Of a stretch of DNA of 64,000 bases, positions 1 to 64,000 are shown piece after piece (position 1 is the stretch's first letter; every line of letters begins with the position of its first letter). Origin of the DNA: Jeongeupia sp. HS-3 (GTDB taxonomy: Bacteria > Pseudomonadota > Gammaproteobacteria > Burkholderiales > Chitinibacteraceae); NCBI RefSeq assembly GCF_015140455.1, contig NZ_AP024094.1:1054001-1118000 (forward strand). The letters run 5' to 3'. The position numbers and the translations under genes are program-made. A model generated the notes under the pieces. That model made no database searches. It was given only the letters and a program-made list of their open reading frames with translations, and was not told where the DNA came from.

Positions 1-183
1 TCATCTCGCGTTTGACGTTCGGGCGGGATGTCGTCGCCGGGGCCGGTGGGGCTGACTGGACCATGCTGGATTCCGGAGGTTGAACGCCCCAGCATAGCCG
101 GTGGCGCTGCGATGCAGACTTCGTTACTCACCGTTCCGTCGACCGGCGCTGCGACGGAGCAGGCCGGATGCAATACTTGCGGC

Positions 184-921
184 ATGAATACGGTGACCTT
201 CCGCTTCTACGAGGAGCTCAACGACTTTATCGCGCCCGAGCGGCGCAGGCACGATTTCGCCTGCACGCTGGCGCGGGCGGCGACGGCCAAGCACATGATC
301 GAGGCGCTCGGCGTGCCGCATACCGAGGTCGAACTGGTGCTGGTCAACGGCGAGTCGGTCGGCTTCGAGCGGGTGCTCGACGACGGTGACCGGGTCGCGG
401 TCTACCCGAAGTTCGAGTCGCTCGACGTCTCGCCGCTGCTGCGCGTGCGCGAGCGCCCGTTGCGGACGATGCGCTTCGTCGCCGACGCGCATCTCGGCGG
501 GCTGGCGCGGCTGCTGCGCATGGCCGGTTTCGATACGCTATACGACAACCACTTTGCCGACGACGAAATAGAGCGGCTTGCCGCAGTCGAACAACGCATC
601 GTGCTGACGCGGGACCGGGAACTGCTCAAGCGGCGCACGATCACCCACGGCTGTTACGTGCATGCGCTCAAGCCGCCGCAGCAGCTGCGCGAGATCGTCG
701 ATCGACTTGATCTGGCCGGCAGCGTCCGGCCGTTTACGCGGTGCATGCACTGTAACGCACCGCTGCACCGGATTGCCAAGGATCTGGTGTTTGAGCGCCT
801 GCCGCCGGCGGTGCGCGAACAGCACACGCGCTTCAGTACCTGCGACGTGTGCCGGCGCGTTTACTGGGAGGGCTCGCACTGGCAGCGGATGCGAGCGCTG
901 CTTGAAACGCTGGTGCACTGA
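184..921 (+). CDS. Mut7-C RNase-domain protein with N-terminal ubiquitin-like domain
   Basis: A 245-residue protein with two recognisable parts. Residues ~1-85 resemble the ubiquitin/MoaD-like fold that often precedes Mut7-C domains (opening VTFRFYEELNDF, then LVLVNGESVGF). Residues ~95-245 match the Mut7-C RNase domain, a PIN-like fold (RFVADAHLGGLARLL, then VLTRDRELLKRR). It ends in a zinc-ribbon-like part with two CxxC pairs (CMHC, CDVC). RNase activity is a family prediction; the substrate is unknown. The frame is open back to position 28, but the upstream part (SSPGPVGLTG...) is not family-like, so the ATG at 184 is preferred. Positions 1-183 show no other gene. Its stop is followed one base later by the ATG of the exporter gene, so the two are probably cotranscribed. 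Confidence 0.8.
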   Translation: MNTVTFRFYEELNDFIAPERRRHDFACTLARAATAKHMIEALGVPHTEVELVLVNGESVGFERVLDDGDRVAVYPKFESLDVSPLLRVRERPLRTMRFVADAHLGGLARLLRMAGFDTLYDNHFADDEIERLAAVEQRIVLTRDRELLKRRTITHGCYVHALKPPQQLREIVDRLDLAGSVRPFTRCMHCNAPLHRIAKDLVFERLPPAVREQHTRFSTCDVCRRVYWEGSHWQRMRALLETLVH

Positions 922-922
922 T

Positions 923-1750
923 ATGGCGGGCCGGGTTGCCGCCCTGACCGCACTGGCGATGCTGGCCTTCGCCGGCAACTCGATCCTGTGTCGGCTGGCG
1001 CTGCGCGCCACCTCGATCGACGCGGCCAGCTTCACCATGATCCGTCTTGTGTCCGGCGCGCTGGTGCTCTGGCTGATCGTCGTGATTCGCGGCGGCAGGG
1101 CGGCGGGTAACTGGCGATCGGCGCTGGCGCTGCTGGCCTACGCGGCCATGTTCTCGTTCGCGTATCTGGGTCTGGCCGCGGCCACCGGTGCATTGCTGCT
1201 GTTTGCTACGGTGCAGGCGACGATGGTCGGCGTCGGCGTGTGGGGTGGTGAGCGGATGAACGGCGGACAGTGTGCCGGGCTCGCCATTGCGATGGGCGGG
1301 CTCGTCGTGCTGCTGTTGCCGGGGCTGTCGGCGCCGCCGCCGCTGAGTGCGGCGCTGATGGTTGGCGCTGGCATGGCTTGGGGCGTTTACTCGCTGCGCG
1401 GTCGGGGTTCGACCGATCCGCTCGGCGAGACTGCCGGCAACTTTGCGCGTGCCGTGCCGCTGGCCTTGCCCCTGTTGGCGTGGGCTGTACAGCCGCCGAC
1501 CGTTGACGGCGTCGTCTACGCGATATTGTCGGGGGCGTTCACCTCGGGTTGCGGTTACGCGATCTGGTATGCGGCGCTGCGCGGCCTGAGCGCCGCCGGC
1601 GCCGCGACGGTGCAGCTGAGCGTACCGGTGATCGTCGCCATTGCCGGCGTATTGCTGCTTGGCGAACCGCTGTCGCCGAGGCTGATGCTGGCCTCTGCGG
1701 CGATACTCGGCGGCATCGCATTGGTGCTGCGGGCGAAGCGCGCCACCTGA
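923..1750 (+). CDS. EamA/DMT-superfamily transporter
   Basis: A 275-residue integral membrane protein with about ten hydrophobic segments in two repeated halves, the layout of EamA (DUF6) drug/metabolite transporters. The first half begins AMLAFAGNSILCRLAL; the second contains AGMAWGVYSLRGRG and ends VIVAIAGVLLLGEPLSPR, a typical EamA signature. The substrate cannot be read from sequence; family members export amino acids, purines or drugs. The ATG at 923 follows the upstream stop by one base, so translation is probably coupled. It converges on acnA with only 2 bp between the two stop codons, and no terminator hairpin is visible between them. Confidence 0.85.
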   Translation: MAGRVAALTALAMLAFAGNSILCRLALRATSIDAASFTMIRLVSGALVLWLIVVIRGGRAAGNWRSALALLAYAAMFSFAYLGLAAATGALLLFATVQATMVGVGVWGGERMNGGQCAGLAIAMGGLVVLLLPGLSAPPPLSAALMVGAGMAWGVYSLRGRGSTDPLGETAGNFARAVPLALPLLAWAVQPPTVDGVVYAILSGAFTSGCGYAIWYAALRGLSAAGAATVQLSVPVIVAIAGVLLLGEPLSPRLMLASAAILGGIALVLRAKRAT

Positions 1751-1752
1751 GC

Positions 1753-4563
<2,811 letters not shown>

Positions 4564-4686
4564 GGCGGAGCTCCGTCTGCAGGGTCGATAAATAGTCCGA
4601 CCACGCGCCGGCCCGGCCGTTCACGTGGCAGCACTCATCTTTGCAGATCGGGGCGCCGAGGCGCGGGTACGCCGCCCGGCGGCGGC

Positions 4687-5007
4687 TCAGGGGTGGCGAG
4701 GCGGGCCGGGTGGCAGATAAGGGAGCGCCGCCTGCAGCGCCGGGATGCTCAGCACGACCCACAGCGCGGTCAGTCCGGCCAGCCAGAGCCAGTAGCGCTT
4801 GAGTGTGAACAGCCAGAGTGCCCAGGCCAGGGCGCTGACCATCAGCGGTAGAAACTGCAGCAATAGCGAGAGCTCTTTGTAATATCTGGGCAGCCGCGGA
4901 TTCATGTGGCCGACGCCGAGGACGAAGGCCGCGAAGCCATAGACGCCGTATCCGACGGTAAGTCCGGCGATCACGATGCCCAAACGTACCCAGATTCGAT
5001 GCTTCAT
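4687..5007 (-). CDS. Small three-TM membrane protein coupled to the LysR gene
   Basis: A 106-residue hydrophobic protein with about three membrane segments (near residues 8-32, 45-65 and 70-92) and a proline-rich tail (LPPGPPRHP). I do not recognise the family. The start ATG at 5007 is preceded by a strong GGAGGT ribosome-binding site. It overlaps the LysR stop codon in an ATGA arrangement, so the two proteins are very likely made together. It sits between a LysR regulator and acnA on the same strand. A sensing or transport accessory role is possible but unsupported. Confidence 0.7.
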   Translation of the reverse strand: MKHRIWVRLGIVIAGLTVGYGVYGFAAFVLGVGHMNPRLPRYYKELSLLLQFLPLMVSALAWALWLFTLKRYWLWLAGLTALWVVLSIPALQAALPYLPPGPPRHP

Positions 5008-5927
5008 CGCACCTCCACGGATGATCCGGTACCGAGGCCCTTGAGTCCTTCGGCCGAGCGTTCGAGCCACTGGCAGAACGCCGCAATGGTCGGGTCGTTC
5101 AGCGCCGTGCGCGGCGCAATCCAGCAGTAGCCACGCACCGGCACCGTTGGGCCCGGCAGCGGGGCGATCAGGCTGCCGTTTTCAAGCTCGGTCTGCATCA
5201 TCGGCATCGGCCCGAGCGTGACACCGAGACCGTCCATCGCGGCCTGCAGCGCCAGGTAAAAATGATCGAACTGTTGCGTCGCCGCTGGCTTGAGGTCGGG
5301 AACGCCGGCGAGTGTGAACCAGCGCTGCCACGCGGTCGGGCGGGTATCGGCGTACAGCAGCGTGTGCTTGGCCAGATCGGCCGGCGTGGTAATCGGCAGG
5401 CGCTCCAGTAGCTTGGGGCTGCACAGCGGCAGTTCCCATTCATCCAGAAACGGTTTGCTCACATAGCCGGGCCAATCGCCGGGGCCGCGGCGGATGGCGA
5501 TGTCGAACGGGGTGTCTAGCCGGCTGATGTCACGATCCGAGGTCATCAATCGCAGCTCGACGTCGGGGTGTTCACGCTGGAACTGCGCCAGATGCGGCAG
5601 CAGCCAGTACATCGCCAGCGTCGGCGTCGAATTGATCACCAGCCGGCGTTGGCGGTTCGGTTGCATCAGCTGTTGCGTGGCGTTGGCAATGATGTCAAAG
5701 CCATCCTGTACCTGCACCAGATAGCGCCAGCCGGCATCATTGAGTTTGACCCGGCCGCCGCTGCGCTCGAACAGCTGCACCGACAGCCATTCTTCCAGTT
5801 GCTTGATCTGCTTGCTCACAGCGCCATGGGTAACGAACAGCTCGTTTGCGGCGGCGGAGAAGCTTTCCAGCCGGGCAGCGGCTTCAAAAATGCGCAGGGC
5901 ATTCAGCGGGGGGAGGGTCTGGCTCAT
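5004..5927 (-). CDS. LysR-family transcriptional regulator (GcvA-like)
   Basis: A 307-residue LysR-type regulator. Residues ~5-65 form the winged helix-turn-helix (PPLNALRIFEAAARLESFSA, then GAVSKQIKQLEEWL), wording typical of the GcvA subgroup. The rest is the periplasmic-binding-like effector domain. The frame extends farther upstream, but the ATG at 5927 matches the family N-terminus. The gene is divergent from acnB (ATG at 6095), with 167 bp between them that would hold both promoters. It is followed by a coupled small membrane gene and acnA. Regulation of one or both aconitase genes is inferred from position only. The effector is unknown. Confidence 0.9.
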   Translation of the reverse strand: MSQTLPPLNALRIFEAAARLESFSAAANELFVTHGAVSKQIKQLEEWLSVQLFERSGGRVKLNDAGWRYLVQVQDGFDIIANATQQLMQPNRQRRLVINSTPTLAMYWLLPHLAQFQREHPDVELRLMTSDRDISRLDTPFDIAIRRGPGDWPGYVSKPFLDEWELPLCSPKLLERLPITTPADLAKHTLLYADTRPTAWQRWFTLAGVPDLKPAATQQFDHFYLALQAAMDGLGVTLGPMPMMQTELENGSLIAPLPGPTVPVRGYCWIAPRTALNDPTIAAFCQWLERSAEGLKGLGTGSSVEVR

Positions 5928-6094
5928 GATGTGAGTATATCTCACAGTCCATGTGGCGATTACTCGTTTGTGCCGCGCGCGCCGGCGCGTTACCCTCGCA
6001 TCCAAATCCCCGGTTTCCGTTTGCACGCAGCAAGCGGTGGCCGGCGGAGTCGATACGGACGAGACGTCTGATACACAACCGCAAAGGTCACCCC

Positions 6095-8680
6095 ATGCTT
6101 GAAGCCTATCGCCAGCACGTTGCAGAGCGCGCCGCTCTTGGTATTCCGCCACTCGCACTGACCGCCCAACAGGTCGTTGATCTGGTGGCGCTGCTGCAAA
6201 ATCCGCCCGCGGGCGAAGAAGAGTTCCTGGTTGATCTGATCACCAACCGTGTTCCGCCGGGCGTTGATGATGCCGCCAAGGTCAAGGCCGCCTTCCTCGC
6301 TGCCGTCGCCGCTGGCAAAGACACCTGTAAGCTGATCAGCCGTGCCAAGGCGGTCGAGCTGCTCGGCACCATGCTCGGTGGTTTCAACATCAAGCCGATG
6401 ATCGACCTGCTGGGCGATGCCGAAGTCGGCACCGTCGCCGCCGAAGGCCTGAAGAAAACCCTGCTGATGTTCGATTACTTCCACGACGTGAAGGAATTGG
6501 CCGACGCAGGCAACGCCAATGCCAAGGGCGTGATCGAATCGTGGGCGAATGCCGAGTGGTTCACCAGCCGCCCGGAAGTGCCGCAATCGGTGACGCTGAC
6601 CGTGTTCAAGGTCACCGGCGAAACCAACACCGACGACCTGTCGCCGGCGCCGGATGCCTGGTCGCGCCCGGATATTCCGTTGCACGCGCTGGCGATGCTG
6701 AAGAACGCCCGTCCCGGCATCACGCCGGAAGAAGACGGCAAGCGCGGCCCGATCCAGTTCATCGAAGATCTGGCCAAGAAGGGCCATGCGATTGCCTACG
6801 TCGGTGACGTGGTCGGTACCGGTTCGTCGCGCAAGTCGGCTACCAACTCGGTGTTGTGGTGGACCGGTGACGACATCCCCTTCGTGCCGAACAAGCGCTT
6901 TGGCGGCTACTGCCTCGGTGGCAAGATCGCGCCGATCTTCTTCAACACCCAGGAAGACTCGGGCGCGCTGCCGATCGAAGTCGATGTCACCAAGCTCGAC
7001 ATGGGCGACGTGATCGAGCTGTTGCCGTACGAAGGCAAGGTCAAGAAGAACGGCGAAGTGGTTTCCGAATTCAAGGTCAAGTCCGACGTGCTGTTCGACG
7101 AAGTGCGCGCGGGTGGCCGTATCAACCTGATCATCGGCCGTGGCCTGACCGCCAAGGCGCGTGAATCGCTGGGTCTGCCGGCGTCGACGCTGTTCCGCCT
7201 GCCGACACCGCCGGTTGAATCGACCAAGGGCTACACCCAGGCGCAGAAAATGGTCGGCCGCGCCGTCGGCCTGCCGGAAGGCCAGGGCGTGCGTCCGGGC
7301 ACCTACTGCGAACCGCGCATGACCTCGGTCGGCTCGCAAGACACCACCGGCCCGATGACCCGCGACGAGCTGAAAGACCTGGCTTGCCTCGGTTTCTCTG
7401 CCGACCTCGTGATGCAATCGTTCTGCCACACCGCCGCGTATCCGAAGCCGGTCGACGTCAAGACCCACCACGAACTGCCGGAATTCATCCGCAACCGTGG
7501 CGGCGTGTCGCTGCGTCCGGGCGACGGCGTGATCCACAGCTGGCTCAACCGCATGCTGCTGCCGGATACCGTCGGCACCGGTGGTGATTCGCACACCCGC
7601 TTCCCGATCGGCATCTCCTTCCCGGCCGGTTCGGGTCTGGTTGCCTTCGGCGCCGCCACCGGCGTGATGCCGCTGGACATGCCGGAATCGGTGCTGGTGC
7701 GCTTCAAGGGCGAGCTGCAACCGGGTATCACCCTGCGTGACCTCGTCAACGCGATTCCGCTGTACGCGATCAAGGCCGGTCTCTTGACCGTCGCCAAGGC
7801 CGGCAAGAAGAACATCTTCTCGGGTCGCATCCTCGAAATCGAAGGTCTGCCGAACCTGAAGGTCGAGCAAGCGTTCGAACTGACCGATGCATCGGCCGAG
7901 CGTTCGGCCGCCGGTTGCTCGGTGCGTCTGGATAAGGCACCGATCATCGAGTATTTGAACTCGAACATCGTGCTGCTCAAATCGATGATCACCAACGGCT
8001 ACGGCGATGCCAAGACGCTGGCTCGCCGCGTCAAGAGCATGGAAGCCTGGCTGGCCAACCCGAACCTGATCGAGCCGGATGCCGATGCCGAGTACGCCGC
8101 CGTGATCGACATCGATCTGGCCGACGTCAAGGAGCCGATCCTCGCCTGCCCGAACGACCCGGACGACGTGAAGGTGTTGTCCGAAGTCGCCGGCACCAAG
8201 ATCGACGAAGTGTTCATCGGTTCGTGCATGACCAACATCGGCCACTTCCGCGCCGCCGGCAAGCTGCTGGAAGGCAAGCGCGACATCCCGGTGAAGCTGT
8301 GGATCGCTCCGCCGACCAAGATGGACGCCCAGCAACTGACCGAAGAAGGCTACTACGGTACTTTCGGCAGCGCCGGTGCTCGTACCGAAATGCCGGGCTG
8401 CTCGCTGTGCATGGGCAACCAGGCACAAGTGCGCGAAGGCGCAACCGTGGTCTCGACCTCGACCCGCAACTTCCCGAACCGTCTGGGCAAGAACACCAAT
8501 GTGTTCCTCAGCTCGGCCGAACTCGCCGCGATCGCCTCGCGTCTGGGCCGCATCCCGACCGTTGCCGAGTACATGGCCGACGTGGCCGTGCTCGACTCGA
8601 AGTCGAAGGAAGTCTATCGCTACCTCAACTTCAACGAGATCGAGCAGTATCAGAACGAGGCTGACAAAGCGACCGTCTGA
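6095..8680 (+). CDS. acnB: Bifunctional aconitate hydratase 2 / 2-methylisocitrate dehydratase
   Basis: AcnB (861 aa) is the main TCA-cycle aconitase of many proteobacteria. It has the AcnB-specific order: an N-terminal HEAT-like domain (~1-160), then the swivel domain ([17 protein letters not shown]), then the catalytic core. The [4Fe-4S] ligands are Cys711 ([11 protein letters not shown]), Cys769 and Cys772 ([10 protein letters not shown]), almost the same numbering as the E. coli enzyme. The start [19 protein letters not shown] is the standard AcnB N-terminus, although the frame is open further upstream. The gene shows the strong codon bias of a highly expressed gene, which also creates a long meaningless antisense frame. 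A terminator follows directly. Confidence 0.97.
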
Positions 8681-8697
8681 TATTGGATGGTTGAATC

Positions 8698-8731
8698 AAA
8701 AAAGCCCACCAGGAAATCGGTGGGCTTTTTT
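8698..8731. terminator. Bidirectional intrinsic terminator after acnB
   Basis: GCCCACC and GGTGGGC form a stem around a short loop, flanked by an A-run on the left and a T-run on the right. It can terminate both acnB (plus) and the convergent HugZ-like gene (minus). Confidence 0.85.
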
Positions 8732-8732
8732 G

Positions 8733-9224
8733 TTAGCGCTGCTTGTCGATCACCACATGGTCGAATTGTGCGCCGTCGATGCTCACATCGAAGGCCTGGC
8801 CAAATCCCACCACATAACGGCCCGCGGCCGGCGTCAGCTCGAACAGCGAAAAATCCAGCCCGCGCAGCAGGTCGAGCATCTTTTCGCCGAAGCGCTCGTT
8901 GAATAGCGCAAAGACGTCCTCGTGGCCTTTATTGCCCAGATTCGATGCCGCGCACAACCAGCGTGCACGCTCGCGGCCGAACAGGTTGGCGGTGTCGGCT
9001 TCATCGGCCAGCAGCATCACATTGGCTTGCCGGCGCTCGTCGATGCACTGGTAATGCTCGGCAAGGCGGCTGATGTAGATGTAGAGCCTGCCGTCCTTGT
9101 GTACATAGGGCGCGTAGCTGATGAAGGGCAGGCCGGCTTCATCAAGACAGCTGATCGCCAGCGTCTTGCGGCTGGCAACAAAATCAAGATAGCGCTGCTT
9201 GGCGGCGGGGAGATCAATGGCCAT
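8733..9224 (-). CDS. HugZ/HutZ-like pyridoxamine-phosphate-oxidase-fold protein
   Basis: A 163-residue split-barrel protein close to HutZ/HugZ heme-utilisation proteins. Shared features are the opening ASRKTLAISCLDEAGLPFISYAP, the middle ANLFGRERARW, and the C-terminal LDFSLFELTPAAGRYVVGFGQAF (each seen here in frame). HutZ binds and degrades heme, with an axial histidine in a short C-terminal extension. This protein stops at VIDKQR and has no histidine there, so heme degradation is doubtful and a flavin- or F420-type pyridoxamine-oxidase-like role is possible. No heme-transport genes are nearby. It lies downstream of the DUF3291 gene on the same strand, with a 60-bp gap. Confidence 0.75.
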   Translation of the reverse strand: MAIDLPAAKQRYLDFVASRKTLAISCLDEAGLPFISYAPYVHKDGRLYIYISRLAEHYQCIDERRQANVMLLADEADTANLFGRERARWLCAASNLGNKGHEDVFALFNERFGEKMLDLLRGLDFSLFELTPAAGRYVVGFGQAFDVSIDGAQFDHVVIDKQR

Positions 9225-9284
9225 GGTGGGTCCGGTTTTTTGAGCTGGCCGTATTGTCGCGCAAGGCCCTGCTTGCCGTGCAAG

Positions 9285-9770
9285 CTAGTTGTTGGCTGGA
9301 CAGGGCTGTTGCGCGGTGCCCGCGCTTTCCGGTGCCGAAAAGGTGTTCCGGAAGGTGAATGCGTAGGGGCTGGGGCCGTGCGCGCGCAGATGCGCGAGGC
9401 GTTCGGCTGCTTCGGCCGCATCCGGGCGATGTCCGGCCTCCACCCACCACAGCACCACAACCGCTTCGGCCATTTTCGCAAACCAGTCGCGGCGTTGTTT
9501 GATGAGCTCGGTATGAACGGTTTTGTACACGTAGTGGTGCAATGCCTCCACATCCTGCCAGATCGACATATTGACGAGAATGTCATCGCCCAGCGGGCGC
9601 AGGTCGGTGGCGTCCCCGTCTTCGGTTTGCAGTCGCCAGATGAAACCGGGCGAGCGCTCGGCCAGTGTGTTGATTTCGTCGAGCCGGGCAACAAAGCCAG
9701 CCAGTTGCGGCGAATCAAGTGGTGCCAGTAATTGGGCGATATTGAGTTGGGCAAGTTCGTGCGTTGGCAT
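9285..9770 (-). CDS. DUF3291 domain-containing protein
   Basis: A 161-residue protein matching DUF3291, a ferredoxin-like dimeric alpha/beta-barrel fold related to monooxygenase-like proteins. Recognisable parts are the opening HELAQLNIAQLLAPLDSPQL, the INTLAERSPGFIWRLQ stretch, VNMSIWQDVEALHHYVY, and VVLWWVEAGHRP. No cofactor motif is visible and the biochemical role is unknown. It is probably cotranscribed with the HugZ-like gene. It is divergent from trhO; the ~190-bp gap between them presumably carries both promoters. Confidence 0.8.
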   Translation of the reverse strand: MPTHELAQLNIAQLLAPLDSPQLAGFVARLDEINTLAERSPGFIWRLQTEDGDATDLRPLGDDILVNMSIWQDVEALHHYVYKTVHTELIKQRRDWFAKMAEAVVVLWWVEAGHRPDAAEAAERLAHLRAHGPSPYAFTFRNTFSAPESAGTAQQPCPANN

Positions 9771-9960
9771 GGATTCGGTCTTTGTGGGTTGGGGTTTTCT
9801 CGTATCTTGTGCTTGGTGTCATGCATTTCAATGACTTATCCAGCCTGACGGCTGCATTGATGCGGCATGGGCGATCTCGGGTAAAATTGCGGCCTTGCCC
9901 GGCACCTGCGCGGGTTTTACCCGGTCCGTCCTTTACGTGGACGACCGCCTGGAGAATGAG

Positions 9961-10908
9961 ATGTCCCAACAAAACACCCAGCCCATTGTGGTTGCGGCGC
10001 TGTACAAGTTCGTCACGCTGAGCGATTACGCCGCGCTGCGCGAACCGCTGCTGCAATGCATGCTCGACAACGACGTGAAAGGCACCTTGCTGCTGGCCGA
10101 GGAAGGCATCAACGGCACGGTGTCTGGCACGCGTGCGGCGATTGATGGGCTGCTGGCGTGGTTGAAAAACGATCCGCGCATGGTCGATATCGATCACAAA
10201 GAATCGTATTGCGACGAGCAGCCGTTCTACCGTACCAAGGTCAAACTGAAGAAAGAGATCGTCACGCTGGGTGTGCCCGACGTGGATCCGAACAAGCGGG
10301 TGGGCACCTATGTCGAGCCGCAAGACTGGAATGCGCTGATTGCCGATCCCGAGGTTCTGGTGATTGATACGCGTAACGATTACGAAGTCGCCATCGGCAC
10401 CTTCGAGCGCGCCATCGATCCCAAGACCGAGAGCTTTCGCGAGTTCCCCGATTACGTGAAGGCGCACTTCGACCCGGCCAAGCACAAAAAAGTGGCGATG
10501 TTCTGCACCGGCGGGATTCGTTGCGAAAAGGCGTCGAGCTATATGCTGGGCGAAGGCTTTGAAGAGGTTTACCACCTCAAGGGCGGCATTCTCAAATACA
10601 TGGAAACGGTGCCGCAGGAAGAAACCCTGTGGCGCGGCGATTGCTTCGTGTTCGATAACCGCGTCACCGTGCGTCATGATCTGAGCGAGGGCGATTTCGA
10701 TCTGTGCCACGCCTGCAGGCAGCCCGTTTCGCTGGAAGATCGCCAATCGCCGCATTACGTGGCTGGCATCAGTTGCCCGCATTGCTGGGATAGCCTGAGC
10801 GAGAAAACCCGTAGTGGCGCGCGTGAGCGGCAAAAACAGATCGAGCTGGCCAAGGCGCGTAATCAACCCAATCCGCTGGGGCGCAATCCGCGCGATTTGG
10901 TCGAATGA
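9961..10908 (+). CDS. trhO: tRNA uridine(34) hydroxylase, rhodanese family
   Basis: TrhO (formerly YceA, 315 aa) hydroxylates uridine 34 in the anticodon of several tRNAs with O2, giving 5-hydroxyuridine, the precursor of cmo5U/mcmo5U. An N-terminal acylphosphatase-like domain (~1-95) precedes a rhodanese domain (~115-215) with the active-site loop [14 protein letters not shown]-terminal extension carries cysteine pairs (CHACRQP, CPHCW). The ATG at 9961 gives the usual start and has a purine-rich GGAGAATGAG upstream; the frame is open further back without family similarity. It is monocistronic, ending at a terminator. Confidence 0.93.
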
Positions 10909-10928
10909 GGCTTGATCGCTAGCGCGAT

Positions 10929-10963
10929 AAAAAATGGCCTGACTAAGCGTCAGGCCATTTTTA
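10929..10963. terminator. Bidirectional intrinsic terminator, trhO / DUF1456 gene
   Basis: AAAATGGCCTGA pairs with TCAGGCCATTTT around a 7-base loop (stem 10931-10942 and 10950-10961). A- and T-runs on the two sides let it serve both convergent genes. Confidence 0.85.
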
Positions 10964-10982
10964 CGTGCAAATTCGCAGGGCG

Positions 10983-11444
10983 CTAGCCGCGAATGCGCGT
11001 CGTCAAACCCTTGAGGAAGTAACGCAGCACCTGATCGCCGCAGTTGCGATAGTTTTTCTGGCCTTCCTTGCGGAACAGTGCGCTCAACTCGGGCTTGGAA
11101 ATCTCAAAGCCGGCACTGGCCAGGATGGCGTGCATATCGTCTTCCTTCAGCTCGAACGCCACGCGCAGCTTTTTCAGTACGGTGTTGTTCGATACCGGCC
11201 AGCTCACTTCCGGTAGCGGACGGTTCTCGTCCCGGCCGCGCTTGAAGATCACCAGTCCATCCAGAAAGTAGGCGAACAGGGCGTTGTCGCAATGGCGATA
11301 ACCGTCTTCGTCATCTTTCTTCAGATAAGCCTGGATATCTTCTTTCTGCGCTTCATAGCCGGCGAGAGCAACAATCTCGACCAGTTTGGCGTCGCTGAGG
11401 TCGAGCATGTAGCGCACGCTGCGCAGTACATCATTGGAGAGCAA
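10983..11444 (-). CDS. DUF1456 family protein (YehS-like)
   Basis: A 153-residue protein with two DUF1456 repeats, as in E. coli YehS. Each contains a (L/V)LRSVRYML- or VLKKLRVAF-like helix followed by a conserved RxCxDxxLxxFLxGL-type segment (YRHCDNALFAYFLDGL and YRNCGDQVLRYFLKGL). The function is unknown. The start chosen is the TTG at 11444: it gives LLSNDVLRSVRYML aligned with the YehS N-terminus and has AAGGA at a good distance upstream. The open frame continues to 11567 and an ATG at 11507 is possible, but that extension is not family-like. It converges on trhO. Confidence 0.8.
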   Translation of the reverse strand: MLSNDVLRSVRYMLDLSDAKLVEIVALAGYEAQKEDIQAYLKKDDEDGYRHCDNALFAYFLDGLVIFKRGRDENRPLPEVSWPVSNNTVLKKLRVAFELKEDDMHAILASAGFEISKPELSALFRKEGQKNYRNCGDQVLRYFLKGLTTRIRG

Positions 11445-11811
11445 ATCGGCATCCTTTTGGTAACGAAGGCGCGACGCGGAACTAGCCGGCCGCGCGAATG
11501 CCGTCATTTTGCCATTTTGGCCACGGCTTTGCCCGGTGGCGTTACCGACGGCGTCATCCGGCGGCATGATCGGGCGTCCGGTCGCTCGGGCCGGAACTCA
11601 TCGTCCAGATGGGGCTAAATTTCTAATTTCCCTGGGTTTTTTACTGTTTTTGGCTTGCCTGGCCTCGCATCACAAGGCAAGATTCTGGTCTTTTTTCGGG
11701 CCGGGTTCTCATCCGGCATGTGTTGAACTGATGGCTTGCCCACCCATCGTGACCCGGTCACAAAGTGGCGAGACGTCTTAGACCTTCTAGCCCAGGGGGT
11801 ATGGGATAAAC
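11445..11811. other. Non-coding region upstream of the Rieske oxygenase gene
   Basis: About 367 bp without a supported gene. It contains an AT-rich stretch near 11618-11650 and a weak stem (11654-11660 with 11675-11681) followed by a T-run at 11690-11696. A 13-bp palindrome at 11749-11761 could be an operator for the downstream gene. No convincing -35/-10 pair was found. Confidence 0.5.
11749..11761. promoter_or_regulatory. Candidate operator palindrome upstream of the Rieske gene
   Basis: GTGACC-C-GGTCAC is a perfect inverted repeat 50 bp before the start codon at 11812, in a region where a regulator could bind. The cognate protein is unknown and the call rests on symmetry and position only. 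Confidence 0.35.
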
Positions 11812-12927
11812 ATGACGAATCTGGCTACGGCTGCAGCCCTGCAGCTGGATATGACGACCCAACTGCCGGTGTCGTCCTACTTCGACGACGCCCTTTTCCA
11901 GTTAGAGCAGGAACGCCTGTTCGCCCGTGGCCCGAAATATATCGGCCACCAGTTGATGGTCCCTGAAGTCGGCGATTACCACGTACTGGAAATGAGCAGT
12001 GGTGCGCAGTACCTCAAACGCACCGACGCGGGGGTCAAATTGCTGTCCAATATCTGCCGGCATCGGCAGGCGACCATGCTGTCCGGTCGTGGCAGCGGAA
12101 CGCATACGGTCTGCCCCTTGCATCGCTGGACTTACGATCAGCATGGCCAGTTGCTGGGTGCACCGCACTTTCCCGGTAATCCCTGCCTGCATCTGCCCGA
12201 AACCGGACTGGTGCAGTGGAACGGCTTGTTGTTCGAGAAAAATGGCCATGATATCGAGGCCGACCTCAAGGATTTGGGTGTCGCCAAGCATCTGGATTTT
12301 TCGAACTATGTTTTCCACAGCGTTCAGGTCGATGAGTACGAAGGGAACTGGAAAACCTTTATCGAGGTTTATCTCGAGGACTACCACGTCGAGCCCTTTC
12401 ACCCCGGTCTGGGCAAGTTCGTGACTTGCGACGATCTGAAGTGGGAGTTCGGCGACTGGCACTCGGTGCAGACCGTCGGCGTCAATAACGCGCTCGCCAA
12501 GCCTGGCTCCAAGGTCTACCAGGAGTGGCACAAGCAGGTGCAGGCCTATTACGGCGACAAGGTGCCCGAGCACGGCGCGATCTGGCTGACCTACTACCCG
12601 AACGTGATGGTCGAGTGGTATCCGCACACGCTGGTGATTTCGACGTTGATCCCGACCGGGCCACGTCGTTACAAGAACGTGGTCGAGTTCTACTACCCGG
12701 AAGACATTGCCTGGTTCGAGCCCGAGTTCGTCGCTGCCGAGCAGGCTGCATATGCCGAGACCGCGGTCGAGGACATCGAGATCATCAATCGCATGGAAGC
12801 TGGGCGTACCGCGCTCTACAAGGCGGGTCGCAACGAAGTCGGCCCATACCAAAGTCCGATGGAAGACGGCATGCGCCATTTCCACCAGTTCATCCGTCGC
12901 GAATTGGGCGATGCAATCGGCACTTAG
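11812..12927 (+). CDS. Rieske non-heme iron oxygenase, alpha subunit
   Basis: A 371-residue aromatic-ring-hydroxylating-type oxygenase. The Rieske [2Fe-2S] ligands are Cys82/His84 (CRHR) and Cys101/His104 (CPLH). The mononuclear iron site is His192 and His197 in DYHVEPFHP, with a likely third ligand at Asp321 (VEDIEIIN). The residue three before His192, which bridges electron transfer between subunits, is Glu189. Classical ring dioxygenases have Asp here; the carnitine monooxygenase CntA uses Glu. No ferredoxin, reductase or beta-subunit gene is adjacent, so the electron donor must be encoded elsewhere. The substrate is unknown. It is a single transcription unit ending in tandem hairpins. Confidence 0.85.
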   Translation: MTNLATAAALQLDMTTQLPVSSYFDDALFQLEQERLFARGPKYIGHQLMVPEVGDYHVLEMSSGAQYLKRTDAGVKLLSNICRHRQATMLSGRGSGTHTVCPLHRWTYDQHGQLLGAPHFPGNPCLHLPETGLVQWNGLLFEKNGHDIEADLKDLGVAKHLDFSNYVFHSVQVDEYEGNWKTFIEVYLEDYHVEPFHPGLGKFVTCDDLKWEFGDWHSVQTVGVNNALAKPGSKVYQEWHKQVQAYYGDKVPEHGAIWLTYYPNVMVEWYPHTLVISTLIPTGPRRYKNVVEFYYPEDIAWFEPEFVAAEQAAYAETAVEDIEIINRMEAGRTALYKAGRNEVGPYQSPMEDGMRHFHQFIRRELGDAIGT

Positions 12928-12940
12928 GATTTAGCCCAAT

Positions 12941-12975
12941 AGCCATGATCAATTGCAAAGTTGATCATGGCTTTC
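12941..12975 (+). terminator. First hairpin after the Rieske gene
   Basis: AGCCATGATCAA pairs perfectly with TTGATCATGGCT (12941-12952 and 12961-12972) around an 8-base loop. The T-run behind it is only two bases, so it may be an RNA-stabilising 3' hairpin rather than the terminator itself. Confidence 0.5.
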
Positions 12976-12981
12976 AAACGC

Positions 12982-13012
12982 AAAGGCAGCCGCGGGCTGC
13001 CTTTCTTTTTTC
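12982..13012 (+). terminator. Intrinsic terminator after the Rieske gene
   Basis: AAAGGCAGCC and GGCTGCCTTT form a 10-bp stem with a 3-base loop (12982-13004), followed by C and a six-T run. This is a textbook intrinsic terminator for the upstream oxygenase gene. Confidence 0.88.
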
Positions 13013-13031
13013 AATCACCATAAGCCGATCA

Positions 13032-13928
13032 ATGACCTCACCTCTTTGGCAGCGCCTGAAAAATTCCGGCCCATTCTGGATGGTGATCGCCTGCCTCAGC
13101 TTTGCCGTGATGGGGGTGTTCGTCAAACTGGGTAGTCACAGTTTCAGCACCGCGGAACTGGTGTTTTACCGTTGCTTTGCCGGTTTTGTCGGCATTTTGC
13201 TGATTGCTTTGCCGGCACGTAGTCCATTGCGGGTGTCCTGGCCTTTGCTGCAGGTTCATCTGGGGCGAAGCATCTCGGGTTTTTTATCGCTGATGCTGTA
13301 TTTTTTCGCGATCAGCCGCTTGCCGCTATCAACAGCAGTGACGCTCAACTACACCTCGCCGCTGTTTCTGATGGTGGTCTCTACCTTGTGGTACCGGCAG
13401 TGGCCGATACGCCGGCAGGTGCTGGCTATCCTGTTTGGTTTCGTGGGCGTGATTTTGCTGCTGCGGCCGGCCCTGCATGACAATGAATGGCTGGCCGGCT
13501 TGCTGGGCCTCTGTTCGGGTCTGCTGGCCAGTATCGCCTATATGAATGTGCACGAGCTGGGGCGGCGCGGCGAGCCAGAGTGGCGCACGGTGTTCTACTT
13601 TTCGCTGGTCTCGTCAATCGGCGCTGGCGTCTGGATGGCGCTGCAGCCGGGGGCGCTGGCACCGCTGACCTTGGATAATCTGTGGGTCGTGCTCGGCATG
13701 GGGACCAGCGCCACGATTGCGCAACTGTCGATGACGCGCGCGTACAGCAAGGGCAAGTCGCTGGTGGTCGCCAGTTTGGCTTATCTGACGGTGGTGTTTT
13801 CCACCTTGTTTGGCGTGCTTTTATGGGGTGAGCACCTGCCGCCGTCAAGTTATCTGGCGATCGTGCTGATTGCCGCTTGCGGGGTCGTTTCTGCCCGTTT
13901 GGGGACACGGCCGCAACGGCCGGGTTAG
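13032..13928 (+). CDS. EamA/DMT-superfamily transporter
   Basis: A 298-residue, ten-TM EamA-type transporter with two internal repeats (first MVIACLSFAVMGVFVKLG; second half LCSGLLASIAYMNVHELG, with GVLLWGEHLPPSSY near the end). It belongs to the subgroup that includes RhaT/YdcZ-like and S-adenosylmethionine uptake-like carriers, but the substrate cannot be assigned. The ATG at 13032 is internal to a longer open frame whose upstream part overlaps the oxygenase gene in another phase and is not membrane-like. It starts ~20 bp after the oxygenase terminator and ends 55 bp before surE. Confidence 0.85.
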   Translation: MTSPLWQRLKNSGPFWMVIACLSFAVMGVFVKLGSHSFSTAELVFYRCFAGFVGILLIALPARSPLRVSWPLLQVHLGRSISGFLSLMLYFFAISRLPLSTAVTLNYTSPLFLMVVSTLWYRQWPIRRQVLAILFGFVGVILLLRPALHDNEWLAGLLGLCSGLLASIAYMNVHELGRRGEPEWRTVFYFSLVSSIGAGVWMALQPGALAPLTLDNLWVVLGMGTSATIAQLSMTRAYSKGKSLVVASLAYLTVVFSTLFGVLLWGEHLPPSSYLAIVLIAACGVVSARLGTRPQRPG

Positions 13929-13935
13929 CGGTATT

Positions 13936-13963
13936 TTGTCGTGCCCGACCATCCAGCTAGAAT
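13936..13963 (+). promoter_or_regulatory. Predicted sigma-70 promoter for surE-pcm-nlpD-rpoS
   Basis: TTGTCG (13936-13941) and TAGAAT (13958-13963), 16 bp apart, lie 20 bp before the surE start and before its G-rich ribosome-binding site. Both hexamers are near consensus; untested. Confidence 0.5.
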
Positions 13964-13983
13964 AGGGCTGAGCGGGGGGACGA

Positions 13984-14730
13984 ATGCGCATACTAATTTC
14001 AAACGACGATGGTTATTTCGCACCGGGGCTGGCTGCACTGGCCGGCGTGCTGGTCGCCGCAAATCATGACGTCATGGTGTGCGCGCCAGAGCGTGATCGC
14101 AGTGGCGCGAGCAACTCGTTGACGCTGGATCGACCGCTGACCGTGCGTACCGCGCCTAACGGTTATCGCTACGTCAACGGTACGCCAACCGATTGTGTTC
14201 ACCTTGCCGCTACCGGTTTGATGGATGCACTCCCGGATATGGTGGTCTCCGGCATCAATCACGGTGCCAATATGGGGGACGACACCATCTACTCGGGCAC
14301 CGTCGCGGCAGCAACTGAAGGCTTTCTGCTGGGCGTGCCAGCGATGGCCATTTCGCTGGCATCCCGTAATCCGGTCCATTTTGAAACGGCCGCCCGGATC
14401 GCTGCGGAGTTGGTGGCGCGGGCCGTGCGCGAACCATTTCGCGGTGCCGTGCTGCTGAACGTCAATGTTCCTGACCTTCCCTACGAGGCACTGGCGGGAA
14501 CAAAGGTCACGCGGCTTGGCCGGCGGCATCGTGCCGCGCCGGTCATCAAGGATGCCAATCCGCGCGGAGAGGCCATCTGGTGGGTCGGCCCACCGGGACA
14601 TGCGGCCGACGCCGCAGAGGGTACTGACTTCCACGCTATCTCCCAAGGCCAGGTTTCGATTACGCCGTTGTCGATCGACCTCACCGCTTATCCCCAGATG
14701 GATTTCATCGAATCATGGCAGCGCGCATGA
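13984..14730 (+). CDS. surE: 5'/3'-nucleotidase, survival protein SurE
   Basis: SurE (248 aa) is a metal-dependent nucleoside-monophosphate phosphatase active in stationary phase. The metal-binding acidic pair is in the N-terminal [11 protein letters not shown], with further ligands in [13 protein letters not shown]. The length is normal. It is first in the conserved surE-pcm-nlpD-rpoS block, and its TGA overlaps the pcm start region in an ATGA arrangement. A G-rich ribosome-binding site (GCGGGGGGACG) precedes the ATG. Confidence 0.96.
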
Positions 14731-15386
14731 ATTTCAACGCTTTTGATGGTGCCGGCATGACGTCGGCCCGCACCCGTGCCCGTATGATCGATCGCATCAA
14801 GCAGCTTGGTGTCGAGGATCAACGGGTGCTTGCCGTGATGAGTAATGTGCCAAGGCACGTCTTCGTTGACGAAGCCTTGTCGCACAAAGCATACGACGAT
14901 ACTGCGCTGCCGATCGGTCATGGCCAGACCATTTCCCAGCCCTATATCGTTGCGCGTATGACGGAGTTGGCACTTGGCGCCGCACAGCATGAAAAAGTGC
15001 TGGAAATCGGTACCGGCTGCGGTTATCAGGCCGCAGTCCTGTCGCAGCTATTCAAGACCGTCTATACCATTGAGCGGATAGGGCAGTTGAGTAAAAACGC
15101 CCGTGACCGGCTCAATCAGCTTGGCGTGCGCAATGTGCGGGTTCGGCATGGCGACGGTAGTGCCGGCATGCCGGATGCTGCGCCGTTCGATGTGATTCTG
15201 ATTGCCGCCGCCGCGCCTATCGTGCCGGAGGACCTGATCGAGCAATTGCGGCTTGGCGGCAGACTGATTTTCCCTGTGGGGGATGAGGTCCAGGAGTTGC
15301 GCATGATCGAACGCCATGAGGATGGGGTCGTCGAAACGCGGCTTGAAAAAGTGCGGTTTGTACCGCTTTTGCCCGGTCTGGCCTGA
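14727..15386 (+). CDS. pcm: Protein-L-isoaspartate O-methyltransferase
   Basis: Pcm (219 aa from this start) methylates L-isoaspartyl residues with S-adenosylmethionine, starting the repair of aged proteins. The AdoMet-binding motif I is [15 protein letters not shown], and the family N-terminal [14 protein letters not shown] and [13 protein letters not shown] blocks are intact. The ATG at 14727 overlaps the surE stop (ATGA); an in-frame ATG at 14715 would add four residues and cannot be excluded. The next gene, nlpD, begins after 117 bp, which may contain an internal promoter. Confidence 0.95.
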
Positions 15387-15503
15387 GCATCTGCAGTGAT
15401 TGCGCGTTGCCGCGCATCAGGCCATTATGCGCACAACCGGTCCATTTACGATTCGCTGTCGGTAACCGGTGTATCCGCTGGCAGCTAAACAAGGAGATCC
15501 TTT

Positions 15504-16421
15504 GTGAGTTGCAGGCCGCGCCTGATCGCCCCGACCGTTTTATTGCTGCTCGCCGCGTGCACCAGCACGCCGCGCCAGCCGGCGCCGATCGTTGATCATA
15601 CCAATCCGACGCCTTTGCCGGCGACAACCCCCGCGCCCGTGGCTGTGGTGCCGCCGGGGCAATATATGGTCAAGCGGGGCGATACGCTCTATCGGATCGC
15701 ACTTGATCATGGCTTGGGTTATCGCGACCTGGCCGGCTGGAACGGCCTTGCCGACTTCAATGACATCAAGGTTGGTCAAGTCCTGCGGCTGACCGCGCCA
15801 GTCGGCGCCGCCGTGGGTACGCCGGCCGGGGTCGAGGTTCGTCCCTTGGCCGACTCCGCACCGGTTGGCAGTGTCGCGCAGCCGGTTAAGTCCACGGCTA
15901 AGCCGGTGAGTACAGTCACCACAGCGTCGGCCGTTGCTGCCAAACCACAGACGGTTTCAGCGAGTAGTCCAGTTAAGACCACTTCATCTTCGGTCGCCTC
16001 TGCGCCAAAAAACACAGAAAAATCAACTGCCAAGCCTGCTTCTGGTGACGATGCCGAGGTGACAGACTGGATGGCGCCGACACCCGGCAAGCCAGGCAAA
16101 GGTTTTACCGAGGAAAATCGGGGCATTGATATTCCGGGAAGATTAGGACAATCTATCGTTGCGTCAGCGTCTGGAAAGGTTGTTTACGCGGGGTCTGGGC
16201 TTCGTGGGTATGGAAAGATGTTGATTGTTAAGCATAACAAGGAGTATTTGTCAGCTTATGCCCATAACAGCAAGCTGTTCGTCAAAGAGGGCGATAGCGT
16301 CAAGAAGGGCGAGAAAATTGCTGAAATGGGTAATACCGATACCGACCAGGTTAAGCTGCACTTTGAAATTCGCAGATATGGCAAACCGGTCGATCCCGTC
16401 AAATATATTCAGCTTGAATGA
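15504..16421 (+). CDS. nlpD: LysM / degenerate M23 (LytM) lipoprotein, NlpD
   Basis: An outer-membrane lipoprotein (305 aa). The lipobox LLAAC puts the lipidated cysteine at residue 19. A LysM peptidoglycan-binding domain (~53-97), a long Ser/Thr/Ala/Lys linker (~100-185) and a C-terminal M23 domain (~190-305) follow. The M23 domain has the NlpD-type sequence ENRGIDIPG and KLHFEIRRYGKPVDP. The first metal-binding HxxxD is missing, as in NlpD/EnvC amidase activators, so it is probably not a hydrolase but an activator of an AmiC-type amidase at division. The start is a GTG at 15504 with a clear AAGGAG ribosome-binding site. The rpoS gene begins 6 bp after its stop, and in related bacteria the main rpoS promoter lies inside nlpD. 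Confidence 0.93.
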   Translation: MSCRPRLIAPTVLLLLAACTSTPRQPAPIVDHTNPTPLPATTPAPVAVVPPGQYMVKRGDTLYRIALDHGLGYRDLAGWNGLADFNDIKVGQVLRLTAPVGAAVGTPAGVEVRPLADSAPVGSVAQPVKSTAKPVSTVTTASAVAAKPQTVSASSPVKTTSSSVASAPKNTEKSTAKPASGDDAEVTDWMAPTPGKPGKGFTEENRGIDIPGRLGQSIVASASGKVVYAGSGLRGYGKMLIVKHNKEYLSAYAHNSKLFVKEGDSVKKGEKIAEMGNTDTDQVKLHFEIRRYGKPVDPVKYIQLE

Positions 16422-16427
16422 CCGACT

Positions 16428-17396
16428 ATGAACGATCAAATCGATATGCTGGAAAACGAACCGGGTCTCGATCAAAGCGACGAGACTGAACGGGAAGAGG
16501 CGGAAGAAGAAGCTGAGGCTGAGGAGGCCAGTGGCGGTGACGGAGCCGACCATACCAGCTACGAAAGCACTGGCGATGTCACGCAGATCTACCTGAACGA
16601 GATCGGTCGCAGCCCGCTGCTGAAGCCGGACCAGGAGCGGGAGCTGGCCCGACGGGTTGTCCAGGGCGATTTTGAAGCTCGCCAGAAAATGATCGAACAC
16701 AACCTGCGCCTGGTGGTGAACATCGCCAAGCATTACATCAACCGCGGCATGACCCTGCTCGATCTGATCGAGGAAGGCAATATCGGTTTGATGCATGCGC
16801 TGGAGAAATTCGATCCCGAGCGCGGATTTCGCTTCTCGACCTATGCCACATGGTGGATCCGCCAAAGCATCGAGCGGGCCATCATGAATCAGTCGCGCAC
16901 CATCCGCTTGCCGGTGCATGTCATCAAGGAACTCAACGTCTATCTGCGTGCGCAAAGGCACCTGGAGACTCACCTTGGTTACGAGCCGACTCTGGAAGAT
17001 GTCGCGCATCTGGTTGGCAAGGATGTTGATGATGTTCGACGGATCATGGGGTTGAACGAGCGGGTTGCATCACTGGATGCGCCGCTGGATATCGATCCGA
17101 TGCTGACGATCGGTGAATCCATTCCGGACGAGCAGAACGAAGGCCCGGAGATGATTCTGCAGAATGCCGAGATTCAGCGTTATGTGCGCGAATGGCTGCG
17201 GCAGCTCAATGAAAAACAGCGCATGGTCATTGAGCGGCGTTACGGTTTGAATGGCTACGAGATCTGCACACTGGAGGATCTGGCGGCAAGCTTGAGCCTG
17301 ACACGCGAACGTGTGCGACAAATCCAGATCGAAGCGCTGGAACAGTTGCGCAGAATCCTGCGTCGCTACGGGGTATCTCGCGATGTACTGCTGTAA
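16428..17396 (+). CDS. rpoS: RNA polymerase sigma factor RpoS
   Basis: The stationary-phase/general-stress sigma factor (322 aa). After an unusually acidic N-terminus (residues ~8-40, dominated by Glu/Asp/Ala) come region 1.2 ([16 protein letters not shown]), region 2 ([17 protein letters not shown], then [15 protein letters not shown]), region 3 and region 4.2 with its helix-turn-helix ([20 protein letters not shown]). It is last in surE-pcm-nlpD-rpoS, with only 6 bp after nlpD and a weak ribosome-binding site, so coupling to nlpD translation is likely. A strong palindromic terminator follows. Confidence 0.97.
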
Positions 17397-17404
17397 GTAT
17401 CGTG

Positions 17405-17444
17405 CCCAATAAAAAGCCGGCCAATTGGCCGGCTTTTTATTGGG
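17405..17444. terminator. 40-bp perfect palindromic bidirectional terminator, rpoS / dapD
   Basis: An 18-bp arm (17405-17422, containing AAAAAGCCGGCC) is followed by the four-base centre AATT and a perfectly complementary arm (17427-17444). Because the centre is itself palindromic, all 40 bp are symmetric. The flanking A5/T5 runs let it terminate both the plus (rpoS) and minus (dapD) transcripts. Confidence 0.9.
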
Positions 17445-17461
17445 CTGAATGCGCGAACTTA

Positions 17462-18283
17462 TCAAATGCCGCGTAGCAACTCGTTGATGCCGACCTTGCC
17501 GCGAGTCTTGGCATCAACCTTTTTGACGATCACGGCGCAGTATAGGCTGTACTTGCCGTCGGCCGACGGCAGGTTCCCTGACACGACAACCGAGCCTGCC
17601 GGGATGCGACCGTAGCTGACTTCGCCGGTTTCGCGGTCGTAAATCTTGGTGCTTTGGCCAATATAAACACCCATCGAAATCACTGCGCCTTCTTCAACGA
17701 TCACGCCTTCGACAACTTCCGAGCGGGCACCGATAAAGCAGTTGTCTTCAATGATGGTCGGATTGGCTTGCAGCGGCTCAAGCACGCCGCCGATGCCAAC
17801 ACCGCCGGAGAGGTGAACATTTTTGCCGATCTGGGCGCACGAACCCACTGTGGCCCAAGTGTCGACCATGGTGCCTTCGTCGACGTAAGCGCCGATGTTG
17901 ACGTAGGACGGCATCAGCACGGCGTTCTTGCCGACGAACGAGCCCTTGCGCGCGATCGCGTTAGGAACGACACGGAAACCACCTGCACGGAAGTCGGCCT
18001 CGGAGTAATCGGCAAACTTCGACGGTACTTTGTCGAAATACTGGGTGCAGCCGCCATCCATGGGTACGTTGTCGTTGATGCGGAACGACAGCAGTACGGC
18101 CTTTTTCAGCCACTGGTGGGTATGCCATGCGCCATCGATCTTTTCGGCAACGCGGAGCAGGCCCTTGTCGAGCTGGTTGATGACTTCGTTGACGGCATCT
18201 CGCAGTTCGGCAGTTGCTGATGCCGGGGTGATGTCTGCACGATTTTCAAATGCGGTTTCAATCACGGATTGCAGATTGTTCAT
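17462..18283 (-). CDS. dapD: 2,3,4,5-tetrahydropyridine-2,6-dicarboxylate N-succinyltransferase
   Basis: DapD (273 aa) adds a succinyl group from succinyl-CoA to tetrahydrodipicolinate in the lysine/meso-diaminopimelate pathway. It shows the hexapeptide left-handed beta-helix ([17 protein letters not shown], then [14 protein letters not shown]) and the conserved [15 protein letters not shown] near the C-terminus. It is downstream of dapC with an 18-bp gap, so the two consecutive pathway steps share a transcript. Confidence 0.97.
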
Positions 18284-18301
18284 GCTGTTTTCCTTGGTGG
18301 T

Positions 18302-19492
18302 TTACGAAGATTGGGTGAAGCGAGCGATGCGTTCGGCCGCTTCCAGGCATTCTTCCTGTGAGGCAACCAGGGCAATGCGGATATATCCCGCACCTGGGTT
18401 GACGCCGTGTGCATCTCTGGCCAGGAAGGATCCGGGCAGGACGGTTACATGTTCTTGTTGGTAAAGCCGCCGAGCAAAATCGGTATCGCTACCGGGCACT
18501 TTGGCCCAAAGGTAGAACGACGCATCCGGAACATCGACCTCGAGCGCCGTTTGGAGGCGGGGTGTTACGGCTTCAAACTTGGCGGCGTACAGGCGGCGAT
18601 TCTCCTCGACGTGGGCCTCGTCATCCCACGCGACTGCGCTGGCGGCTTGAATCATGGGGCTCATCGCGCAGCCGTGATAAGTGCGGTAGAGCAGGAATTG
18701 CGCGAGCAGTCCGGCGTCGCCAGCGACGAAGCCCGAGCGCAGGCCCGGCACATTCGAGCGCTTTGAAAGCGACGAGAACATCACCAGATTCTTGTAGTCG
18801 CGACCGAGTTTTGCTGCCGCCTCAAGGCCGCCGAGCGGCTTTTCTTTGCCGAAGTAGATTTCCGAATAGCATTCGTCACTGGCGATCACAAAACCATAGC
18901 GATCCGACAGCGCGAACAGCTTCTCCCAGTCTGCGAGCGACGCTACCGCGCCGGTAGGGTTGCCAGGGGAACACACGAAAACCAGCTGGGTACGCGCCCA
19001 AATATCTTCGGGGACGGCGGCCCAATCGGGCTGGAAACGGGTTTCTGCGGTGCAGTTGACGTAGTAGGGCTCCGCCGCCGCGAGTAGCGCAGCACCCTCG
19101 TAAATTTGGTAAAAGGGGTTGGGCGAAAGCACAATCGGTTTTTTGCCGCCGCTGGTGTCGATGACGGTCTGGGCAAAGGCAAACAGGGCTTCGCGACTAC
19201 CGTTAACGGGCAGAATCTCGGTCGCAGGATTCAGTGCCGAAATGCCGTAGCGGCGCCTTGCCCAGCGGCTGATCGCCGTACGCAAGGCATCGCTGCCTTG
19301 CGTTGCCGGATATGCGGACAGGCCGTCGAAATTGGCAATGAGCGCGTCTTTAACCAGCTGCGGTGTCGGGTGTTTGGGCTCGCCAATCGACAGATTGACG
19401 TGAGCAAGCGCCGGATTTGGCGTGATGCCGGCAAAGAGCTGCCGCAGCTTCTGGAACGGGTAGGGGTGTAACTGCGCGAGATGCGGTGACAT
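18302..19492 (-). CDS. dapC: Succinyldiaminopimelate transaminase
   Basis: DapC (396 aa) is the PLP-dependent aminotransferase that follows DapD in lysine/diaminopimelate biosynthesis. It is a class I/II aminotransferase: the N-terminal HPYPFQKLRQLFAG, the LSIGEPKHPTP block, the PGNPTG loop, and the PLP-lysine region SSLSKRSNVPGLRSGF are all present. The ATG at 19492 gives the family N-terminus; the frame is open 17 codons further. Position directly upstream of dapD supports the specific DapC call over other aminotransferases. Confidence 0.93.
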   Translation of the reverse strand: MSPHLAQLHPYPFQKLRQLFAGITPNPALAHVNLSIGEPKHPTPQLVKDALIANFDGLSAYPATQGSDALRTAISRWARRRYGISALNPATEILPVNGSREALFAFAQTVIDTSGGKKPIVLSPNPFYQIYEGAALLAAAEPYYVNCTAETRFQPDWAAVPEDIWARTQLVFVCSPGNPTGAVASLADWEKLFALSDRYGFVIASDECYSEIYFGKEKPLGGLEAAAKLGRDYKNLVMFSSLSKRSNVPGLRSGFVAGDAGLLAQFLLYRTYHGCAMSPMIQAASAVAWDDEAHVEENRRLYAAKFEAVTPRLQTALEVDVPDASFYLWAKVPGSDTDFARRLYQQEHVTVLPGSFLARDAHGVNPGAGYIRIALVASQEECLEAAERIARFTQSS

Positions 19493-19555
19493 GGCGGCAG
19501 GGATTAGGGAAAACGCTGAGTATAACCCGCCAGCCGGCCCCATCGCGCTCCGTCC

Positions 19556-20092
19556 TTAGCCGTCGCTGCGGGTCAGCTGCGCGAATTGTGCGTGTAGCTT
19601 GCGCACCTTGGGCAAGACCACCGCCATACAATAGGGCTGATTGGGATGCCGGTTAAAGTAATCGTTGTGCTCGGCTTCCGCGGCATAGAAGGTGGTCGCG
19701 TCTCTTGTCTCGGTCACGATCGGTGCCGAGAACTGGCCGCCAGCCGCCAGTTCGGCCAGCTTGGCCTGCAGCGATTGCCGCTGCGCTTCGTCGTGCACGA
19801 AAACGGCCGAACGATACTGGGTGCCGCTATCGTTGCCTTGCCGGTTCAGCGTGGTGGGGTCATGGGTTGCGAAAAATACATCAAGCAGTGTTTCGTAGTC
19901 GACTTGATCGGGGTCGTAGTCGATTTGAACGGCTTCAGCATGGCCCGTCGTTCCGCTGCAGATGCTGCGGTAGTCCGGATTAGGGGTGTGGCCGCCGATA
20001 TAGCCAGAAACAACCCGTTTTACGCCGTTGATGCGCTGGAATACGGCTTCCAGACACCAAAAACAGCCACCCGCGAAAGTTGCGCGATCCAT
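19556..20092 (-). CDS. msrA: Peptide-methionine (S)-S-oxide reductase
   Basis: MsrA (178 aa) reduces methionine-S-sulfoxide in proteins. The catalytic Cys10 lies in FAGGCFWCLEAVF. The family blocks YIGGHTPNPDYRSICSGTTGHAEAV and FFATHDPTTLNRQGNDSGTQYRS are intact (given here in separate parts of the protein). The start is the ATG at 20092, 14 bp after the queF stop, so queF-msrA are probably cotranscribed. The longer open frame upstream overlaps queF and is not family-like. Confidence 0.96.
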   Translation of the reverse strand: MDRATFAGGCFWCLEAVFQRINGVKRVVSGYIGGHTPNPDYRSICSGTTGHAEAVQIDYDPDQVDYETLLDVFFATHDPTTLNRQGNDSGTQYRSAVFVHDEAQRQSLQAKLAELAAGGQFSAPIVTETRDATTFYAAEAEHNDYFNRHPNQPYCMAVVLPKVRKLHAQFAQLTRSDG

Positions 20093-20106
20093 GTCGTTCC
20101 TCTGCT

Positions 20107-20934
20107 TTATTGGCGTGCGGTACGCAGATTGGACGGCTGCGGCGCGTTGAAGTTGCTGCGGTACGGATTGATGTCCAAGCCCCCCCTGCGGGTGTAACGC
20201 GCATAAACGGAGAGCTTGAGCGGTGCACAGCTGCGCATCAGGTCGACGAAAATGCGCTCGACGCACTGCTCGTGAAATTCGTTGTGATTGCGGAACGAAA
20301 TCAGGTATCTGAGTAGTGATTCCCGGTTGATTGGCTGGCCGGTATAGCTGATCTGCACGCTGGCCCAGTCCGGTTGCCCAGTGACGAGGCAGTTGGATTT
20401 GAGCAGGTTCGAAACCAAGATTTCGTTGACCGGGCTATCTGCATCATCACAATGGAGTATGCCCGGTGCCGGGGTGTAGGTTTCGACGTCGATATCCAGA
20501 TTGTCGATGCAATAGCCATCGAGTTCGGCCAGCTTTTGTTTGCCAAAAGCCGAGGTGTCAATCAGTTCGACATGCACGGTGGCGCCTGCGGCATCGCTGA
20601 GGTCATGGCGCAGCAATTCGGCCAAAGCCTCGGCGTTGGTGAGGCGAGTCTGGTTGAAGCTATTGAGGTATAGCTTGAACGACTTGGATTCGATGATGTT
20701 CGGACTGGAGGCGGGCACCTCGAACCTGGCCAGTGCCACCTGCGGTTTGCCACGCATGTTCAGCCACGACAGCTCATAGGCGTTCCAGATATCGACGCCC
20801 ATAAACGGTAGCGTGCTGCCGAGGCCGATTTCCTCGCGCTTGCCGCTGCGCGGAATCGGGAATAGCAGGCTCGGGTCGTACTCGGCCGTGTAGCTGACGG
20901 CTTTGCCGAGCGGAGAGTGTTGTTCGTTGCTCAT
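20107..20934 (-). CDS. queF: NADPH-dependent 7-cyano-7-deazaguanine reductase
   Basis: QueF (275 aa, the long bimodular type) reduces preQ0 to preQ1 in queuosine biosynthesis. The catalytic Cys182 sits in [11 protein letters not shown]. The substrate/NADPH motif [15 protein letters not shown] is in the N-terminal module, as in the E. coli-type enzyme. It lies 33 bp downstream of lexA and 14 bp upstream of msrA on the same strand. No other queuosine genes are nearby. No preQ1 riboswitch was recognised in the short gap before it. Confidence 0.96.
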
Positions 20935-20967
20935 CGCAATCCAGAAGTCATCGGTTCAGGGCGGATT

Positions 20968-21555
20968 TTAGCGGTATTTACGTATCAGACCGACCATGAT
21001 GCCAAAGATTTCCAGTCCTTCCTGCGGGCGGATCGGCGCATAGGCGGGATTGTGTGGCAGCAGCATATAGCCCTGTTTATCCCGCCCCAGTTCCTTGAGC
21101 GTGTACTCGCCATCGACTATCGCGATAACGATGTCGCCGACGCTGGCGGCATGGCGTTTTTCGACGATGGCAATGTCGCCGTCGTGAATGCCGGCATCGA
21201 TCATCGAGTCGCCCTTGACCTTGACCATGATGGTGTTCGATGGCTTGGGGATCAGGTACTCATCAATAGTGAGCGATTCGCTCATCGCGTCGTTGGCGGC
21301 CGCGGGCATGCCGGCGGGGATCGGAAAATCCGCCAGTTCACGCTCGAAGAACCGCTTGGTCGGTGCCAGGCGCTTGTCCGGAGTCATATCAACGTAGCCG
21401 GCCAGCGTTAGTCGCTTGATCAATGCTGATACGGCTGATTTGGAGGCCATCCCGAGCATGTCACCAATGACGGCGTATGAAGGGATGCTGCGGTAATCGG
21501 CATAGTAGTCTTGCAGCTTGCCGAGGTATTCCTGGTCGCGATTTGGGTTGCCCAT
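20968..21555 (-). CDS. lexA: LexA-family SOS repressor
   Basis: A LexA-type repressor/autoprotease (195 aa from this start). The N-terminal winged helix (~5-70, RDQEYLGKLQDYYADY ... SKSAVSALIKRLTLAGYV) is divergent from the E. coli type. The C-terminal S24 peptidase domain has the self-cleavage bond Ala81-Gly82 (PIPAGMP), nucleophile Ser117 (GDSMIDAG) and general base Lys154 (GEYTLKEL). The Ser-Lys spacing of 37 is identical to E. coli LexA. In-frame ATGs also occur at 21576 and 21585. The predicted transcription start (~21580) makes 21585 unlikely, and 21555 is a judgement. It probably represses SOS genes and itself. Confidence 0.88.
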   Translation of the reverse strand: MGNPNRDQEYLGKLQDYYADYRSIPSYAVIGDMLGMASKSAVSALIKRLTLAGYVDMTPDKRLAPTKRFFERELADFPIPAGMPAAANDAMSESLTIDEYLIPKPSNTIMVKVKGDSMIDAGIHDGDIAIVEKRHAASVGDIVIAIVDGEYTLKELGRDKQGYMLLPHNPAYAPIRPQEGLEIFGIMVGLIRKYR

Positions 21556-21570
21556 AGCCTGTACGATAGA

Positions 21571-21582
21571 GAACATTCGTTC
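21571..21582. promoter_or_regulatory. Candidate LexA operator
   Basis: GAAC-ATTC-GTTC is a GAAC-N4-GTTC inverted repeat overlapping the predicted lexA transcription start. The core resembles Gram-positive-type LexA boxes; no E. coli-type CTGT-N8-ACAG box was seen here. A second, imperfect copy, GAAC-GATC-GTAC, lies at 21595-21606 between the promoter hexamers. Confidence 0.45.
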
Positions 21583-21586
21583 CATT

Positions 21587-21615
21587 AGCGTAGTGAACGA
21601 TCGTACGCGTGTCAA
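21587..21615 (-). promoter_or_regulatory. Predicted lexA promoter
   Basis: On the minus strand a perfect TTGACA (21615-21610), a 17-bp spacer and TACGCT (21592-21587) form a sigma-70-like promoter. Transcription would begin near 21580, on top of the GAAC-N4-GTTC repeat. Confidence 0.5.
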
Positions 21616-21678
21616 TCCGCGTGCGGTCAATCTGTATCGGCAGGGTAAAATGCCGGAATTGTCTTGAGTTTTGATGCC

Positions 21679-22638
21679 GTGAAAATCTATCTCGCCCCGA
21701 TGGAGGGGCTGCTCGACCATTTGTTGCGCGACATGCTGACCCGTACACCTGGGGTGGATATCTGCGTGACCGAGTTTGTCCGTGTCTCGGGTACCTTGCT
21801 GCCGAACCGAACGTTCCAGCGTATTGCGCCGGAGTTGCTGCACGGTAGCCGCACGCCGTCCGGCGTGCCGGTGCGGGTGCAGCTGTTGGGGTCGGATCCG
21901 GTGTGCCTGGCTGAGAATGCTGCGCGTTTGGCTGAACTGGCGCCAATGGCGATCGATTTGAATTTTGGGTGTCCGGCCAAGACGGTGAACCGCCATCGCG
22001 GTGGCGCGGTGTTGCTGGATGAGCCCGAATTGCTGCACGAGATCGTTTCGAGCGTACGCCGCGCGGTGCCGGCGCCAATGGCTGTTACTGCCAAAATGCG
22101 CCTTGGCTACAACGATCGCGAACGGATGCTCGATTGTGCGCATGCGCTGGGGAGCGCCGGTGCGGCCGAGCTGGTGGTGCACGCGCGCACCAAGGCCGAT
22201 GGATACAAGCCGCCGGCGTACTGGCACGAGATCGGTCGGATTCGTGAGGCAGTATCGGTGCCGGTGATCGCCAACGGCGAGATCTGGACGGTCGACGATT
22301 ATCACCGCTGTCGTGCCGAATCCGGTTGTGACGACGTGATGTTGGGGCGCGGCATCGTCGCCGATCCCGGTCTGGCTGCGCGGATCAAGGGCTTGCCGGC
22401 ACCGGACTGGGAGGCACTGAAGCCTTTGCTATCGAGCTTCTGGGATAACGTGCTGGTGCATATTCTGCCCAAGTATCAGGCTGGGCGATTGAAGCAGTGG
22501 CTCAACTACCTGAAGCGGATTCATCCCGAGGCCGAAGCGGCGTTCGAGCACGTCAAAACCATCAAGGATGCCGAGGTAATCAGCGCCTGGCTGACCGACG
22601 GCTGCCCGATTCCGGTGCAGGATCGGGCGAGCCATTGA
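21679..22638 (+). CDS. dusC: tRNA-dihydrouridine(16) synthase
   Basis: An FMN-dependent Dus enzyme (319 aa) that reduces uridine in the tRNA D-loop. The N-terminal KIYLAPMEGLLDHLLRD, ITEFVRV-like TEFVRVSG, RTPSGVPVRVQLLG, and NFGCPAKTVNRHRGGA match DusC specifically, and position 16 is the known DusC target. The catalytic cysteine is in the NFGCPAKTVN loop. The start is the GTG at 21679, which aligns with the family; a TTG at 21664 is possible. No strong ribosome-binding site is seen. It is divergent from lexA across ~120 bp. Confidence 0.93.
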   Translation: MKIYLAPMEGLLDHLLRDMLTRTPGVDICVTEFVRVSGTLLPNRTFQRIAPELLHGSRTPSGVPVRVQLLGSDPVCLAENAARLAELAPMAIDLNFGCPAKTVNRHRGGAVLLDEPELLHEIVSSVRRAVPAPMAVTAKMRLGYNDRERMLDCAHALGSAGAAELVVHARTKADGYKPPAYWHEIGRIREAVSVPVIANGEIWTVDDYHRCRAESGCDDVMLGRGIVADPGLAARIKGLPAPDWEALKPLLSSFWDNVLVHILPKYQAGRLKQWLNYLKRIHPEAEAAFEHVKTIKDAEVISAWLTDGCPIPVQDRASH

Positions 22639-22639
22639 A

Positions 22640-23143
22640 TCAATGCGGCTGCAGCTTCAGAACGGTATTTCCCTGCAGGGTTTCTTCCGCCTTGAGGCGC
22701 CACTGGCCGGCATCATCACCTAATTCCAGCTGCCAGCGATGCGACGGGAGTGGCTTGTCCAGCTGCGCGGCGTACAGCATCGGACCTTGCTCGACGAGCT
22801 TGAGCTGCTGATCGTGGCCGGCGATGGTCGGGTGGACGATTTTGAGAAACAGAGCCCCCTCGACTGGACGATTGAGCATGATGCGGATGGCTCGGCTGTC
22901 GTCGCTGATCATGATTTGCGCGCTCAGGCCCAGTTCACGTGCCTTGTCATCGCGCGCCAGCCGCTGATTGATCTCTTGGCCTTCCTTGTAATAGTCATCC
23001 GAAACCAGGCTATCTTCGCTTTTGAAGGCGATCACAAAGGTGGCAATGCCGGCAACGACAGCAATGGCCGGAAAGGCCATCAGAAACCAGGGCCAGGGCG
23101 ATTTGTACCAAGGTGTTTGTGGTGGCGTGAAGGACTTGCTCAT
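22640..23143 (-). CDS. fixH: FixH family protein
   Basis: A 167-residue membrane-anchored FixH protein. One TM segment (~residues 18-40, WFLMAFPAIAVVAGIATFV) is followed by a periplasmic beta-rich domain with the typical SEDSLVSDDYYKEGQEINQRL start. FixH acts with the CcoI/FixI copper ATPase in delivering copper to cbb3 oxidase. It is the last gene of the ccoNOQPG-fixH transcript and converges on dusC with 1 bp between the stops. A stem of AGCCGGGA/TCCCGGCT (23178-23204) lies between it and ccoG. Confidence 0.9.
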   Translation of the reverse strand: MSKSFTPPQTPWYKSPWPWFLMAFPAIAVVAGIATFVIAFKSEDSLVSDDYYKEGQEINQRLARDDKARELGLSAQIMISDDSRAIRIMLNRPVEGALFLKIVHPTIAGHDQQLKLVEQGPMLYAAQLDKPLPSHRWQLELGDDAGQWRLKAEETLQGNTVLKLQPH

Positions 23144-23211
23144 TACGGACCCTGCTTGTGTTCGTGACGTGATGGACAGCCGGGAGTCCTGAGGATTCCC
23201 GGCTATGCGGA

Positions 23212-24654
23212 TTACTGACCGATGAATGTCGCTTTTTCCCGCGTGCTGATCTCGGGTTTATCGATCGCGGTAATGACGAAATGAATGTCGTGGCTGCCCT
23301 TGGTCGCGATCTGCGGATCGGCTTGCAGACGGATGCCTACGTCCTGTATTTCGGTCGGTGCGACATCGACCTCGCTGGGGCCGTCCATGATGACGCGCAG
23401 CCCGGGTAGCCCTTCGGCAGTGATCCGATAAACATGACGGGCTTCATCGGCGTTTTCGATCTGAACGCGATAATTGTTCTCCAGCCAGCCATCATCGGCT
23501 TCCCGCACCAGTGCAACGCGATCCCGGGCGATATTGACCTTGACCGGTTGGCGCAGCACCAGACTGGTGATCGTCGTCACCATGATGATGGCGAGCACGA
23601 TGCCGTACATCAGGACGCGCGGGCGACCGATGCGCTTGAGCATCTGCCGTTCCGGGTAGTCGCCCTTAAGCGCGTTTTCCGATGTATAGCGGATCAGCCC
23701 GCGCGGGTAGTCCATCTTGTCCATGACGCTGTCGCAGGCGTCGATACAGGCGGCACAGCCGATGCATTCATACTGCAGTCCGTCGCGGATGTCGATGCCG
23801 ACCGGGCAGACCTGCACGCACAGCGTGCAGTCGATGCAGTCACCCAGGCCTTCGGCCTTGTAATCGGCACCTTTTTTGCGACTGCCGCGTGCTTCGCCGC
23901 GCTTTTCGTCGTAGGACACGATCAGGGTATCGGCATCGAACATCGCACCCTGAAAGCGGGCATAGGGGCACATGTATTTGCAGACCTGTTCGCGCATCCA
24001 GCCAGCGTTACCGTAGGTGGCGAAGCCGTAGAACAGAATCCAGAACAGCTCCCAGCCGCCGAGGGCAAGGATCAGCATGTCGTGCCAGAGTGCACGAATG
24101 GGGGTGAAATAACCGACGAAAGTAAAGCCGGTCCACAGCGAGAGGACGATCCACGCGGTATGTTTGACCGTTTTTAGGCGCAGCTTGCGGGTATTGAGTG
24201 GGCCGTTGTCGAGTTTGATTCGTGAAGGGCGGTCACCTTCGACCCATTTCTCGATCCACAGGAACATTTCGGTGTAAATGGTTTGCGGGCAGGCGTATCC
24301 GCACCAGAGTCGCCCGCCGATGGTGGTCCAGGCAAACAGGCCGAACGCACACAGCAGCAGCAAGGCTGTCAGATAGATGAAGTCCTGCGGCAGAAACAGC
24401 AGGTTGAAGATGTAGAACTTGCGGGTGGAGAGGTCGAACAGCAACGCCTGGCGGCCATTGATCTGCAGCCACGGCACGGCATAGAAAAATAGCTGGGTCG
24501 CAACGACGAAGAAAATCCGCCAGTTGTTCCACAGTCCGGTCACCCAGCGCGGGTAAATCTTCCGGTGCGAGGTGTACAGATGAATCTGCTCGTACTCGCC
24601 GTCGTCCTTGACCACGGTAACGGGGATGTCCTGGAGTTTCTGTTTGCTCATCAC
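23212..24654 (-). CDS. ccoG: Cytochrome c oxidase accessory protein CcoG (FixG)
   Basis: CcoG (480 aa) is a membrane ferredoxin needed for cbb3 oxidase assembly; family members reduce Cu(II) for copper delivery. The N-terminus is followed by about five TM segments. Two 4Fe-4S clusters are held by CIDCTLCVQVCPVGID and CIGCAACIDACD (~residues 255-310). A periplasmic Ig-like C-terminal domain completes it, along with the CxxC-containing GGRLWCGYACPQTIYTEM block. It follows ccoP after a 119-bp gap that contains a terminator-like hairpin, so its expression may be lower than that of the structural subunits. Confidence 0.95.
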   Translation of the reverse strand: MMSKQKLQDIPVTVVKDDGEYEQIHLYTSHRKIYPRWVTGLWNNWRIFFVVATQLFFYAVPWLQINGRQALLFDLSTRKFYIFNLLFLPQDFIYLTALLLLCAFGLFAWTTIGGRLWCGYACPQTIYTEMFLWIEKWVEGDRPSRIKLDNGPLNTRKLRLKTVKHTAWIVLSLWTGFTFVGYFTPIRALWHDMLILALGGWELFWILFYGFATYGNAGWMREQVCKYMCPYARFQGAMFDADTLIVSYDEKRGEARGSRKKGADYKAEGLGDCIDCTLCVQVCPVGIDIRDGLQYECIGCAACIDACDSVMDKMDYPRGLIRYTSENALKGDYPERQMLKRIGRPRVLMYGIVLAIIMVTTITSLVLRQPVKVNIARDRVALVREADDGWLENNYRVQIENADEARHVYRITAEGLPGLRVIMDGPSEVDVAPTEIQDVGIRLQADPQIATKGSHDIHFVITAIDKPEISTREKATFIGQ

Positions 24655-24722
24655 GCCTTCCTACTGCTGTATCCGTGACGCATCGCAAACGGTTCTCGTT
24701 CTTGATCGGTGCATCAAGATGG

Positions 24723-24750
24723 TAAAACGGGCGGGGATAACCCGCCCGTT
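24723..24750 (-). terminator. Internal terminator/attenuator between ccoP and ccoG
   Basis: A 10-bp GC-rich stem (24726-24735 with 24741-24750, arms AACGGGCGGG and CCCGCCCGTT) with a 5-base loop is followed on the minus strand by TTTTACC. It would stop part of the ccoNOQP transcripts before ccoG-fixH. Confidence 0.7.
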
Positions 24751-24773
24751 GCACATGCCGGAAGTTTTGCCGC

Positions 24774-25694
24774 TTATTTGGACGCGGTTTCCGGGTTGTT
24801 CGACAGACCATACACATAAGCCGCCAGCAGATGAACCTTGCTGTCGCCGAGGAAGTCCTTCCAAGGTGGCATGACGTTATTGCGACCGTTGGTGACCGTT
24901 TCGATGATGGTGGCTTCGGAGCCGCCATACAGCCAGGTTTTGTCGGTCAGGTTCGGCGCGCCGATGTCTTTGTTGCCCTTGCCGTCCGCGGCGTGACAGG
25001 CGACGCACACCTGCTGATAAGTCGACTGACCGCGCGAGGCGCGTAGCTCATTGTGCGGTTTGCCGGCAATCTGCATCACGTAGTTGGCGACGTCGCGAAC
25101 CTTCTCTTCACCGAAGGCTGCACCAAATGCAGGCATCTGGCCGTGGCGACCCTTTTCGACCGTTTCAAGGATCTTCTCGGGCGTGCCGCCGTACAGCCAG
25201 TCGCTATCGGTCAGGTTCGGGAAGCCCTTGGCGCCGCGTGCGTCAGCGCCGTGGCACTGGATGCAGTAGGTGTAAAACAGGCGCTGGCCCATTTCACGCG
25301 CTTCCTTGTCTTGCGATACCTTGGTGATGGGCATGTTCAGGTATTTGTCGTAGATCGGGCCATATTTGGCGTCGGCCTTGGCGACTTCCTGCTTGAACTG
25401 TCCGGTCGAGGTCCAGCCTTTGGCATTGCCAAAGATCACGAGGCCAGGGTAGAGCGCAAGGTAGCCCACTGCGAAAACGATGGTCAGGATGAACAGCCAC
25501 AGCCACCAGCCTGGTAGCGGATTGTTGTATTCCTGCAGATCGCCGTCCCACTTGTGATCGAGAACCGCGGCTTTTTCGCCTTTCTTGAGCTTGATCACCG
25601 CCTGGCTCTTGAGCAGGACGGCAAGCCAGATCAGCGACACGATCACGATCACGGCAATGAAAATGCCCCAAAAACCGCTATAGAAATCTGTCAT
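24774..25694 (-). CDS. ccoP: cbb3-type cytochrome c oxidase subunit III (diheme CcoP)
   Basis: CcoP (306 aa) carries electrons into the cbb3 oxidase through two c-type hemes. An N-terminal TM (~8-28) and a second one (~63-82) anchor it. The two heme sites are CIQCHGAD (~residue 145) and CVACHAAD (~residue 230), each followed by a PNLTD-type loop with WLYGG and distal methionines (GQMPAFG, NVMPPW). It lies 26 bp after ccoQ in ccoNOQPG. Confidence 0.97.
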   Translation of the reverse strand: MTDFYSGFWGIFIAVIVIVSLIWLAVLLKSQAVIKLKKGEKAAVLDHKWDGDLQEYNNPLPGWWLWLFILTIVFAVGYLALYPGLVIFGNAKGWTSTGQFKQEVAKADAKYGPIYDKYLNMPITKVSQDKEAREMGQRLFYTYCIQCHGADARGAKGFPNLTDSDWLYGGTPEKILETVEKGRHGQMPAFGAAFGEEKVRDVANYVMQIAGKPHNELRASRGQSTYQQVCVACHAADGKGNKDIGAPNLTDKTWLYGGSEATIIETVTNGRNNVMPPWKDFLGDSKVHLLAAYVYGLSNNPETASK

Positions 25695-25720
25695 CTCATT
25701 CTTCTCCGTACGGCAGATTT

Positions 25721-25885
25721 TCAGGCGCGCGTATCGTGCGGGGTGTCATCGTCGAGGAGCGGTGCTTGTGCCGCTTCATCGAAACCGGCGCGGCTCTTGC
25801 GGCTGTAAGCCCAGATGCAAATACCGATGAAACAGCAAAAACTGCCGACGGTGACCGAGATGCGAGCGAGGTCCTGAAAATCCAT
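25721..25885 (-). CDS. ccoQ: cbb3-type cytochrome oxidase small subunit CcoQ
   Basis: A 54-codon frame translated by eye between ccoO and ccoP. It reads MDFQDLARISVTVGSFCCF at the N-terminus, has one TM segment (~residues 10-27) followed by AYSRKSRAGFDEAA, and ends in an acidic tail. This is the classic FixQ/CcoQ layout: a short N-terminus, a single TM, then a positively charged YSRKS-type segment. It stabilises the association of CcoP with CcoNO. The ATG at 25885 is 8 bp after the ccoO stop. Confidence 0.9.
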   Translation of the reverse strand: MDFQDLARISVTVGSFCCFIGICIWAYSRKSRAGFDEAAQAPLLDDDTPHDTRA

Positions 25886-25893
25886 GATCCGTA

Positions 25894-26508
25894 TTACCTT
25901 TTGTTCTTGAGTGCCAGGCCGAGACCTTGCAGATAGGCGATCAGCACATCCATCTCGGTCTTGCCTTCAACTTCCTTGGCTGCACCAGCGATGTCCGCAT
26001 CGGTATAGGGCACGCCCACCTTGCGCAGTGCGCTCAGCTTGGCTGGCATCGTTTCTGCATCGGCCTTTTGTGCGGCCAACCACGAGAACGATGGCATTAC
26101 CGATTCCGGCACCACGTCTTGCGGACGCATCAGATGGGCGCGATGCCATTCATCCGAGTAGCGACCACCCACGCGGGCCAGATCCGGACCGGTGCGCTTG
26201 GAGCCCCACAGGAAGGGGTGGTCGTATACCGACTCACCCGCCACCGAGTAGTGGCCGTAGCGCTCGGTTTCGGAGCGGAACGGACGGATCATCTGCGAGT
26301 GGCAGTTGTAACAGCCTTCACGGATGTAGATGTCGCGGCCGGCAAGCTGCACCGCGGTGTATGGCTTGACGCCCTCGATCGGTTTTGTCACCGATTTGGA
26401 GAACATCAGCGGCAGGATTTCCACCAGCATGGCGACGCTGATGGTGGCGATCGTCAGGACGATCAGCCAGCCCACGTTTTCTTCAATCAGCTTCTGAGCC
26501 TTATTCAT
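25894..26508 (-). CDS. ccoO: cbb3-type cytochrome c oxidase subunit II (monoheme CcoO)
   Basis: CcoO (204 aa) is the membrane-anchored monoheme c subunit. It has an N-terminal TM (~13-36) and the heme motif [12 protein letters not shown] (~residue 67). The family signatures [30 protein letters not shown] and PESVMPSF (the latter with the distal Met ligand) are present, split across the protein. It lies 22 bp downstream of ccoN and 8 bp before ccoQ. Confidence 0.97.
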
Positions 26509-26530
26509 TTTCTGTAGGTCCTCTTACAGC

Positions 26531-27952
26531 TCAGGCGTGCGCAGGCACGGCCGGGATCGGCGCGTTGACCGGCTTGCCGTCAAATACGGTGCGCAGCACG
26601 TTGTACATCATCAGGAACATGCCGGAGACGAAGCAGCAACCACCGATGAAACGGATGAAGTAATACGGATGGGTTGCCTTGACCGAATCGATGAACGAGT
26701 AGGTCAGCGTGCCATCCGGGTTCACCGCGCGCCACATCAGGCCTTGGGTTACACCGGCAATCCACATCGACGAGATGTAGAGCACGATGCCGAGCGTGGC
26801 GATCCAGAAGTGGGCTTCAATCAGCTTGACCGAATGCATCTGTTCACGGCCGAAGAGGCGCGGAATCAGGTAGTAGATCGAACCAATGGTGATCATCGCA
26901 ACCCAGCCCAGCGCACCCGAGTGCACGTGGCCCACGGTCCAGTCTGTGTAGTGGCTCAGCGCGTTGACGGTCTTGATCGCCATCATCGGGCCTTCGAACG
27001 TCGACATGCCGTAGAACGACAGTGCGGTCACCAGGAACTTGAGGATCGGATCGGTACGCAGCTTATGCCAGGCACCCGACAGTGTCATGATGCCGTTGAT
27101 CATGCCGCCCCAGCTTGGCGCCAGCAGAATCAGCGAGAACACCATGCCCAGCGACTGAGTCCAGTCCGGCAGTGCGGTGTAATGCAGATGATGAGGGCCG
27201 GCCCACATATAGGTGAAGATCAGCGCCCAGAAGTGCACGACCGACAGGCGATATGAATACACCGGGCGGCCAGCCTGCTTCGGTACGAAGTAATACATCA
27301 TGCCGAGGAAGCCGGCGGTCAGGAAAAAGCCGACCGCGTTATGGCCGTACCACCACTGCACCATCGCATCGACGGCGCCGGAGTAAGCCGAATACGACTT
27401 CCACATTGAGACCGGGATAAAGGCACTGTTGATGATGTGCAGCAGCGCAACGGCGAGGATGAACGCGCCGTAGAACCAGTTTGCCACGTAGATATGCTTG
27501 ACCTTGCGCTTGGCGATGGTGCCGAAGAACACCACGGCATAGGCGACCCAGACAATGGCGAGCAGAATCTTGATCGGCCATTCCATCTCGGCATATTCCT
27601 TGCTAAAGGTCATGCCAAGTGGGTAGGTGATGACGCAAGAAATAATGACCAGCTGGTAACCCCAGAAGGTAAACGCGGCAAGGCGGTCGGAGAACAGGCG
27701 CGCGTTACAGGTGCGCTGGACGACGTAATAGCTGGTCGCAATCAGGCCGCAGCCGCCGAACGCGAAAATCACCGCGCTGGTGTGCAGGGCGCGCAGGCGA
27801 CCGAAGTGGAAATATTGGCCCAGATTGAGTTCCGGCCAGACGAGTTGCGAGGCGATGAACACCCCGAGCAGCATGCCGACAATGCCCCAGACGACTGTCA
27901 TGATGGCGAATTGCCGAACCACTTTATAGTTATATGTGGCTTGGTTTTCCAT
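26531..27952 (-). CDS. ccoN: cbb3-type cytochrome c oxidase subunit I
   Basis: CcoN (473 aa) is the catalytic heme b / heme b3-CuB subunit of the high-affinity cbb3 oxidase, which reduces O2 to water at low oxygen. It has about 12 TM segments, with the conserved histidine regions [41 protein letters not shown] and [15 protein letters not shown]. The ATG at 27952 gives [10 protein letters not shown]; a TTG eight codons upstream is less likely. Transcription starts about 118 bp upstream at an FNR-dependent promoter. Confidence 0.97.
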
Positions 27953-28166
27953 GGGAGCGCTCCGAATGTTCTCCAAGAACGGCGAGTTTTAAAATTTTTT
28001 ATTCGAACGCAATGTTTTCTCTGGCGAGAGAACAAGTGCCGGGTGATGAAGGCACTTTGCGCAATTTACCGGCGCGACTATAGCGAGGCAGGCACTAGTT
28101 CAACCTTGATATAAATCAAGCCGGTCGACGACCAACGTGCATTTTACCGTGCCATACGTCCTTCAG
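27953..28166. other. Regulatory gap between ccoS and ccoN
   Basis: About 214 bp with no gene, more AT-rich than its surroundings. It contains the FNR box and -10 element of the ccoN promoter, then a ~118-nt leader with an AT-rich stretch (27989-28004). I see no intrinsic terminator for ccoS in it, so some read-through from ccoI-ccoS is possible. Confidence 0.7.
28077..28119 (-). promoter_or_regulatory. Class II FNR/ANR-dependent promoter of ccoNOQPG
   Basis: A perfect FNR box TTGAT-ATAA-ATCAA lies at 28106-28119. On the minus strand the -10 hexamer TATAGT (28082-28077) follows, giving a start near 28070. This places the box centre at about -42, the exact class II activator position. It predicts anaerobic or microaerobic induction of the oxidase operon by an FNR homologue. 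Confidence 0.88.
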
Positions 28167-28361
28167 TCAGTTGTTTTTTTCCCTTCGGGCCTCATTTGCG
28201 GGTGGTTGCTGCTCTGATCGATCATCGTCTTGCAAGATTCGATGGGCCGGCCCTTCCAGATCATCGAATTGCCCGCCGCGAATGGCATTCCAGAACAGAG
28301 CCCCAATCACGATGACCAACAGCACCGATAGCGGAATCAGCAGGTATAGGCTCTCCATCAT
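28167..28361 (-). CDS. ccoS: cbb3 oxidase maturation protein CcoS
   Basis: CcoS (64 aa) is a small single-TM protein (TM ~5-26, LLIPLSVLLVIVIGALFW) required for insertion of heme and copper into cbb3 oxidase. The segment AIRGGQFDDLEGPAHRILQDD after the TM is the family hallmark (written here from the protein at residues ~27-47). The ATG at 28361 overlaps the ccoI stop (ATGA), and a second ATG follows at 28358. The FNR promoter of ccoN lies just downstream. Confidence 0.93.
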   Translation of the reverse strand: MMESLYLLIPLSVLLVIVIGALFWNAIRGGQFDDLEGPAHRILQDDDRSEQQPPANEARREKNN

Positions 28362-30808
28362 TTACTCCATGGGCTGCGCGCCAGCCGCAAAGCGTTGAGG
28401 ACGACCAGCAGCGAGCTTGCCGCCATGCCGACGCTGGCCAGCCACGGCGTGACCCAGCCGGCAACCGCGATCGGCAATGCAACCAGGTTGTAGATCAGCG
28501 CCCAAGCAAGGTTCTGCCGCACAATCTGCCGGGTGCGGCGGGCAAAGCCGATCGCCTCGGGGACGCGCTGCAGGCGGTTTTCCAGCAGGATGGCATCGCC
28601 GGCGCTGTGTGCGACATCGGTGCCGGCACCCATGGCGATCGAGACGTCGGCTGCGGCGAGCACCGGCGCGTCGTTGACACCATCGCCGATCATCAGCACG
28701 CGAGCCCCACCGGCCTGCAGCCGTCGCAGGTAATCGAGTTTTCCTTCCGGCGTAGCCCTGGCTTGCCAGTGGTCGATGCCGAAGCGTTGCGCCAGCCCGC
28801 CGGCGGCGATGGTCGAATCGCCGCTGAGCAGGTGCGTGCGCAGACCGCGGTGCTTGAGTGTGGCGATTGTCGTGCCGGCGTCGTGGCGCGGCGAGTCGGC
28901 AAGAATGAACCAGGCCAGCCATTCGTTTTCTGAGACCAGCGCCACCAGCGTACCTCCCATTTCGTCCGGCAAATCGGGCTGCTTGGTACGGCAGAACTGC
29001 GCTACGAAATCGGGCCGGCCGATGGCGTACGGTATGCCATCGATATGACCGCTCAATCCGCCGCCCGGGTGGTTGATGATATTGCTCGCGGTCGGGTGTT
29101 CGCTGGCGGCGAAGGCGCGCGCTAGCGGGTGTTCGGAGTGGGCTTCCAGTGCCGTGGCAAGAGCGACCAAGGTGTTCTCGCCTTGCTTGGCGAGCGGAAT
29201 CACCATTTCGATCCGGGGCTCGCCCAGCGTCAGTGTGCCGGTCTTGTCAAAAACGACGTCGGTGACGTTGGCCAGGGTTTCAAGTGCGTGGCCGCGACTG
29301 ACCAAAACCCCGCGCCGTGCCAGCGCGCCGGTGGCGGCTGTTAATGCGACCGGCGTCGCCAACCCGAGCGCGCAGGGGCAGGAGATCACCAGTACCGCAA
29401 CGGCGATCGGCAGGGCGTGAATGGGGTCGTGAAAATGCCAGAAGACCCAGGTGAGCGCGGCGATCACGAGTAATGCGGCCACGAAGGCGCCTGAGACGCG
29501 ATCCGCGAGCAGGGCAAGCCGGGGCTTTTCGGCCAGCGCCCGATCCAGCAAGCGCACGATGCCGGCCAGGCGGCTTTCTTCGCCTATGCGTTCGACCGTG
29601 GCGATCAAGGGAGAATCCAGGTTGATCGTGCCGCCGATGAGGGCGTCGCCTTGACGTTTTTCGACAGGCAGGCTTTCGCCGGTCAGCATGGCTTCGTTAA
29701 GTTGTGATTGGCCTTCGACGACCCGGGCGTCGGCGGGCACCGCTTCGCCGGGCTTGATGAGGAGTACGTCGCCGACCGCCAGGCGGGCCACTGCAGCTTC
29801 GTGCACGCTGCGATCGTGCGGATAGTCGGCGAGTCGATGCGCGAATGCAGGAATCAAGGCCGCCAGCTGTTCCAGCGCCGCGCCGGCCTTGGCGCGTGCT
29901 TGCGATTCGAGGTAACGGCCGGTGAGCAGCAAAAAGACGAACATCGATACCGAATCGAAATACACCTCGCCGTGATCGGTAATCAGCGCGTAGACGCTGG
30001 CGAAGAAGGCCGACAACACACCGAGCGTAACCGGCAAGTCCATGCCGGTGCGGCGGCGCTTCAGGTCTCGCCACGCCGATACGTAAAATGGCCAGCTTGA
30101 ATACGCGACGACCGGCAGCGTCAGCACCAGACTGGCCCAGTTCATCAGCTTGAGCCAAACGGGTTCGATCTCGCCGGTCGGTGCCAGGTAGACCGGCACG
30201 GCGAACATCATCACCTGCATCATCGACAGCCCGGCGACCCAGAGCCGGAACAGCGCCGATTTGCGCGCCTTGGCCTGCGCGGCTTCCTGTCGGGCCCGGT
30301 CGTACGGCAGCGCGCGGTAACCGATCGCGGCAACCGCCTCAAGTACGGCCGACAGGCTGGTTTGCGCCGGGTTCCAGCGTACGCGGGCACGATGGCTGGT
30401 GTAGTTGATCGATACGTCGCTGACGCCCGGTACGCGGGCGATTTGCCGTTCATTAAGCCAAATGCATGCGGCACAGGTGATGCCTTCGATCATCAGTGCC
30501 GCATCGCGCAGCTCGCCATCGGTGGCGACAAAGCCGGCTTGCAGTTGCGGATCGTCGTAGAGCTTGAGCTGTTCGCGCAAGGCCTGCGGCAATGGTTCGG
30601 CGCGATCGGCCGGCGCTTCGCGTCGCTCGTAATAGGCGTCGAGCCCCGCGTCGATAATGCTCTGCGCTACCGCTTGGCAGCCGGCGCAGCAGGCCGGCTC
30701 GCTACGTTGGCGGTAGTGGATGGAGAAACAGGTGCCATCGGGTACGGATTCGCCACAATGGAAGCAGCAAAGATCGACGGGCGAGGAAACGGCATTCATG
30801 GCGCGCAT
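28358..30808 (-). CDS. ccoI: Copper-translocating P1B-type ATPase CcoI (FixI)
   Basis: CcoI (816 aa) exports or delivers copper for cbb3 oxidase assembly. Order: a cysteine-rich N-terminus (CCFHCGESV, CCAGCQAV; ~14-45), a heavy-metal-associated domain with GITCAACIWLNE (~108-120), eight TM segments, the ion-path motif SCPCALG, the phosphorylation site DKTGTLTLG, the HP motif (EHPLARAF) and GDGVNDAPVLAAAD. The N-terminal zinc-finger-like part distinguishes CcoI from CopA. The first ATG at 30808 has a GGGT at reasonable spacing; an ATG at 30799 is also possible. It starts the ccoI-ccoS unit. Confidence 0.95.
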   Translation of the reverse strand: MRAMNAVSSPVDLCCFHCGESVPDGTCFSIHYRQRSEPACCAGCQAVAQSIIDAGLDAYYERREAPADRAEPLPQALREQLKLYDDPQLQAGFVATDGELRDAALMIEGITCAACIWLNERQIARVPGVSDVSINYTSHRARVRWNPAQTSLSAVLEAVAAIGYRALPYDRARQEAAQAKARKSALFRLWVAGLSMMQVMMFAVPVYLAPTGEIEPVWLKLMNWASLVLTLPVVAYSSWPFYVSAWRDLKRRRTGMDLPVTLGVLSAFFASVYALITDHGEVYFDSVSMFVFLLLTGRYLESQARAKAGAALEQLAALIPAFAHRLADYPHDRSVHEAAVARLAVGDVLLIKPGEAVPADARVVEGQSQLNEAMLTGESLPVEKRQGDALIGGTINLDSPLIATVERIGEESRLAGIVRLLDRALAEKPRLALLADRVSGAFVAALLVIAALTWVFWHFHDPIHALPIAVAVLVISCPCALGLATPVALTAATGALARRGVLVSRGHALETLANVTDVVFDKTGTLTLGEPRIEMVIPLAKQGENTLVALATALEAHSEHPLARAFAASEHPTASNIINHPGGGLSGHIDGIPYAIGRPDFVAQFCRTKQPDLPDEMGGTLVALVSENEWLAWFILADSPRHDAGTTIATLKHRGLRTHLLSGDSTIAAGGLAQRFGIDHWQARATPEGKLDYLRRLQAGGARVLMIGDGVNDAPVLAAADVSIAMGAGTDVAHSAGDAILLENRLQRVPEAIGFARRTRQIVRQNLAWALIYNLVALPIAVAGWVTPWLASVGMAASSLLVVLNALRLARSPWSK

Positions 30809-30861
30809 TTTACCCGAATGGATGACCCCGGTCGGACTTGTGTGTCCGGATGGCCGGAAAG

Positions 30862-30890
30862 CAAAACGCCCCGGCGGAACGGGGCGTTCT
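30862..30890 (-). terminator. Intrinsic terminator after ispH
   Basis: AACGCCCCG (30865-30873) pairs with CGGGGCGTT (30880-30888) around a 6-base loop; on the minus strand it is followed by TTTTGC. It ends the ribF-ileS-lspA-ispH transcript before ccoI. Confidence 0.8.
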
Positions 30891-30907
30891 TGATTGCACG
30901 TGGGCGG

Positions 30908-31834
30908 TCAAGCCAGCCCTTTGGGGAGGGAAAACACGACGTTTTCCTCGATGCCGTCCATCGGCGAAACCGATTCGGCGCCAAAGTCACCAATGCGCGT
31001 GATCACGCGCTGCACCAGTACATCCGGTGCCGATGCGCCGGCAGTAACACCGACGCGGGCGCCCTCGGCGAACCATTCGGGCTTGAGCTCGGTTTCGTTG
31101 TCGACCATGTACGAGTCGATGCCGAGGCTGGTGCCGACTTCGCGCAGCCGGGTCGAGTTCGAGCTGTTCGGCGAGCCAACCACCACCAGCACGTCGACAT
31201 CACGCGCCAGCTGCTTCACCGCATCCTGGCGGTTTTGTGTGGCGTAGCAGATGTCGTCCTTCTTGGGGCCGACGATGTCGGGGAAGCGGGTGCGCAAGGC
31301 GTTGACCACGCGCTGGGCATCGTCGACCGAGAGCGTGGTTTGCGTCACGTAGGCGAGCTTGGCGCCTTCGTTGACGACCATTGTCGGTACATGCTCGGCT
31401 TCTTCGACCAAGTACATGCCCCCATCGGCCTGCCCCATGGTGCCTTCGACTTCGGGGTGGCCCTTGTGGCCGATCATGATGATCTCGAAGCCTTGCTGGC
31501 GCAGCCGCTTCACTTCCAGGTGCACCTTGGTTACCAGCGGGCAGGTGGCGTCGAACACGTTCAAGCCGCGCGCTTCGGCTTCGACACGCACCGCCTGCGA
31601 GACGCCGTGCGCCGAGAAAATCACCGTGTTGCCGGCAGGCACTTCGGCCAGCTCTTCGACGAAGATCGCGCCCTTGGCCTTCAGGTCTTCGATCACGAAC
31701 TTGTTGTGCACGACTTCGTGGCGCACGTAGATCGGCGCGCCATATTTTTCCAGCGCCTTCTCGACGATGGCGATCGCCCGGTCAACACCGGCGCAGAAGC
31801 CGCGCGGCTGCGCGAGGATGATCTGCATGCTCAT
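30908..31834 (-). CDS. ispH: 4-hydroxy-3-methylbut-2-enyl diphosphate reductase
   Basis: IspH/LytB (308 aa) makes IPP and DMAPP in the last step of the MEP isoprenoid pathway, using an iron-sulfur cluster. The three cluster cysteines are in [23 protein letters not shown] and [10 protein letters not shown]. The substrate-binding [10 protein letters not shown] and AGASAPD are present. The ATG at 31834 overlaps the lspA stop (ATGA). It is the last gene of the ribF-ileS-lspA-ispH operon and is followed by a terminator. Confidence 0.97.
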
Positions 31835-32307
31835 GCCGTTTCCTTTTTGCGGAAGCTGTCCCACACCATCAGCGCCGCGCCGACGCAAATGGCCGAGTCG
31901 GCGATATTGAAGGCCGGGTAGTACCAGTTCTGATAGTAAAACTGGATGAAATCGATGACGTGACCGAACAGCACCCGGTCGATCACGTTGCCCAGTGCGC
32001 CACCCATGATCAGCGACAGCGCCAGCGAGAACAGCTTCTGGTCGTGATGCTTGCGCAGTGTCAGCACGATAAACACCGACACGCCGAGCGCCAGCACGGT
32101 AAAGAAGTGGCGCTGCCAGCCGCCGGCATCGGCAAGGAAAGAAAATGCCGCGCCGGGATTGTACGCCAGGGTCAGGTTGAAAAAGCCCGGAATGACCGGC
32201 AGCACGTCGCCGTAGCTGAACGCCGCTTCGGCGGCGTGCTTGCTTGCCTGATCAAGCACGATCACCACAATCGCCAGGGCGATCCATTGCCAGAACCGCT
32301 TAGGCAT
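31831..32307 (-). CDS. lspA: Lipoprotein signal peptidase
   Basis: Signal peptidase II (158 aa) cleaves prolipoprotein signal peptides at the inner membrane. It has four TM segments, the N-terminal [10 protein letters not shown], and the two catalytic aspartates in [15 protein letters not shown] and [12 protein letters not shown]. The start at 32307 overlaps the end of ileS by 8 bp, and the stop overlaps the ispH start. Substrates visible in this window include NlpD and the phytase-like lipoprotein. Confidence 0.96.
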
Positions 32308-35167
32308 GGACGCGCGCCTCGCCTGCACCGTGCAGGTTGTCGTCGCAACGCGCGCACAGGCCCGGATGACCGGCAACGGTGCCGACGCTGGCGACGTAAT
32401 GCCAGCAACGATCGCACTTGGTGTAGACCGATGGCGTCACCGCAACGGCGGTTTCATTACCTTGCTTGAGCACGGCTTTCGAGGTGATCAGCACGAAGCG
32501 CAGTTCGTCACCGAGGCTGGCGAGCACGGCATGGGCATCCGCTCCCACGGTGAGCTCGACTTCGGCCTGCAGACTGGAACCCAGCTTGCCGTCGGCGCGC
32601 AGCACTTCAATGTCCTTCTGCGCGGCGGTGCGCACCTCACGGATCAAGGCGAAGCGAGCCGACAATTCTGCGGCATCGGCGATGGCCGGGATCTTGTGCC
32701 AGGTCGCCAGGAAGACGCTGTCGTCGCTGCCGTTGAGTACTTCCCATGCCTCGTGCGCGGTAAACGACAGGATCGGCGACAGGATGCGCACCAGCGACTG
32801 TGTGATGTGCCACAGCGCGGTTTGCGCCGAGCGACGAATCGCCGAGTCGGCCTTGGTGGTGTAGAGCCGGTCCTTGATGATATCGAGATGGAAGGAACCG
32901 AGTTCTTCCGAGCAGTAGCGGTGGATTTCCTGCACCGCCGAATGGAACTCGTAGCGATCGAACAGCGCGGTAACGCGCTGCTGGAATGCATCGAGTTCGA
33001 CCAGTGCGTAGCGATCCAGCGTCAGCAGTTGCTCGGCCGGTATCAGCTGATCTGCCTTGAAATCGGACAAGTTGGCGAGCAGGAAGCGCAGCGTGTTGCG
33101 GATGCGGCGATACGAGTCGGTGGTGCGCTTGAGGATCTCCTGCGACAGCGACATTTCGCCCGAGTAATCGGCGCTGGCGACCCACAGGCGCAGCATGTCG
33201 GCGCCGATGCTGTTGAAGATTTCCTGCGGTTCGATGCCGTTGCCCTTGGACTTCGACATCTTGTGACCCTTGTCGTCGACGGTGAAGCCGTGGGTCAGCA
33301 GTTGTTTGTACGGTGCGCGGCCTTCGGTGGCGCAGCCGGTGAGCAGGGACGACTGGAACCAGCCGCGGTGCTGATCGGAGCCTTCCAGGTACAGATCGGC
33401 CGGCCAAGCGAGGTCTTCGCGCTGTTTCAGTACCGCGTAGTGGGTCGAGCCCGAATCGAACCAGACGTCGAGCGTGTCTTTCAGCTTGTCATACTGAGCG
33501 GCTTCGGCGCCGAGCAGCTCTTCGGCCTCAAGCTTGAACCAGGCCTCGATGCCTTCGTTCTCGATGCGCTTGGCGACGATCTCCAGCAACTCGCCGCTGC
33601 GTGGATGCAGGTCACCGGTTTCCTTGTGTACGAAGAAGGTCATCGGTACGCCCCAGTTGCGCTGACGCGAGATGCACCAGTCCGGGCGGTTGCCGATCAT
33701 CGACTCAAGACGTGCGCGACCCCAGGTCGGGAAAAACTCGGTGTCGTCGACGGCCTTGTTGGCAAGCTGGCGCAGCGTGGTGCCGTTGACCGCCTTTTCC
33801 ATCGCGATAAACCACTGGGTGGTGGCGCGGAAAATGATCGGTGTCTTGTGGCGCCAGCAGTGCGGGTAGCTGTGCTTGAGCTTTTCGCTGGCGAACAATG
33901 CTTCATGTGCGGCGAGGGTTTCGATCACCAGCGGGTTGGCTTCCCACACGGTCTTGCCCGGCGCGAACGGTGCGCTGGCGATGTAGCGGCCGTCGCCACC
34001 AACCGGATTATCAACCGGCAGCTTGTAATGCAGGCCAACCAGGTAGTCGTCGAGGCCGTGTGCCGGCGCGGTGTGAACCAAGCCAGTGCCCGCTTCGGTG
34101 GTGACGTGCTCGCCCAGAATCACCGGTACCTGGCGATCGAGGAAGGGGTGTTGCAGCTGCAACAGATTCAAGCGCGAGCCATGGACCTTGGCGATCACTT
34201 CAGCGGCTTCGATGCCGTAGCGCTTCAGTGCCGATTCGGCCAGATCGGCGGCCAACACCAGCAAGCCCTTGGGCGTGGCGATCAGGTCGTAGTTCAGCTC
34301 CGGGTGGACGCACACGGCCTGGTTGGCCGGCAGCGTCCACGGCGTCGTGGTCCAGATGGGCGCGTAGGCTGGCTGGTCCTGCAGGTTCACGCCGCCAAAG
34401 GCTTGCGACAGCGCCGCTGTGTCGACAAAACGGAAGCCGACGTCGATGGCCGGCGACACCTTGTCTTCATATTCAACTTCAGCCTCTGCCAGCGCAGAGC
34501 CACAATCGACGCACCAGTGCACCGGCTTCTGACCTTTGACGATGAAGTCATTGGCGTGGATTTTGCCAAGCGTGCGAACGATATCGGCTTCGGTCTTGAA
34601 CGCCATTGTCTGGTACGGGTTGGCCCAGTCACCCCAGACGCCGAGGCGGATAAAGCCTTCTTTCTGGATCTCGATCTGCTTGGCCGCGTAGTCGCGGCAC
34701 AGTTCACGCACAAAGGCGGCCGGCAGATGGGTTTCCTGGTCGGAAAGCCCGGCTTCCTTGCGATAGGCAACGATGCGGGCGTGGATGTCCGGGTTGGCTT
34801 TGACGGCTTTGGCGTCGTTCTTGGAGATTTTTTCGATCTGGTGCTCGATCGGCAGGCCGTGACAATCCCAGCCCGGCACATAGGGCGCATCGAAGCCGGC
34901 GAGCGACTTCGACTTGATGATGATGTCCTTGAGCGTCTTGTTCACCGCGTGGCCGAGGTGAATCTCGCCGTTCGCGTACGGCGGGCCATCGTGCAGGATG
35001 AACTTCGGACGGTTTTCCTGCTTGGCGCGTTCGCGCAGCTTTTTATACAGCTGTTGGTCTTGCCACTGCTTCAGGAAGCCCGGTTCGCGCTTGGCGAGGT
35101 CGCCGCGCATCGGGAACGGGGTGTCCAGTAGGTTGACCGGGTATTTGTTCGACGCTTTTTCGCTCAT
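32300..35167 (-). CDS. ileS: Isoleucyl-tRNA synthetase
   Basis: IleRS (955 aa, class I). The ATP-binding HIGH motif appears as [11 protein letters not shown] (~residue 67) and KMSKS as [12 protein letters not shown] (~residue 615). The editing (CP1) domain lies between them. The C-terminal zinc finger is CDRCWHY ... CARCDDN. The tryptophan-rich WGVPMTFF block is intact. It is the second gene of ribF-ileS-lspA-ispH; it follows ribF by 8 bp and overlaps lspA. The plus-strand frame opposite it is a coding-bias shadow. Confidence 0.97.
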
Positions 35168-35175
35168 GGTTTCTC

Positions 35176-36102
35176 TCAGTGTTGGGCACGTGTCGCGAAC
35201 CAGTCGCGGGCTTGGTCACAATCTTTGTGGATCTGGGCGATCAAGGGTTCCAGACCCGAATACTTTTCTTCGTCGCGCAGCTTGGCGAGGAAATCCACCC
35301 GCAGGTGCTCGCCGTAAATCTCGCGCTGAAAATCGAATAAATGCACTTCCAGCACCGGCGCCGCATTGGCGCCCTTGACCGTCGGGCGCACGCCCAGGCT
35401 GGCGACGCCTTGCCACGGCTTTTCCAGTCCGTGTGCTTCAACGATGAATACACCCATCATGGGCGGTTTGTTGTGACGCAACTGGATATTGGCGGTCGGA
35501 AAGCCCAGTTGCCGGCCCAGCTTGTCGCCGCCGACCACTCTGCCGGAAATCGAATACGGCCGCCCCAGCAGGGCTGCGGCGTGATCCATATTGCCGTCGG
35601 CGAGTGCTGCGCGCACAGCGGTCGACGACACGCGCTCGCCGGCATGAATGATCGTCGGTAGCGCGTGCGCCTCAAAGGCGCTTGATGCCGCCAGCAGTGC
35701 GATATTGCCGGCCCGTTTGGCGCCAAAGCAGAAGTCGTCGCCGACGATGACATAGCGGGCGTTCAAGCGTTTGGCGATGATTTCATCGCGAAACGCGCTG
35801 GCGTCATAGCCGGCGAAGCGACGGTCGAAACGCTGCACGATCAGATAATCGATGCCTTCGGCGGCCAGCAGCTCGGCCTTTTCTCGAAAGCTGGTCAGCC
35901 GTGCCGGTGCGGCATCCGGGGCAAACAACTCGCGTGGATGCGGCTCGAACGTCAGCACGGCCGTGGCGAGCTTGCGCCCGGTTGCGACGGTGCGCACCTT
36001 GGCAATCATGGCTTGATGCCCAAGGTGCAGGCCGTCGAAATTGCCGATGGTCAGCGCACAGGGCGGAAGATTGGCGGCGGCTATGCCGCGGATGACTTGC
36101 AT
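35176..36102 (-). CDS. ribF: Bifunctional riboflavin kinase / FAD synthetase
   Basis: RibF (308 aa) makes FMN and then FAD. The N-terminal nucleotidyltransferase half (~1-185) has [16 protein letters not shown] and the [15 protein letters not shown] block. The C-terminal riboflavin-kinase half has [20 protein letters not shown] and ends with the [17 protein letters not shown] helix (each present in the protein). The ATG at 36102 is the family start; the open frame begins five codons upstream at a TTG. It heads the ribF-ileS-lspA-ispH operon. Confidence 0.96.
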
Positions 36103-36241
36103 GATCGGCAATGGCAATCGGTTGCAAAACCATAGATTTTAACGGTTAAGCGGCTGCTTGTCAGGCGCGGCTGCGTCGATGTTTTGCACACGCTTGGCGA
36201 ACTCTTTTTCTATATTGAAAGGAATTTGTCAGGGGTCGGCG

Positions 36242-38677
36242 ATGAACGAGATTTATCTGCTTGGTTTGCATCTGCTGCCGCTATTGATTGCCGCCCTGGC
36301 GATTCATGGTGGGCTACATTGGCTCGAACGTGTCGCGGGCACGACGGAGCGGCGGCAATCCCGCTTTGTGTTTGCCGGTGCACTAGCGATCGGCGGTGGT
36401 TTCTGGCTGGCCAGGCTGGCGTGGTTGCTCGCCGCGAGCCCGCAGCGCCTCGGACAATTGCCGCTCCTTCCCGCGTTGTGCTCACTGGGCGTGTTGCTGG
36501 CGGGCGTCACTATCGTGCTGCGGATATTGCTCAAACACCGCTTGCGCCTGGTGGGTTGGGCCGCGCTCGTGCTGGCTTTGACCGGGGTGTTGGCGCTGGC
36601 CGACTGGTTGGTCGGCGTGGGTGTAGATGCTCAGGCGCCTTGGGGTTGGCCTTGGGCGATAAAGTTTGCGTTGCTGTCGGTTGCTGCGATCGTGACCATG
36701 TGGAGCTGCAATTTCTGCCTTGCAGGCTCGGCCTTGCCGTGGCGGAGAATGACGTTGACGCTGGTCTTCGCACTGGCCGTTGCTGGCATGGGTTTCGTGC
36801 CGCTTCTGCCGGGAGCCGCAGACGAGGGGGCTGCGATCGATGGTGGCGGGCTGATGACGCTGGCCCTGTTGAGCTTGCCACTGGCCGCGTACATCGTCTT
36901 GTCCCCGCCGTTGGCGGAGTTGCTCAAAATCGACTTGGCGGGCGAGGTGCCGGCTACAGGCAGTCCGCGTCACGGGTGGATCGCGTTTGTGCTGCTGCTT
37001 GGCGCTATGGCCTTGGTGGGTGTGTGGACCGTGGCCCAGCATCGCAAGGCCCTGCAAATCAGTGCGCCGCAACACGGTGTACTGATTGGCGAAATCGAGC
37101 ATTTGCAGGCATTGCGTCAGGATCTGGCCGACGTCAACTCGGTGTCTGCCTGGCAGGGTGCCGCAGGTGAAAAACTGCGGCAAAGCTGGCTGGCATGGCA
37201 ACGCAACGGTGGCGCCGGCGCTGCTGTCGCCGTGCGCAATGCCGAACTGGTGGTGCTGCCTTTACGACTAGATGAGGCTGCGGCGGGGCGAAGTTCGCCG
37301 GTCACATTTCAAGCCGCGCGGGATCGGCTTTTTCAATCCATTGACGTTCGGCAGCAGGGCTTGGTCCAGCAACTGAAGCAGGTGCGTCAGGCGATTGGTC
37401 GTACTGGCGCGGCAGCTCAGGCCACTGGCGTGGCGTTGCTGTTGACGACGGCTCTGCTGATCGTTGGCGCGTTCTGCCTGGTCGCGCATCTTGCGCGAGG
37501 CACCCGGCGCGCCTGGCTGGAGCAGGCACGCTTGCATGCGGATTTGATCGAGCGGGATACAGTCAGCGATGTGCTACAGCACAGCAATGAGTCGCTGGAG
37601 GGTAGGCTGGACGCGCTGCGGCGTCATTTGCAGGACGTATCCCTGCAGCGTGAACTCGGGAGGATGCTCGATTGCTGCCAGACGTTTGATGAGGCGCGCG
37701 ACATCATTCGCTCTTCAATGGCGCGCCTGTTCCCGGAGAGTGCCGGTCAGCTGTTCATCGATAATCCGGCAACCGCGCAGATGGAAGAGGCGTGCCGCTG
37801 GGGTGAGTTGCCGAGAACGCAAACAGTTATGACACCAGACGATTGTTGGGGCGTGAGACTGGGGCAGCCGCACTGGGTGCAAACACCGCAAAACGGGCCG
37901 CGCTGCAAGCATGTGCCCATTGCGCCGGCCCGACAAAGCCTGTGCATTCCGATGACCGCACAGGGGCGCAATCAGGGAATGCTGACGCTATTGGGATCGC
38001 TTTCACATTCGGATTGCCAGTTCAGTGATGTGGAACATCAACTGGCCTTGTCGGTCGCCGAGCAAATATCCATCGCGATAGCCAACCTGCATCTGCGTGA
38101 AACGCTGAAACTGCAGTCGATCTCTGATCCGTTAACCGGGCTGTTCAATCGCAGGTATCTGGAAGAATGCCTGCGGCGTGAGCTTGCCCGGGCCAAGCGC
38201 AGTCATGGCACGCTGGGCGTTGCCATGATCGATATTGATCATTTCAAGCGCTACAACGACACCTATGGTCATGAGGCTGGTGATGCCGTGCTGCGTGCAC
38301 TGGCTCAGTGCCTCCTCAATCTGGGGCGGGCGGACGATGTGGTGTGCCGATTTGGCGGTGAGGAATTTACCGTATTGTTGCCGGGCATCGATCACGAAGG
38401 CTTGACCGACTGGGGCGAGCGCTTGATGAGTGCCGTACGGCTTCTGGCGGTGGATTTTCACGGTCAACGGCTGATCGGCATCACGATTTCGATTGGCGCA
38501 GTGCTATCCATCAGCGCCGATGCGGAAACCGACCCTCCGCTGGAGCGGGCAGATGCCGCGCTGTATGCCGCCAAGCGGGAAGGGAGGAATCGGCTGCGCT
38601 GGTGGACCGCGGCGGATCCTACCCGTGCCGAGGCCGAGTCTACGCCGTCGGCGGCACAGCTACAGCCGGCCGACTGA
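36242..38677 (+). CDS. Membrane GAF-GGDEF diguanylate cyclase
   Basis: An 811-residue protein. About seven N-terminal TM helices (~5-235) are followed by a further TM (~255-275), a periplasmic-type helical stretch (~285-400), another TM (~405-430), a coiled-coil linker, a GAF domain (~470-620) and a C-terminal GGDEF domain (~635-790). The signature is GGEEF at 705-709, an active-type motif. An RxxD inhibitory site (RADD) lies exactly five residues before it, so the enzyme should make c-di-GMP with product feedback. The GAF ligand is unknown. It is monocistronic, between ribF (divergent) and flgA (convergent). Confidence 0.88.
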   Translation: MNEIYLLGLHLLPLLIAALAIHGGLHWLERVAGTTERRQSRFVFAGALAIGGGFWLARLAWLLAASPQRLGQLPLLPALCSLGVLLAGVTIVLRILLKHRLRLVGWAALVLALTGVLALADWLVGVGVDAQAPWGWPWAIKFALLSVAAIVTMWSCNFCLAGSALPWRRMTLTLVFALAVAGMGFVPLLPGAADEGAAIDGGGLMTLALLSLPLAAYIVLSPPLAELLKIDLAGEVPATGSPRHGWIAFVLLLGAMALVGVWTVAQHRKALQISAPQHGVLIGEIEHLQALRQDLADVNSVSAWQGAAGEKLRQSWLAWQRNGGAGAAVAVRNAELVVLPLRLDEAAAGRSSPVTFQAARDRLFQSIDVRQQGLVQQLKQVRQAIGRTGAAAQATGVALLLTTALLIVGAFCLVAHLARGTRRAWLEQARLHADLIERDTVSDVLQHSNESLEGRLDALRRHLQDVSLQRELGRMLDCCQTFDEARDIIRSSMARLFPESAGQLFIDNPATAQMEEACRWGELPRTQTVMTPDDCWGVRLGQPHWVQTPQNGPRCKHVPIAPARQSLCIPMTAQGRNQGMLTLLGSLSHSDCQFSDVEHQLALSVAEQISIAIANLHLRETLKLQSISDPLTGLFNRRYLEECLRRELARAKRSHGTLGVAMIDIDHFKRYNDTYGHEAGDAVLRALAQCLLNLGRADDVVCRFGGEEFTVLLPGIDHEGLTDWGERLMSAVRLLAVDFHGQRLIGITISIGAVLSISADAETDPPLERADAALYAAKREGRNRLRWWTAADPTRAEAESTPSAAQLQPAD

Positions 38678-38687
38678 ACCGAACCAA

Positions 38688-39368
38688 TCAGGGCGTGGCG
38701 TTGACCGAACCATCGGCCATGGCCGTGCCCTGAACGATTTGATTGCCAAGCAAGCGAACCCGCACCAGTTGGCCCTCGGTGGCGTTGTTCAGGGCGGCGC
38801 CTTCGTTGCTGACATCAATACCATTCATGCGAACGGTGAGTTTTACCCGTTGCCCCTGGCGAATTACGATCGCTGCGCGAAGCATTTCGGCGCGAAGCAG
38901 CGCCCCGCTCGCAAGCGCGGTGCCAAGGGTACGACCGAGCGCCTGAGAGGGGTCGAGCACAATGCTGCCGGGTAATTGCCCGAGGTTGCCCTGCTGTAGC
39001 TGGATGTCGGCGGCGCTCAGCACCTGGCCGGCCGGAAGGGGCCGCGCGGCGACGTAATAACTGACGTTTTGGTTGATCTGTACCGGCAGATTAATCGCCC
39101 AGCTGGCGCCCTCAACACAGCGAACCCGTACATGGGTATTGCCGATCAGTCTGGCACCTGGCGCCAGCTGGATATCCCTGCGTGCACAAGCAGCCAGCCG
39201 AAGCCGGCTGTCAAATTCGCCCACCGTGATCGTGGCCGGTGCCGCCGAGGTGCTGAGCTGCTGCTGCACCCAGCCCTCCACTTCTCGGCGCAAAGTGTCG
39301 TTATTCTGAGGGGCCGCCAGTGCGCATGCGCTGCTGATGGCGATAAGGGCTGGGAAGATGAATCGCAT
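38688..39368 (-). CDS. flgA: Flagellar basal-body P-ring assembly chaperone FlgA
   Basis: FlgA (226 aa) is a periplasmic chaperone for P-ring (FlgI) assembly. A signal peptide (~1-18, MRFIFPALIAISSACALA) is followed by the SAF/FlgA domain. Typical features are ARPLPAGQVLSAADI, GRTLGTALASGALLRAEML, and the C-terminal IRQGQRVKLTVRMNGIDVSN (each separately in the protein). It is separated from every other flagellar gene in the window, whereas flgA usually neighbours flgM/flgN or flgB. A TATAAT lies only 6 bp before its ATG. Confidence 0.92.
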   Translation of the reverse strand: MRFIFPALIAISSACALAAPQNNDTLRREVEGWVQQQLSTSAAPATITVGEFDSRLRLAACARRDIQLAPGARLIGNTHVRVRCVEGASWAINLPVQINQNVSYYVAARPLPAGQVLSAADIQLQQGNLGQLPGSIVLDPSQALGRTLGTALASGALLRAEMLRAAIVIRQGQRVKLTVRMNGIDVSNEGAALNNATEGQLVRVRLLGNQIVQGTAMADGSVNATP

Positions 39369-39489
39369 CGGGACATTATAACGGTCTGTTGTGATTGCGC
39401 CTCATTGGCGCCCATCGTGCTGGCCGGTCATGGAATCGTCATTTCCAGACGTTAGCGTCTGCGCTTTTCTGGAAAGAGAACGAGCGACG

Positions 39490-41463
39490 ATGAAACAACG
39501 TATCCCGACCCTGATATTAACCGCCCTGGTCTCGGCCGGGCTTTCCGCATGCGGAGGGGGTGACGACAATGCGGTTGCAGTCACGCCAACGCCGACCCCC
39601 ATTCCTGCGCCAAGTCCGACCCCGACTCCCGTTGGCAGTAAGACCGGCCAGTTTTACGATGCTCAGGTCGCCGGACTGGAATACGTAACCAGCTCCGATG
39701 CCACCCAGCAGCTCACCGATGCGAGCGGCACCTTCAGTTATCGGGATGGTGATACGGTAACGTTCAGCGTTGGAGGCATTGTGATCGGACAGTCCAAGGG
39801 GAAATCCAAGGTGACGCTCGCCGATTTCGACCCGGCCAATCCGCTCTCGGACAAGGTCATTGCCCGCGCCCGCCTGCTGCAGACGCTGGACGCCGACCAG
39901 AACCCTGATAACGGCATTGCCATCGAGGCCGCAAGCCGCGCAGCACTCAAGGGGAAGACGTTGCCGCTGGATAATATGCAAGCCTTCGATGCTGTGGCCA
40001 GCGGCGTGCTCGGCAAGACGCCCGTCAGCGTGGCCAGTACGCGTGAACATTTTGAATCGACGCTGGCCATGCTCGGCGCTACGGCAACGACCAAGGTAGA
40101 TGCTTCGGGCGTGACGCTGGAAATCAGCAAATACCGCGTGCAAGTGCCGGAAAAATTCAATGTGCCGTATCCGGGGAGCGATGCTGGCATCAAGGCCGCT
40201 TTTCCGCAGGGCTTCCCGCTGTCGATCGGCTCCAGTCTCGCCTACAAGGGCAAGGACGCGGACGGCAGCCTGCTGTTCTACATCCTGACCGACCGTGGCC
40301 CGAACGGCGACTCGCCGGATCAGGCGGATGGCAAAAAGAGCAAGGTATTCCCCGCCCCGGGCTTCAACCCGAAAATCGGCCTGATGCGGCTGAAGGGGGG
40401 CGTGGCCACGGTGGAGTCGACCACCGACTTGAAAGACGTCGACGGCAGCAAGATGAGCGGCCTGCCGATCCCGGCTGAGATGGTCGGAGCGACCAACGAG
40501 GTGGCGTTGAGCGAATCGCTGAGCAAGCTTGCCGTTGCAAATGATATCCACGGCATCGATCCGGAAGGGCTTTCGCTCGACCAAGGTGGCAAGCTATGGC
40601 TGACCGACGAGTACAGCCCGTACCTCGCCCAGCTCGACCCGGCAACCGGCCGGTTGCTGAGAAAACTGGCGCCGGGCGCGGGCTTGCCGGAAATCATCAA
40701 GAACCGCCAAGCCAATCGCGGTTTCGAAGGTGTTGCGGTTACGCCGTCCGGCAAGGTCGTCGCGATGGTGCAATCCATTCTGTCGCTGCCTGACGCCCCC
40801 GACAGTAACAACAAGGTGCAAAAAACCAGCAAATCTCCGGTGATCCGTTTGGTCGAATATGATCCGGCGACCGGTGCCACCCGCATGCTCGCATACCCGT
40901 TCGATACCGCCCTGTACGGCAAGGCCAAAGACGCCAAACTCGGCGATCTGATCGCATTGTCGGATACCAAATTCCTGCTGATCGAGCAGGGTGAGCAGAA
41001 GGACGGCATTGTCCACAACATGCTGGTGCTGATTGATATTTCCGCAGCGACCGACCTGACCGGCAAGAAGATCAATAGCCTTGACGTCGAGTACCAGAGC
41101 GATCTGGCCGTGATCAAAGCGGCAGGCGTTATTCCGGCGACCCGGAAAGTGCTGGCCGATTTGCGTGACGCCAAGTTTGGCTGGATCGCCGAGAAGGCCG
41201 AAGGCCTGACGCTGATCGATGCCAACACCATTGCCCTCACCAACGACAACGATTTTGGCCTTTCCGGCAAGATCATCGATGACAAGGGCACTGCACTGAA
41301 GGGCGACGACTGCAGTCAGGACGCAAACGGCGCGCTAACTGGCAGCAAATGCACGACACTAACCAAACCGAAATACCGGATTGGTCGCGGCAGCGACGAC
41401 GAACGCCCGAGCCGCCTGTGGGTGATTCGATTCGGGGTGGCGTTCAAGGACATCCCGCTGTAA
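39490..41463 (+). CDS. Phytase-like esterase-domain lipoprotein
   Basis: A 657-residue predicted lipoprotein. The signal peptide ends at the lipobox LSAC (Cys21), followed by GGGDD, a Thr-Pro rich spacer (~31-48), a small beta-rich domain (~52-115: TGQFYDAQVAGLEYVTS, then GTFSYRDGDTVTFSVGG), and a large C-terminal domain (~220-655) matching the phytase-like / esterase-like beta-propeller family (DGSLLFYILTDRGPNGD, GIDPEGLSLDQGGKLWLTDEYSP, ANRGFEGVAVTPSGKV). Family members are extracellular or outer-membrane and thought to hydrolyse phosphoesters; the substrate here is unknown. The ATG at 39490 follows AGAGAACGAG. It is monocistronic with a terminator. Confidence 0.85.
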   Translation: MKQRIPTLILTALVSAGLSACGGGDDNAVAVTPTPTPIPAPSPTPTPVGSKTGQFYDAQVAGLEYVTSSDATQQLTDASGTFSYRDGDTVTFSVGGIVIGQSKGKSKVTLADFDPANPLSDKVIARARLLQTLDADQNPDNGIAIEAASRAALKGKTLPLDNMQAFDAVASGVLGKTPVSVASTREHFESTLAMLGATATTKVDASGVTLEISKYRVQVPEKFNVPYPGSDAGIKAAFPQGFPLSIGSSLAYKGKDADGSLLFYILTDRGPNGDSPDQADGKKSKVFPAPGFNPKIGLMRLKGGVATVESTTDLKDVDGSKMSGLPIPAEMVGATNEVALSESLSKLAVANDIHGIDPEGLSLDQGGKLWLTDEYSPYLAQLDPATGRLLRKLAPGAGLPEIIKNRQANRGFEGVAVTPSGKVVAMVQSILSLPDAPDSNNKVQKTSKSPVIRLVEYDPATGATRMLAYPFDTALYGKAKDAKLGDLIALSDTKFLLIEQGEQKDGIVHNMLVLIDISAATDLTGKKINSLDVEYQSDLAVIKAAGVIPATRKVLADLRDAKFGWIAEKAEGLTLIDANTIALTNDNDFGLSGKIIDDKGTALKGDDCSQDANGALTGSKCTTLTKPKYRIGRGSDDERPSRLWVIRFGVAFKDIPL

Positions 41464-41477
41464 TCAATCAGGCATGT

Positions 41478-41514
41478 AAAAAGGAACTTCGCCACGACGG
41501 GGTTCCTTTTTTTT
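41478..41514 (+). terminator. Intrinsic terminator after the phytase-like gene
   Basis: AAAAAGGAAC (41478-41487) pairs with GTTCCTTTTT (41502-41511) and continues into a T-run. IS copy 1 is inserted only 12 bp beyond it, leaving the terminator intact. Confidence 0.85.
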
Positions 41515-41535
41515 ATGTTTGTCTAGGTGGTGTCG

Positions 41536-41910
41536 TCACAAGATGCACGCCCAGATCGCAATGCAGCGAATCTGGACTGCCGCCAGGAATGACGCCGCAT
41601 TCTTGGCATAGCGCGTGGCGATGCCTCGCCAGCGTTTGAGCTGCAAAAACGCATTTTCAACCAGATGCCGGTGGCGATACAGCGCCGCATCGTGTTCACG
41701 CGGCGCCTTACGGTTGCGGCGCGACGGAATCACCGTTCTCATGCCTTGCGCCGAGGCCTGAGCAACGATGGCGTCGCTGTCATAGCCACGATCAGCCAGC
41801 AGGTATTCCGCGCTCAAGCCGTCAATCAACGCGCCGCCCTGGGTGCAGTCCGCCGTCGTGCCCGAGGTCACCAAGACCCGCACCGGCATGCCGTGCGCGT
41901 CCACCGCCAA
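41536..41910 (-). CDS. IS5-family transposase, C-terminal part (orfB), copy 1
   Basis: The second transposase frame (124 aa from a TTG; the frame is open back to about 41929, inside orfA). It holds the second catalytic aspartate (LADRGYDSDAI) and the glutamate (HRHLVENAFLQLKRW) of the DDE triad, typical of the IS5/IS427 group. The first Asp is in orfA. The frame is shifted +1 relative to orfA, so a full-length enzyme needs a frameshift. Its TGA lies inside the terminal inverted repeat. It differs from copy 2 by Cys instead of Arg near the end (IWACIL). Confidence 0.85.
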   Translation of the reverse strand: MAVDAHGMPVRVLVTSGTTADCTQGGALIDGLSAEYLLADRGYDSDAIVAQASAQGMRTVIPSRRNRKAPREHDAALYRHRHLVENAFLQLKRWRGIATRYAKNAASFLAAVQIRCIAIWACIL

Positions 41911-41917
41911 GTGCAGC

Positions 41918-42319
41918 TTACTGTTTAGCCCCTTTGGTCACCCCCATTGCCTGATTGCCGCCGCGTGCGCCGGCGGCATGCGGATGCACCTTGGCATGCG
42001 TGGCGTCGATCATCAGCCATTCGAAATCCGGATTGGTGATCAGCGCTTCAAGCAGGTGTGCCCAGACGTCCTTGTCACGCCAGCGACAAAAGCGGCGGTG
42101 GGTGTTCTTCCAGTCGCCATAATCGGGCGGCAAATCGCGCCATGGGGCGCCGGTACGCAAAATCCAGAACACGGCGTTGAGGAACAGGCGGTTATCTCTG
42201 GCCCGGCCGCCCCAGGCGCCGTGGCGACCGGGCAGGAGCGGTTCGAGCAAAAGCCACGTTTGATCAGGAAGGTCGTGGCGGCGGTGTACCAGGCGCTTGG
42301 TCGGCGGTGTGCTTGTCAT
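41918..42319 (-). CDS. IS5-family transposase, N-terminal part (orfA), copy 1
   Basis: The first transposase frame (133 aa from the ATG at 42319). The DUF4096-type N-terminal domain reads LPDQTWLLLEPLLPGR, then NAVFWILRTGAPWRDLPPDYG. The first catalytic aspartate is in MIDATHAKVHPHAAG. The frame ends VTKGAKQ-stop where related elements continue TKGGLNxKLHLAVD; that continuation is in orfB. It differs from copy 2 by Asp instead of Gly (RDKDVWAH). Confidence 0.88.
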   Translation of the reverse strand: MTSTPPTKRLVHRRHDLPDQTWLLLEPLLPGRHGAWGGRARDNRLFLNAVFWILRTGAPWRDLPPDYGDWKNTHRRFCRWRDKDVWAHLLEALITNPDFEWLMIDATHAKVHPHAAGARGGNQAMGVTKGAKQ

Positions 42320-42428
42320 GGCGGCAGCATACACACTCGCCAATCACTCGTGACGACACCATCTAGCAGGCGTAGCTAGGGTCAAACGTATACTGGTGCA
42401 ATTAACAGTCAGACTTTGGTATTGATTC

Positions 42429-43421
42429 ATGCCTTTACCACCCTCAGTTGATACACCCACCCCAGCAGCTCTTACCATCTGCGCTTGGTCTTCATGGGAA
42501 GCCGCCCCGCGCGACTGTTTTGATGCCTGGCTGGCTTTGCCAGTCGTCAAGGGCAGGGGGCGCTTCCGCAGTTCGTCGGCCGATGTCTATCGCGCGCAAT
42601 GGCATAAATTCATCGCCTGGCTCGAGGCGAATCAACTCAGCTTGCGGCAATTGAGCGCCGCACAGCTGGTGCAATTTCTCGGCAGCCTCACCGACGTCAA
42701 GCGCCAGCAGCGCGACCGCTATTTGCGCATCATTGAGCGTATTTTCGATTTCCTGGCCGGAGAGACGCCGGATCCCTCGAATCCGGCTCGCGTGGCGATT
42801 CGCCTGCAAGCGGAGCAGTGGCGCCGGGTTCATTCGAACGACGATACCGGGTTCTTATCGCGCAACGAGTGCGCCGATTTGTGCGCATGGTTGGCAGTAC
42901 CAGTGGGGGCGGACACCGAATTGGGCCTCTGGCGACAACAGCGTGACCGTGCCCTGGTTGCGGTATTGCTCGGCGCCGGCTTGAAGCTGGCGGAAGCTCA
43001 GCGACTGACCATCGATAGCCTCGCGTTTTTAACGCCATGTATTCTGAGCCTCAAACGGGATGACCAACCGACACGGCAGGTGGCGCTACAAGCCTTTGCA
43101 GTGCCGCACTTAAATGGGTGGCTGATTCAGCGTCAGCATGCCGGCACGGCAGGTGATCTGGTTTTTCCCGCCGATCTTGATGGCCGGATGATGCACCCGG
43201 CCACTATTCTACGGGCGACGCGAAGCCAGGTTGCCGCATCAGGCATTGCTACATTGCACCCCGAGCGGATCAGCCCGCAAACCCTGCGCAACAGCTTTGC
43301 CGCAAGCCTGTTCGAGCAGGGTGAGGCCATGACGTCCGTAGCGCGGCAATTGGGCTTTGTTCATTCTGTTTCTGCCGAGCGCTTGCACACGGCCTGGCTG
43401 GCGTGGTGCGCACGGGAATGA
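42429..43421 (+). CDS. Tyrosine-recombinase-fold protein lacking catalytic residues
   Basis: A 330-residue protein with the layout of XerC/phage integrases: an N-terminal core-binding SAM-like domain (~35-130, RFRSSSADVYRAQWHKFIAWL) and a C-terminal catalytic fold (~140-325). The active-site positions are mostly changed. Box I reads GAGLKLAEAQRL (Lys for the first Arg). The HxxR box reads SPQTLRNSFA (His replaced, Arg kept). The LGH box reads LGFVHS. No tyrosine exists in the C-terminal domain; a His occupies the expected nucleophile position (SAERLHTAW). It is probably not a recombinase but may still bind DNA. No ribosome-binding site is seen before the ATG, and an IS lies 66 bp upstream. 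Confidence 0.8.
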   Translation: MPLPPSVDTPTPAALTICAWSSWEAAPRDCFDAWLALPVVKGRGRFRSSSADVYRAQWHKFIAWLEANQLSLRQLSAAQLVQFLGSLTDVKRQQRDRYLRIIERIFDFLAGETPDPSNPARVAIRLQAEQWRRVHSNDDTGFLSRNECADLCAWLAVPVGADTELGLWRQQRDRALVAVLLGAGLKLAEAQRLTIDSLAFLTPCILSLKRDDQPTRQVALQAFAVPHLNGWLIQRQHAGTAGDLVFPADLDGRMMHPATILRATRSQVAASGIATLHPERISPQTLRNSFAASLFEQGEAMTSVARQLGFVHSVSAERLHTAWLAWCARE

Positions 43422-43477
43422 CGCCATCAGGCGGAGCATGATCACTTACAATGTCCGGCTGGTTTCCGGAGTTCTTC

Positions 43478-44956
43478 ATGCTTGATCTGCTTTTTGGTAT
43501 TACAACCCTGTTGGTGCTCCTCGCCGGTGTCGTGGTGGTGGTGCGACTGCAGCAACTCGCCAATACCCAGCAAGACGTTCTCGAGCTGTTATCCCAAGAG
43601 CTGGAAGACAAGCACAGGCAAATGCTGGGCGACCTGCATGCCGGACTGGCAAGGCAGACCGAATCGCAGCATGCGGCGATGGCGCAGCATGGCAGCCTGC
43701 TGAACGAGGCGATCAACCGTTCCGCCGGGCAGTTGCGTGATGCAATGGGCGAATCCTTCGATCGCCTGCGCACGGGTGTCAGTACCGAACTCAAGGATAC
43801 CCGCGAAGCGCTGCATCGGCTTTCCAGTACGCAAAGTGAATCGCTGTCGGTCATGCGTTTGTCACTGACCGCGACACTATCGGAAACCCGCGAGCTGATG
43901 CTCAAGCAACTGGCCGACATCGCCGCCGAGCTCAAGGGCAAGCAGGATGCCTTGCGTGAGGATGTGCTGGTCAAGCTCTCGACCATGCTGGCCGAACAAT
44001 CGAAGCGTGAAATGGAACAGATCCAGGCACTGCTTGCGTCGACCTCGCTGCAACTCACCACTACGGTCGGCGAGCTGACCAAGACCGCCGATACCCGCCT
44101 GGCGGAAATCTCCGGCAAGGTGAACGAACGGCTCGACGAAGGCTTCAAGAAGACCAATGAGACCTTTGCCAACGTGATGGCGCGGCTGGCAACGATCGAC
44201 GAGGCGCAAAAGAAAATCGACGGGCTGACCACCAATGTCATCAGTCTGCAGGAGCTGCTCGGCGACAAGCGTTCGCGCGGCGCGTTTGGCGAGGTGCAGC
44301 TGGAACATCTGGTGCGCAATGTGCTGCCGGCACAGGTGTATGAGTTTCAGGCGACCCTGTCGAACGGCACCCGTGCCGATTGCCTGTTGCGCCTACCCGA
44401 GCCGACCGGTCTGGTCGCCGTCGACGCCAAGTTTCCGCTGGAAAACTATCACCGGATGTTCGATCCGAGCGCCGATAAGGTTGTCGCAACGCGCGCCTTC
44501 AAGGCCGACATCAAAAAGCATGTCGACGATATTTCCGGCAAATACATCATCGCCAATGAGACGGCCGATGGTGCGGTGATGTTTGTGCCGGCCGAGGCCG
44601 TGTTTGCCGAAATCCACGCCTATCACCCGGAACTGGTGCAGCATGCGATGAGCCGGCGCGTGTGGATAGTCTCGCCGACGACACTGATGGCCGTGCTCAA
44701 TACTGCGCGAGCGGTGATCAAGGACGTGGAAACCCGCAAGCAGGTTCACATCATCAAAGAGGCGCTGGGCAAGCTCTCGCAGGAGTTCAGCCGCTTCGAC
44801 GATCGAATGAAAAAGCTGGCGACGCATATACGACAGGCGAACGATGATGTGCAGAATGTGGCGATCACCAGCGAGAAGATTTCCCGCCGCTTTGTCGAGA
44901 TCGAGCAGGTGAAGCTTGATGGGGATGGCGGCGATGAGGCGAGAATCGGCGCATAA
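43478..44956 (+). CDS. rmuC: DNA recombination protein RmuC
   Basis: RmuC (492 aa) is an inner-membrane-anchored, PD-(D/E)XK-like nuclease-related protein that limits DNA inversions at short repeats in E. coli. An N-terminal TM (~3-24) is followed by a long coiled coil (~25-240) and the RmuC domain (~250-450: SRGAFGEVQLEHLVRNVLP, AVDAKFPLENYHRM, IANETADGAVMFVPAEAVFAE). The ATG at 43478 is chosen because GGAG lies six bases before it. It is 56 bp downstream of the degenerate integrase gene on the same strand, so the two may be cotranscribed. Confidence 0.93.
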   Translation: MLDLLFGITTLLVLLAGVVVVVRLQQLANTQQDVLELLSQELEDKHRQMLGDLHAGLARQTESQHAAMAQHGSLLNEAINRSAGQLRDAMGESFDRLRTGVSTELKDTREALHRLSSTQSESLSVMRLSLTATLSETRELMLKQLADIAAELKGKQDALREDVLVKLSTMLAEQSKREMEQIQALLASTSLQLTTTVGELTKTADTRLAEISGKVNERLDEGFKKTNETFANVMARLATIDEAQKKIDGLTTNVISLQELLGDKRSRGAFGEVQLEHLVRNVLPAQVYEFQATLSNGTRADCLLRLPEPTGLVAVDAKFPLENYHRMFDPSADKVVATRAFKADIKKHVDDISGKYIIANETADGAVMFVPAEAVFAEIHAYHPELVQHAMSRRVWIVSPTTLMAVLNTARAVIKDVETRKQVHIIKEALGKLSQEFSRFDDRMKKLATHIRQANDDVQNVAITSEKISRRFVEIEQVKLDGDGGDEARIGA

Positions 44957-45240
44957 AAAAATGCCCGCAGGTCGCGGGCATAATCTGAGGAGAGATGAAG
45001 CTCGCCGGCTATCCTGTTGACAGAACGACCGGCACAAATTCATCTTATTCGGCGCAAGGCCCGATCTCCACGGGCAAACTCACACTTGTTAGTAATGCCG
45101 GCAGGGCGTGAGCTGGTGTTGCCTTTTCGATGCACTGTCCGCGAATAGATCGGCTGCAGCTTGCAGGCAAACGGCTTCGACGCTATTGATCTGGCTATCG
45201 CGCTTTTGCCTGATCCAAATACAAAAACAGGGGTACAGCA

Positions 45241-45675
45241 ATGAAACCGTATCTGGCGCTATTGGCGCTTTGTCTGGCCGCAAGCTTGTCGAATGCCGAG
45301 ATTTACAAATGGAAAGACGCGAAGGGCGCCTGGCAGTATTCCGATACGCCTCCCGCTGGCGCGGACAAGGGCAAGGCCCAGATCGTAAAAACCAGCAAAC
45401 AACCGGTGAGTGTTGCGCCCTCCAGTCGAGCCGAGGGCGCAAAGCCTGTCACTACCGCATCGCAAGCGGCTGCTTCTGCGCCGGCGGCTGAATCGCAGTC
45501 GGAAGCCAAGAAAGACCCCAAGCTATGCGCCGAGGCGAGGACGCGGACGGGTTACTTGCAGTCTGCGCGCTACAACAGCCTGAACGAGAAGGGGAAGGTC
45601 GAGTTCATGACCGAAGAACGCAAGAAAGAAGAGCTCGCCAAAATGCAGGACATCATCAAGAAAAACTGCGGATGA
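45241..45675 (+). CDS. Secreted DUF4124 domain-containing protein
   Basis: A 144-residue protein with a signal peptide (~1-19, ending SLSNA) followed by a DUF4124 domain (EIYKWKDAKGAWQYSDTPPAG), an Ala/Ser/Lys-rich linker (~55-95) and a charged helical C-terminus (MTEERKKEELAKMQDIIKKNCG). DUF4124 proteins are periplasmic and of unknown role. It is preceded by 284 bp without a gene (44957-45240). That gap contains an 8-bp stem at 44961-44981 and a TTGACA at 45017-45022 without a good -10. A strong terminator follows. Confidence 0.82.
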   Translation: MKPYLALLALCLAASLSNAEIYKWKDAKGAWQYSDTPPAGADKGKAQIVKTSKQPVSVAPSSRAEGAKPVTTASQAAASAPAAESQSEAKKDPKLCAEARTRTGYLQSARYNSLNEKGKVEFMTEERKKEELAKMQDIIKKNCG

Positions 45676-45695
45676 TTTTGTAATGTAGTGCTGCA

Positions 45696-45727
45696 ATAAA
45701 AAATCGGCCGCTGGGCCGATTTTTTAT
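45696..45727. terminator. Bidirectional terminator, DUF4124 gene / rnfH
   Basis: A 14-bp perfect stem containing ATCGGCC...GGCCGAT around a 4-base loop, with A6 and T6 runs as parts of the arms. It serves both convergent genes. Confidence 0.88.
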
Positions 45728-45731
45728 ATCG

Positions 45732-46043
45732 TCACAGCTCGCCGCCGCCTTTCTTCATCGCCTTGCCTTCTGCCACGCGGCGACGGCGTACTTCCTTGGG
45801 GTCTGCGATCAGCGGGCGGTAGATTTCCACTCTGTCCTTGTCGCGCAGGACCGTATCCAGCTTGATCGCCTTGCCGAAAATGCCGACCTTGTTGGCGGCA
45901 AGATCGATTTCCGGAAAATCCGAAAGGATGCCGGATTGCTGAATCGCCTGTTCTGCGGTCGTGCCGGCGGGCGCACGCAAGGAATGCAGTTTCTGCTTGC
46001 CGGGCGTGGCGTACACCACTTCGACGACGATGTGTTCACTCAT
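45732..46043 (-). CDS. rnfH: RnfH family ubiquitin-like protein
   Basis: A 103-residue protein with the beta-grasp fold of the RnfH/YfjF family (VVEVVYATPGKQKLHSLRAP, then GIFGKAIKLDTVLRDKDRVEIYRPL). The tail is basic (DPKEVRRRRVAEG). The function is unclear. It is almost always encoded next to ratA, as here with a 12-bp gap, which supports a shared transcript. Confidence 0.92.
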   Translation of the reverse strand: MSEHIVVEVVYATPGKQKLHSLRAPAGTTAEQAIQQSGILSDFPEIDLAANKVGIFGKAIKLDTVLRDKDRVEIYRPLIADPKEVRRRRVAEGKAMKKGGGEL

Positions 46044-46055
46044 GTTTATGCCTGC

Positions 46056-46484
46056 TCAGCCATAGCGCCGATCGGCCTCTTTAACGAAGCAATCGACAAA
46101 GGTGCTGGTGATTTTTTCGAATACCGGTCCGATCAGCACTTCGAGCGCGCGATTTTCGAACTCGTAATCGAGCTCGAACTCGACCTTGCAGGCATCTTCC
46201 ATGAGTGGCGTGAACCGCCAGATACCTGTTAGTGCCTTGAACGGGCCATCAACCAGCTGCATGTCGATGCGGTTGTCGCCATTGATGTTGTGGGTGCGGA
46301 AAAAGGATTTCACCCGCAGAAAATCAATCCGCAGTGTCGTGTTGAGTGTGCCCTCGGTGCGCTCGTGCACTTCGACGCCGCCGCACCACGGCAAAAAGCG
46401 CGGGTAATGCTCGACGTCGTCGACAAGTCGAAACATGTGCGCAGCGGAGTGGGGGACGAGAACGGACTTGCGGATACGCTTCAT
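46056..46484 (-). CDS. ratA: RatA-like START/COQ10-domain protein
   Basis: A 142-residue single-domain protein of the polyketide-cyclase/START superfamily, ubiquinone-binding COQ10/RatA group (RKSVLVPHSAAHMFRLVDDVEHYPRFLPWCGG, cited here in its two parts before and after YP, and ENRALEVLIGPVFEKIT). E. coli RatA was reported to inhibit 70S ribosome assembly; COQ10 homologues bind ubiquinone. Which role applies here is open. The start at 46484 matches the family. It is divergent from dnaB and coupled to rnfH. Confidence 0.88.
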   Translation of the reverse strand: MKRIRKSVLVPHSAAHMFRLVDDVEHYPRFLPWCGGVEVHERTEGTLNTTLRIDFLRVKSFFRTHNINGDNRIDMQLVDGPFKALTGIWRFTPLMEDACKVEFELDYEFENRALEVLIGPVFEKITSTFVDCFVKEADRRYG

Positions 46485-46559
46485 GGCAGTATGGCGTCGC
46501 GCCACGGGCTGCAAGGGACTAGAATAGGCAACCTTTCGCCCACGAAGCAACTGTCGGAA

Positions 46560-47993
46560 ATGACCGAGTATCCTACCGCCCCCCCTCAAGCCATGCAAGC
46601 CGGGCTCGCCGCCGACGTCGCGGCACTGCGCCTGCCGCCGCATTCGATCGAGGCCGAACAATCGGTGCTCGGCGGGCTGATGCTCGATAACACGGCGTTC
46701 GACAAAATCGCCGATGTGATCAACGAGAACGATTTCTACCGCGAAGATCACAAGAAAATCTGGCAACACATCGTCAAGCTGATCGAGCATAACCGCCCGG
46801 CCGATGTGATTACCGTGGCCGAGTCACTGGATAACTCGAACGATCTTGCCTACGTTGGCGGCCTGGCGTACCTGGGGTCGCTGGCATCAAATACGCCATC
46901 GGCCGCCAACATCCGCCGCTACGGCGAAATCGTGCGCGAGCGCTCGGTCATGCGCCAGCTGGCCGGGGTCGGCGCCGATATTGCCGAGTCGGCGTACAAC
47001 CCGAATGGTCGGGAGTCGGCAGAGTTGCTCGACGAGGCCGAGTCGCGCGTGTTCATGATTGCCGAGCAATCGGCCAAGGGGCAGAAAGGTTTTATTTCGA
47101 TGCCGCCGATCCTGAAAGAGATCGTTGAGCGCATTGATCATCTGTACCAGCAGGACAATCCATCCGAGGTCACCGGGGTTGCCACCGGATTTATCGACCT
47201 CGACAAGATGACATCCGGCCTGCAGAAGGGCGACCTAGTGATCGTGGCGGGTCGGCCATCGATGGGCAAAACAGCGTTCTCGGTCAACATCGCCGAGTAT
47301 GTCGGTACCGAACTCAAGCTACCGGTGGCCATTTTCTCGCTGGAAATGGGCGCGGCACAGCTCGGCATGCGGATGGTGGGTTCGATCGGCAAGATCGACA
47401 TGCACAAGCTCAAAACCGGCCGCTTTGAGGATGAGGATTGGCTGCGCCTGACGCATGCGGTGAACAAGCTATCCGAGGCGCCGATCTTCATCGAGGAAAC
47501 CGGCGCGCTAACCGCGATGGAAATTCGCACCAAGTCACGAAGACTGGCGCGCCAGGTCGGTGGCCAGCTGGGGCTGATCGTGATCGACTATATCCAGCTG
47601 ATGGCGGGAAGGGCCGGCGCCAAGGACCAGAACCGGGCGACCGAGGTTAGCGAAATTTCCCGCTCACTCAAGGGCTTGGCGCGCGAACTTCAAGTGCCGA
47701 TTATCGCGCTGTCGCAGTTGTCGCGTGCGGTCGAGCAGCGTACCGACAAGCGGCCGATGATGTCCGACTTGCGTGAATCGGGCGCCATCGAACAGGATGC
47801 CGACGTGATCATGTTCATGTACCGCGACGACTACTACAACCCGGATTCACCGCACAAAGGCCTGGCCGAGTGCATCATCGGCAAGCACCGGAACGGGCCG
47901 ACCGGCAAGATTCCGCTGGTGTTCATGGGGCAGCACTCGCGCTTCGACAATGCCTTGATGCGGCCCGATGGCTGGTCGAGCGATCTCGAATAA
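46560..47993 (+). CDS. dnaB: Replicative DNA helicase DnaB
   Basis: DnaB (477 aa) is the hexameric replication-fork helicase. The N-terminal domain (~25-135) begins LRLPPHSIEAEQSVLGGLM. The RecA-like C-terminal domain has Walker A GRPSMGKTAFS, Walker B LIVIDYIQLM, and the arginine-finger/DNA loop region LSQLSRAVEQRTDKRPMMSDL (cited as part of residues ~385-410). No intein or truncation is seen. The ATG at 46560 is the first family-like start; the open frame continues upstream through the ratA promoter region. A terminator follows. Confidence 0.97.
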   Translation: MTEYPTAPPQAMQAGLAADVAALRLPPHSIEAEQSVLGGLMLDNTAFDKIADVINENDFYREDHKKIWQHIVKLIEHNRPADVITVAESLDNSNDLAYVGGLAYLGSLASNTPSAANIRRYGEIVRERSVMRQLAGVGADIAESAYNPNGRESAELLDEAESRVFMIAEQSAKGQKGFISMPPILKEIVERIDHLYQQDNPSEVTGVATGFIDLDKMTSGLQKGDLVIVAGRPSMGKTAFSVNIAEYVGTELKLPVAIFSLEMGAAQLGMRMVGSIGKIDMHKLKTGRFEDEDWLRLTHAVNKLSEAPIFIEETGALTAMEIRTKSRRLARQVGGQLGLIVIDYIQLMAGRAGAKDQNRATEVSEISRSLKGLARELQVPIIALSQLSRAVEQRTDKRPMMSDLRESGAIEQDADVIMFMYRDDYYNPDSPHKGLAECIIGKHRNGPTGKIPLVFMGQHSRFDNALMRPDGWSSDLE

Positions 47994-48013
47994 TCACCTC
48001 ACCCGGAACATAA

Positions 48014-48053
48014 AGAAAAAACGCCAATCAATTGTTTTGATTGGCATTTTTTA
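48014..48053. terminator. Bidirectional terminator, dnaB / serB
   Basis: GCCAATCAA pairs with TTGATTGGC around a 5-base loop. A six-A run precedes and a six-T run follows, so both convergent genes can end here. Confidence 0.87.
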
Positions 48054-48072
48054 TTGCACTTAAAGTAATTCT

Positions 48073-48912
48073 TTAGCGGAAGTAGTTAAGCACACCCTCA
48101 AGCCCGACCTGATTGATACAGTACGGCGCCTCGGCCTGTACCTTGGGTTTGGCGTGGCAGGCAACGCCGAAGCCCGCAGCATGCAGCATCGGCAAATCGT
48201 TGGCGCCGTCACCGATCGCGACGACCTGCTCACTGCGCAGGCCAAGCGATTCGCGCAGTGCGATCAGCTCTCCCTTCTTGCGCTCTGCGTCGACAATGTC
48301 ACCATTGACGCGACCGGTCAGCTTGCCGCCTTCGATCTCAAGCACATTGGCGATTGCCTTGCTCAACCCCAGGCGGCCCTGCAGCTTGTCGGTAAAAAAG
48401 GTGAAGCCGCCGGAGATCAGCAAGGTTTGTGCGCCGGCAGCCTGAAAACCGGCAAGCATTTCCTCTGCGCCGGCCATCAGCGTGAGGCGCTCGTCATACA
48501 CGCGCTGCAGCGCGCCTTCATGGAGCCCGGCCAGTAGTGCGACACGGCGGGTCAGACTCTCACGAAAATCAAGCTCGCCGCGCATTGCCGCTGCGGTGAT
48601 TTCGGCGACTTGCGGCTTGATGCCGACCATATCAGCGATCTCGTCGATGCATTCGATCGTGATCAGCGTCGAATCCATATCCATGACCACGAGGCCGATG
48701 TCGCGAACGCCGATATCTTCAGGGATGAAGGCGAAATCAAGCTGGTTGGATTCGCAAAAGTCGGCAACGGCTTCCTCGTTGTCGATATGGGCGCCATGCA
48801 GTTTGAAGGCGCGCTGGCTGATCGCCTCGATCTGGTTCGCATCCGACAGTCGGGCGAGTTGCTTCAGGTCTTGCGTGGCAATTTCAGGGGCTTGAATGAC
48901 GAGGCGATGCAT
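48073..48912 (-). CDS. serB: Phosphoserine phosphatase
   Basis: SerB (279 aa) is a HAD-family enzyme making L-serine from phosphoserine. An N-terminal ACT-like regulatory region (~1-70) precedes the catalytic domain, with HAD motif I VVMDMDSTLITIECIDE, motif II LLISGGFTFFTDKL, and motif III/IV VAIGDGANDLPMLHAAGFGV (each within the protein). Length and motifs are normal. It converges on dnaB at a shared terminator. Upstream, a 50-bp palindrome separates it from the YecA-like gene. Confidence 0.96.
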   Translation of the reverse strand: MHRLVIQAPEIATQDLKQLARLSDANQIEAISQRAFKLHGAHIDNEEAVADFCESNQLDFAFIPEDIGVRDIGLVVMDMDSTLITIECIDEIADMVGIKPQVAEITAAAMRGELDFRESLTRRVALLAGLHEGALQRVYDERLTLMAGAEEMLAGFQAAGAQTLLISGGFTFFTDKLQGRLGLSKAIANVLEIEGGKLTGRVNGDIVDAERKKGELIALRESLGLRSEQVVAIGDGANDLPMLHAAGFGVACHAKPKVQAEAPYCINQVGLEGVLNYFR

Positions 48913-48983
48913 GGGCGCGCTATAAAGAAGGTGCTGTGAAGAGGGCGGATTATACCGGATCGTGCCTTGGCCGCCTTAAGCCG

Positions 48984-49033
48984 GACCCGTCGACCTCGGC
49001 GTGCATTGCAATGCCTGCCGAGGTCGACGGGTC
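48984..49033. repeat. 50-bp near-perfect palindrome
   Basis: The arms 48984-49000 and 49017-49033 are perfectly complementary (17 bp, sequence GACCCGTCGACCTCGGC). The 16-bp centre is itself the perfect palindrome GCATTGCAATGC (49003-49014) with two mismatched pairs either side. No T-run follows on either strand, so it is not a standard terminator. It lies between the YecA-like gene and serB. Confidence 0.85.
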
Positions 49034-49052
49034 TTGATGCAAACGGCAGCGA

Positions 49053-49763
49053 TTAAGCGCCGTGGCACTTCTTGAATTTTTTCCCCGAACCGCACGGGCA
49101 TGGATCGTTGCGGCCGGTTTTGGGTTCTTCGCGCTCGACACGCTCGACCTGGCCGTATTTTTTCTCCAGCCAGTAGAACATCACGTCTTCGACGATCCAC
49201 GGCAGTTCGGAAATCCGCTCTTCACGTGCTTTGAGTGTGAGGGGTTTGGTTTCGTCATCGGCATCATGGCCTTCTTCCAGCGCGAGGATCGAGGCAACGG
49301 AATCGAACAGGTGTTCGTCCTCATCGAGGGCGGCCTGCCAGATTTCTTCGCGCGCCAGCAAACCCGCGCGAAAACCGCTGGCCCAATAAGCGCCGAGGGA
49401 GTCCTGCCATTTTTCATCAGCGCCTTCGTCCGACAGCACCAGCGGAAAGTACAGCGGCTCTTCGCCGATGTTTTCGCGGCGTTTCGGCGCGAACGAGGCC
49501 TTGACGCTCGCGGCGTGACGGCGGATCAGGCTGAAGGTTTCTTCGGCCTCGATGGCATCGTCAAATTCGGGTGGCGTACCGTCGAAAACTTGCGGCAGCC
49601 ATTCGTCCTCAAGGATGTCCTCTGGCCCGACGGCAAGCGCGACGAGAAAGCCGTCGAGCATTTCCAAGTCCATGGTTTCGGCCGGGGTGCGCGGGGACAT
49701 CAGAAACGCATCCAGACGGTCGAGTTCTTCTTCGGAAAGCGGGGCAGGCAAGGTATCGGTCAT
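49053..49763 (-). CDS. UPF0149 (YecA/YgfB) family protein with C-terminal SEC-C motif
   Basis: A 236-residue protein with the YecA/YgfB domain (~8-190: [36 protein letters not shown]-type [10 protein letters not shown]) and a C-terminal zinc-binding SEC-C motif [17 protein letters not shown] like that of SecA. The SEC-C motif binds zinc and can contact ribosomes or SecB; the YecA role is poorly known. An in-frame ATG at 49775 directly abuts the mfd stop (TAA-ATG) and is an alternative start. It is cotranscribed downstream of mfd. Confidence 0.85.
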
Positions 49764-49775
49764 GGTGGGGTCCAT

Positions 49776-52700
49776 TTATTTACTGAGTTCGGCGAGCAGT
49801 TCTTTGATGCGGACGGCTCGCAGTGCGGGTTCTGGCCAGTTGCCTTCGACACGGATCCGGTCGGGCGGCAGCATTTTGTAGTTCTTTTTGCTCTGGATCA
49901 GCTGAATGATCTTGAACGGATCAATCACTGTGTTTTGCGTGAAGGTCACGACAATGGCCGAGTCGGCAGCGTCGATTTTTTGAATGCCCATCGGCTTGGC
50001 GAGAATGCGCAACTTGTGACAATCAAGCAGCACCTTGGTCGCATCCGGCAGCAGACCAAAGCGGTCGACCAGTTCGCGGAAAATATCGTCGAGGTCGTCT
50101 TGCATATCGCAATTGGCAAGGCGTTTATACAAAGACAAGCGCTCATGGACATCGGGGCAGTAGTCGCTAGGCAAAAGCGCCGGCGCATGCAGGTTGATTT
50201 CGGTCGTAACGCCAAGCGGTTGGGATAGATCAGGTTCCTGACCCTTTTTCAGCGCTTTTACTGCTTCGTTGAGCATCTGGCTGTAGAGCGAAAAACCGAT
50301 TTCCTGCATTTCGCCCGACTGTGAGTCGCCGAGCACCTCGCCCGCGCCGCGAATTTCCAGATCGTGCATGGCCAGATAAAAGCCCGAGCCGAGCTCTTCC
50401 ATCATCTGGATGGCCTCGAGCCGCTTTCTCGCATCGGTGGTCAGCCCCTCAAGATCGGGAACCAGCAAATAGGCATAGGCTTGATGGTGCGAGCGGCCGA
50501 CGCGACCGCGCATCTGGTGCAGCTGCGCCAAGCCGAACTTGTCGGCGCGATTCATCACGATGGTGTTGGCGTTCGGAATGTCGATGCCGGTTTCGATGAT
50601 GGTGGTACACAGCAGCACGTTAAAGCGTTGCGCATGGAAATCGCGCATGACGTGTTCAAGCTCGCGCTCGCGCATCTGGCCATGTGCAATCCCGATTCGC
50701 GCCTCTGGCAACAGCGCGGCCAGCTTTTCACGCATGTTTTCGATGGTGTCGACCTCGTTATGCAGGAAGAACACCTGCCCGCCGCGCTTGATTTCGCGCA
50801 GCATCGCCTCGCGAATGATGCCGTCGCCGAACTTGGCCACAAAGGTTTTGACCGACAGCCGCTTGGACGGGGCGGTCGCGATGACCGAGAAGTCCCGAAT
50901 GCCTTCCAGGCTCATCGCCAGCGTGCGCGGAATTGGCGTGGCCGTCAGGGTGAGGACGTCGACATTGGCGCGCAGTGCCTTGAGCTGTTCTTTCTGGCGG
51001 ACGCCGAACCGGTGCTCCTCGTCGATGATCACCAGACCCAGGTTCTTGAACTGCACATCCGGTTGCACCAGTTTGTGCGTCCCAATGACGATATCGACGG
51101 TGCCATCGGCGAGGCCCGCTAGCGCCGTCGTGGTTTCCTTGCCGGAGCGGAAACGGCTTAGCTCGGCGAGCCTGATCGGCCAGTCGGCAAAGCGGTCGGC
51201 AAAGGTTTGGTAGTGCTGCTCGACCAGTAGCGTCGTCGGCACGAGTACCGCAACCTGTTTGCCGCCGGCGACGGCGGCAAAGGCGGCACGCAGGGCGACC
51301 TCGGTTTTGCCGAAGCCGACATCGCCGCACACCAATCTATCCATCGGCTGGGCGATACGCATATCGACCAGAACCGCTTCGATCGCGGCGGCTTGGTCGG
51401 GGGTTTCTTCAAAGCCGAAGCCCTCGGCAAAGGCTTCATAGTCTTGATGTTTCCACTCGAAAGCGTGTCCTTGGCGCGCGGCGCGGCGGGCATACAGATT
51501 GAGTAGTTCGGCGGCGGTGTCGCGTACTTGTTCGGCGGCACGACGCTTGGCTTTTTCCCAGACGCCCGAGCCAAGCCGATGCATAGGGGCGGCATCTGCA
51601 GCCCCCCCCGAATAGCGCGAGATCACGTGCAGCTGCGATACCGGCACGTAAAGCTTGTCGCTCCCGGCGTATTCAAGCAGCAGCAGTTCGGTTTCGCCTT
51701 CGCCAAGATCCATCGACGTCAGGCCCATATAGCGGCCAATGCCGTGTGCCTCATGCACTACGGCATCACCGATCTTGAGTTCGGACAGGTCGCGCAGCAT
51801 CGCATCGGTATTGCTGCGCTTTTGCTGTTTCCGGCCACGGCTTGGCGCCACGCTGGGGTAGAGGTCGGCCTCGGTGATGACGGCAATGCCGTCGGCTTCC
51901 AGCACGAAGCCGTTGTAGATGGGTGCCGCCGTCAGCATCAAGCGGGTTTTGGTCGCTTCGGCTGCGTCGGACCAAGCCTCGACCAAGACCGGCTTGACGC
52001 CGTATTCCGCAAAGAACTGCGCCATCGTCTCGCGCCGGCCCAGGCTTTCGGCGGAGATAAGTACCTTGCCGGAAAAGTCGGCAAGGAAGCTATTGAGCTT
52101 GGTGAGCGGATTTTCGGCGCGTCGATCGACCGCCAGCGATGGCAGTGCCCGAGTGGGGCGGGGCTCGTCGCCGCCCACAACAAGCTCGATGCGCCGATGC
52201 GGCTTGATCAGCCCAAACAGGGCGTCTGGCGCAAGGTAAAGCTCGGGCGGCTTGAGCAAGGGGCGGTTTTTTTCGCCGGACAGGTTGCGATAGCGTTCCT
52301 GCGTGTCGCGCCAGAAGCCTTCGGCGGCATCAAGAACATTGCCGTGCAGCGCAACAACGGTATCTGTCGGCAGGTAGTCGAACAGTGTGGCGGTGTGGTC
52401 AAAAAACAGCGGCAAATAGTACTCGATGCCCGCCGGTGTTACGCCGTTGCTGATGTCCTTGTAAAGTTGCGACTTACTTGGATCACCTTCGAATGTTTCA
52501 CGAAAGCGTTGGCGGAATTTGCTGCGACCGGCATCGTCAAGAGGAAACTCGCGCGCAGGCAACAAACGGATGTCTGGAACCGGGTAAAGGCTGCGCTGGG
52601 TATCGACATCGAAGGTGCGGATGGTTTCGATATCGTCGCCAAACAAATCAAGCCGGTAAGGTAGCGGCGAGCCCATCGGGTACAGATCAACAAGGCCGCC

Positions 52701-53183
52701 GCGTATCGCGAATTCACCGGGGCTGAATACCTGGGTGACATTGCTGTAGCCGGCAAAAACCAGATCTGCACGCAGTTTGTCCGGGTCGAACTTGTCACCT
52801 TTTTTGATGTTGAATGTGTGAGCGGCAAGGTATTCCACTGGCGCGAGCCGACTCATGGCGGTTTGTACCGGCACGATGATGACGTCAGCCTGCTGCTCGC
52901 GAATTTGCCACAGACCGGCGAGTCGTTCCGAGATCAGATCGTGATGCGGACTGAAGTGATCGTACGGCAGCGTTTCCCAGTCCGGCAGTTGCACTACGGT
53001 GCACTGCGGTGCAAAGAAACGGATTTCATCCTTGATGCGACTTGCATCTTGCGCGGTTGCTGTCAAGATGAGTAAAGATTTTGTTTGGCCGGCAAGTCGG
53101 CTGAGCAGCCAGGCATCGGCCGACCCGTGCGGGGTGGCGAGCAACAGGCGCTCGCCGGCGCGAGGCAAAGCTAGCGTGGTCAT
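49776..53183 (-). CDS. mfd: Transcription-repair coupling factor Mfd
   Basis: Mfd (1135 aa) removes stalled RNA polymerase and recruits UvrA. Order: a UvrB-like N-terminal part (~1-350, FPDWETLPYDHFSPH-like LPDWETLPYDHFSPH), the RNA-polymerase-interacting domain (~480-555, GDAVVHEAHGIGRYMGL), the RecG-like translocase with Walker A CGDVGFGKTEVALRAAF, the DEEH box IIDEEHRFGVRQ, and TATPIPRTLAMSL, and the C-terminal TRCF domain. Length and motifs are complete. It is followed at once by the YecA-like gene. Confidence 0.97.
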   Translation of the reverse strand: MTTLALPRAGERLLLATPHGSADAWLLSRLAGQTKSLLILTATAQDASRIKDEIRFFAPQCTVVQLPDWETLPYDHFSPHHDLISERLAGLWQIREQQADVIIVPVQTAMSRLAPVEYLAAHTFNIKKGDKFDPDKLRADLVFAGYSNVTQVFSPGEFAIRGGLVDLYPMGSPLPYRLDLFGDDIETIRTFDVDTQRSLYPVPDIRLLPAREFPLDDAGRSKFRQRFRETFEGDPSKSQLYKDISNGVTPAGIEYYLPLFFDHTATLFDYLPTDTVVALHGNVLDAAEGFWRDTQERYRNLSGEKNRPLLKPPELYLAPDALFGLIKPHRRIELVVGGDEPRPTRALPSLAVDRRAENPLTKLNSFLADFSGKVLISAESLGRRETMAQFFAEYGVKPVLVEAWSDAAEATKTRLMLTAAPIYNGFVLEADGIAVITEADLYPSVAPSRGRKQQKRSNTDAMLRDLSELKIGDAVVHEAHGIGRYMGLTSMDLGEGETELLLLEYAGSDKLYVPVSQLHVISRYSGGAADAAPMHRLGSGVWEKAKRRAAEQVRDTAAELLNLYARRAARQGHAFEWKHQDYEAFAEGFGFEETPDQAAAIEAVLVDMRIAQPMDRLVCGDVGFGKTEVALRAAFAAVAGGKQVAVLVPTTLLVEQHYQTFADRFADWPIRLAELSRFRSGKETTTALAGLADGTVDIVIGTHKLVQPDVQFKNLGLVIIDEEHRFGVRQKEQLKALRANVDVLTLTATPIPRTLAMSLEGIRDFSVIATAPSKRLSVKTFVAKFGDGIIREAMLREIKRGGQVFFLHNEVDTIENMREKLAALLPEARIGIAHGQMRERELEHVMRDFHAQRFNVLLCTTIIETGIDIPNANTIVMNRADKFGLAQLHQMRGRVGRSHHQAYAYLLVPDLEGLTTDARKRLEAIQMMEELGSGFYLAMHDLEIRGAGEVLGDSQSGEMQEIGFSLYSQMLNEAVKALKKGQEPDLSQPLGVTTEINLHAPALLPSDYCPDVHERLSLYKRLANCDMQDDLDDIFRELVDRFGLLPDATKVLLDCHKLRILAKPMGIQKIDAADSAIVVTFTQNTVIDPFKIIQLIQSKKNYKMLPPDRIRVEGNWPEPALRAVRIKELLAELSK

Positions 53184-53305
53184 GGCGTGAGCGGAATGCG
53201 ATCCAAAGAGGCTTCGATTATACCGGCCTTGCAGCGTGCTTTATTGCACTCTGATCCGGTTGTGAATAACAAATGCGCAAGCAAACGATAAAAACGGGAG
53301 GAGCC

Positions 53306-55840
53306 ATGCCGTTGAAATGGCTACGCGAAGCGCAACTGGCAGTGCTCTATGTGCTGGCCCAGTACCTGGCCTGGGTGTTTTTTACGCCGGGGCAATACGG
53401 CTCGCTCGTGGCGCCGCAAACCGGCGTGGCGGCCGCGGGCCTGCTGCTGCTTGGTACCCGTGCCTGGCCGGCCATCGCCCTGACCGCCTGGGTGTTGCCG
53501 GTGCTAAGCGGGCTGTCGCTGCCTAGCGTGATGCTGGTGGCGATGGTTCAGCTGGCGCAGGCCTTGCTTGTGGTTGGTCTGCTGCCCGGGCTGGCCGTGT
53601 CGGGCGATGTGCGCGTTCGCGATGCCTTACGCATTCTGATTGCCGGGCCACTGACCGGTGTACTGCTGTCGTCCACCGCGACGGCGGTGGTGTTCGGCCT
53701 CTTCGAACCCGCACGCAACCTGAATACCTTTGACGGCTGGGTTGTGCGAACGATGGGTGAGGCGCTGGGCATCCTGATTATCGTGCCTTTCGTAACCGGC
53801 CTGCGCTCGGAGCTGCGCGGCTTCAGTGCTAATCGCCTGATTGAATTGACGCTGCTGGTCACGGTCACGGCCGTCAGCACGATGCTGATTTACCGCCATT
53901 ACGGCGAAGGTTTGACCAATCTGCAGTTTTTGCTATTCCCCATCATTATTTGGTCCGCCTTGCGGCTGGGCCACGTCGGCAACGGCTGTGTGATGCTGAC
54001 TGCGGTGATGGTGGCCTCGGCGACGCTGCAGGCTCGCAGCCTGCCGGGCATGGACGATTTATCGATCATCCTGCATCTGTTTACCATTTCGGTAGCCGGC
54101 ATGCTGATGGCTGCCTCGTATCGCGACGAGGCCGCGGCTGCGCGTAGCGTTCGACTGGCGGCGCAGGTGTTCGATAATGCCTCGGAAGGCATTCTGATCA
54201 CCGATTCGCTGGCGCGCATCATTGCCGTCAACCCGGCCTTCAGCCGCATCACAGGCTTCAATGCCGACGAGGCCATCGGCAAAACGTCCCGCATGTTTGG
54301 CGCGCATCGCCGCGAGCGCAATCACGAAATGGTGGCCAGACTGGCCGAGTGCGGTCACTGGGAAGGCGAGATGCTTGACCGGCGAAAGAACGACGAAACC
54401 TACCCGGCATGGCTGTCGATCAGTGCGGTGCGCGACGAACTCGGCGGCGTCAGCAACTACGTAGGTGTGTTCTCCGATTACACCCACCGTAAAGAAGCCG
54501 AGCTGCGGCTGCACTTTCTTGCCAACCACGACGCGCTGACCCAGCTGCACAATCGCAGCGCCATGCACGTGGCGCTAAAGCAGGCCGTCGCGCGTGAAGG
54601 CAACCGGCAGTTTGCGCTGCTTTTTCTCGATCTGGACCGGTTCAAGGCGATCAACGACAGTCTTGGTCATGATGTGGGCGACGAATTGCTGAAAGTGATT
54701 TCGCAACGCTTGCGCGCATCCCTCAAGGAGACGGATGTCATTGCCCGCCTCGGCGGCGACGAGTTCACCGTGCTGCTTGATGACATCCATAATGCCGATG
54801 AAGTCGCCGCAGTTGCCGATCGATTGCTCAACAAACTGGGGCAGGCGGTCCTGATTCAGGGGCAGGAGCTGTTCGTTACCTGTTCGATCGGCATCAGCCT
54901 CTTTCCGAACGATGATCTGCAACCCAATCAGCTATTGAAAAACGCCGACGTTGCGATGTATCGGGCCAAGGAACTGGGCAAAAACACCTACCAGTTCTTT
55001 GCCCCGGAGATGAATGTCCGCGCCTTCGAGCATCTGGTACTGGAAAACAGCCTGCGCCACGCCCTGGAGCGCAAAGAGCTCTGTTTGTACTTCCAGCCGC
55101 AGGTCGATCTGGCTGCCGGTACATTGTATGGCGTTGAAGCGTTGCTGCGTTGGTCGCACCCGCAGCTTGGCCTGGTGCCACCGGCAAGCTTCATTCCGCT
55201 AGCCGAAGAGAACGGGCTGATCGTGCCGATTGGTGAATGGGTGCTGATGGAGGCCTGCCGGCATATGCGCGAGTGGCTGGATGCCGGTCACGACATCCCG
55301 CGCATCGCCGTCAATCTGTCACCGCGGCAGTTTCTGCGCGAGCAGTTGCCGCAACAGGTTGCAAGCGCGCTGGCGCAAGCCCGTTTGCCGGCGGCCCATC
55401 TGGAGTTGGAAATCACCGAAAGCATGATCATGCAGAATCCCGATCACGCGGTGCGCATTCTTGCCCAGTTGCGGGAAATGGGCGTGCGGCTGGCGATTGA
55501 TGATTTCGGCACGGGTTACTCTTCACTCTCCAATTTGCGGCACTTTCCGCTCGATACGCTCAAGATTGATCGCTCCTTCATCGAAAGCATGCCGGACGAT
55601 GAAGACAGCGGTGCCATTGCCGAGGCCATCGTCGCCATGGCCAAGAAGCTGCGCCTCAAGGTCGTTGCCGAAGGGGTTGAAACCCAGCAGCAGGCGCACT
55701 TCCTGCGTCGCACCGGCTGCCATGTCGTACAGGGCTATCTGTATGCGCCGCCGCTGAATGGCGCAGATTTGCTGCTTTACATCGACCAGTACGGCCTGCT
55801 CGGGCCGGGAGGGCAGCAGTTTGCCGCGCTGACTGCCTAG
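53306..55840 (+). CDS. MASE1-PAS-GGDEF-EAL c-di-GMP signalling protein
   Basis: An 844-residue membrane protein. An N-terminal MASE1 sensor with about eight TM segments (~5-270) precedes a PAS domain with PAC (~280-400), a GGDEF domain (~410-570, signature GGDEF at 483-487) and an EAL domain (~585-840, E611-A612-L613 in VEALLRW, with [13 protein letters not shown]). The GGDEF inhibitory site is KETD rather than RxxD, so product inhibition may be lost. Both catalytic motifs look intact, making it potentially bifunctional. The ATG at 53306 has a strong GGGAGGAG ribosome-binding site. Its stop codon TAG is the last part of the CTAG target of IS copy 2. Confidence 0.9.
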
Positions 55841-55884
55841 ATGGTGTCGTCACGAGTGATTGGCCGAGTGTGTATGCTGCCGCC

Positions 55885-56286
55885 ATGACAAGCACACCGC
55901 CGACCAAGCGCCTGGTACACCGCCGCCACGACCTTCCTGATCAAACGTGGCTTTTGCTCGAACCGCTCCTGCCCGGTCGCCACGGCGCCTGGGGCGGCCG
56001 GGCCAGAGATAACCGCCTGTTCCTCAACGCCGTGTTCTGGATTTTGCGTACCGGCGCCCCATGGCGCGATTTGCCGCCCGATTATGGCGACTGGAAGAAC
56101 ACCCACCGCCGCTTTTGTCGCTGGCGTGACAAGGGCGTCTGGGCACACCTGCTTGAAGCGCTGATCACCAATCCGGATTTCGAATGGCTGATGATCGACG
56201 CCACGCATGCCAAGGTGCATCCGCATGCCGCCGGCGCACGCGGCGGCAATCAGGCAATGGGGGTGACCAAAGGGGCTAAACAGTAA
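55885..56286 (+). CDS. IS5-family transposase, N-terminal part (orfA), copy 2
   Basis: Identical to orfA of copy 1 except Gly for Asp in RDKGVWAH. The 133 residues carry the first catalytic Asp (MIDATHAKVHP). It ends at TAA after VTKGAKQ, in a different phase from orfB. Confidence 0.88.
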   Translation: MTSTPPTKRLVHRRHDLPDQTWLLLEPLLPGRHGAWGGRARDNRLFLNAVFWILRTGAPWRDLPPDYGDWKNTHRRFCRWRDKGVWAHLLEALITNPDFEWLMIDATHAKVHPHAAGARGGNQAMGVTKGAKQ

Positions 56287-56293
56287 GCTGCAC

Positions 56294-56668
56294 TTGGCGG
56301 TGGACGCGCACGGCATGCCGGTGCGGGTCTTGGTGACCTCGGGCACGACGGCGGACTGCACCCAGGGCGGCGCGTTGATTGACGGCTTGAGCGCGGAATA
56401 CCTGCTGGCTGATCGTGGCTATGACAGCGACGCCATCGTTGCTCAGGCCTCGGCGCAAGGCATGAGAACGGTGATTCCGTCGCGCCGCAACCGTAAGGCG
56501 CCGCGTGAACACGATGCGGCGCTGTATCGCCACCGGCATCTGGTTGAAAATGCGTTTTTGCAGCTCAAACGCTGGCGAGGCATCGCCACGCGCTATGCCA
56601 AGAATGCGGCGTCATTCCTGGCGGCAGTCCAGATTCGCTGCATTGCGATCTGGGCGCGCATCTTGTGA
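56294..56668 (+). CDS. IS5-family transposase, C-terminal part (orfB), copy 2
   Basis: Carries the second Asp and the Glu of the DDE triad (LADRGYDS; HLVENAFLQLKRW). The frame is open from 56267, overlapping the last ~20 bases of orfA in the +1 phase. It ends IWARIL-stop inside the terminal repeat. A productive transposase would need ribosomal frameshifting within 56267-56286. Confidence 0.85.
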   Translation: MAVDAHGMPVRVLVTSGTTADCTQGGALIDGLSAEYLLADRGYDSDAIVAQASAQGMRTVIPSRRNRKAPREHDAALYRHRHLVENAFLQLKRWRGIATRYAKNAASFLAAVQIRCIAIWARIL

Positions 56669-56779
56669 CGACACCACCTAGCTGAATCTAGGGTGCTGCT
56701 CGCCGGTTGCAGCACGTAGTTTGCTAGAATTGCGTTTTCTTCTTCGCGATCGCTGGCGTGATTGCCTGCGTTGCCCGCC

Positions 56780-57535
56780 ATGCAAAATAAACTGATCCAC
56801 GGCTTTCATGCCGTTTCCTCGCGACTGAAACGCTTTCCCGATAGCGTGCGTGAGCTCTATCTCAACGCCACCCGCATCGATGCGCGCGCCAAAGAGCTGA
56901 TCAAGCTTGCCGAGGAACAAGGCGCCAAGGTGGTGCTGGTTGATGTCGCCCGGCTTGATGGGCTGACCGGCAAGGCCAAGCATCAGGGCGTTGCCGCACT
57001 GATCGATCCGACCAAATCGTACGTTGCGCTTGATGATGTGCTCGATACGCTGGACGAGCCGCCGTTCCTGCTGGTGCTCGATGGCATTACCGATCCGCAC
57101 AATCTGGGCGCTTGCTTGCGCGTGGCCGATGCCATGGGCGTACACGCGGTGATTGCGCCGAAAGACAAATCGGTCGGCATCAACGCCACCGTTTCCAAGG
57201 TCGCCTGTGGCGCGGCCGAAACCGTGCCTTATGTGATGGTCACCAATCTGGCGCGCACGCTGCGTGAACTGAAAGACCGCGACATCTGGGTGGTCGGCAC
57301 CGCGGCCGAGGGCGATACCGACCTGCATCACTTCGAGGCCAGGGGCGGCATCGCCTGGGTGCTCGGCAATGAGGGCGAAGGCATGCGCCGGCTGACGCGC
57401 GAATTGTGCGATCAGCTGGTGTCGATTCCGATGTTCGGCTCGGTGGAAAGCCTGAACGTGTCGGTGGCAACCGGGATCGTGCTGGCCGAAACGCGCCGGC
57501 AACTGAACCTGACCAAGGCACGCCGAATCGCCTGA
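56780..57535 (+). CDS. rlmB: 23S rRNA (guanosine(2251)-2'-O)-methyltransferase
   Basis: RlmB (251 aa) is a SPOUT methyltransferase acting on G2251 of 23S rRNA. The N-terminal substrate-binding domain begins [14 protein letters not shown]. The SPOUT motifs are [36 protein letters not shown] and [22 protein letters not shown] (each separately visible; the first and last are quoted here only to locate them at ~103 and ~218). The ATG at 56780 is the family start. IS copy 2 ends 102 bp upstream, and the promoter region retains a TAGAAT at 56725-56730. Confidence 0.95.
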
Positions 57536-57545
57536 TGTGAACGCT

Positions 57546-57575
57546 AAAATGGCCGGACTGGATCCGGCCATTTTT
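57546..57575. terminator. Bidirectional terminator, rlmB / mltB
   Basis: AAAATGGCCGGA (57546-57557) pairs with TCCGGCCATTTT (57563-57574) around a 5-base loop, with A- and T-runs at the ends. It serves both convergent genes. Confidence 0.87.
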
Positions 57576-57603
57576 CGTTGGGACTACCTGACGAGCGTTT
57601 GGC

Positions 57604-58665
57604 TCAGCGCTTGGGTTTGCCCCAACTGCCACTGCTCTTGACGGGCGCGGGCTTTTTCGCCGCAGCGCCAGTCAGATCCTCGCCATTCAGGTAGGCCGCC
57701 TTGATGTCGCTGGCAAGCTCCAGCACTGCGCTGGCGTACAGCGTGCTCTTGTTGTAACGGGTGATCACGTAAAAGTTGGTGTAGCCGAGGTAGTAGCGGG
57801 TGAAATCCGGCTCGGTATCCAGCGCAAACAGCACCGCCTGGCGCTTGGGGTCGACCTCGGTCAGCGGGGTGACGCCCTTGGCCATCAATTCGGCCACGCT
57901 GTAATGCAGGTTGAATTTATCGGCAAGCAGCGCATCGACCTGGTCGCTGTTGACGTTGACGACGTCCATGGTCGGCCCGTCCTTTTCCCATCCATGTGCG
58001 GCCAGATAGTTGGCGACGCTGGCGATCGCGTCGTCGGCGTTGTTCCAGATGTCGCGATGATGATCGCCGTTCCAGTCGACCGCGTACTGGCGAAAGCTCG
58101 ACGGCATGAACTGCGGCCAGCCCATGGCGCCGGCGTACGAACCCTTGAATGACAGCGGATCTACGCCTTCCTCGCGCGCCAGCAGCAGAAACTGGGTCAG
58201 TTCTTTCTTGAAGAAGTCGGCGCGACGCGGGTAATCGAAGGCGACGGTCGTCAGTGCATCGATCACGCGGAAGCTGCCGGTGTTGCTGCCGTAGTTGGTT
58301 TCTGCGCCGAGGATGGCCACGATCACATCGGCGGATACGCCGTAGCGTGCCGAAACGGCAGCCAGCGTTTCGGCATTGGCGCGCCAGAAGCGGGCGCCGG
58401 CCTTGATACGCACCGGATTGACGAAGTTGCCGCGGAACTGATGCCACGGGCGGCTGGTCGAGGGACGATCCAGGATCGAGATGATGTTCGGCTTCAGCTC
58501 TACCTGTGCAAACAGCGCATCAAGCTTGTCGCGCGACATGTTTTCACTGGCAGCGATCTCGCCGATGTATTGCTGAACCTCGGGGCGGGCGATCAGCGCA
58601 TCATCGGCCAGGGCCGGGGCGGCAATCGTGATGGCAAGTAGGGCGGCAAGCAATGGAGTACGCAT
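57604..58665 (-). CDS. mltB: Lytic murein transglycosylase B
   Basis: MltB (353 aa) is a family 3 lytic transglycosylase that cleaves peptidoglycan to 1,6-anhydro-muropeptides. A signal peptide (~1-20, ending APALA) without a lipobox suggests a soluble periplasmic form (SltB-like) rather than the lipoprotein of E. coli. The catalytic Glu is in ILGAETNYGSNTG. Further MltB motifs are SFKGSYAGAMGWPQFMPSS and RYYLGYTNFYVITRYN. A basic C-terminal tail ends the protein. The ATG at 58665 is the start that gives a signal peptide. Confidence 0.93.
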   Translation of the reverse strand: MRTPLLAALLAITIAAPALADDALIARPEVQQYIGEIAASENMSRDKLDALFAQVELKPNIISILDRPSTSRPWHQFRGNFVNPVRIKAGARFWRANAETLAAVSARYGVSADVIVAILGAETNYGSNTGSFRVIDALTTVAFDYPRRADFFKKELTQFLLLAREEGVDPLSFKGSYAGAMGWPQFMPSSFRQYAVDWNGDHHRDIWNNADDAIASVANYLAAHGWEKDGPTMDVVNVNSDQVDALLADKFNLHYSVAELMAKGVTPLTEVDPKRQAVLFALDTEPDFTRYYLGYTNFYVITRYNKSTLYASAVLELASDIKAAYLNGEDLTGAAAKKPAPVKSSGSWGKPKR

Positions 58666-58716
58666 GAAATCCTCAGCCGGCATTGCCGGGTGGCGGTAGT
58701 AGGTGGGTATGGGAAA

Positions 58717-59733
58717 TTATTGGGAAAGGGCGCTTGATAGCAGCTTGGCGGTGACATTGACGATGGGGATGATCCGTTCATACGCCATCCGGGTCGGGCC
58801 GATCACGCCAAGCGTGCCGACGATTTCGCCATTGGCACGATACGGCGCAGTAATAACCGAGCAGTCATCGAGCGGCTCAAGGCCGGACTCACCACCGATG
58901 TAAATCTGTACGCCGTCGGCACGGTTGCCGATCTCGAGCAATTGCAGCAGTGCGGTTTTGCGGTCGAACAGCTCGAACAATTGCCGCAAACGCCCCATAT
59001 TTGACGCCAGATCGTCACTGTCGAGCAAATTGCGCTCGCCCGAAATCAGCACCGGTTCGTCAACGGGTTCGGTCAACGCGCCTTGTGCCGCGGCGTTCAG
59101 CAACGTCACCAGCTCGCCCTTGAGTGCATGTACCTCGACCTCGACCACCTGACGTACGTGCGCAAAGGTTTTTCCAACGCAGTGGGCGTTGAGGAAATGG
59201 GCGGCCTCGGCCAGTTGCGCTGCGGAGTAGATGGTTTTGGTGTTCAGTATCCGGTTTTGTACATCGCCATCGGCGGTGACCAGAATCAGCAATACCCGGT
59301 TATCGCCAAGTTGCAGGAATTCGATGTGCTTGAGAATGGCTTCCTGCCGTTTGGGCAGCATCACTACACCGGCGAAGTGCGTCAGCTGCGACAGCAGCTG
59401 CGAGGCCGCAGCGATCGAGCGTTGCGGATTGCCTTGCGGCAAGCCGGTGACCCCGGGCGAGGCTTTTTGTTCGAGCATGTCGAGCGTTTGCACCACCATC
59501 AACGAGTCGACAAAAAAACGATAGCCGCGCGCGGTGGGGATGCGGCCGGCCGAGGTGTGCGGGCTGGCAATAAAGCCGAGGTCTTCGAGTTCGGCCATCA
59601 CATTGCGTATCGTCGCCGGGCTGACGACCAGGCCGCTAGCCTGCGAGAGCGTTTTCGATCCGACCGGCTGGCCGTCGGCAATATAACGCTCGACGAGCGT
59701 GGTAAGCAGGTGTTGGGCGCGTTCGCTAAGCAT
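58717..59733 (-). CDS. hrcA: Heat-inducible transcription repressor HrcA
   Basis: HrcA (338 aa) represses groE/dnaK-type genes by binding CIRCE elements. The N-terminal winged helix (~1-75) reads ERAQHLLTTLVERYIADGQP, then SPATIRNVMAELEDLGF. The GAF-like dimerisation domain has GGESGLEPLDDCSVITAPY and the C-terminal GTLGVIGPTRMAYERIIPIV. No CIRCE element or chaperone gene is visible nearby. It is divergent from nadK with ~118 bp between starts, a common arrangement in betaproteobacteria. Confidence 0.95.
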   Translation of the reverse strand: MLSERAQHLLTTLVERYIADGQPVGSKTLSQASGLVVSPATIRNVMAELEDLGFIASPHTSAGRIPTARGYRFFVDSLMVVQTLDMLEQKASPGVTGLPQGNPQRSIAAASQLLSQLTHFAGVVMLPKRQEAILKHIEFLQLGDNRVLLILVTADGDVQNRILNTKTIYSAAQLAEAAHFLNAHCVGKTFAHVRQVVEVEVHALKGELVTLLNAAAQGALTEPVDEPVLISGERNLLDSDDLASNMGRLRQLFELFDRKTALLQLLEIGNRADGVQIYIGGESGLEPLDDCSVITAPYRANGEIVGTLGVIGPTRMAYERIIPIVNVTAKLLSSALSQ

Positions 59734-59851
59734 GCCCCGATTCTAACGCCGATGTCGCAGCCGTGCGTGCTCGGGATGGCTATGGTTTAATTCTGGGCAC
59801 TTGCGCGGCAGCAGCTGCAGTCTGGCCGTGCAGCTCATACCGGAATTTGCC

Positions 59852-60727
59852 ATGACAACCCTATTCAAAACGGTGGCCCTGGTTGGTCGCCGCAATACGC
59901 CGACCATCGCCGAACCGATGGTGCAACTGGCGGCGATGCTCGCCGCCCGTGGCGCCAGCGTCCTGATCGACGAGGAAGCCGCCGCCGAGCACGGCATCAC
60001 CGACCATCCCACCGTTGCACGTGACATGATCGGCCGGCTTGCCGACCTGGTGATCGTCATGGGTGGCGACGGCACCATGCTCGGCATTGCGCGCCTGGTT
60101 GCGCCGTACCGGATTCCGCTGATCGGCGTGAACCAGGGGCGACTCGGCTTTATGACCGATGTGCCGCTGGGCGAGATGGAAAAATTGATCGGCGACATGC
60201 TCGCCGGCGCCTTCGTCCCGGAAGAGCGCATCCTGCTGGAAACGACGATCTGTCGTGGCGACGAGGAGTTCGGCCCGTCGCTGGCGTTCAATGACGTGGT
60301 GTTCAGCCGCGGCTCGACCGGTTCGATGATCGAGTTCGAAATCATCATCGATCGCCAGTTTGTTTACAGCCAGCGCTCGGACGGCTTGATTGTCAGCACC
60401 CCGACCGGCTCGACCGCCTACGCGCTCGCGTCGGGCGGGCCGATTCTGCACCCCAGCCTGCCGGCGATCACGCTGGTGCCGATCTGCCCGCAATCGCTGT
60501 CAAACCGCCCGATCGTCGTTAGCGACGATAGCGAAGTCGAGTTCCTGCTGACCCGCGCCAATGATGCGCGCGTCTACTTCGACAACCAGTCGGACTTCGA
60601 GCTCAAAGAACACGATCGCGTGCGTATCCGTCGCTACCGCAATACGCTGCGCATCCTGCACCCGGTCGGATACAACTACTACGATATGCTGCGGGCCAAG
60701 TTGCACTGGGGCCACAAGCTCCAATAA
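59852..60727 (+). CDS. nadK: NAD kinase
   Basis: NadK (291 aa) phosphorylates NAD to NADP. The diagnostic GGDGTMLGIARLV (~residue 70) and NQGRLGFMTDV are present, as is the second glycine-rich block STPTGSTAYALASGGPILHP. The ATG at 59852 is the family start; the open frame begins 17 codons upstream. It is followed after 45 bp by recN on the same strand, probably one transcript. Confidence 0.96.
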   Translation: MTTLFKTVALVGRRNTPTIAEPMVQLAAMLAARGASVLIDEEAAAEHGITDHPTVARDMIGRLADLVIVMGGDGTMLGIARLVAPYRIPLIGVNQGRLGFMTDVPLGEMEKLIGDMLAGAFVPEERILLETTICRGDEEFGPSLAFNDVVFSRGSTGSMIEFEIIIDRQFVYSQRSDGLIVSTPTGSTAYALASGGPILHPSLPAITLVPICPQSLSNRPIVVSDDSEVEFLLTRANDARVYFDNQSDFELKEHDRVRIRRYRNTLRILHPVGYNYYDMLRAKLHWGHKLQ

Positions 60728-60772
60728 GCCACTGTTCCCCATTCAGGACACCACTCAGGATTTCCCGATCGC

Positions 60773-62440
60773 ATGCTGCTTTCGCTCAGGCTCAAGAATT
60801 TCGTCATCGTTGACGCGCTCGAACTCGATTTCGCCGCCGGCCTTACCGTACTGACCGGTGAAACCGGCGCAGGCAAATCGATCGTCCTCGATGCGCTCGG
60901 CTTGCTGCTCGGCGATCGTGCCGATACCGGCATCGTCCGGCATGGTTGCGATCGTGCCGAGCTGGCGGCCGAGTTCGAACTCGGCGATGTACCGGCGGCG
61001 AGCGCCTGGTTGATCGAGTCGGCGCTTGCCGACGACGACGCCAATCGGCTGGTGCTGCGGCGAACCATTGATATCCACGGCAAGAACCGCGCCTTTATCA
61101 ACGGCAGCCCGGCGACGCTGGCGCAGTTGAAGGGTGTTGGCGAGTTGCTGGTGGATATTCATGGCCAGCACGCACATCAGCGCCTGCTGCGCGCCGAGGT
61201 ACAACGGCAGGTGCTCGATGGCTACGCCGACGCCGAAGCGCAGGCCGTGGCGATGACTGTCGCCTGGCGCGGCTGGCGGCGACTGGCCGACGAGCTCGAC
61301 GCCGCGCACCGCAATGCGGCGACCTTCGAGGCTGAGCGCGAGCGCTTGCAGTGGCAAATCGACGAAGTCAGCACACTTTCGCTGAGCGACGATGAGTGGT
61401 CGACGCTGCAGGCCGAACACAAACGGCTGCATCATGCCGCCAGCCTGATCGATGGCGTGCAGGCGGCGCTGATGGCGTTGGCTGACGGCGACGACAACTG
61501 CCAGGCCTGGCTCGGCAGTGCACAGCACCATATCACCGAGCTGGCTGCTTACGACGGCGCACTCGGCGAGGCGCAAGAGCTGCTGGCGTCGACCGATGCG
61601 CAACTGGCCGAGGCGGTGAACACGCTGCGGCGCTACGCCGATGCGCTGGAACTCGATCCACAGCGACTGGCCGACGTCGAAGCGCGGATGGATGCGATCT
61701 GGCGGCTTGCGCGCAAATATCGCAGCGAACCTGAAAAACTGCCGGCCTTGCTGGCGGAGTGGCATGCACGGCTGGATACGCTGGGTGGGCGCGACGGACT
61801 GGCGCGACTGGAAGCCGATGTGCTCGCGGCCGAAACCCGCGCGACCAAGCTGGCGGCGGAGCTATCAAGCAAACGCGCCAAGGCGGCGCCGAAACTTGCC
61901 GAGGCGGTGACGCGTGAAATGCGGCCGCTGGCGTTGGCCGACAGCCGCTTCGAGATTGCGCTGACAAAGCTGGACACATTGTCGGCCCACGGCGCTGAAA
62001 GCATCGAGTTCCTCGTCGGCCATGGCGATGCGCCGGCGAAACCGATGGCAAAAATCGTCTCCGGTGGCGAGCTTTCCCGCATCAGTCTGGCGTTGCAGGT
62101 AATCGCCGCCACGCAAGGCGGCATTTCAACCTTCGTGTTCGACGAGGTGGATGTCGGCATCGGCGGGCGGGTTGCCGAAATCGTCGGACGGCTGCTTGCC
62201 GACCTTGGCGCCAATCGGCAGGTGTTGTGCATCACCCATTTGCCGCAGGTTGCCGCCTGCGGGCATCAGCACCTGCAGGTGAGCAAAGCCAATACCGCGG
62301 CCGGCATCGTCAGCGCGGTGAAGCCGCTATCGAGTGACGAGCGTATCGAGGAAATCGCCCGTATGCTCGGTGGCGTCGAGATCACCGAAACCACGCGCCG
62401 CCACGCTGCCGAACTGCTTGACCTGGTTCAGTCGGCATGA
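60773..62440 (+). CDS. recN: DNA repair protein RecN
   Basis: RecN (555 aa) is an SMC-like ATPase in double-strand-break repair. It has Walker A TGETGAGKS (~residue 30), a central coiled coil with a short hinge (~160-370), the ABC signature VSGGELSRISLALQ and Walker B TFVFDEVDVGIGG, plus the RQVLCITHLPQVAACG switch block. Length is normal. RecN is usually SOS-induced, but no clear CTGT-N8-ACAG or GAAC-N4-GTTC box was found in the 45-bp gap before it. Its TGA overlaps the tadA start. Confidence 0.95.
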   Translation: MLLSLRLKNFVIVDALELDFAAGLTVLTGETGAGKSIVLDALGLLLGDRADTGIVRHGCDRAELAAEFELGDVPAASAWLIESALADDDANRLVLRRTIDIHGKNRAFINGSPATLAQLKGVGELLVDIHGQHAHQRLLRAEVQRQVLDGYADAEAQAVAMTVAWRGWRRLADELDAAHRNAATFEAERERLQWQIDEVSTLSLSDDEWSTLQAEHKRLHHAASLIDGVQAALMALADGDDNCQAWLGSAQHHITELAAYDGALGEAQELLASTDAQLAEAVNTLRRYADALELDPQRLADVEARMDAIWRLARKYRSEPEKLPALLAEWHARLDTLGGRDGLARLEADVLAAETRATKLAAELSSKRAKAAPKLAEAVTREMRPLALADSRFEIALTKLDTLSAHGAESIEFLVGHGDAPAKPMAKIVSGGELSRISLALQVIAATQGGISTFVFDEVDVGIGGRVAEIVGRLLADLGANRQVLCITHLPQVAACGHQHLQVSKANTAAGIVSAVKPLSSDERIEEIARMLGGVEITETTRRHAAELLDLVQSA

Positions 62441-62955
62441 TCGAGCCGGATTTGCCGTCGGCGCCGGCGTGGACCGATGCCGAGATCGGCTTTATGCGCG
62501 AGGCATTGCTTGAGGCCGATCGTGCGCGCGGCATGGGCGAGGTGCCGGTTGGGGCGGTCGTGGTGCTCGATGGCGAAATCATCGGCCGTGGCTGCAACCA
62601 GCCGATCACGCGGCACGACCCCAGTGCGCACGCCGAAATGCTTGCCCTGCGCGATGCAGCATTGCGGCTCGGCAACTATCGGCTTCCCGGCGCCGTTCTT
62701 TATGTGACGCTGGAGCCGTGCCTGATGTGCGCCGGTGCCATGCTGCACGCGCGGCTGGCGCGCATCGTCTACGCCACCACCGATCCGAAAACCGGCGCGG
62801 CCGGCAGCGTGATCAATCCCTTCCCGGATCGCCGGCTCAATCATCAAACCGACGTCATCGGCGGGCTCTTGGCCGATGAGGCCGCCACACAGTTGCGTGC
62901 TTTTTTTCGTGAACGGCGTGAAACCGAAAAAGCGCGGCGCTTGGTCGGGTTTTAA
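62437..62955 (+). CDS. tadA: tRNA-specific adenosine deaminase
   Basis: TadA (172 aa) converts A34 to inosine in tRNA-Arg(ACG). The zinc-deaminase motifs are HAEMLALRDA (His ligand and catalytic Glu) and EPCLMCAGAMLHARL (two Cys ligands). The C-terminal HQTDVIGGLLADEAATQLRAFF helix is typical. The ATG overlaps the recN stop (ATGA). The N-terminus has a short extra segment (IEPDLPSAPAWTDAE) before the family core. Confidence 0.95.
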   Translation: MIEPDLPSAPAWTDAEIGFMREALLEADRARGMGEVPVGAVVVLDGEIIGRGCNQPITRHDPSAHAEMLALRDAALRLGNYRLPGAVLYVTLEPCLMCAGAMLHARLARIVYATTDPKTGAAGSVINPFPDRRLNHQTDVIGGLLADEAATQLRAFFRERRETEKARRLVGF

Positions 62956-63111
62956 GCCCCGGTTTTGCTGCAATGCAGCGACTGCACCGCTGTAACATTT
63001 GCGCGTCAACCCGGCTTGCAAACGCCGTTGTTCCGAATACGGGCGCTACACTCACTCCACCATAAGCGGCCAAACGGCCGCATGACGTCATGCATGGATG
63101 GAGGAGTGAGG
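62956..63111. other. Upstream region of the chitinase gene
   Basis: A 156-bp gap containing a stem GCGGCC-AAAC-GGCCGC (63066-63081) directly followed by the perfect palindrome CATGACGTCATG (63081-63092) and a strong GGAGGAG ribosome-binding site (63100-63106). The palindromes lie 20-46 bp before the start codon, a position suited to an operator or a leader-RNA structure. No clear -35/-10 pair was identified. Confidence 0.5.
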
Positions 63112-64000
63112 ATGAATAAGCTGTTATTGCCGCTGTTGTTGACCGCGGCATTTTCGCACGCCGATAGCGTGGTCTTCGAAGAAGGATTTGAGGGCGACCT
63201 GGCGACCAAATGGGTCGGTCAGCGTGGCGATGGCACCGTGCCGATGAACGTCACCCTGGTCGACGATCCGCTCAAGCCCGGCAACAAGGTCGCCCGCTTC
63301 GACAAACCGGTTTATGGCGGCGACATCTTCAGCAAGCAGTCCTTCCCCGAAGGCAAGTATGTCCTGTCGTTCGACTACCTTGGCACTTGCGGTGGCAATT
63401 GCGGCGGTGTGATCGGCGTCACCGCCGAGTTCCCGGGGCGCGACAACTGGCTCGCAGGTACGGCCAATTCGGGCTTCCCGGATCGGATCAAGGACACCGG
63501 CAAGTGGGAACACTACGAGCTCGACTTCAAGGGGCGCTTCGACTTCCATATCGCCATCGAGCAATGGACCAGCTCTAGTGGCGCCGGCAAGGACGTATTC
63601 TTCGACAACATCAAGCTGGTGCAGAAGGGCGATGCCGCGGCGGCTGCTGGCGCGGCCAAGGCCGCCGCAGCGGTTGCCGTCACCGGTGTACCCGCGCCCA
63701 AAGAGCCACAGATCGTCGGTTACTTCCCCGCTTGGGCCAAGCACAACAGCAATTACTGGGTGAAAGACGTCGAGACGTCGGGCGCGGCCAAGCGCATGAC
63801 CGTGATCAACTACGCCTTTGGCAACGTCAAGGACAACAAGTGCGTCGTTGGCGTCGAAGCCAAGGGCGTGGGTGCTGCGGCCGACGATTACTGGGATCCG
63901 GTGCCGAAAGCGCACACGCTTGACGGCCTGGACGACAAGGGCGACAAGGGGCTGTTCGGACACTGGAATCAACTCAAACAGCTGAAAAAGAAAAACCCCA
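63112..64000 (+). CDS. Secreted GH18 chitinase with N-terminal carbohydrate-binding-like module (5' part)
   Basis: The frame runs off the window; 296 codons are visible. A signal peptide (~1-17, ending SHA) is followed by a beta-sandwich-like module (~18-172, FEEGFEGDLATKW ... FFDNIKLV) that resembles carbohydrate-binding domains. Then come an Ala-rich linker (~175-192) and the start of a GH18 domain (QIVGYFPAWAKHNSNYWVKD, ~200), whose early strand TVINYAFGNV is typical of GH18 chitinases. The catalytic DxxDxDxE motif lies beyond the window, so activity cannot be judged. It would be exported to degrade chitin. Confidence 0.85.
   Translation, partial: MNKLLLPLLLTAAFSHADSVVFEEGFEGDLATKWVGQRGDGTVPMNVTLVDDPLKPGNKVARFDKPVYGGDIFSKQSFPEGKYVLSFDYLGTCGGNCGGVIGVTAEFPGRDNWLAGTANSGFPDRIKDTGKWEHYELDFKGRFDFHIAIEQWTSSSGAGKDVFFDNIKLVQKGDAAAAAGAAKAAAAVAVTGVPAPKEPQIVGYFPAWAKHNSNYWVKDVETSGAAKRMTVINYAFGNVKDNKCVVGVEAKGVGAAADDYWDPVPKAHTLDGLDDKGDKGLFGHWNQLKQLKKKNP

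Follow-up and report, generated by a model that had tools for sequence, protein, structure and literature searches.

The window, a 64,000-nucleotide stretch of the Jeongeupia sp. HS-3 genome, contains a gene for a protein with the tyrosine recombinase fold in which nearly all catalytic residues are replaced, and the same replacements recur in about 100 relatives, so that the pattern exceeds chance. Mainly from comparison of sequences, we propose with moderate confidence that this dead recombinase has been retained as a repressor that binds DNA and probably regulates its own gene, in the manner of MrpR of SPbeta or SroF of phi3T. The 15-bp element found before the gene is new here. Table 1 gives the coordinates of the features.

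Table 1 Features at the dead recombinase locus (window positions; residues for the protein domains)
Feature	Position	Strand	Basis or detail
IS5-family element, transposase in two frames	41527..42362	-	CTAG at 41523-41526 and 42363-42366
TATACT, -10-like box before the leader element	42389..42394	+	by eye
Leader element TGCAATTAACAGTCA, candidate operator	42397..42411	+	exact match to the element before plasmid relatives
Dead tyrosine recombinase-fold protein, 330 aa	42429..43421	+	ORF; Pfam/NCBIfam; AlphaFold fold matches; conserved substitutions
Core-binding domain of this protein	residues ~20-136
Catalytic-fold domain of this protein	residues ~140-330
Decayed inverted inner copy of the element	43005..43019	-	codons 193-197: LTIDS in the window, LTV[NS]C on plasmids
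rmuC (RmuC family)	43451..44956	+	ORF; Pfam; congener comparison

Replaced catalytic residues in the window protein and its relatives

The Pfam Phage_integrase model matches residues 171-313 of the window protein (E 4.7e-12). An AlphaFold model computed from a 39-sequence input (pLDDT 85.6, pTM 0.65) has the two-domain recombinase fold without the full catalytic set, and a fold search with it returned XerA (Z 21.9), XerH (Z 20.3) and Cre (Z 18.0), with the repressors SroF (Z 14.5), YopR (Z 13.7) and MrpR (Z 12.7) further down the list. XerD, XerH and XerA are the best sequence and fold relatives of the window protein; however, the catalytic R, H, H and Y are replaced in the family, and the scores of the window protein against the XerD and XerC equivalog models lie far under the cut-offs. 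The two-domain architecture that the initial annotation had read from the sequence is thus confirmed by the model and the fold search, and its residue assignments were also borne out. Lys186 occupies the column of the box-I Arg, Gln284 that of the His in HxxR, and the second His is absent, with Phe310 in LGF (LGFVHS) where Xer proteins have LGH. Leu319, nine residues past Phe310, stands at the expected Tyr, and the C-terminal domain has no Tyr at all. In addition, Asn288 takes the place of the usual His (LRN for LRH). Set against the catalytic R-K-H-R-H/W-Y series, the window protein has K, Q, R, F and L at the R, H, R, H and Y columns, the second Arg (Arg287) alone being retained; no conserved beta-hairpin Lys could be recognised by eye in the family alignment. 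For comparison, eight other integrases of the same genome were tried, six of which were picked up by the script, and all six aligned controls, XerC and XerD among them, have the R and the H..R. The 330-codon frame is open, as had been claimed.

The substitutions were counted in 101 rows scoring at least 100 bits, which comprise 98 distinct sequences. All 101 strong relatives have Lys at the box-I column, keep the Arg of HxxR and read LRN, with Asn, for LRH. The HxxR His column holds Gln in 95 rows, His in five and Arg in one; at the second His column, His occurs in none (F 91, L 6, M 2, V 1, Y 1), and the Tyr column is dominated by Leu (L 95, M 2, V 2, F 1, Y 1). The window protein bears the family signature of box-I Lys, TLRN, no second His and no Tyr, and agrees with its relatives at 53 of the 59 columns whose conservation in the other 101 rows reaches 95 % or more, a comparison that is the sole constraint test on the window copy itself. 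Because these substitutions recur across the strong relatives, the loss of the catalytic residues is old and inherited. The initial annotation had held that relatives retaining the RHRHY residues would mark the gene as a decaying integrase; the strong relatives do not retain them.

Five members (L054, L079, L086, L101 and L112) keep the HxxR His (SPHTLRN) with the other catalytic positions changed. Among relatives scoring under 100 bits there are true XerC/XerD-like proteins as well as other diverged groups, and some of these have retained the Tyr and lost the His residues. In the more distant relatives L124, L126, L127, L131 and L136 the Tyr is present (by eye), Arg stands at the HxxR His and the second His is absent; these possibly represent intermediates in the loss of catalysis.

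The Burkholderia-clade orthologues are under purifying selection, with a median dN/dS of 0.18 among 79 sequences (1303 of 3081 pairs, dS 0.1-1.2). The genome collection contains one genome per species, so that frame counts compare species, and the frame is unbroken in 79 of the 80 retained loci. These observations, together with the conserved substitutions, uphold the earlier claim that the gene is not in simple decay, and a decaying integrase was ruled out as a reading of the family because about 100 relatives share the substitutions and the Burkholderia clade is under purifying selection. A premature stop is present in the gene of Candidatus Burkholderia verschuerenii (L050), and on a plasmid of the insect symbiont Vallotia the gene is present as two ORFs (L187, 7965-8938); both of these bacteria are symbionts.

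Plasmids, second chromosomes and the window locus

Members of the family are carried by Burkholderiales plasmids and second chromosomes and by some plasmids of Pseudomonas and Stenotrophomonas. A tblastn search matched 77 of 72,556 plasmid records (E 1e-3), with identity up to 45 %, and in those listed records that carry annotation the gene is called integrase or hypothetical protein. The phage collection gave no match to the window protein at E 1e-3, and a phage gene was rejected on this ground. With the window protein alone as the query, the scan of the genome collection found nothing; the alignment-based scan yielded 250 loci, 80 of which were retained. At E 1e-20, 19 of the 399 genomes of the order match, the window's own counted, and among 369 genomes of the class a match of this kind occurs in the window's own genome only; in the 36 other genomes of the window's taxonomic family no match is better than E 7.7e-7. 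The window copy, being chromosomal, is a stray in a family of plasmid and second-chromosome genes.

In the window, 2014 bp lie between a phytase-like gene and the conserved start of rmuC, and most of this distance is taken up by the dead recombinase gene and the IS5 element, which is 836 bp long and ends about 35 bp before the leader element. In two congeners the same interval measures 107 and 104 bp, with no integrase gene between. As the initial annotation had pointed out, the gene is located directly upstream of rmuC on the same strand, at a distance of 29 bp from the listed ORF or 56 bp from the start used by the congeners. The linkage is local, since both congeners lack the gene at this site and rmuC is absent by tblastn from all 124 related loci; a meaningful linkage was therefore not substantiated, and a functional link to rmuC was rejected.

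In Burkholderia, Paraburkholderia, Caballeronia and Trinickia the gene is found in one conserved neighbourhood. Among 91 neighbourhoods (L031-L115 and L141-L146; the counts are limited by the flanks and the names come from one representative), KfrA-family genes are present in 80, RepA in 72, ParB in 68 and ParA in 52. KfrA, a plasmid maintenance regulator that adjoins the family gene at second-chromosome origins, belongs to a separate family (PF11740) from the window protein, and a search of the window's genome for KfrA_N gave no match. The available text of one study reports RepA-type iterons for the second chromosome of B. cenocepacia (PMC4948915). In all 11 Burkholderia-type loci scanned, a count made with no chance control, iterons of this type occur no more than about 100 bp from the 3' end of the gene, and the main iteron array of these loci is situated apart from them, between KfrA and repA. 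There are one or two 3'-end iterons per locus, for example at 9092 in L074, at 9086 and 9110 in L056 and at 7980 in L048. The scan found none in two Cupriavidus loci or in the window. Given the rep and par genes, the published iteron type and the records of large replicons, of which one bears the title chromosome 2, we take these loci to be second-chromosome origins. Among 29 other loci, tblastn located KfrA at three loci from genomes of the order (with short flanks), and RepA, ParB and ParA together in a Massilia plasmid only; none of the four was found at the window or at the two Cupriavidus second-chromosome loci. The linkage to rep, par and KfrA genes is strong in one clade and not general. 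The words 'integrase' and 'recombinase' have no occurrence in the main text, as far as it was available, of PMC10809759, PMC4993015, PMC4948915 and PMC8729776.

The leader element and its inverted copy

The 15-bp element TGCARYTAACAGTCA is found upstream of the gene in the window and in one group of plasmid members; the Burkholderia-clade version of it is GCAACTAACGGA. Counted by eye, 12 of 29 diverse leaders, that of the window included, carry the element in this orientation, and it is absent in this orientation from the other 17, including those of the Cupriavidus second chromosome, Azospira and Sulfuricystis; the element is not general across the family. The core scores at least 8 of 9 in 72 of 106 members. 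Among the 80 loci of the Burkholderia clade, 53 have the exact core GCAAYTAAC in the leader and 15 have it at the inner site, and 21 of the 27 loci missing the exact leader core are titled Caballeronia. Upstream of the gene in two distant relatives, L190 and L136, a core resembling it, GAAACTAACRGACA, is oriented the other way. No complete promoter was identified when the window was scanned for sigma-70 sites.

Nine plasmid records, selected because their leaders carry the element, were scanned whole, allowing up to two mismatches. Each of these leader-selected plasmids has an inverted inner copy (at most two mismatches) about 0.6 kb into the gene, at the LTV[NS]C codons, and all 15 matches with 0-1 mismatch stand at the dead recombinase gene; the remaining 10 matches all have two mismatches, compared to 14 for the reversed control. 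A replicon-wide site was rejected after scans of the nine plasmids and the window's genome with the plasmid-type element. It was rejected as well for the Burkholderia-type element, which in five genomes or records produced seven matches, three of them at the gene by position and four, each with one mismatch, elsewhere, compared to 10 in the reversed control; two of the five had no match that could be placed at the gene. The window's genome contains one intergenic copy with one mismatch (G000 C1 1128851-1128865), flanked by two ORFs whose products resemble, by our reading, a PTS permease and an ABC-F protein. About one such match is expected by chance, by our estimate, and we therefore attach no meaning to it.

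The leader and inner copies track each other, matching on average at 14.9 of 17 bases within a lineage versus 12.75 between lineages (eight plasmids and L125). None of 20000 permutations reached the observed value, in a test that ignores kinship and is inflated by three sister pairs among the nine rows. In L125 both copies bear the same departure, GCAATTAACGGAAAGC. When the leader was allowed to pair freely along the gene, the best pairing fell at the inner site in 14 of 35 loci and elsewhere in 21, the window included. The leader of the window matches its own inner site at 11 of 17 bases: the inner copy has drifted.

At the inner site of the Burkholderia clade, AGT encodes Ser196 in 57 of 57 sequences and ATT encodes Ile195 in 36 of 38; of 263 three-codon windows, the one at this site has the highest rank for rare codons. 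Residues 122-126 come close behind, so that the codon signal is suggestive only. Residues 124 (GCT) and 282 (AGT) show stronger single-column conservation of rare codons in L036-L115. We do not claim that the element is related to the XerD arm of dif, because a search of the window's genome with a dif consensus, three mismatches allowed, found nothing.

A putative self-repressor and its alternatives

A DNA-binding role that needs no strand cleavage, which the initial annotation had regarded as possible, appears likely because the fold is kept, the catalytic residues are lost family-wide and the Burkholderia clade is under purifying selection. Precedents are found among phages. MrpR/YopR of SPbeta and SroF of phi3T have the two-domain fold in common with the window protein (Z 12.7-14.5); SroF we take to be a tyrosine recombinase-fold repressor from the title of its PDB entry. 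In structural alignment the window protein is 12-14 % identical to MrpR and SroF, and neither of them is among its six profile matches. As described in the available text on MrpR, this protein is a DNA-binding repressor without recombination activity that represses via a repeated element, and its catalytic residues are replaced, as in the window family; MrpR nevertheless keeps Tyr304 and Lys169, whereas the window family has lost the Tyr (PMC10516654). Furthermore, MrpR is the master repressor of a phage, whereas the genes of the window family belong to plasmids and second chromosomes, and the phage collection holds no match to them. By analogy, the family most likely works like the MrpR kind of protein, an identity of 12-14 % being no proof of kinship.

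Under the model that we favour, a Xer-type tyrosine recombinase would have lost strand cleavage long ago and would since have been maintained, in plasmids and second chromosomes, as a protein that binds specific DNA sequences. We infer that the protein itself binds the 15-bp element. The leader copy, close to where transcription starts, and the inverted one some 0.6 kb into the gene would serve as two operators, perhaps acting by looping, and the protein would thereby limit its own synthesis; the window copy has kept the leader element and most of the conserved residues and has lost the inner site. A self-repressing pair of this kind would explain why the element is near the start, why it is restricted to its own gene and why both copies change jointly, and also why the leader of the window stays although its partner has drifted. 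The family appears to be a separate, large case of dead recombinases outside phages, with the 15-bp element as a ready candidate target site, and it marks a conserved gene at the second-chromosome origin of Burkholderia-type bacteria. At its most ambitious, and here we would give it little credence, the proposal is that a whole family of dead Xer-type proteins forms a permanent and so far overlooked component of secondary-replicon biology: the protein would bind the paired inverted element within its own gene, adjust its level by looping this element and, in Burkholderia-type genomes, be fixed at the second-chromosome origin, where its level would feed into replication or partition control.

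The element could also be bound by another protein, take part in RNA pairing or be a relic recombination site. If the 5' leader of the mRNA base-paired with codons 193-198 and so regulated translation or decay, the element would act as RNA and not as an operator. This is a rather improbable alternative. It has in its favour the perfect complementarity over 12-20 bases in L048, L141, L142, L135, L186, L034, L143, L125 and L144 and the concerted departure of both arms in L125, and would thus account for the joint change; it does not account for the window, where the leader is unchanged though the partner has decayed, or for much of the Burkholderia clade, where about eight core bases match and the flanks differ, and the opposite orientation of the similar core before the gene in the distant L136 and L190 also speaks against it. 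That the copies are inversion sites, be they relics or still active, where a different recombinase inverts the segment containing the 5' part of the gene, is very unlikely: the two copies are inverted and near-identical, as such sites would be, but the protein lacks the nucleophile.

Two further alternatives concern the role of the protein and the state of the window copy rather than the chemistry of the element. The neighbourhood leaves room for a broader part in maintaining the second chromosome, and the protein might serve the replicon and not only itself, as a DNA-binding part of a replication or partition module at the second-chromosome origin. We consider this unlikely, even though the KfrA, RepA, ParB and ParA neighbours, the iterons at the 3' end of the gene (again with no chance control) and the distant Massilia plasmid member, which adjoins rep and parAB genes, point towards it. 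The synteny may reflect just vertical inheritance of one region; the Massilia plasmid stands alone among the 29 other loci in having RepA, ParB and ParA, and the two Cupriavidus second-chromosome loci have none; the element core is not scattered over the origin, since the leader accounts for 53 of its 72 matches in 80 loci and the inner site for 15, with four elsewhere; and a Tn-seq study of Caballeronia insecticola names, in the available text, the rep and par genes and not the dead recombinase gene (PMC10809759). The window copy might be non-functional baggage of an insertion in an otherwise functional family, a reading that we regard as doubtful, yet a serious possibility. Consistent with baggage are the lack of any match better than E 7.7e-7 in the other genomes of the taxonomic family, the absence of the gene at this place in the two congeners, the IS5 element close to the leader, the lost inner site and the position of the window copy on a long end branch. 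Against it, the frame of the window copy is open, the 53 conserved columns are retained, and its leader element is exact.
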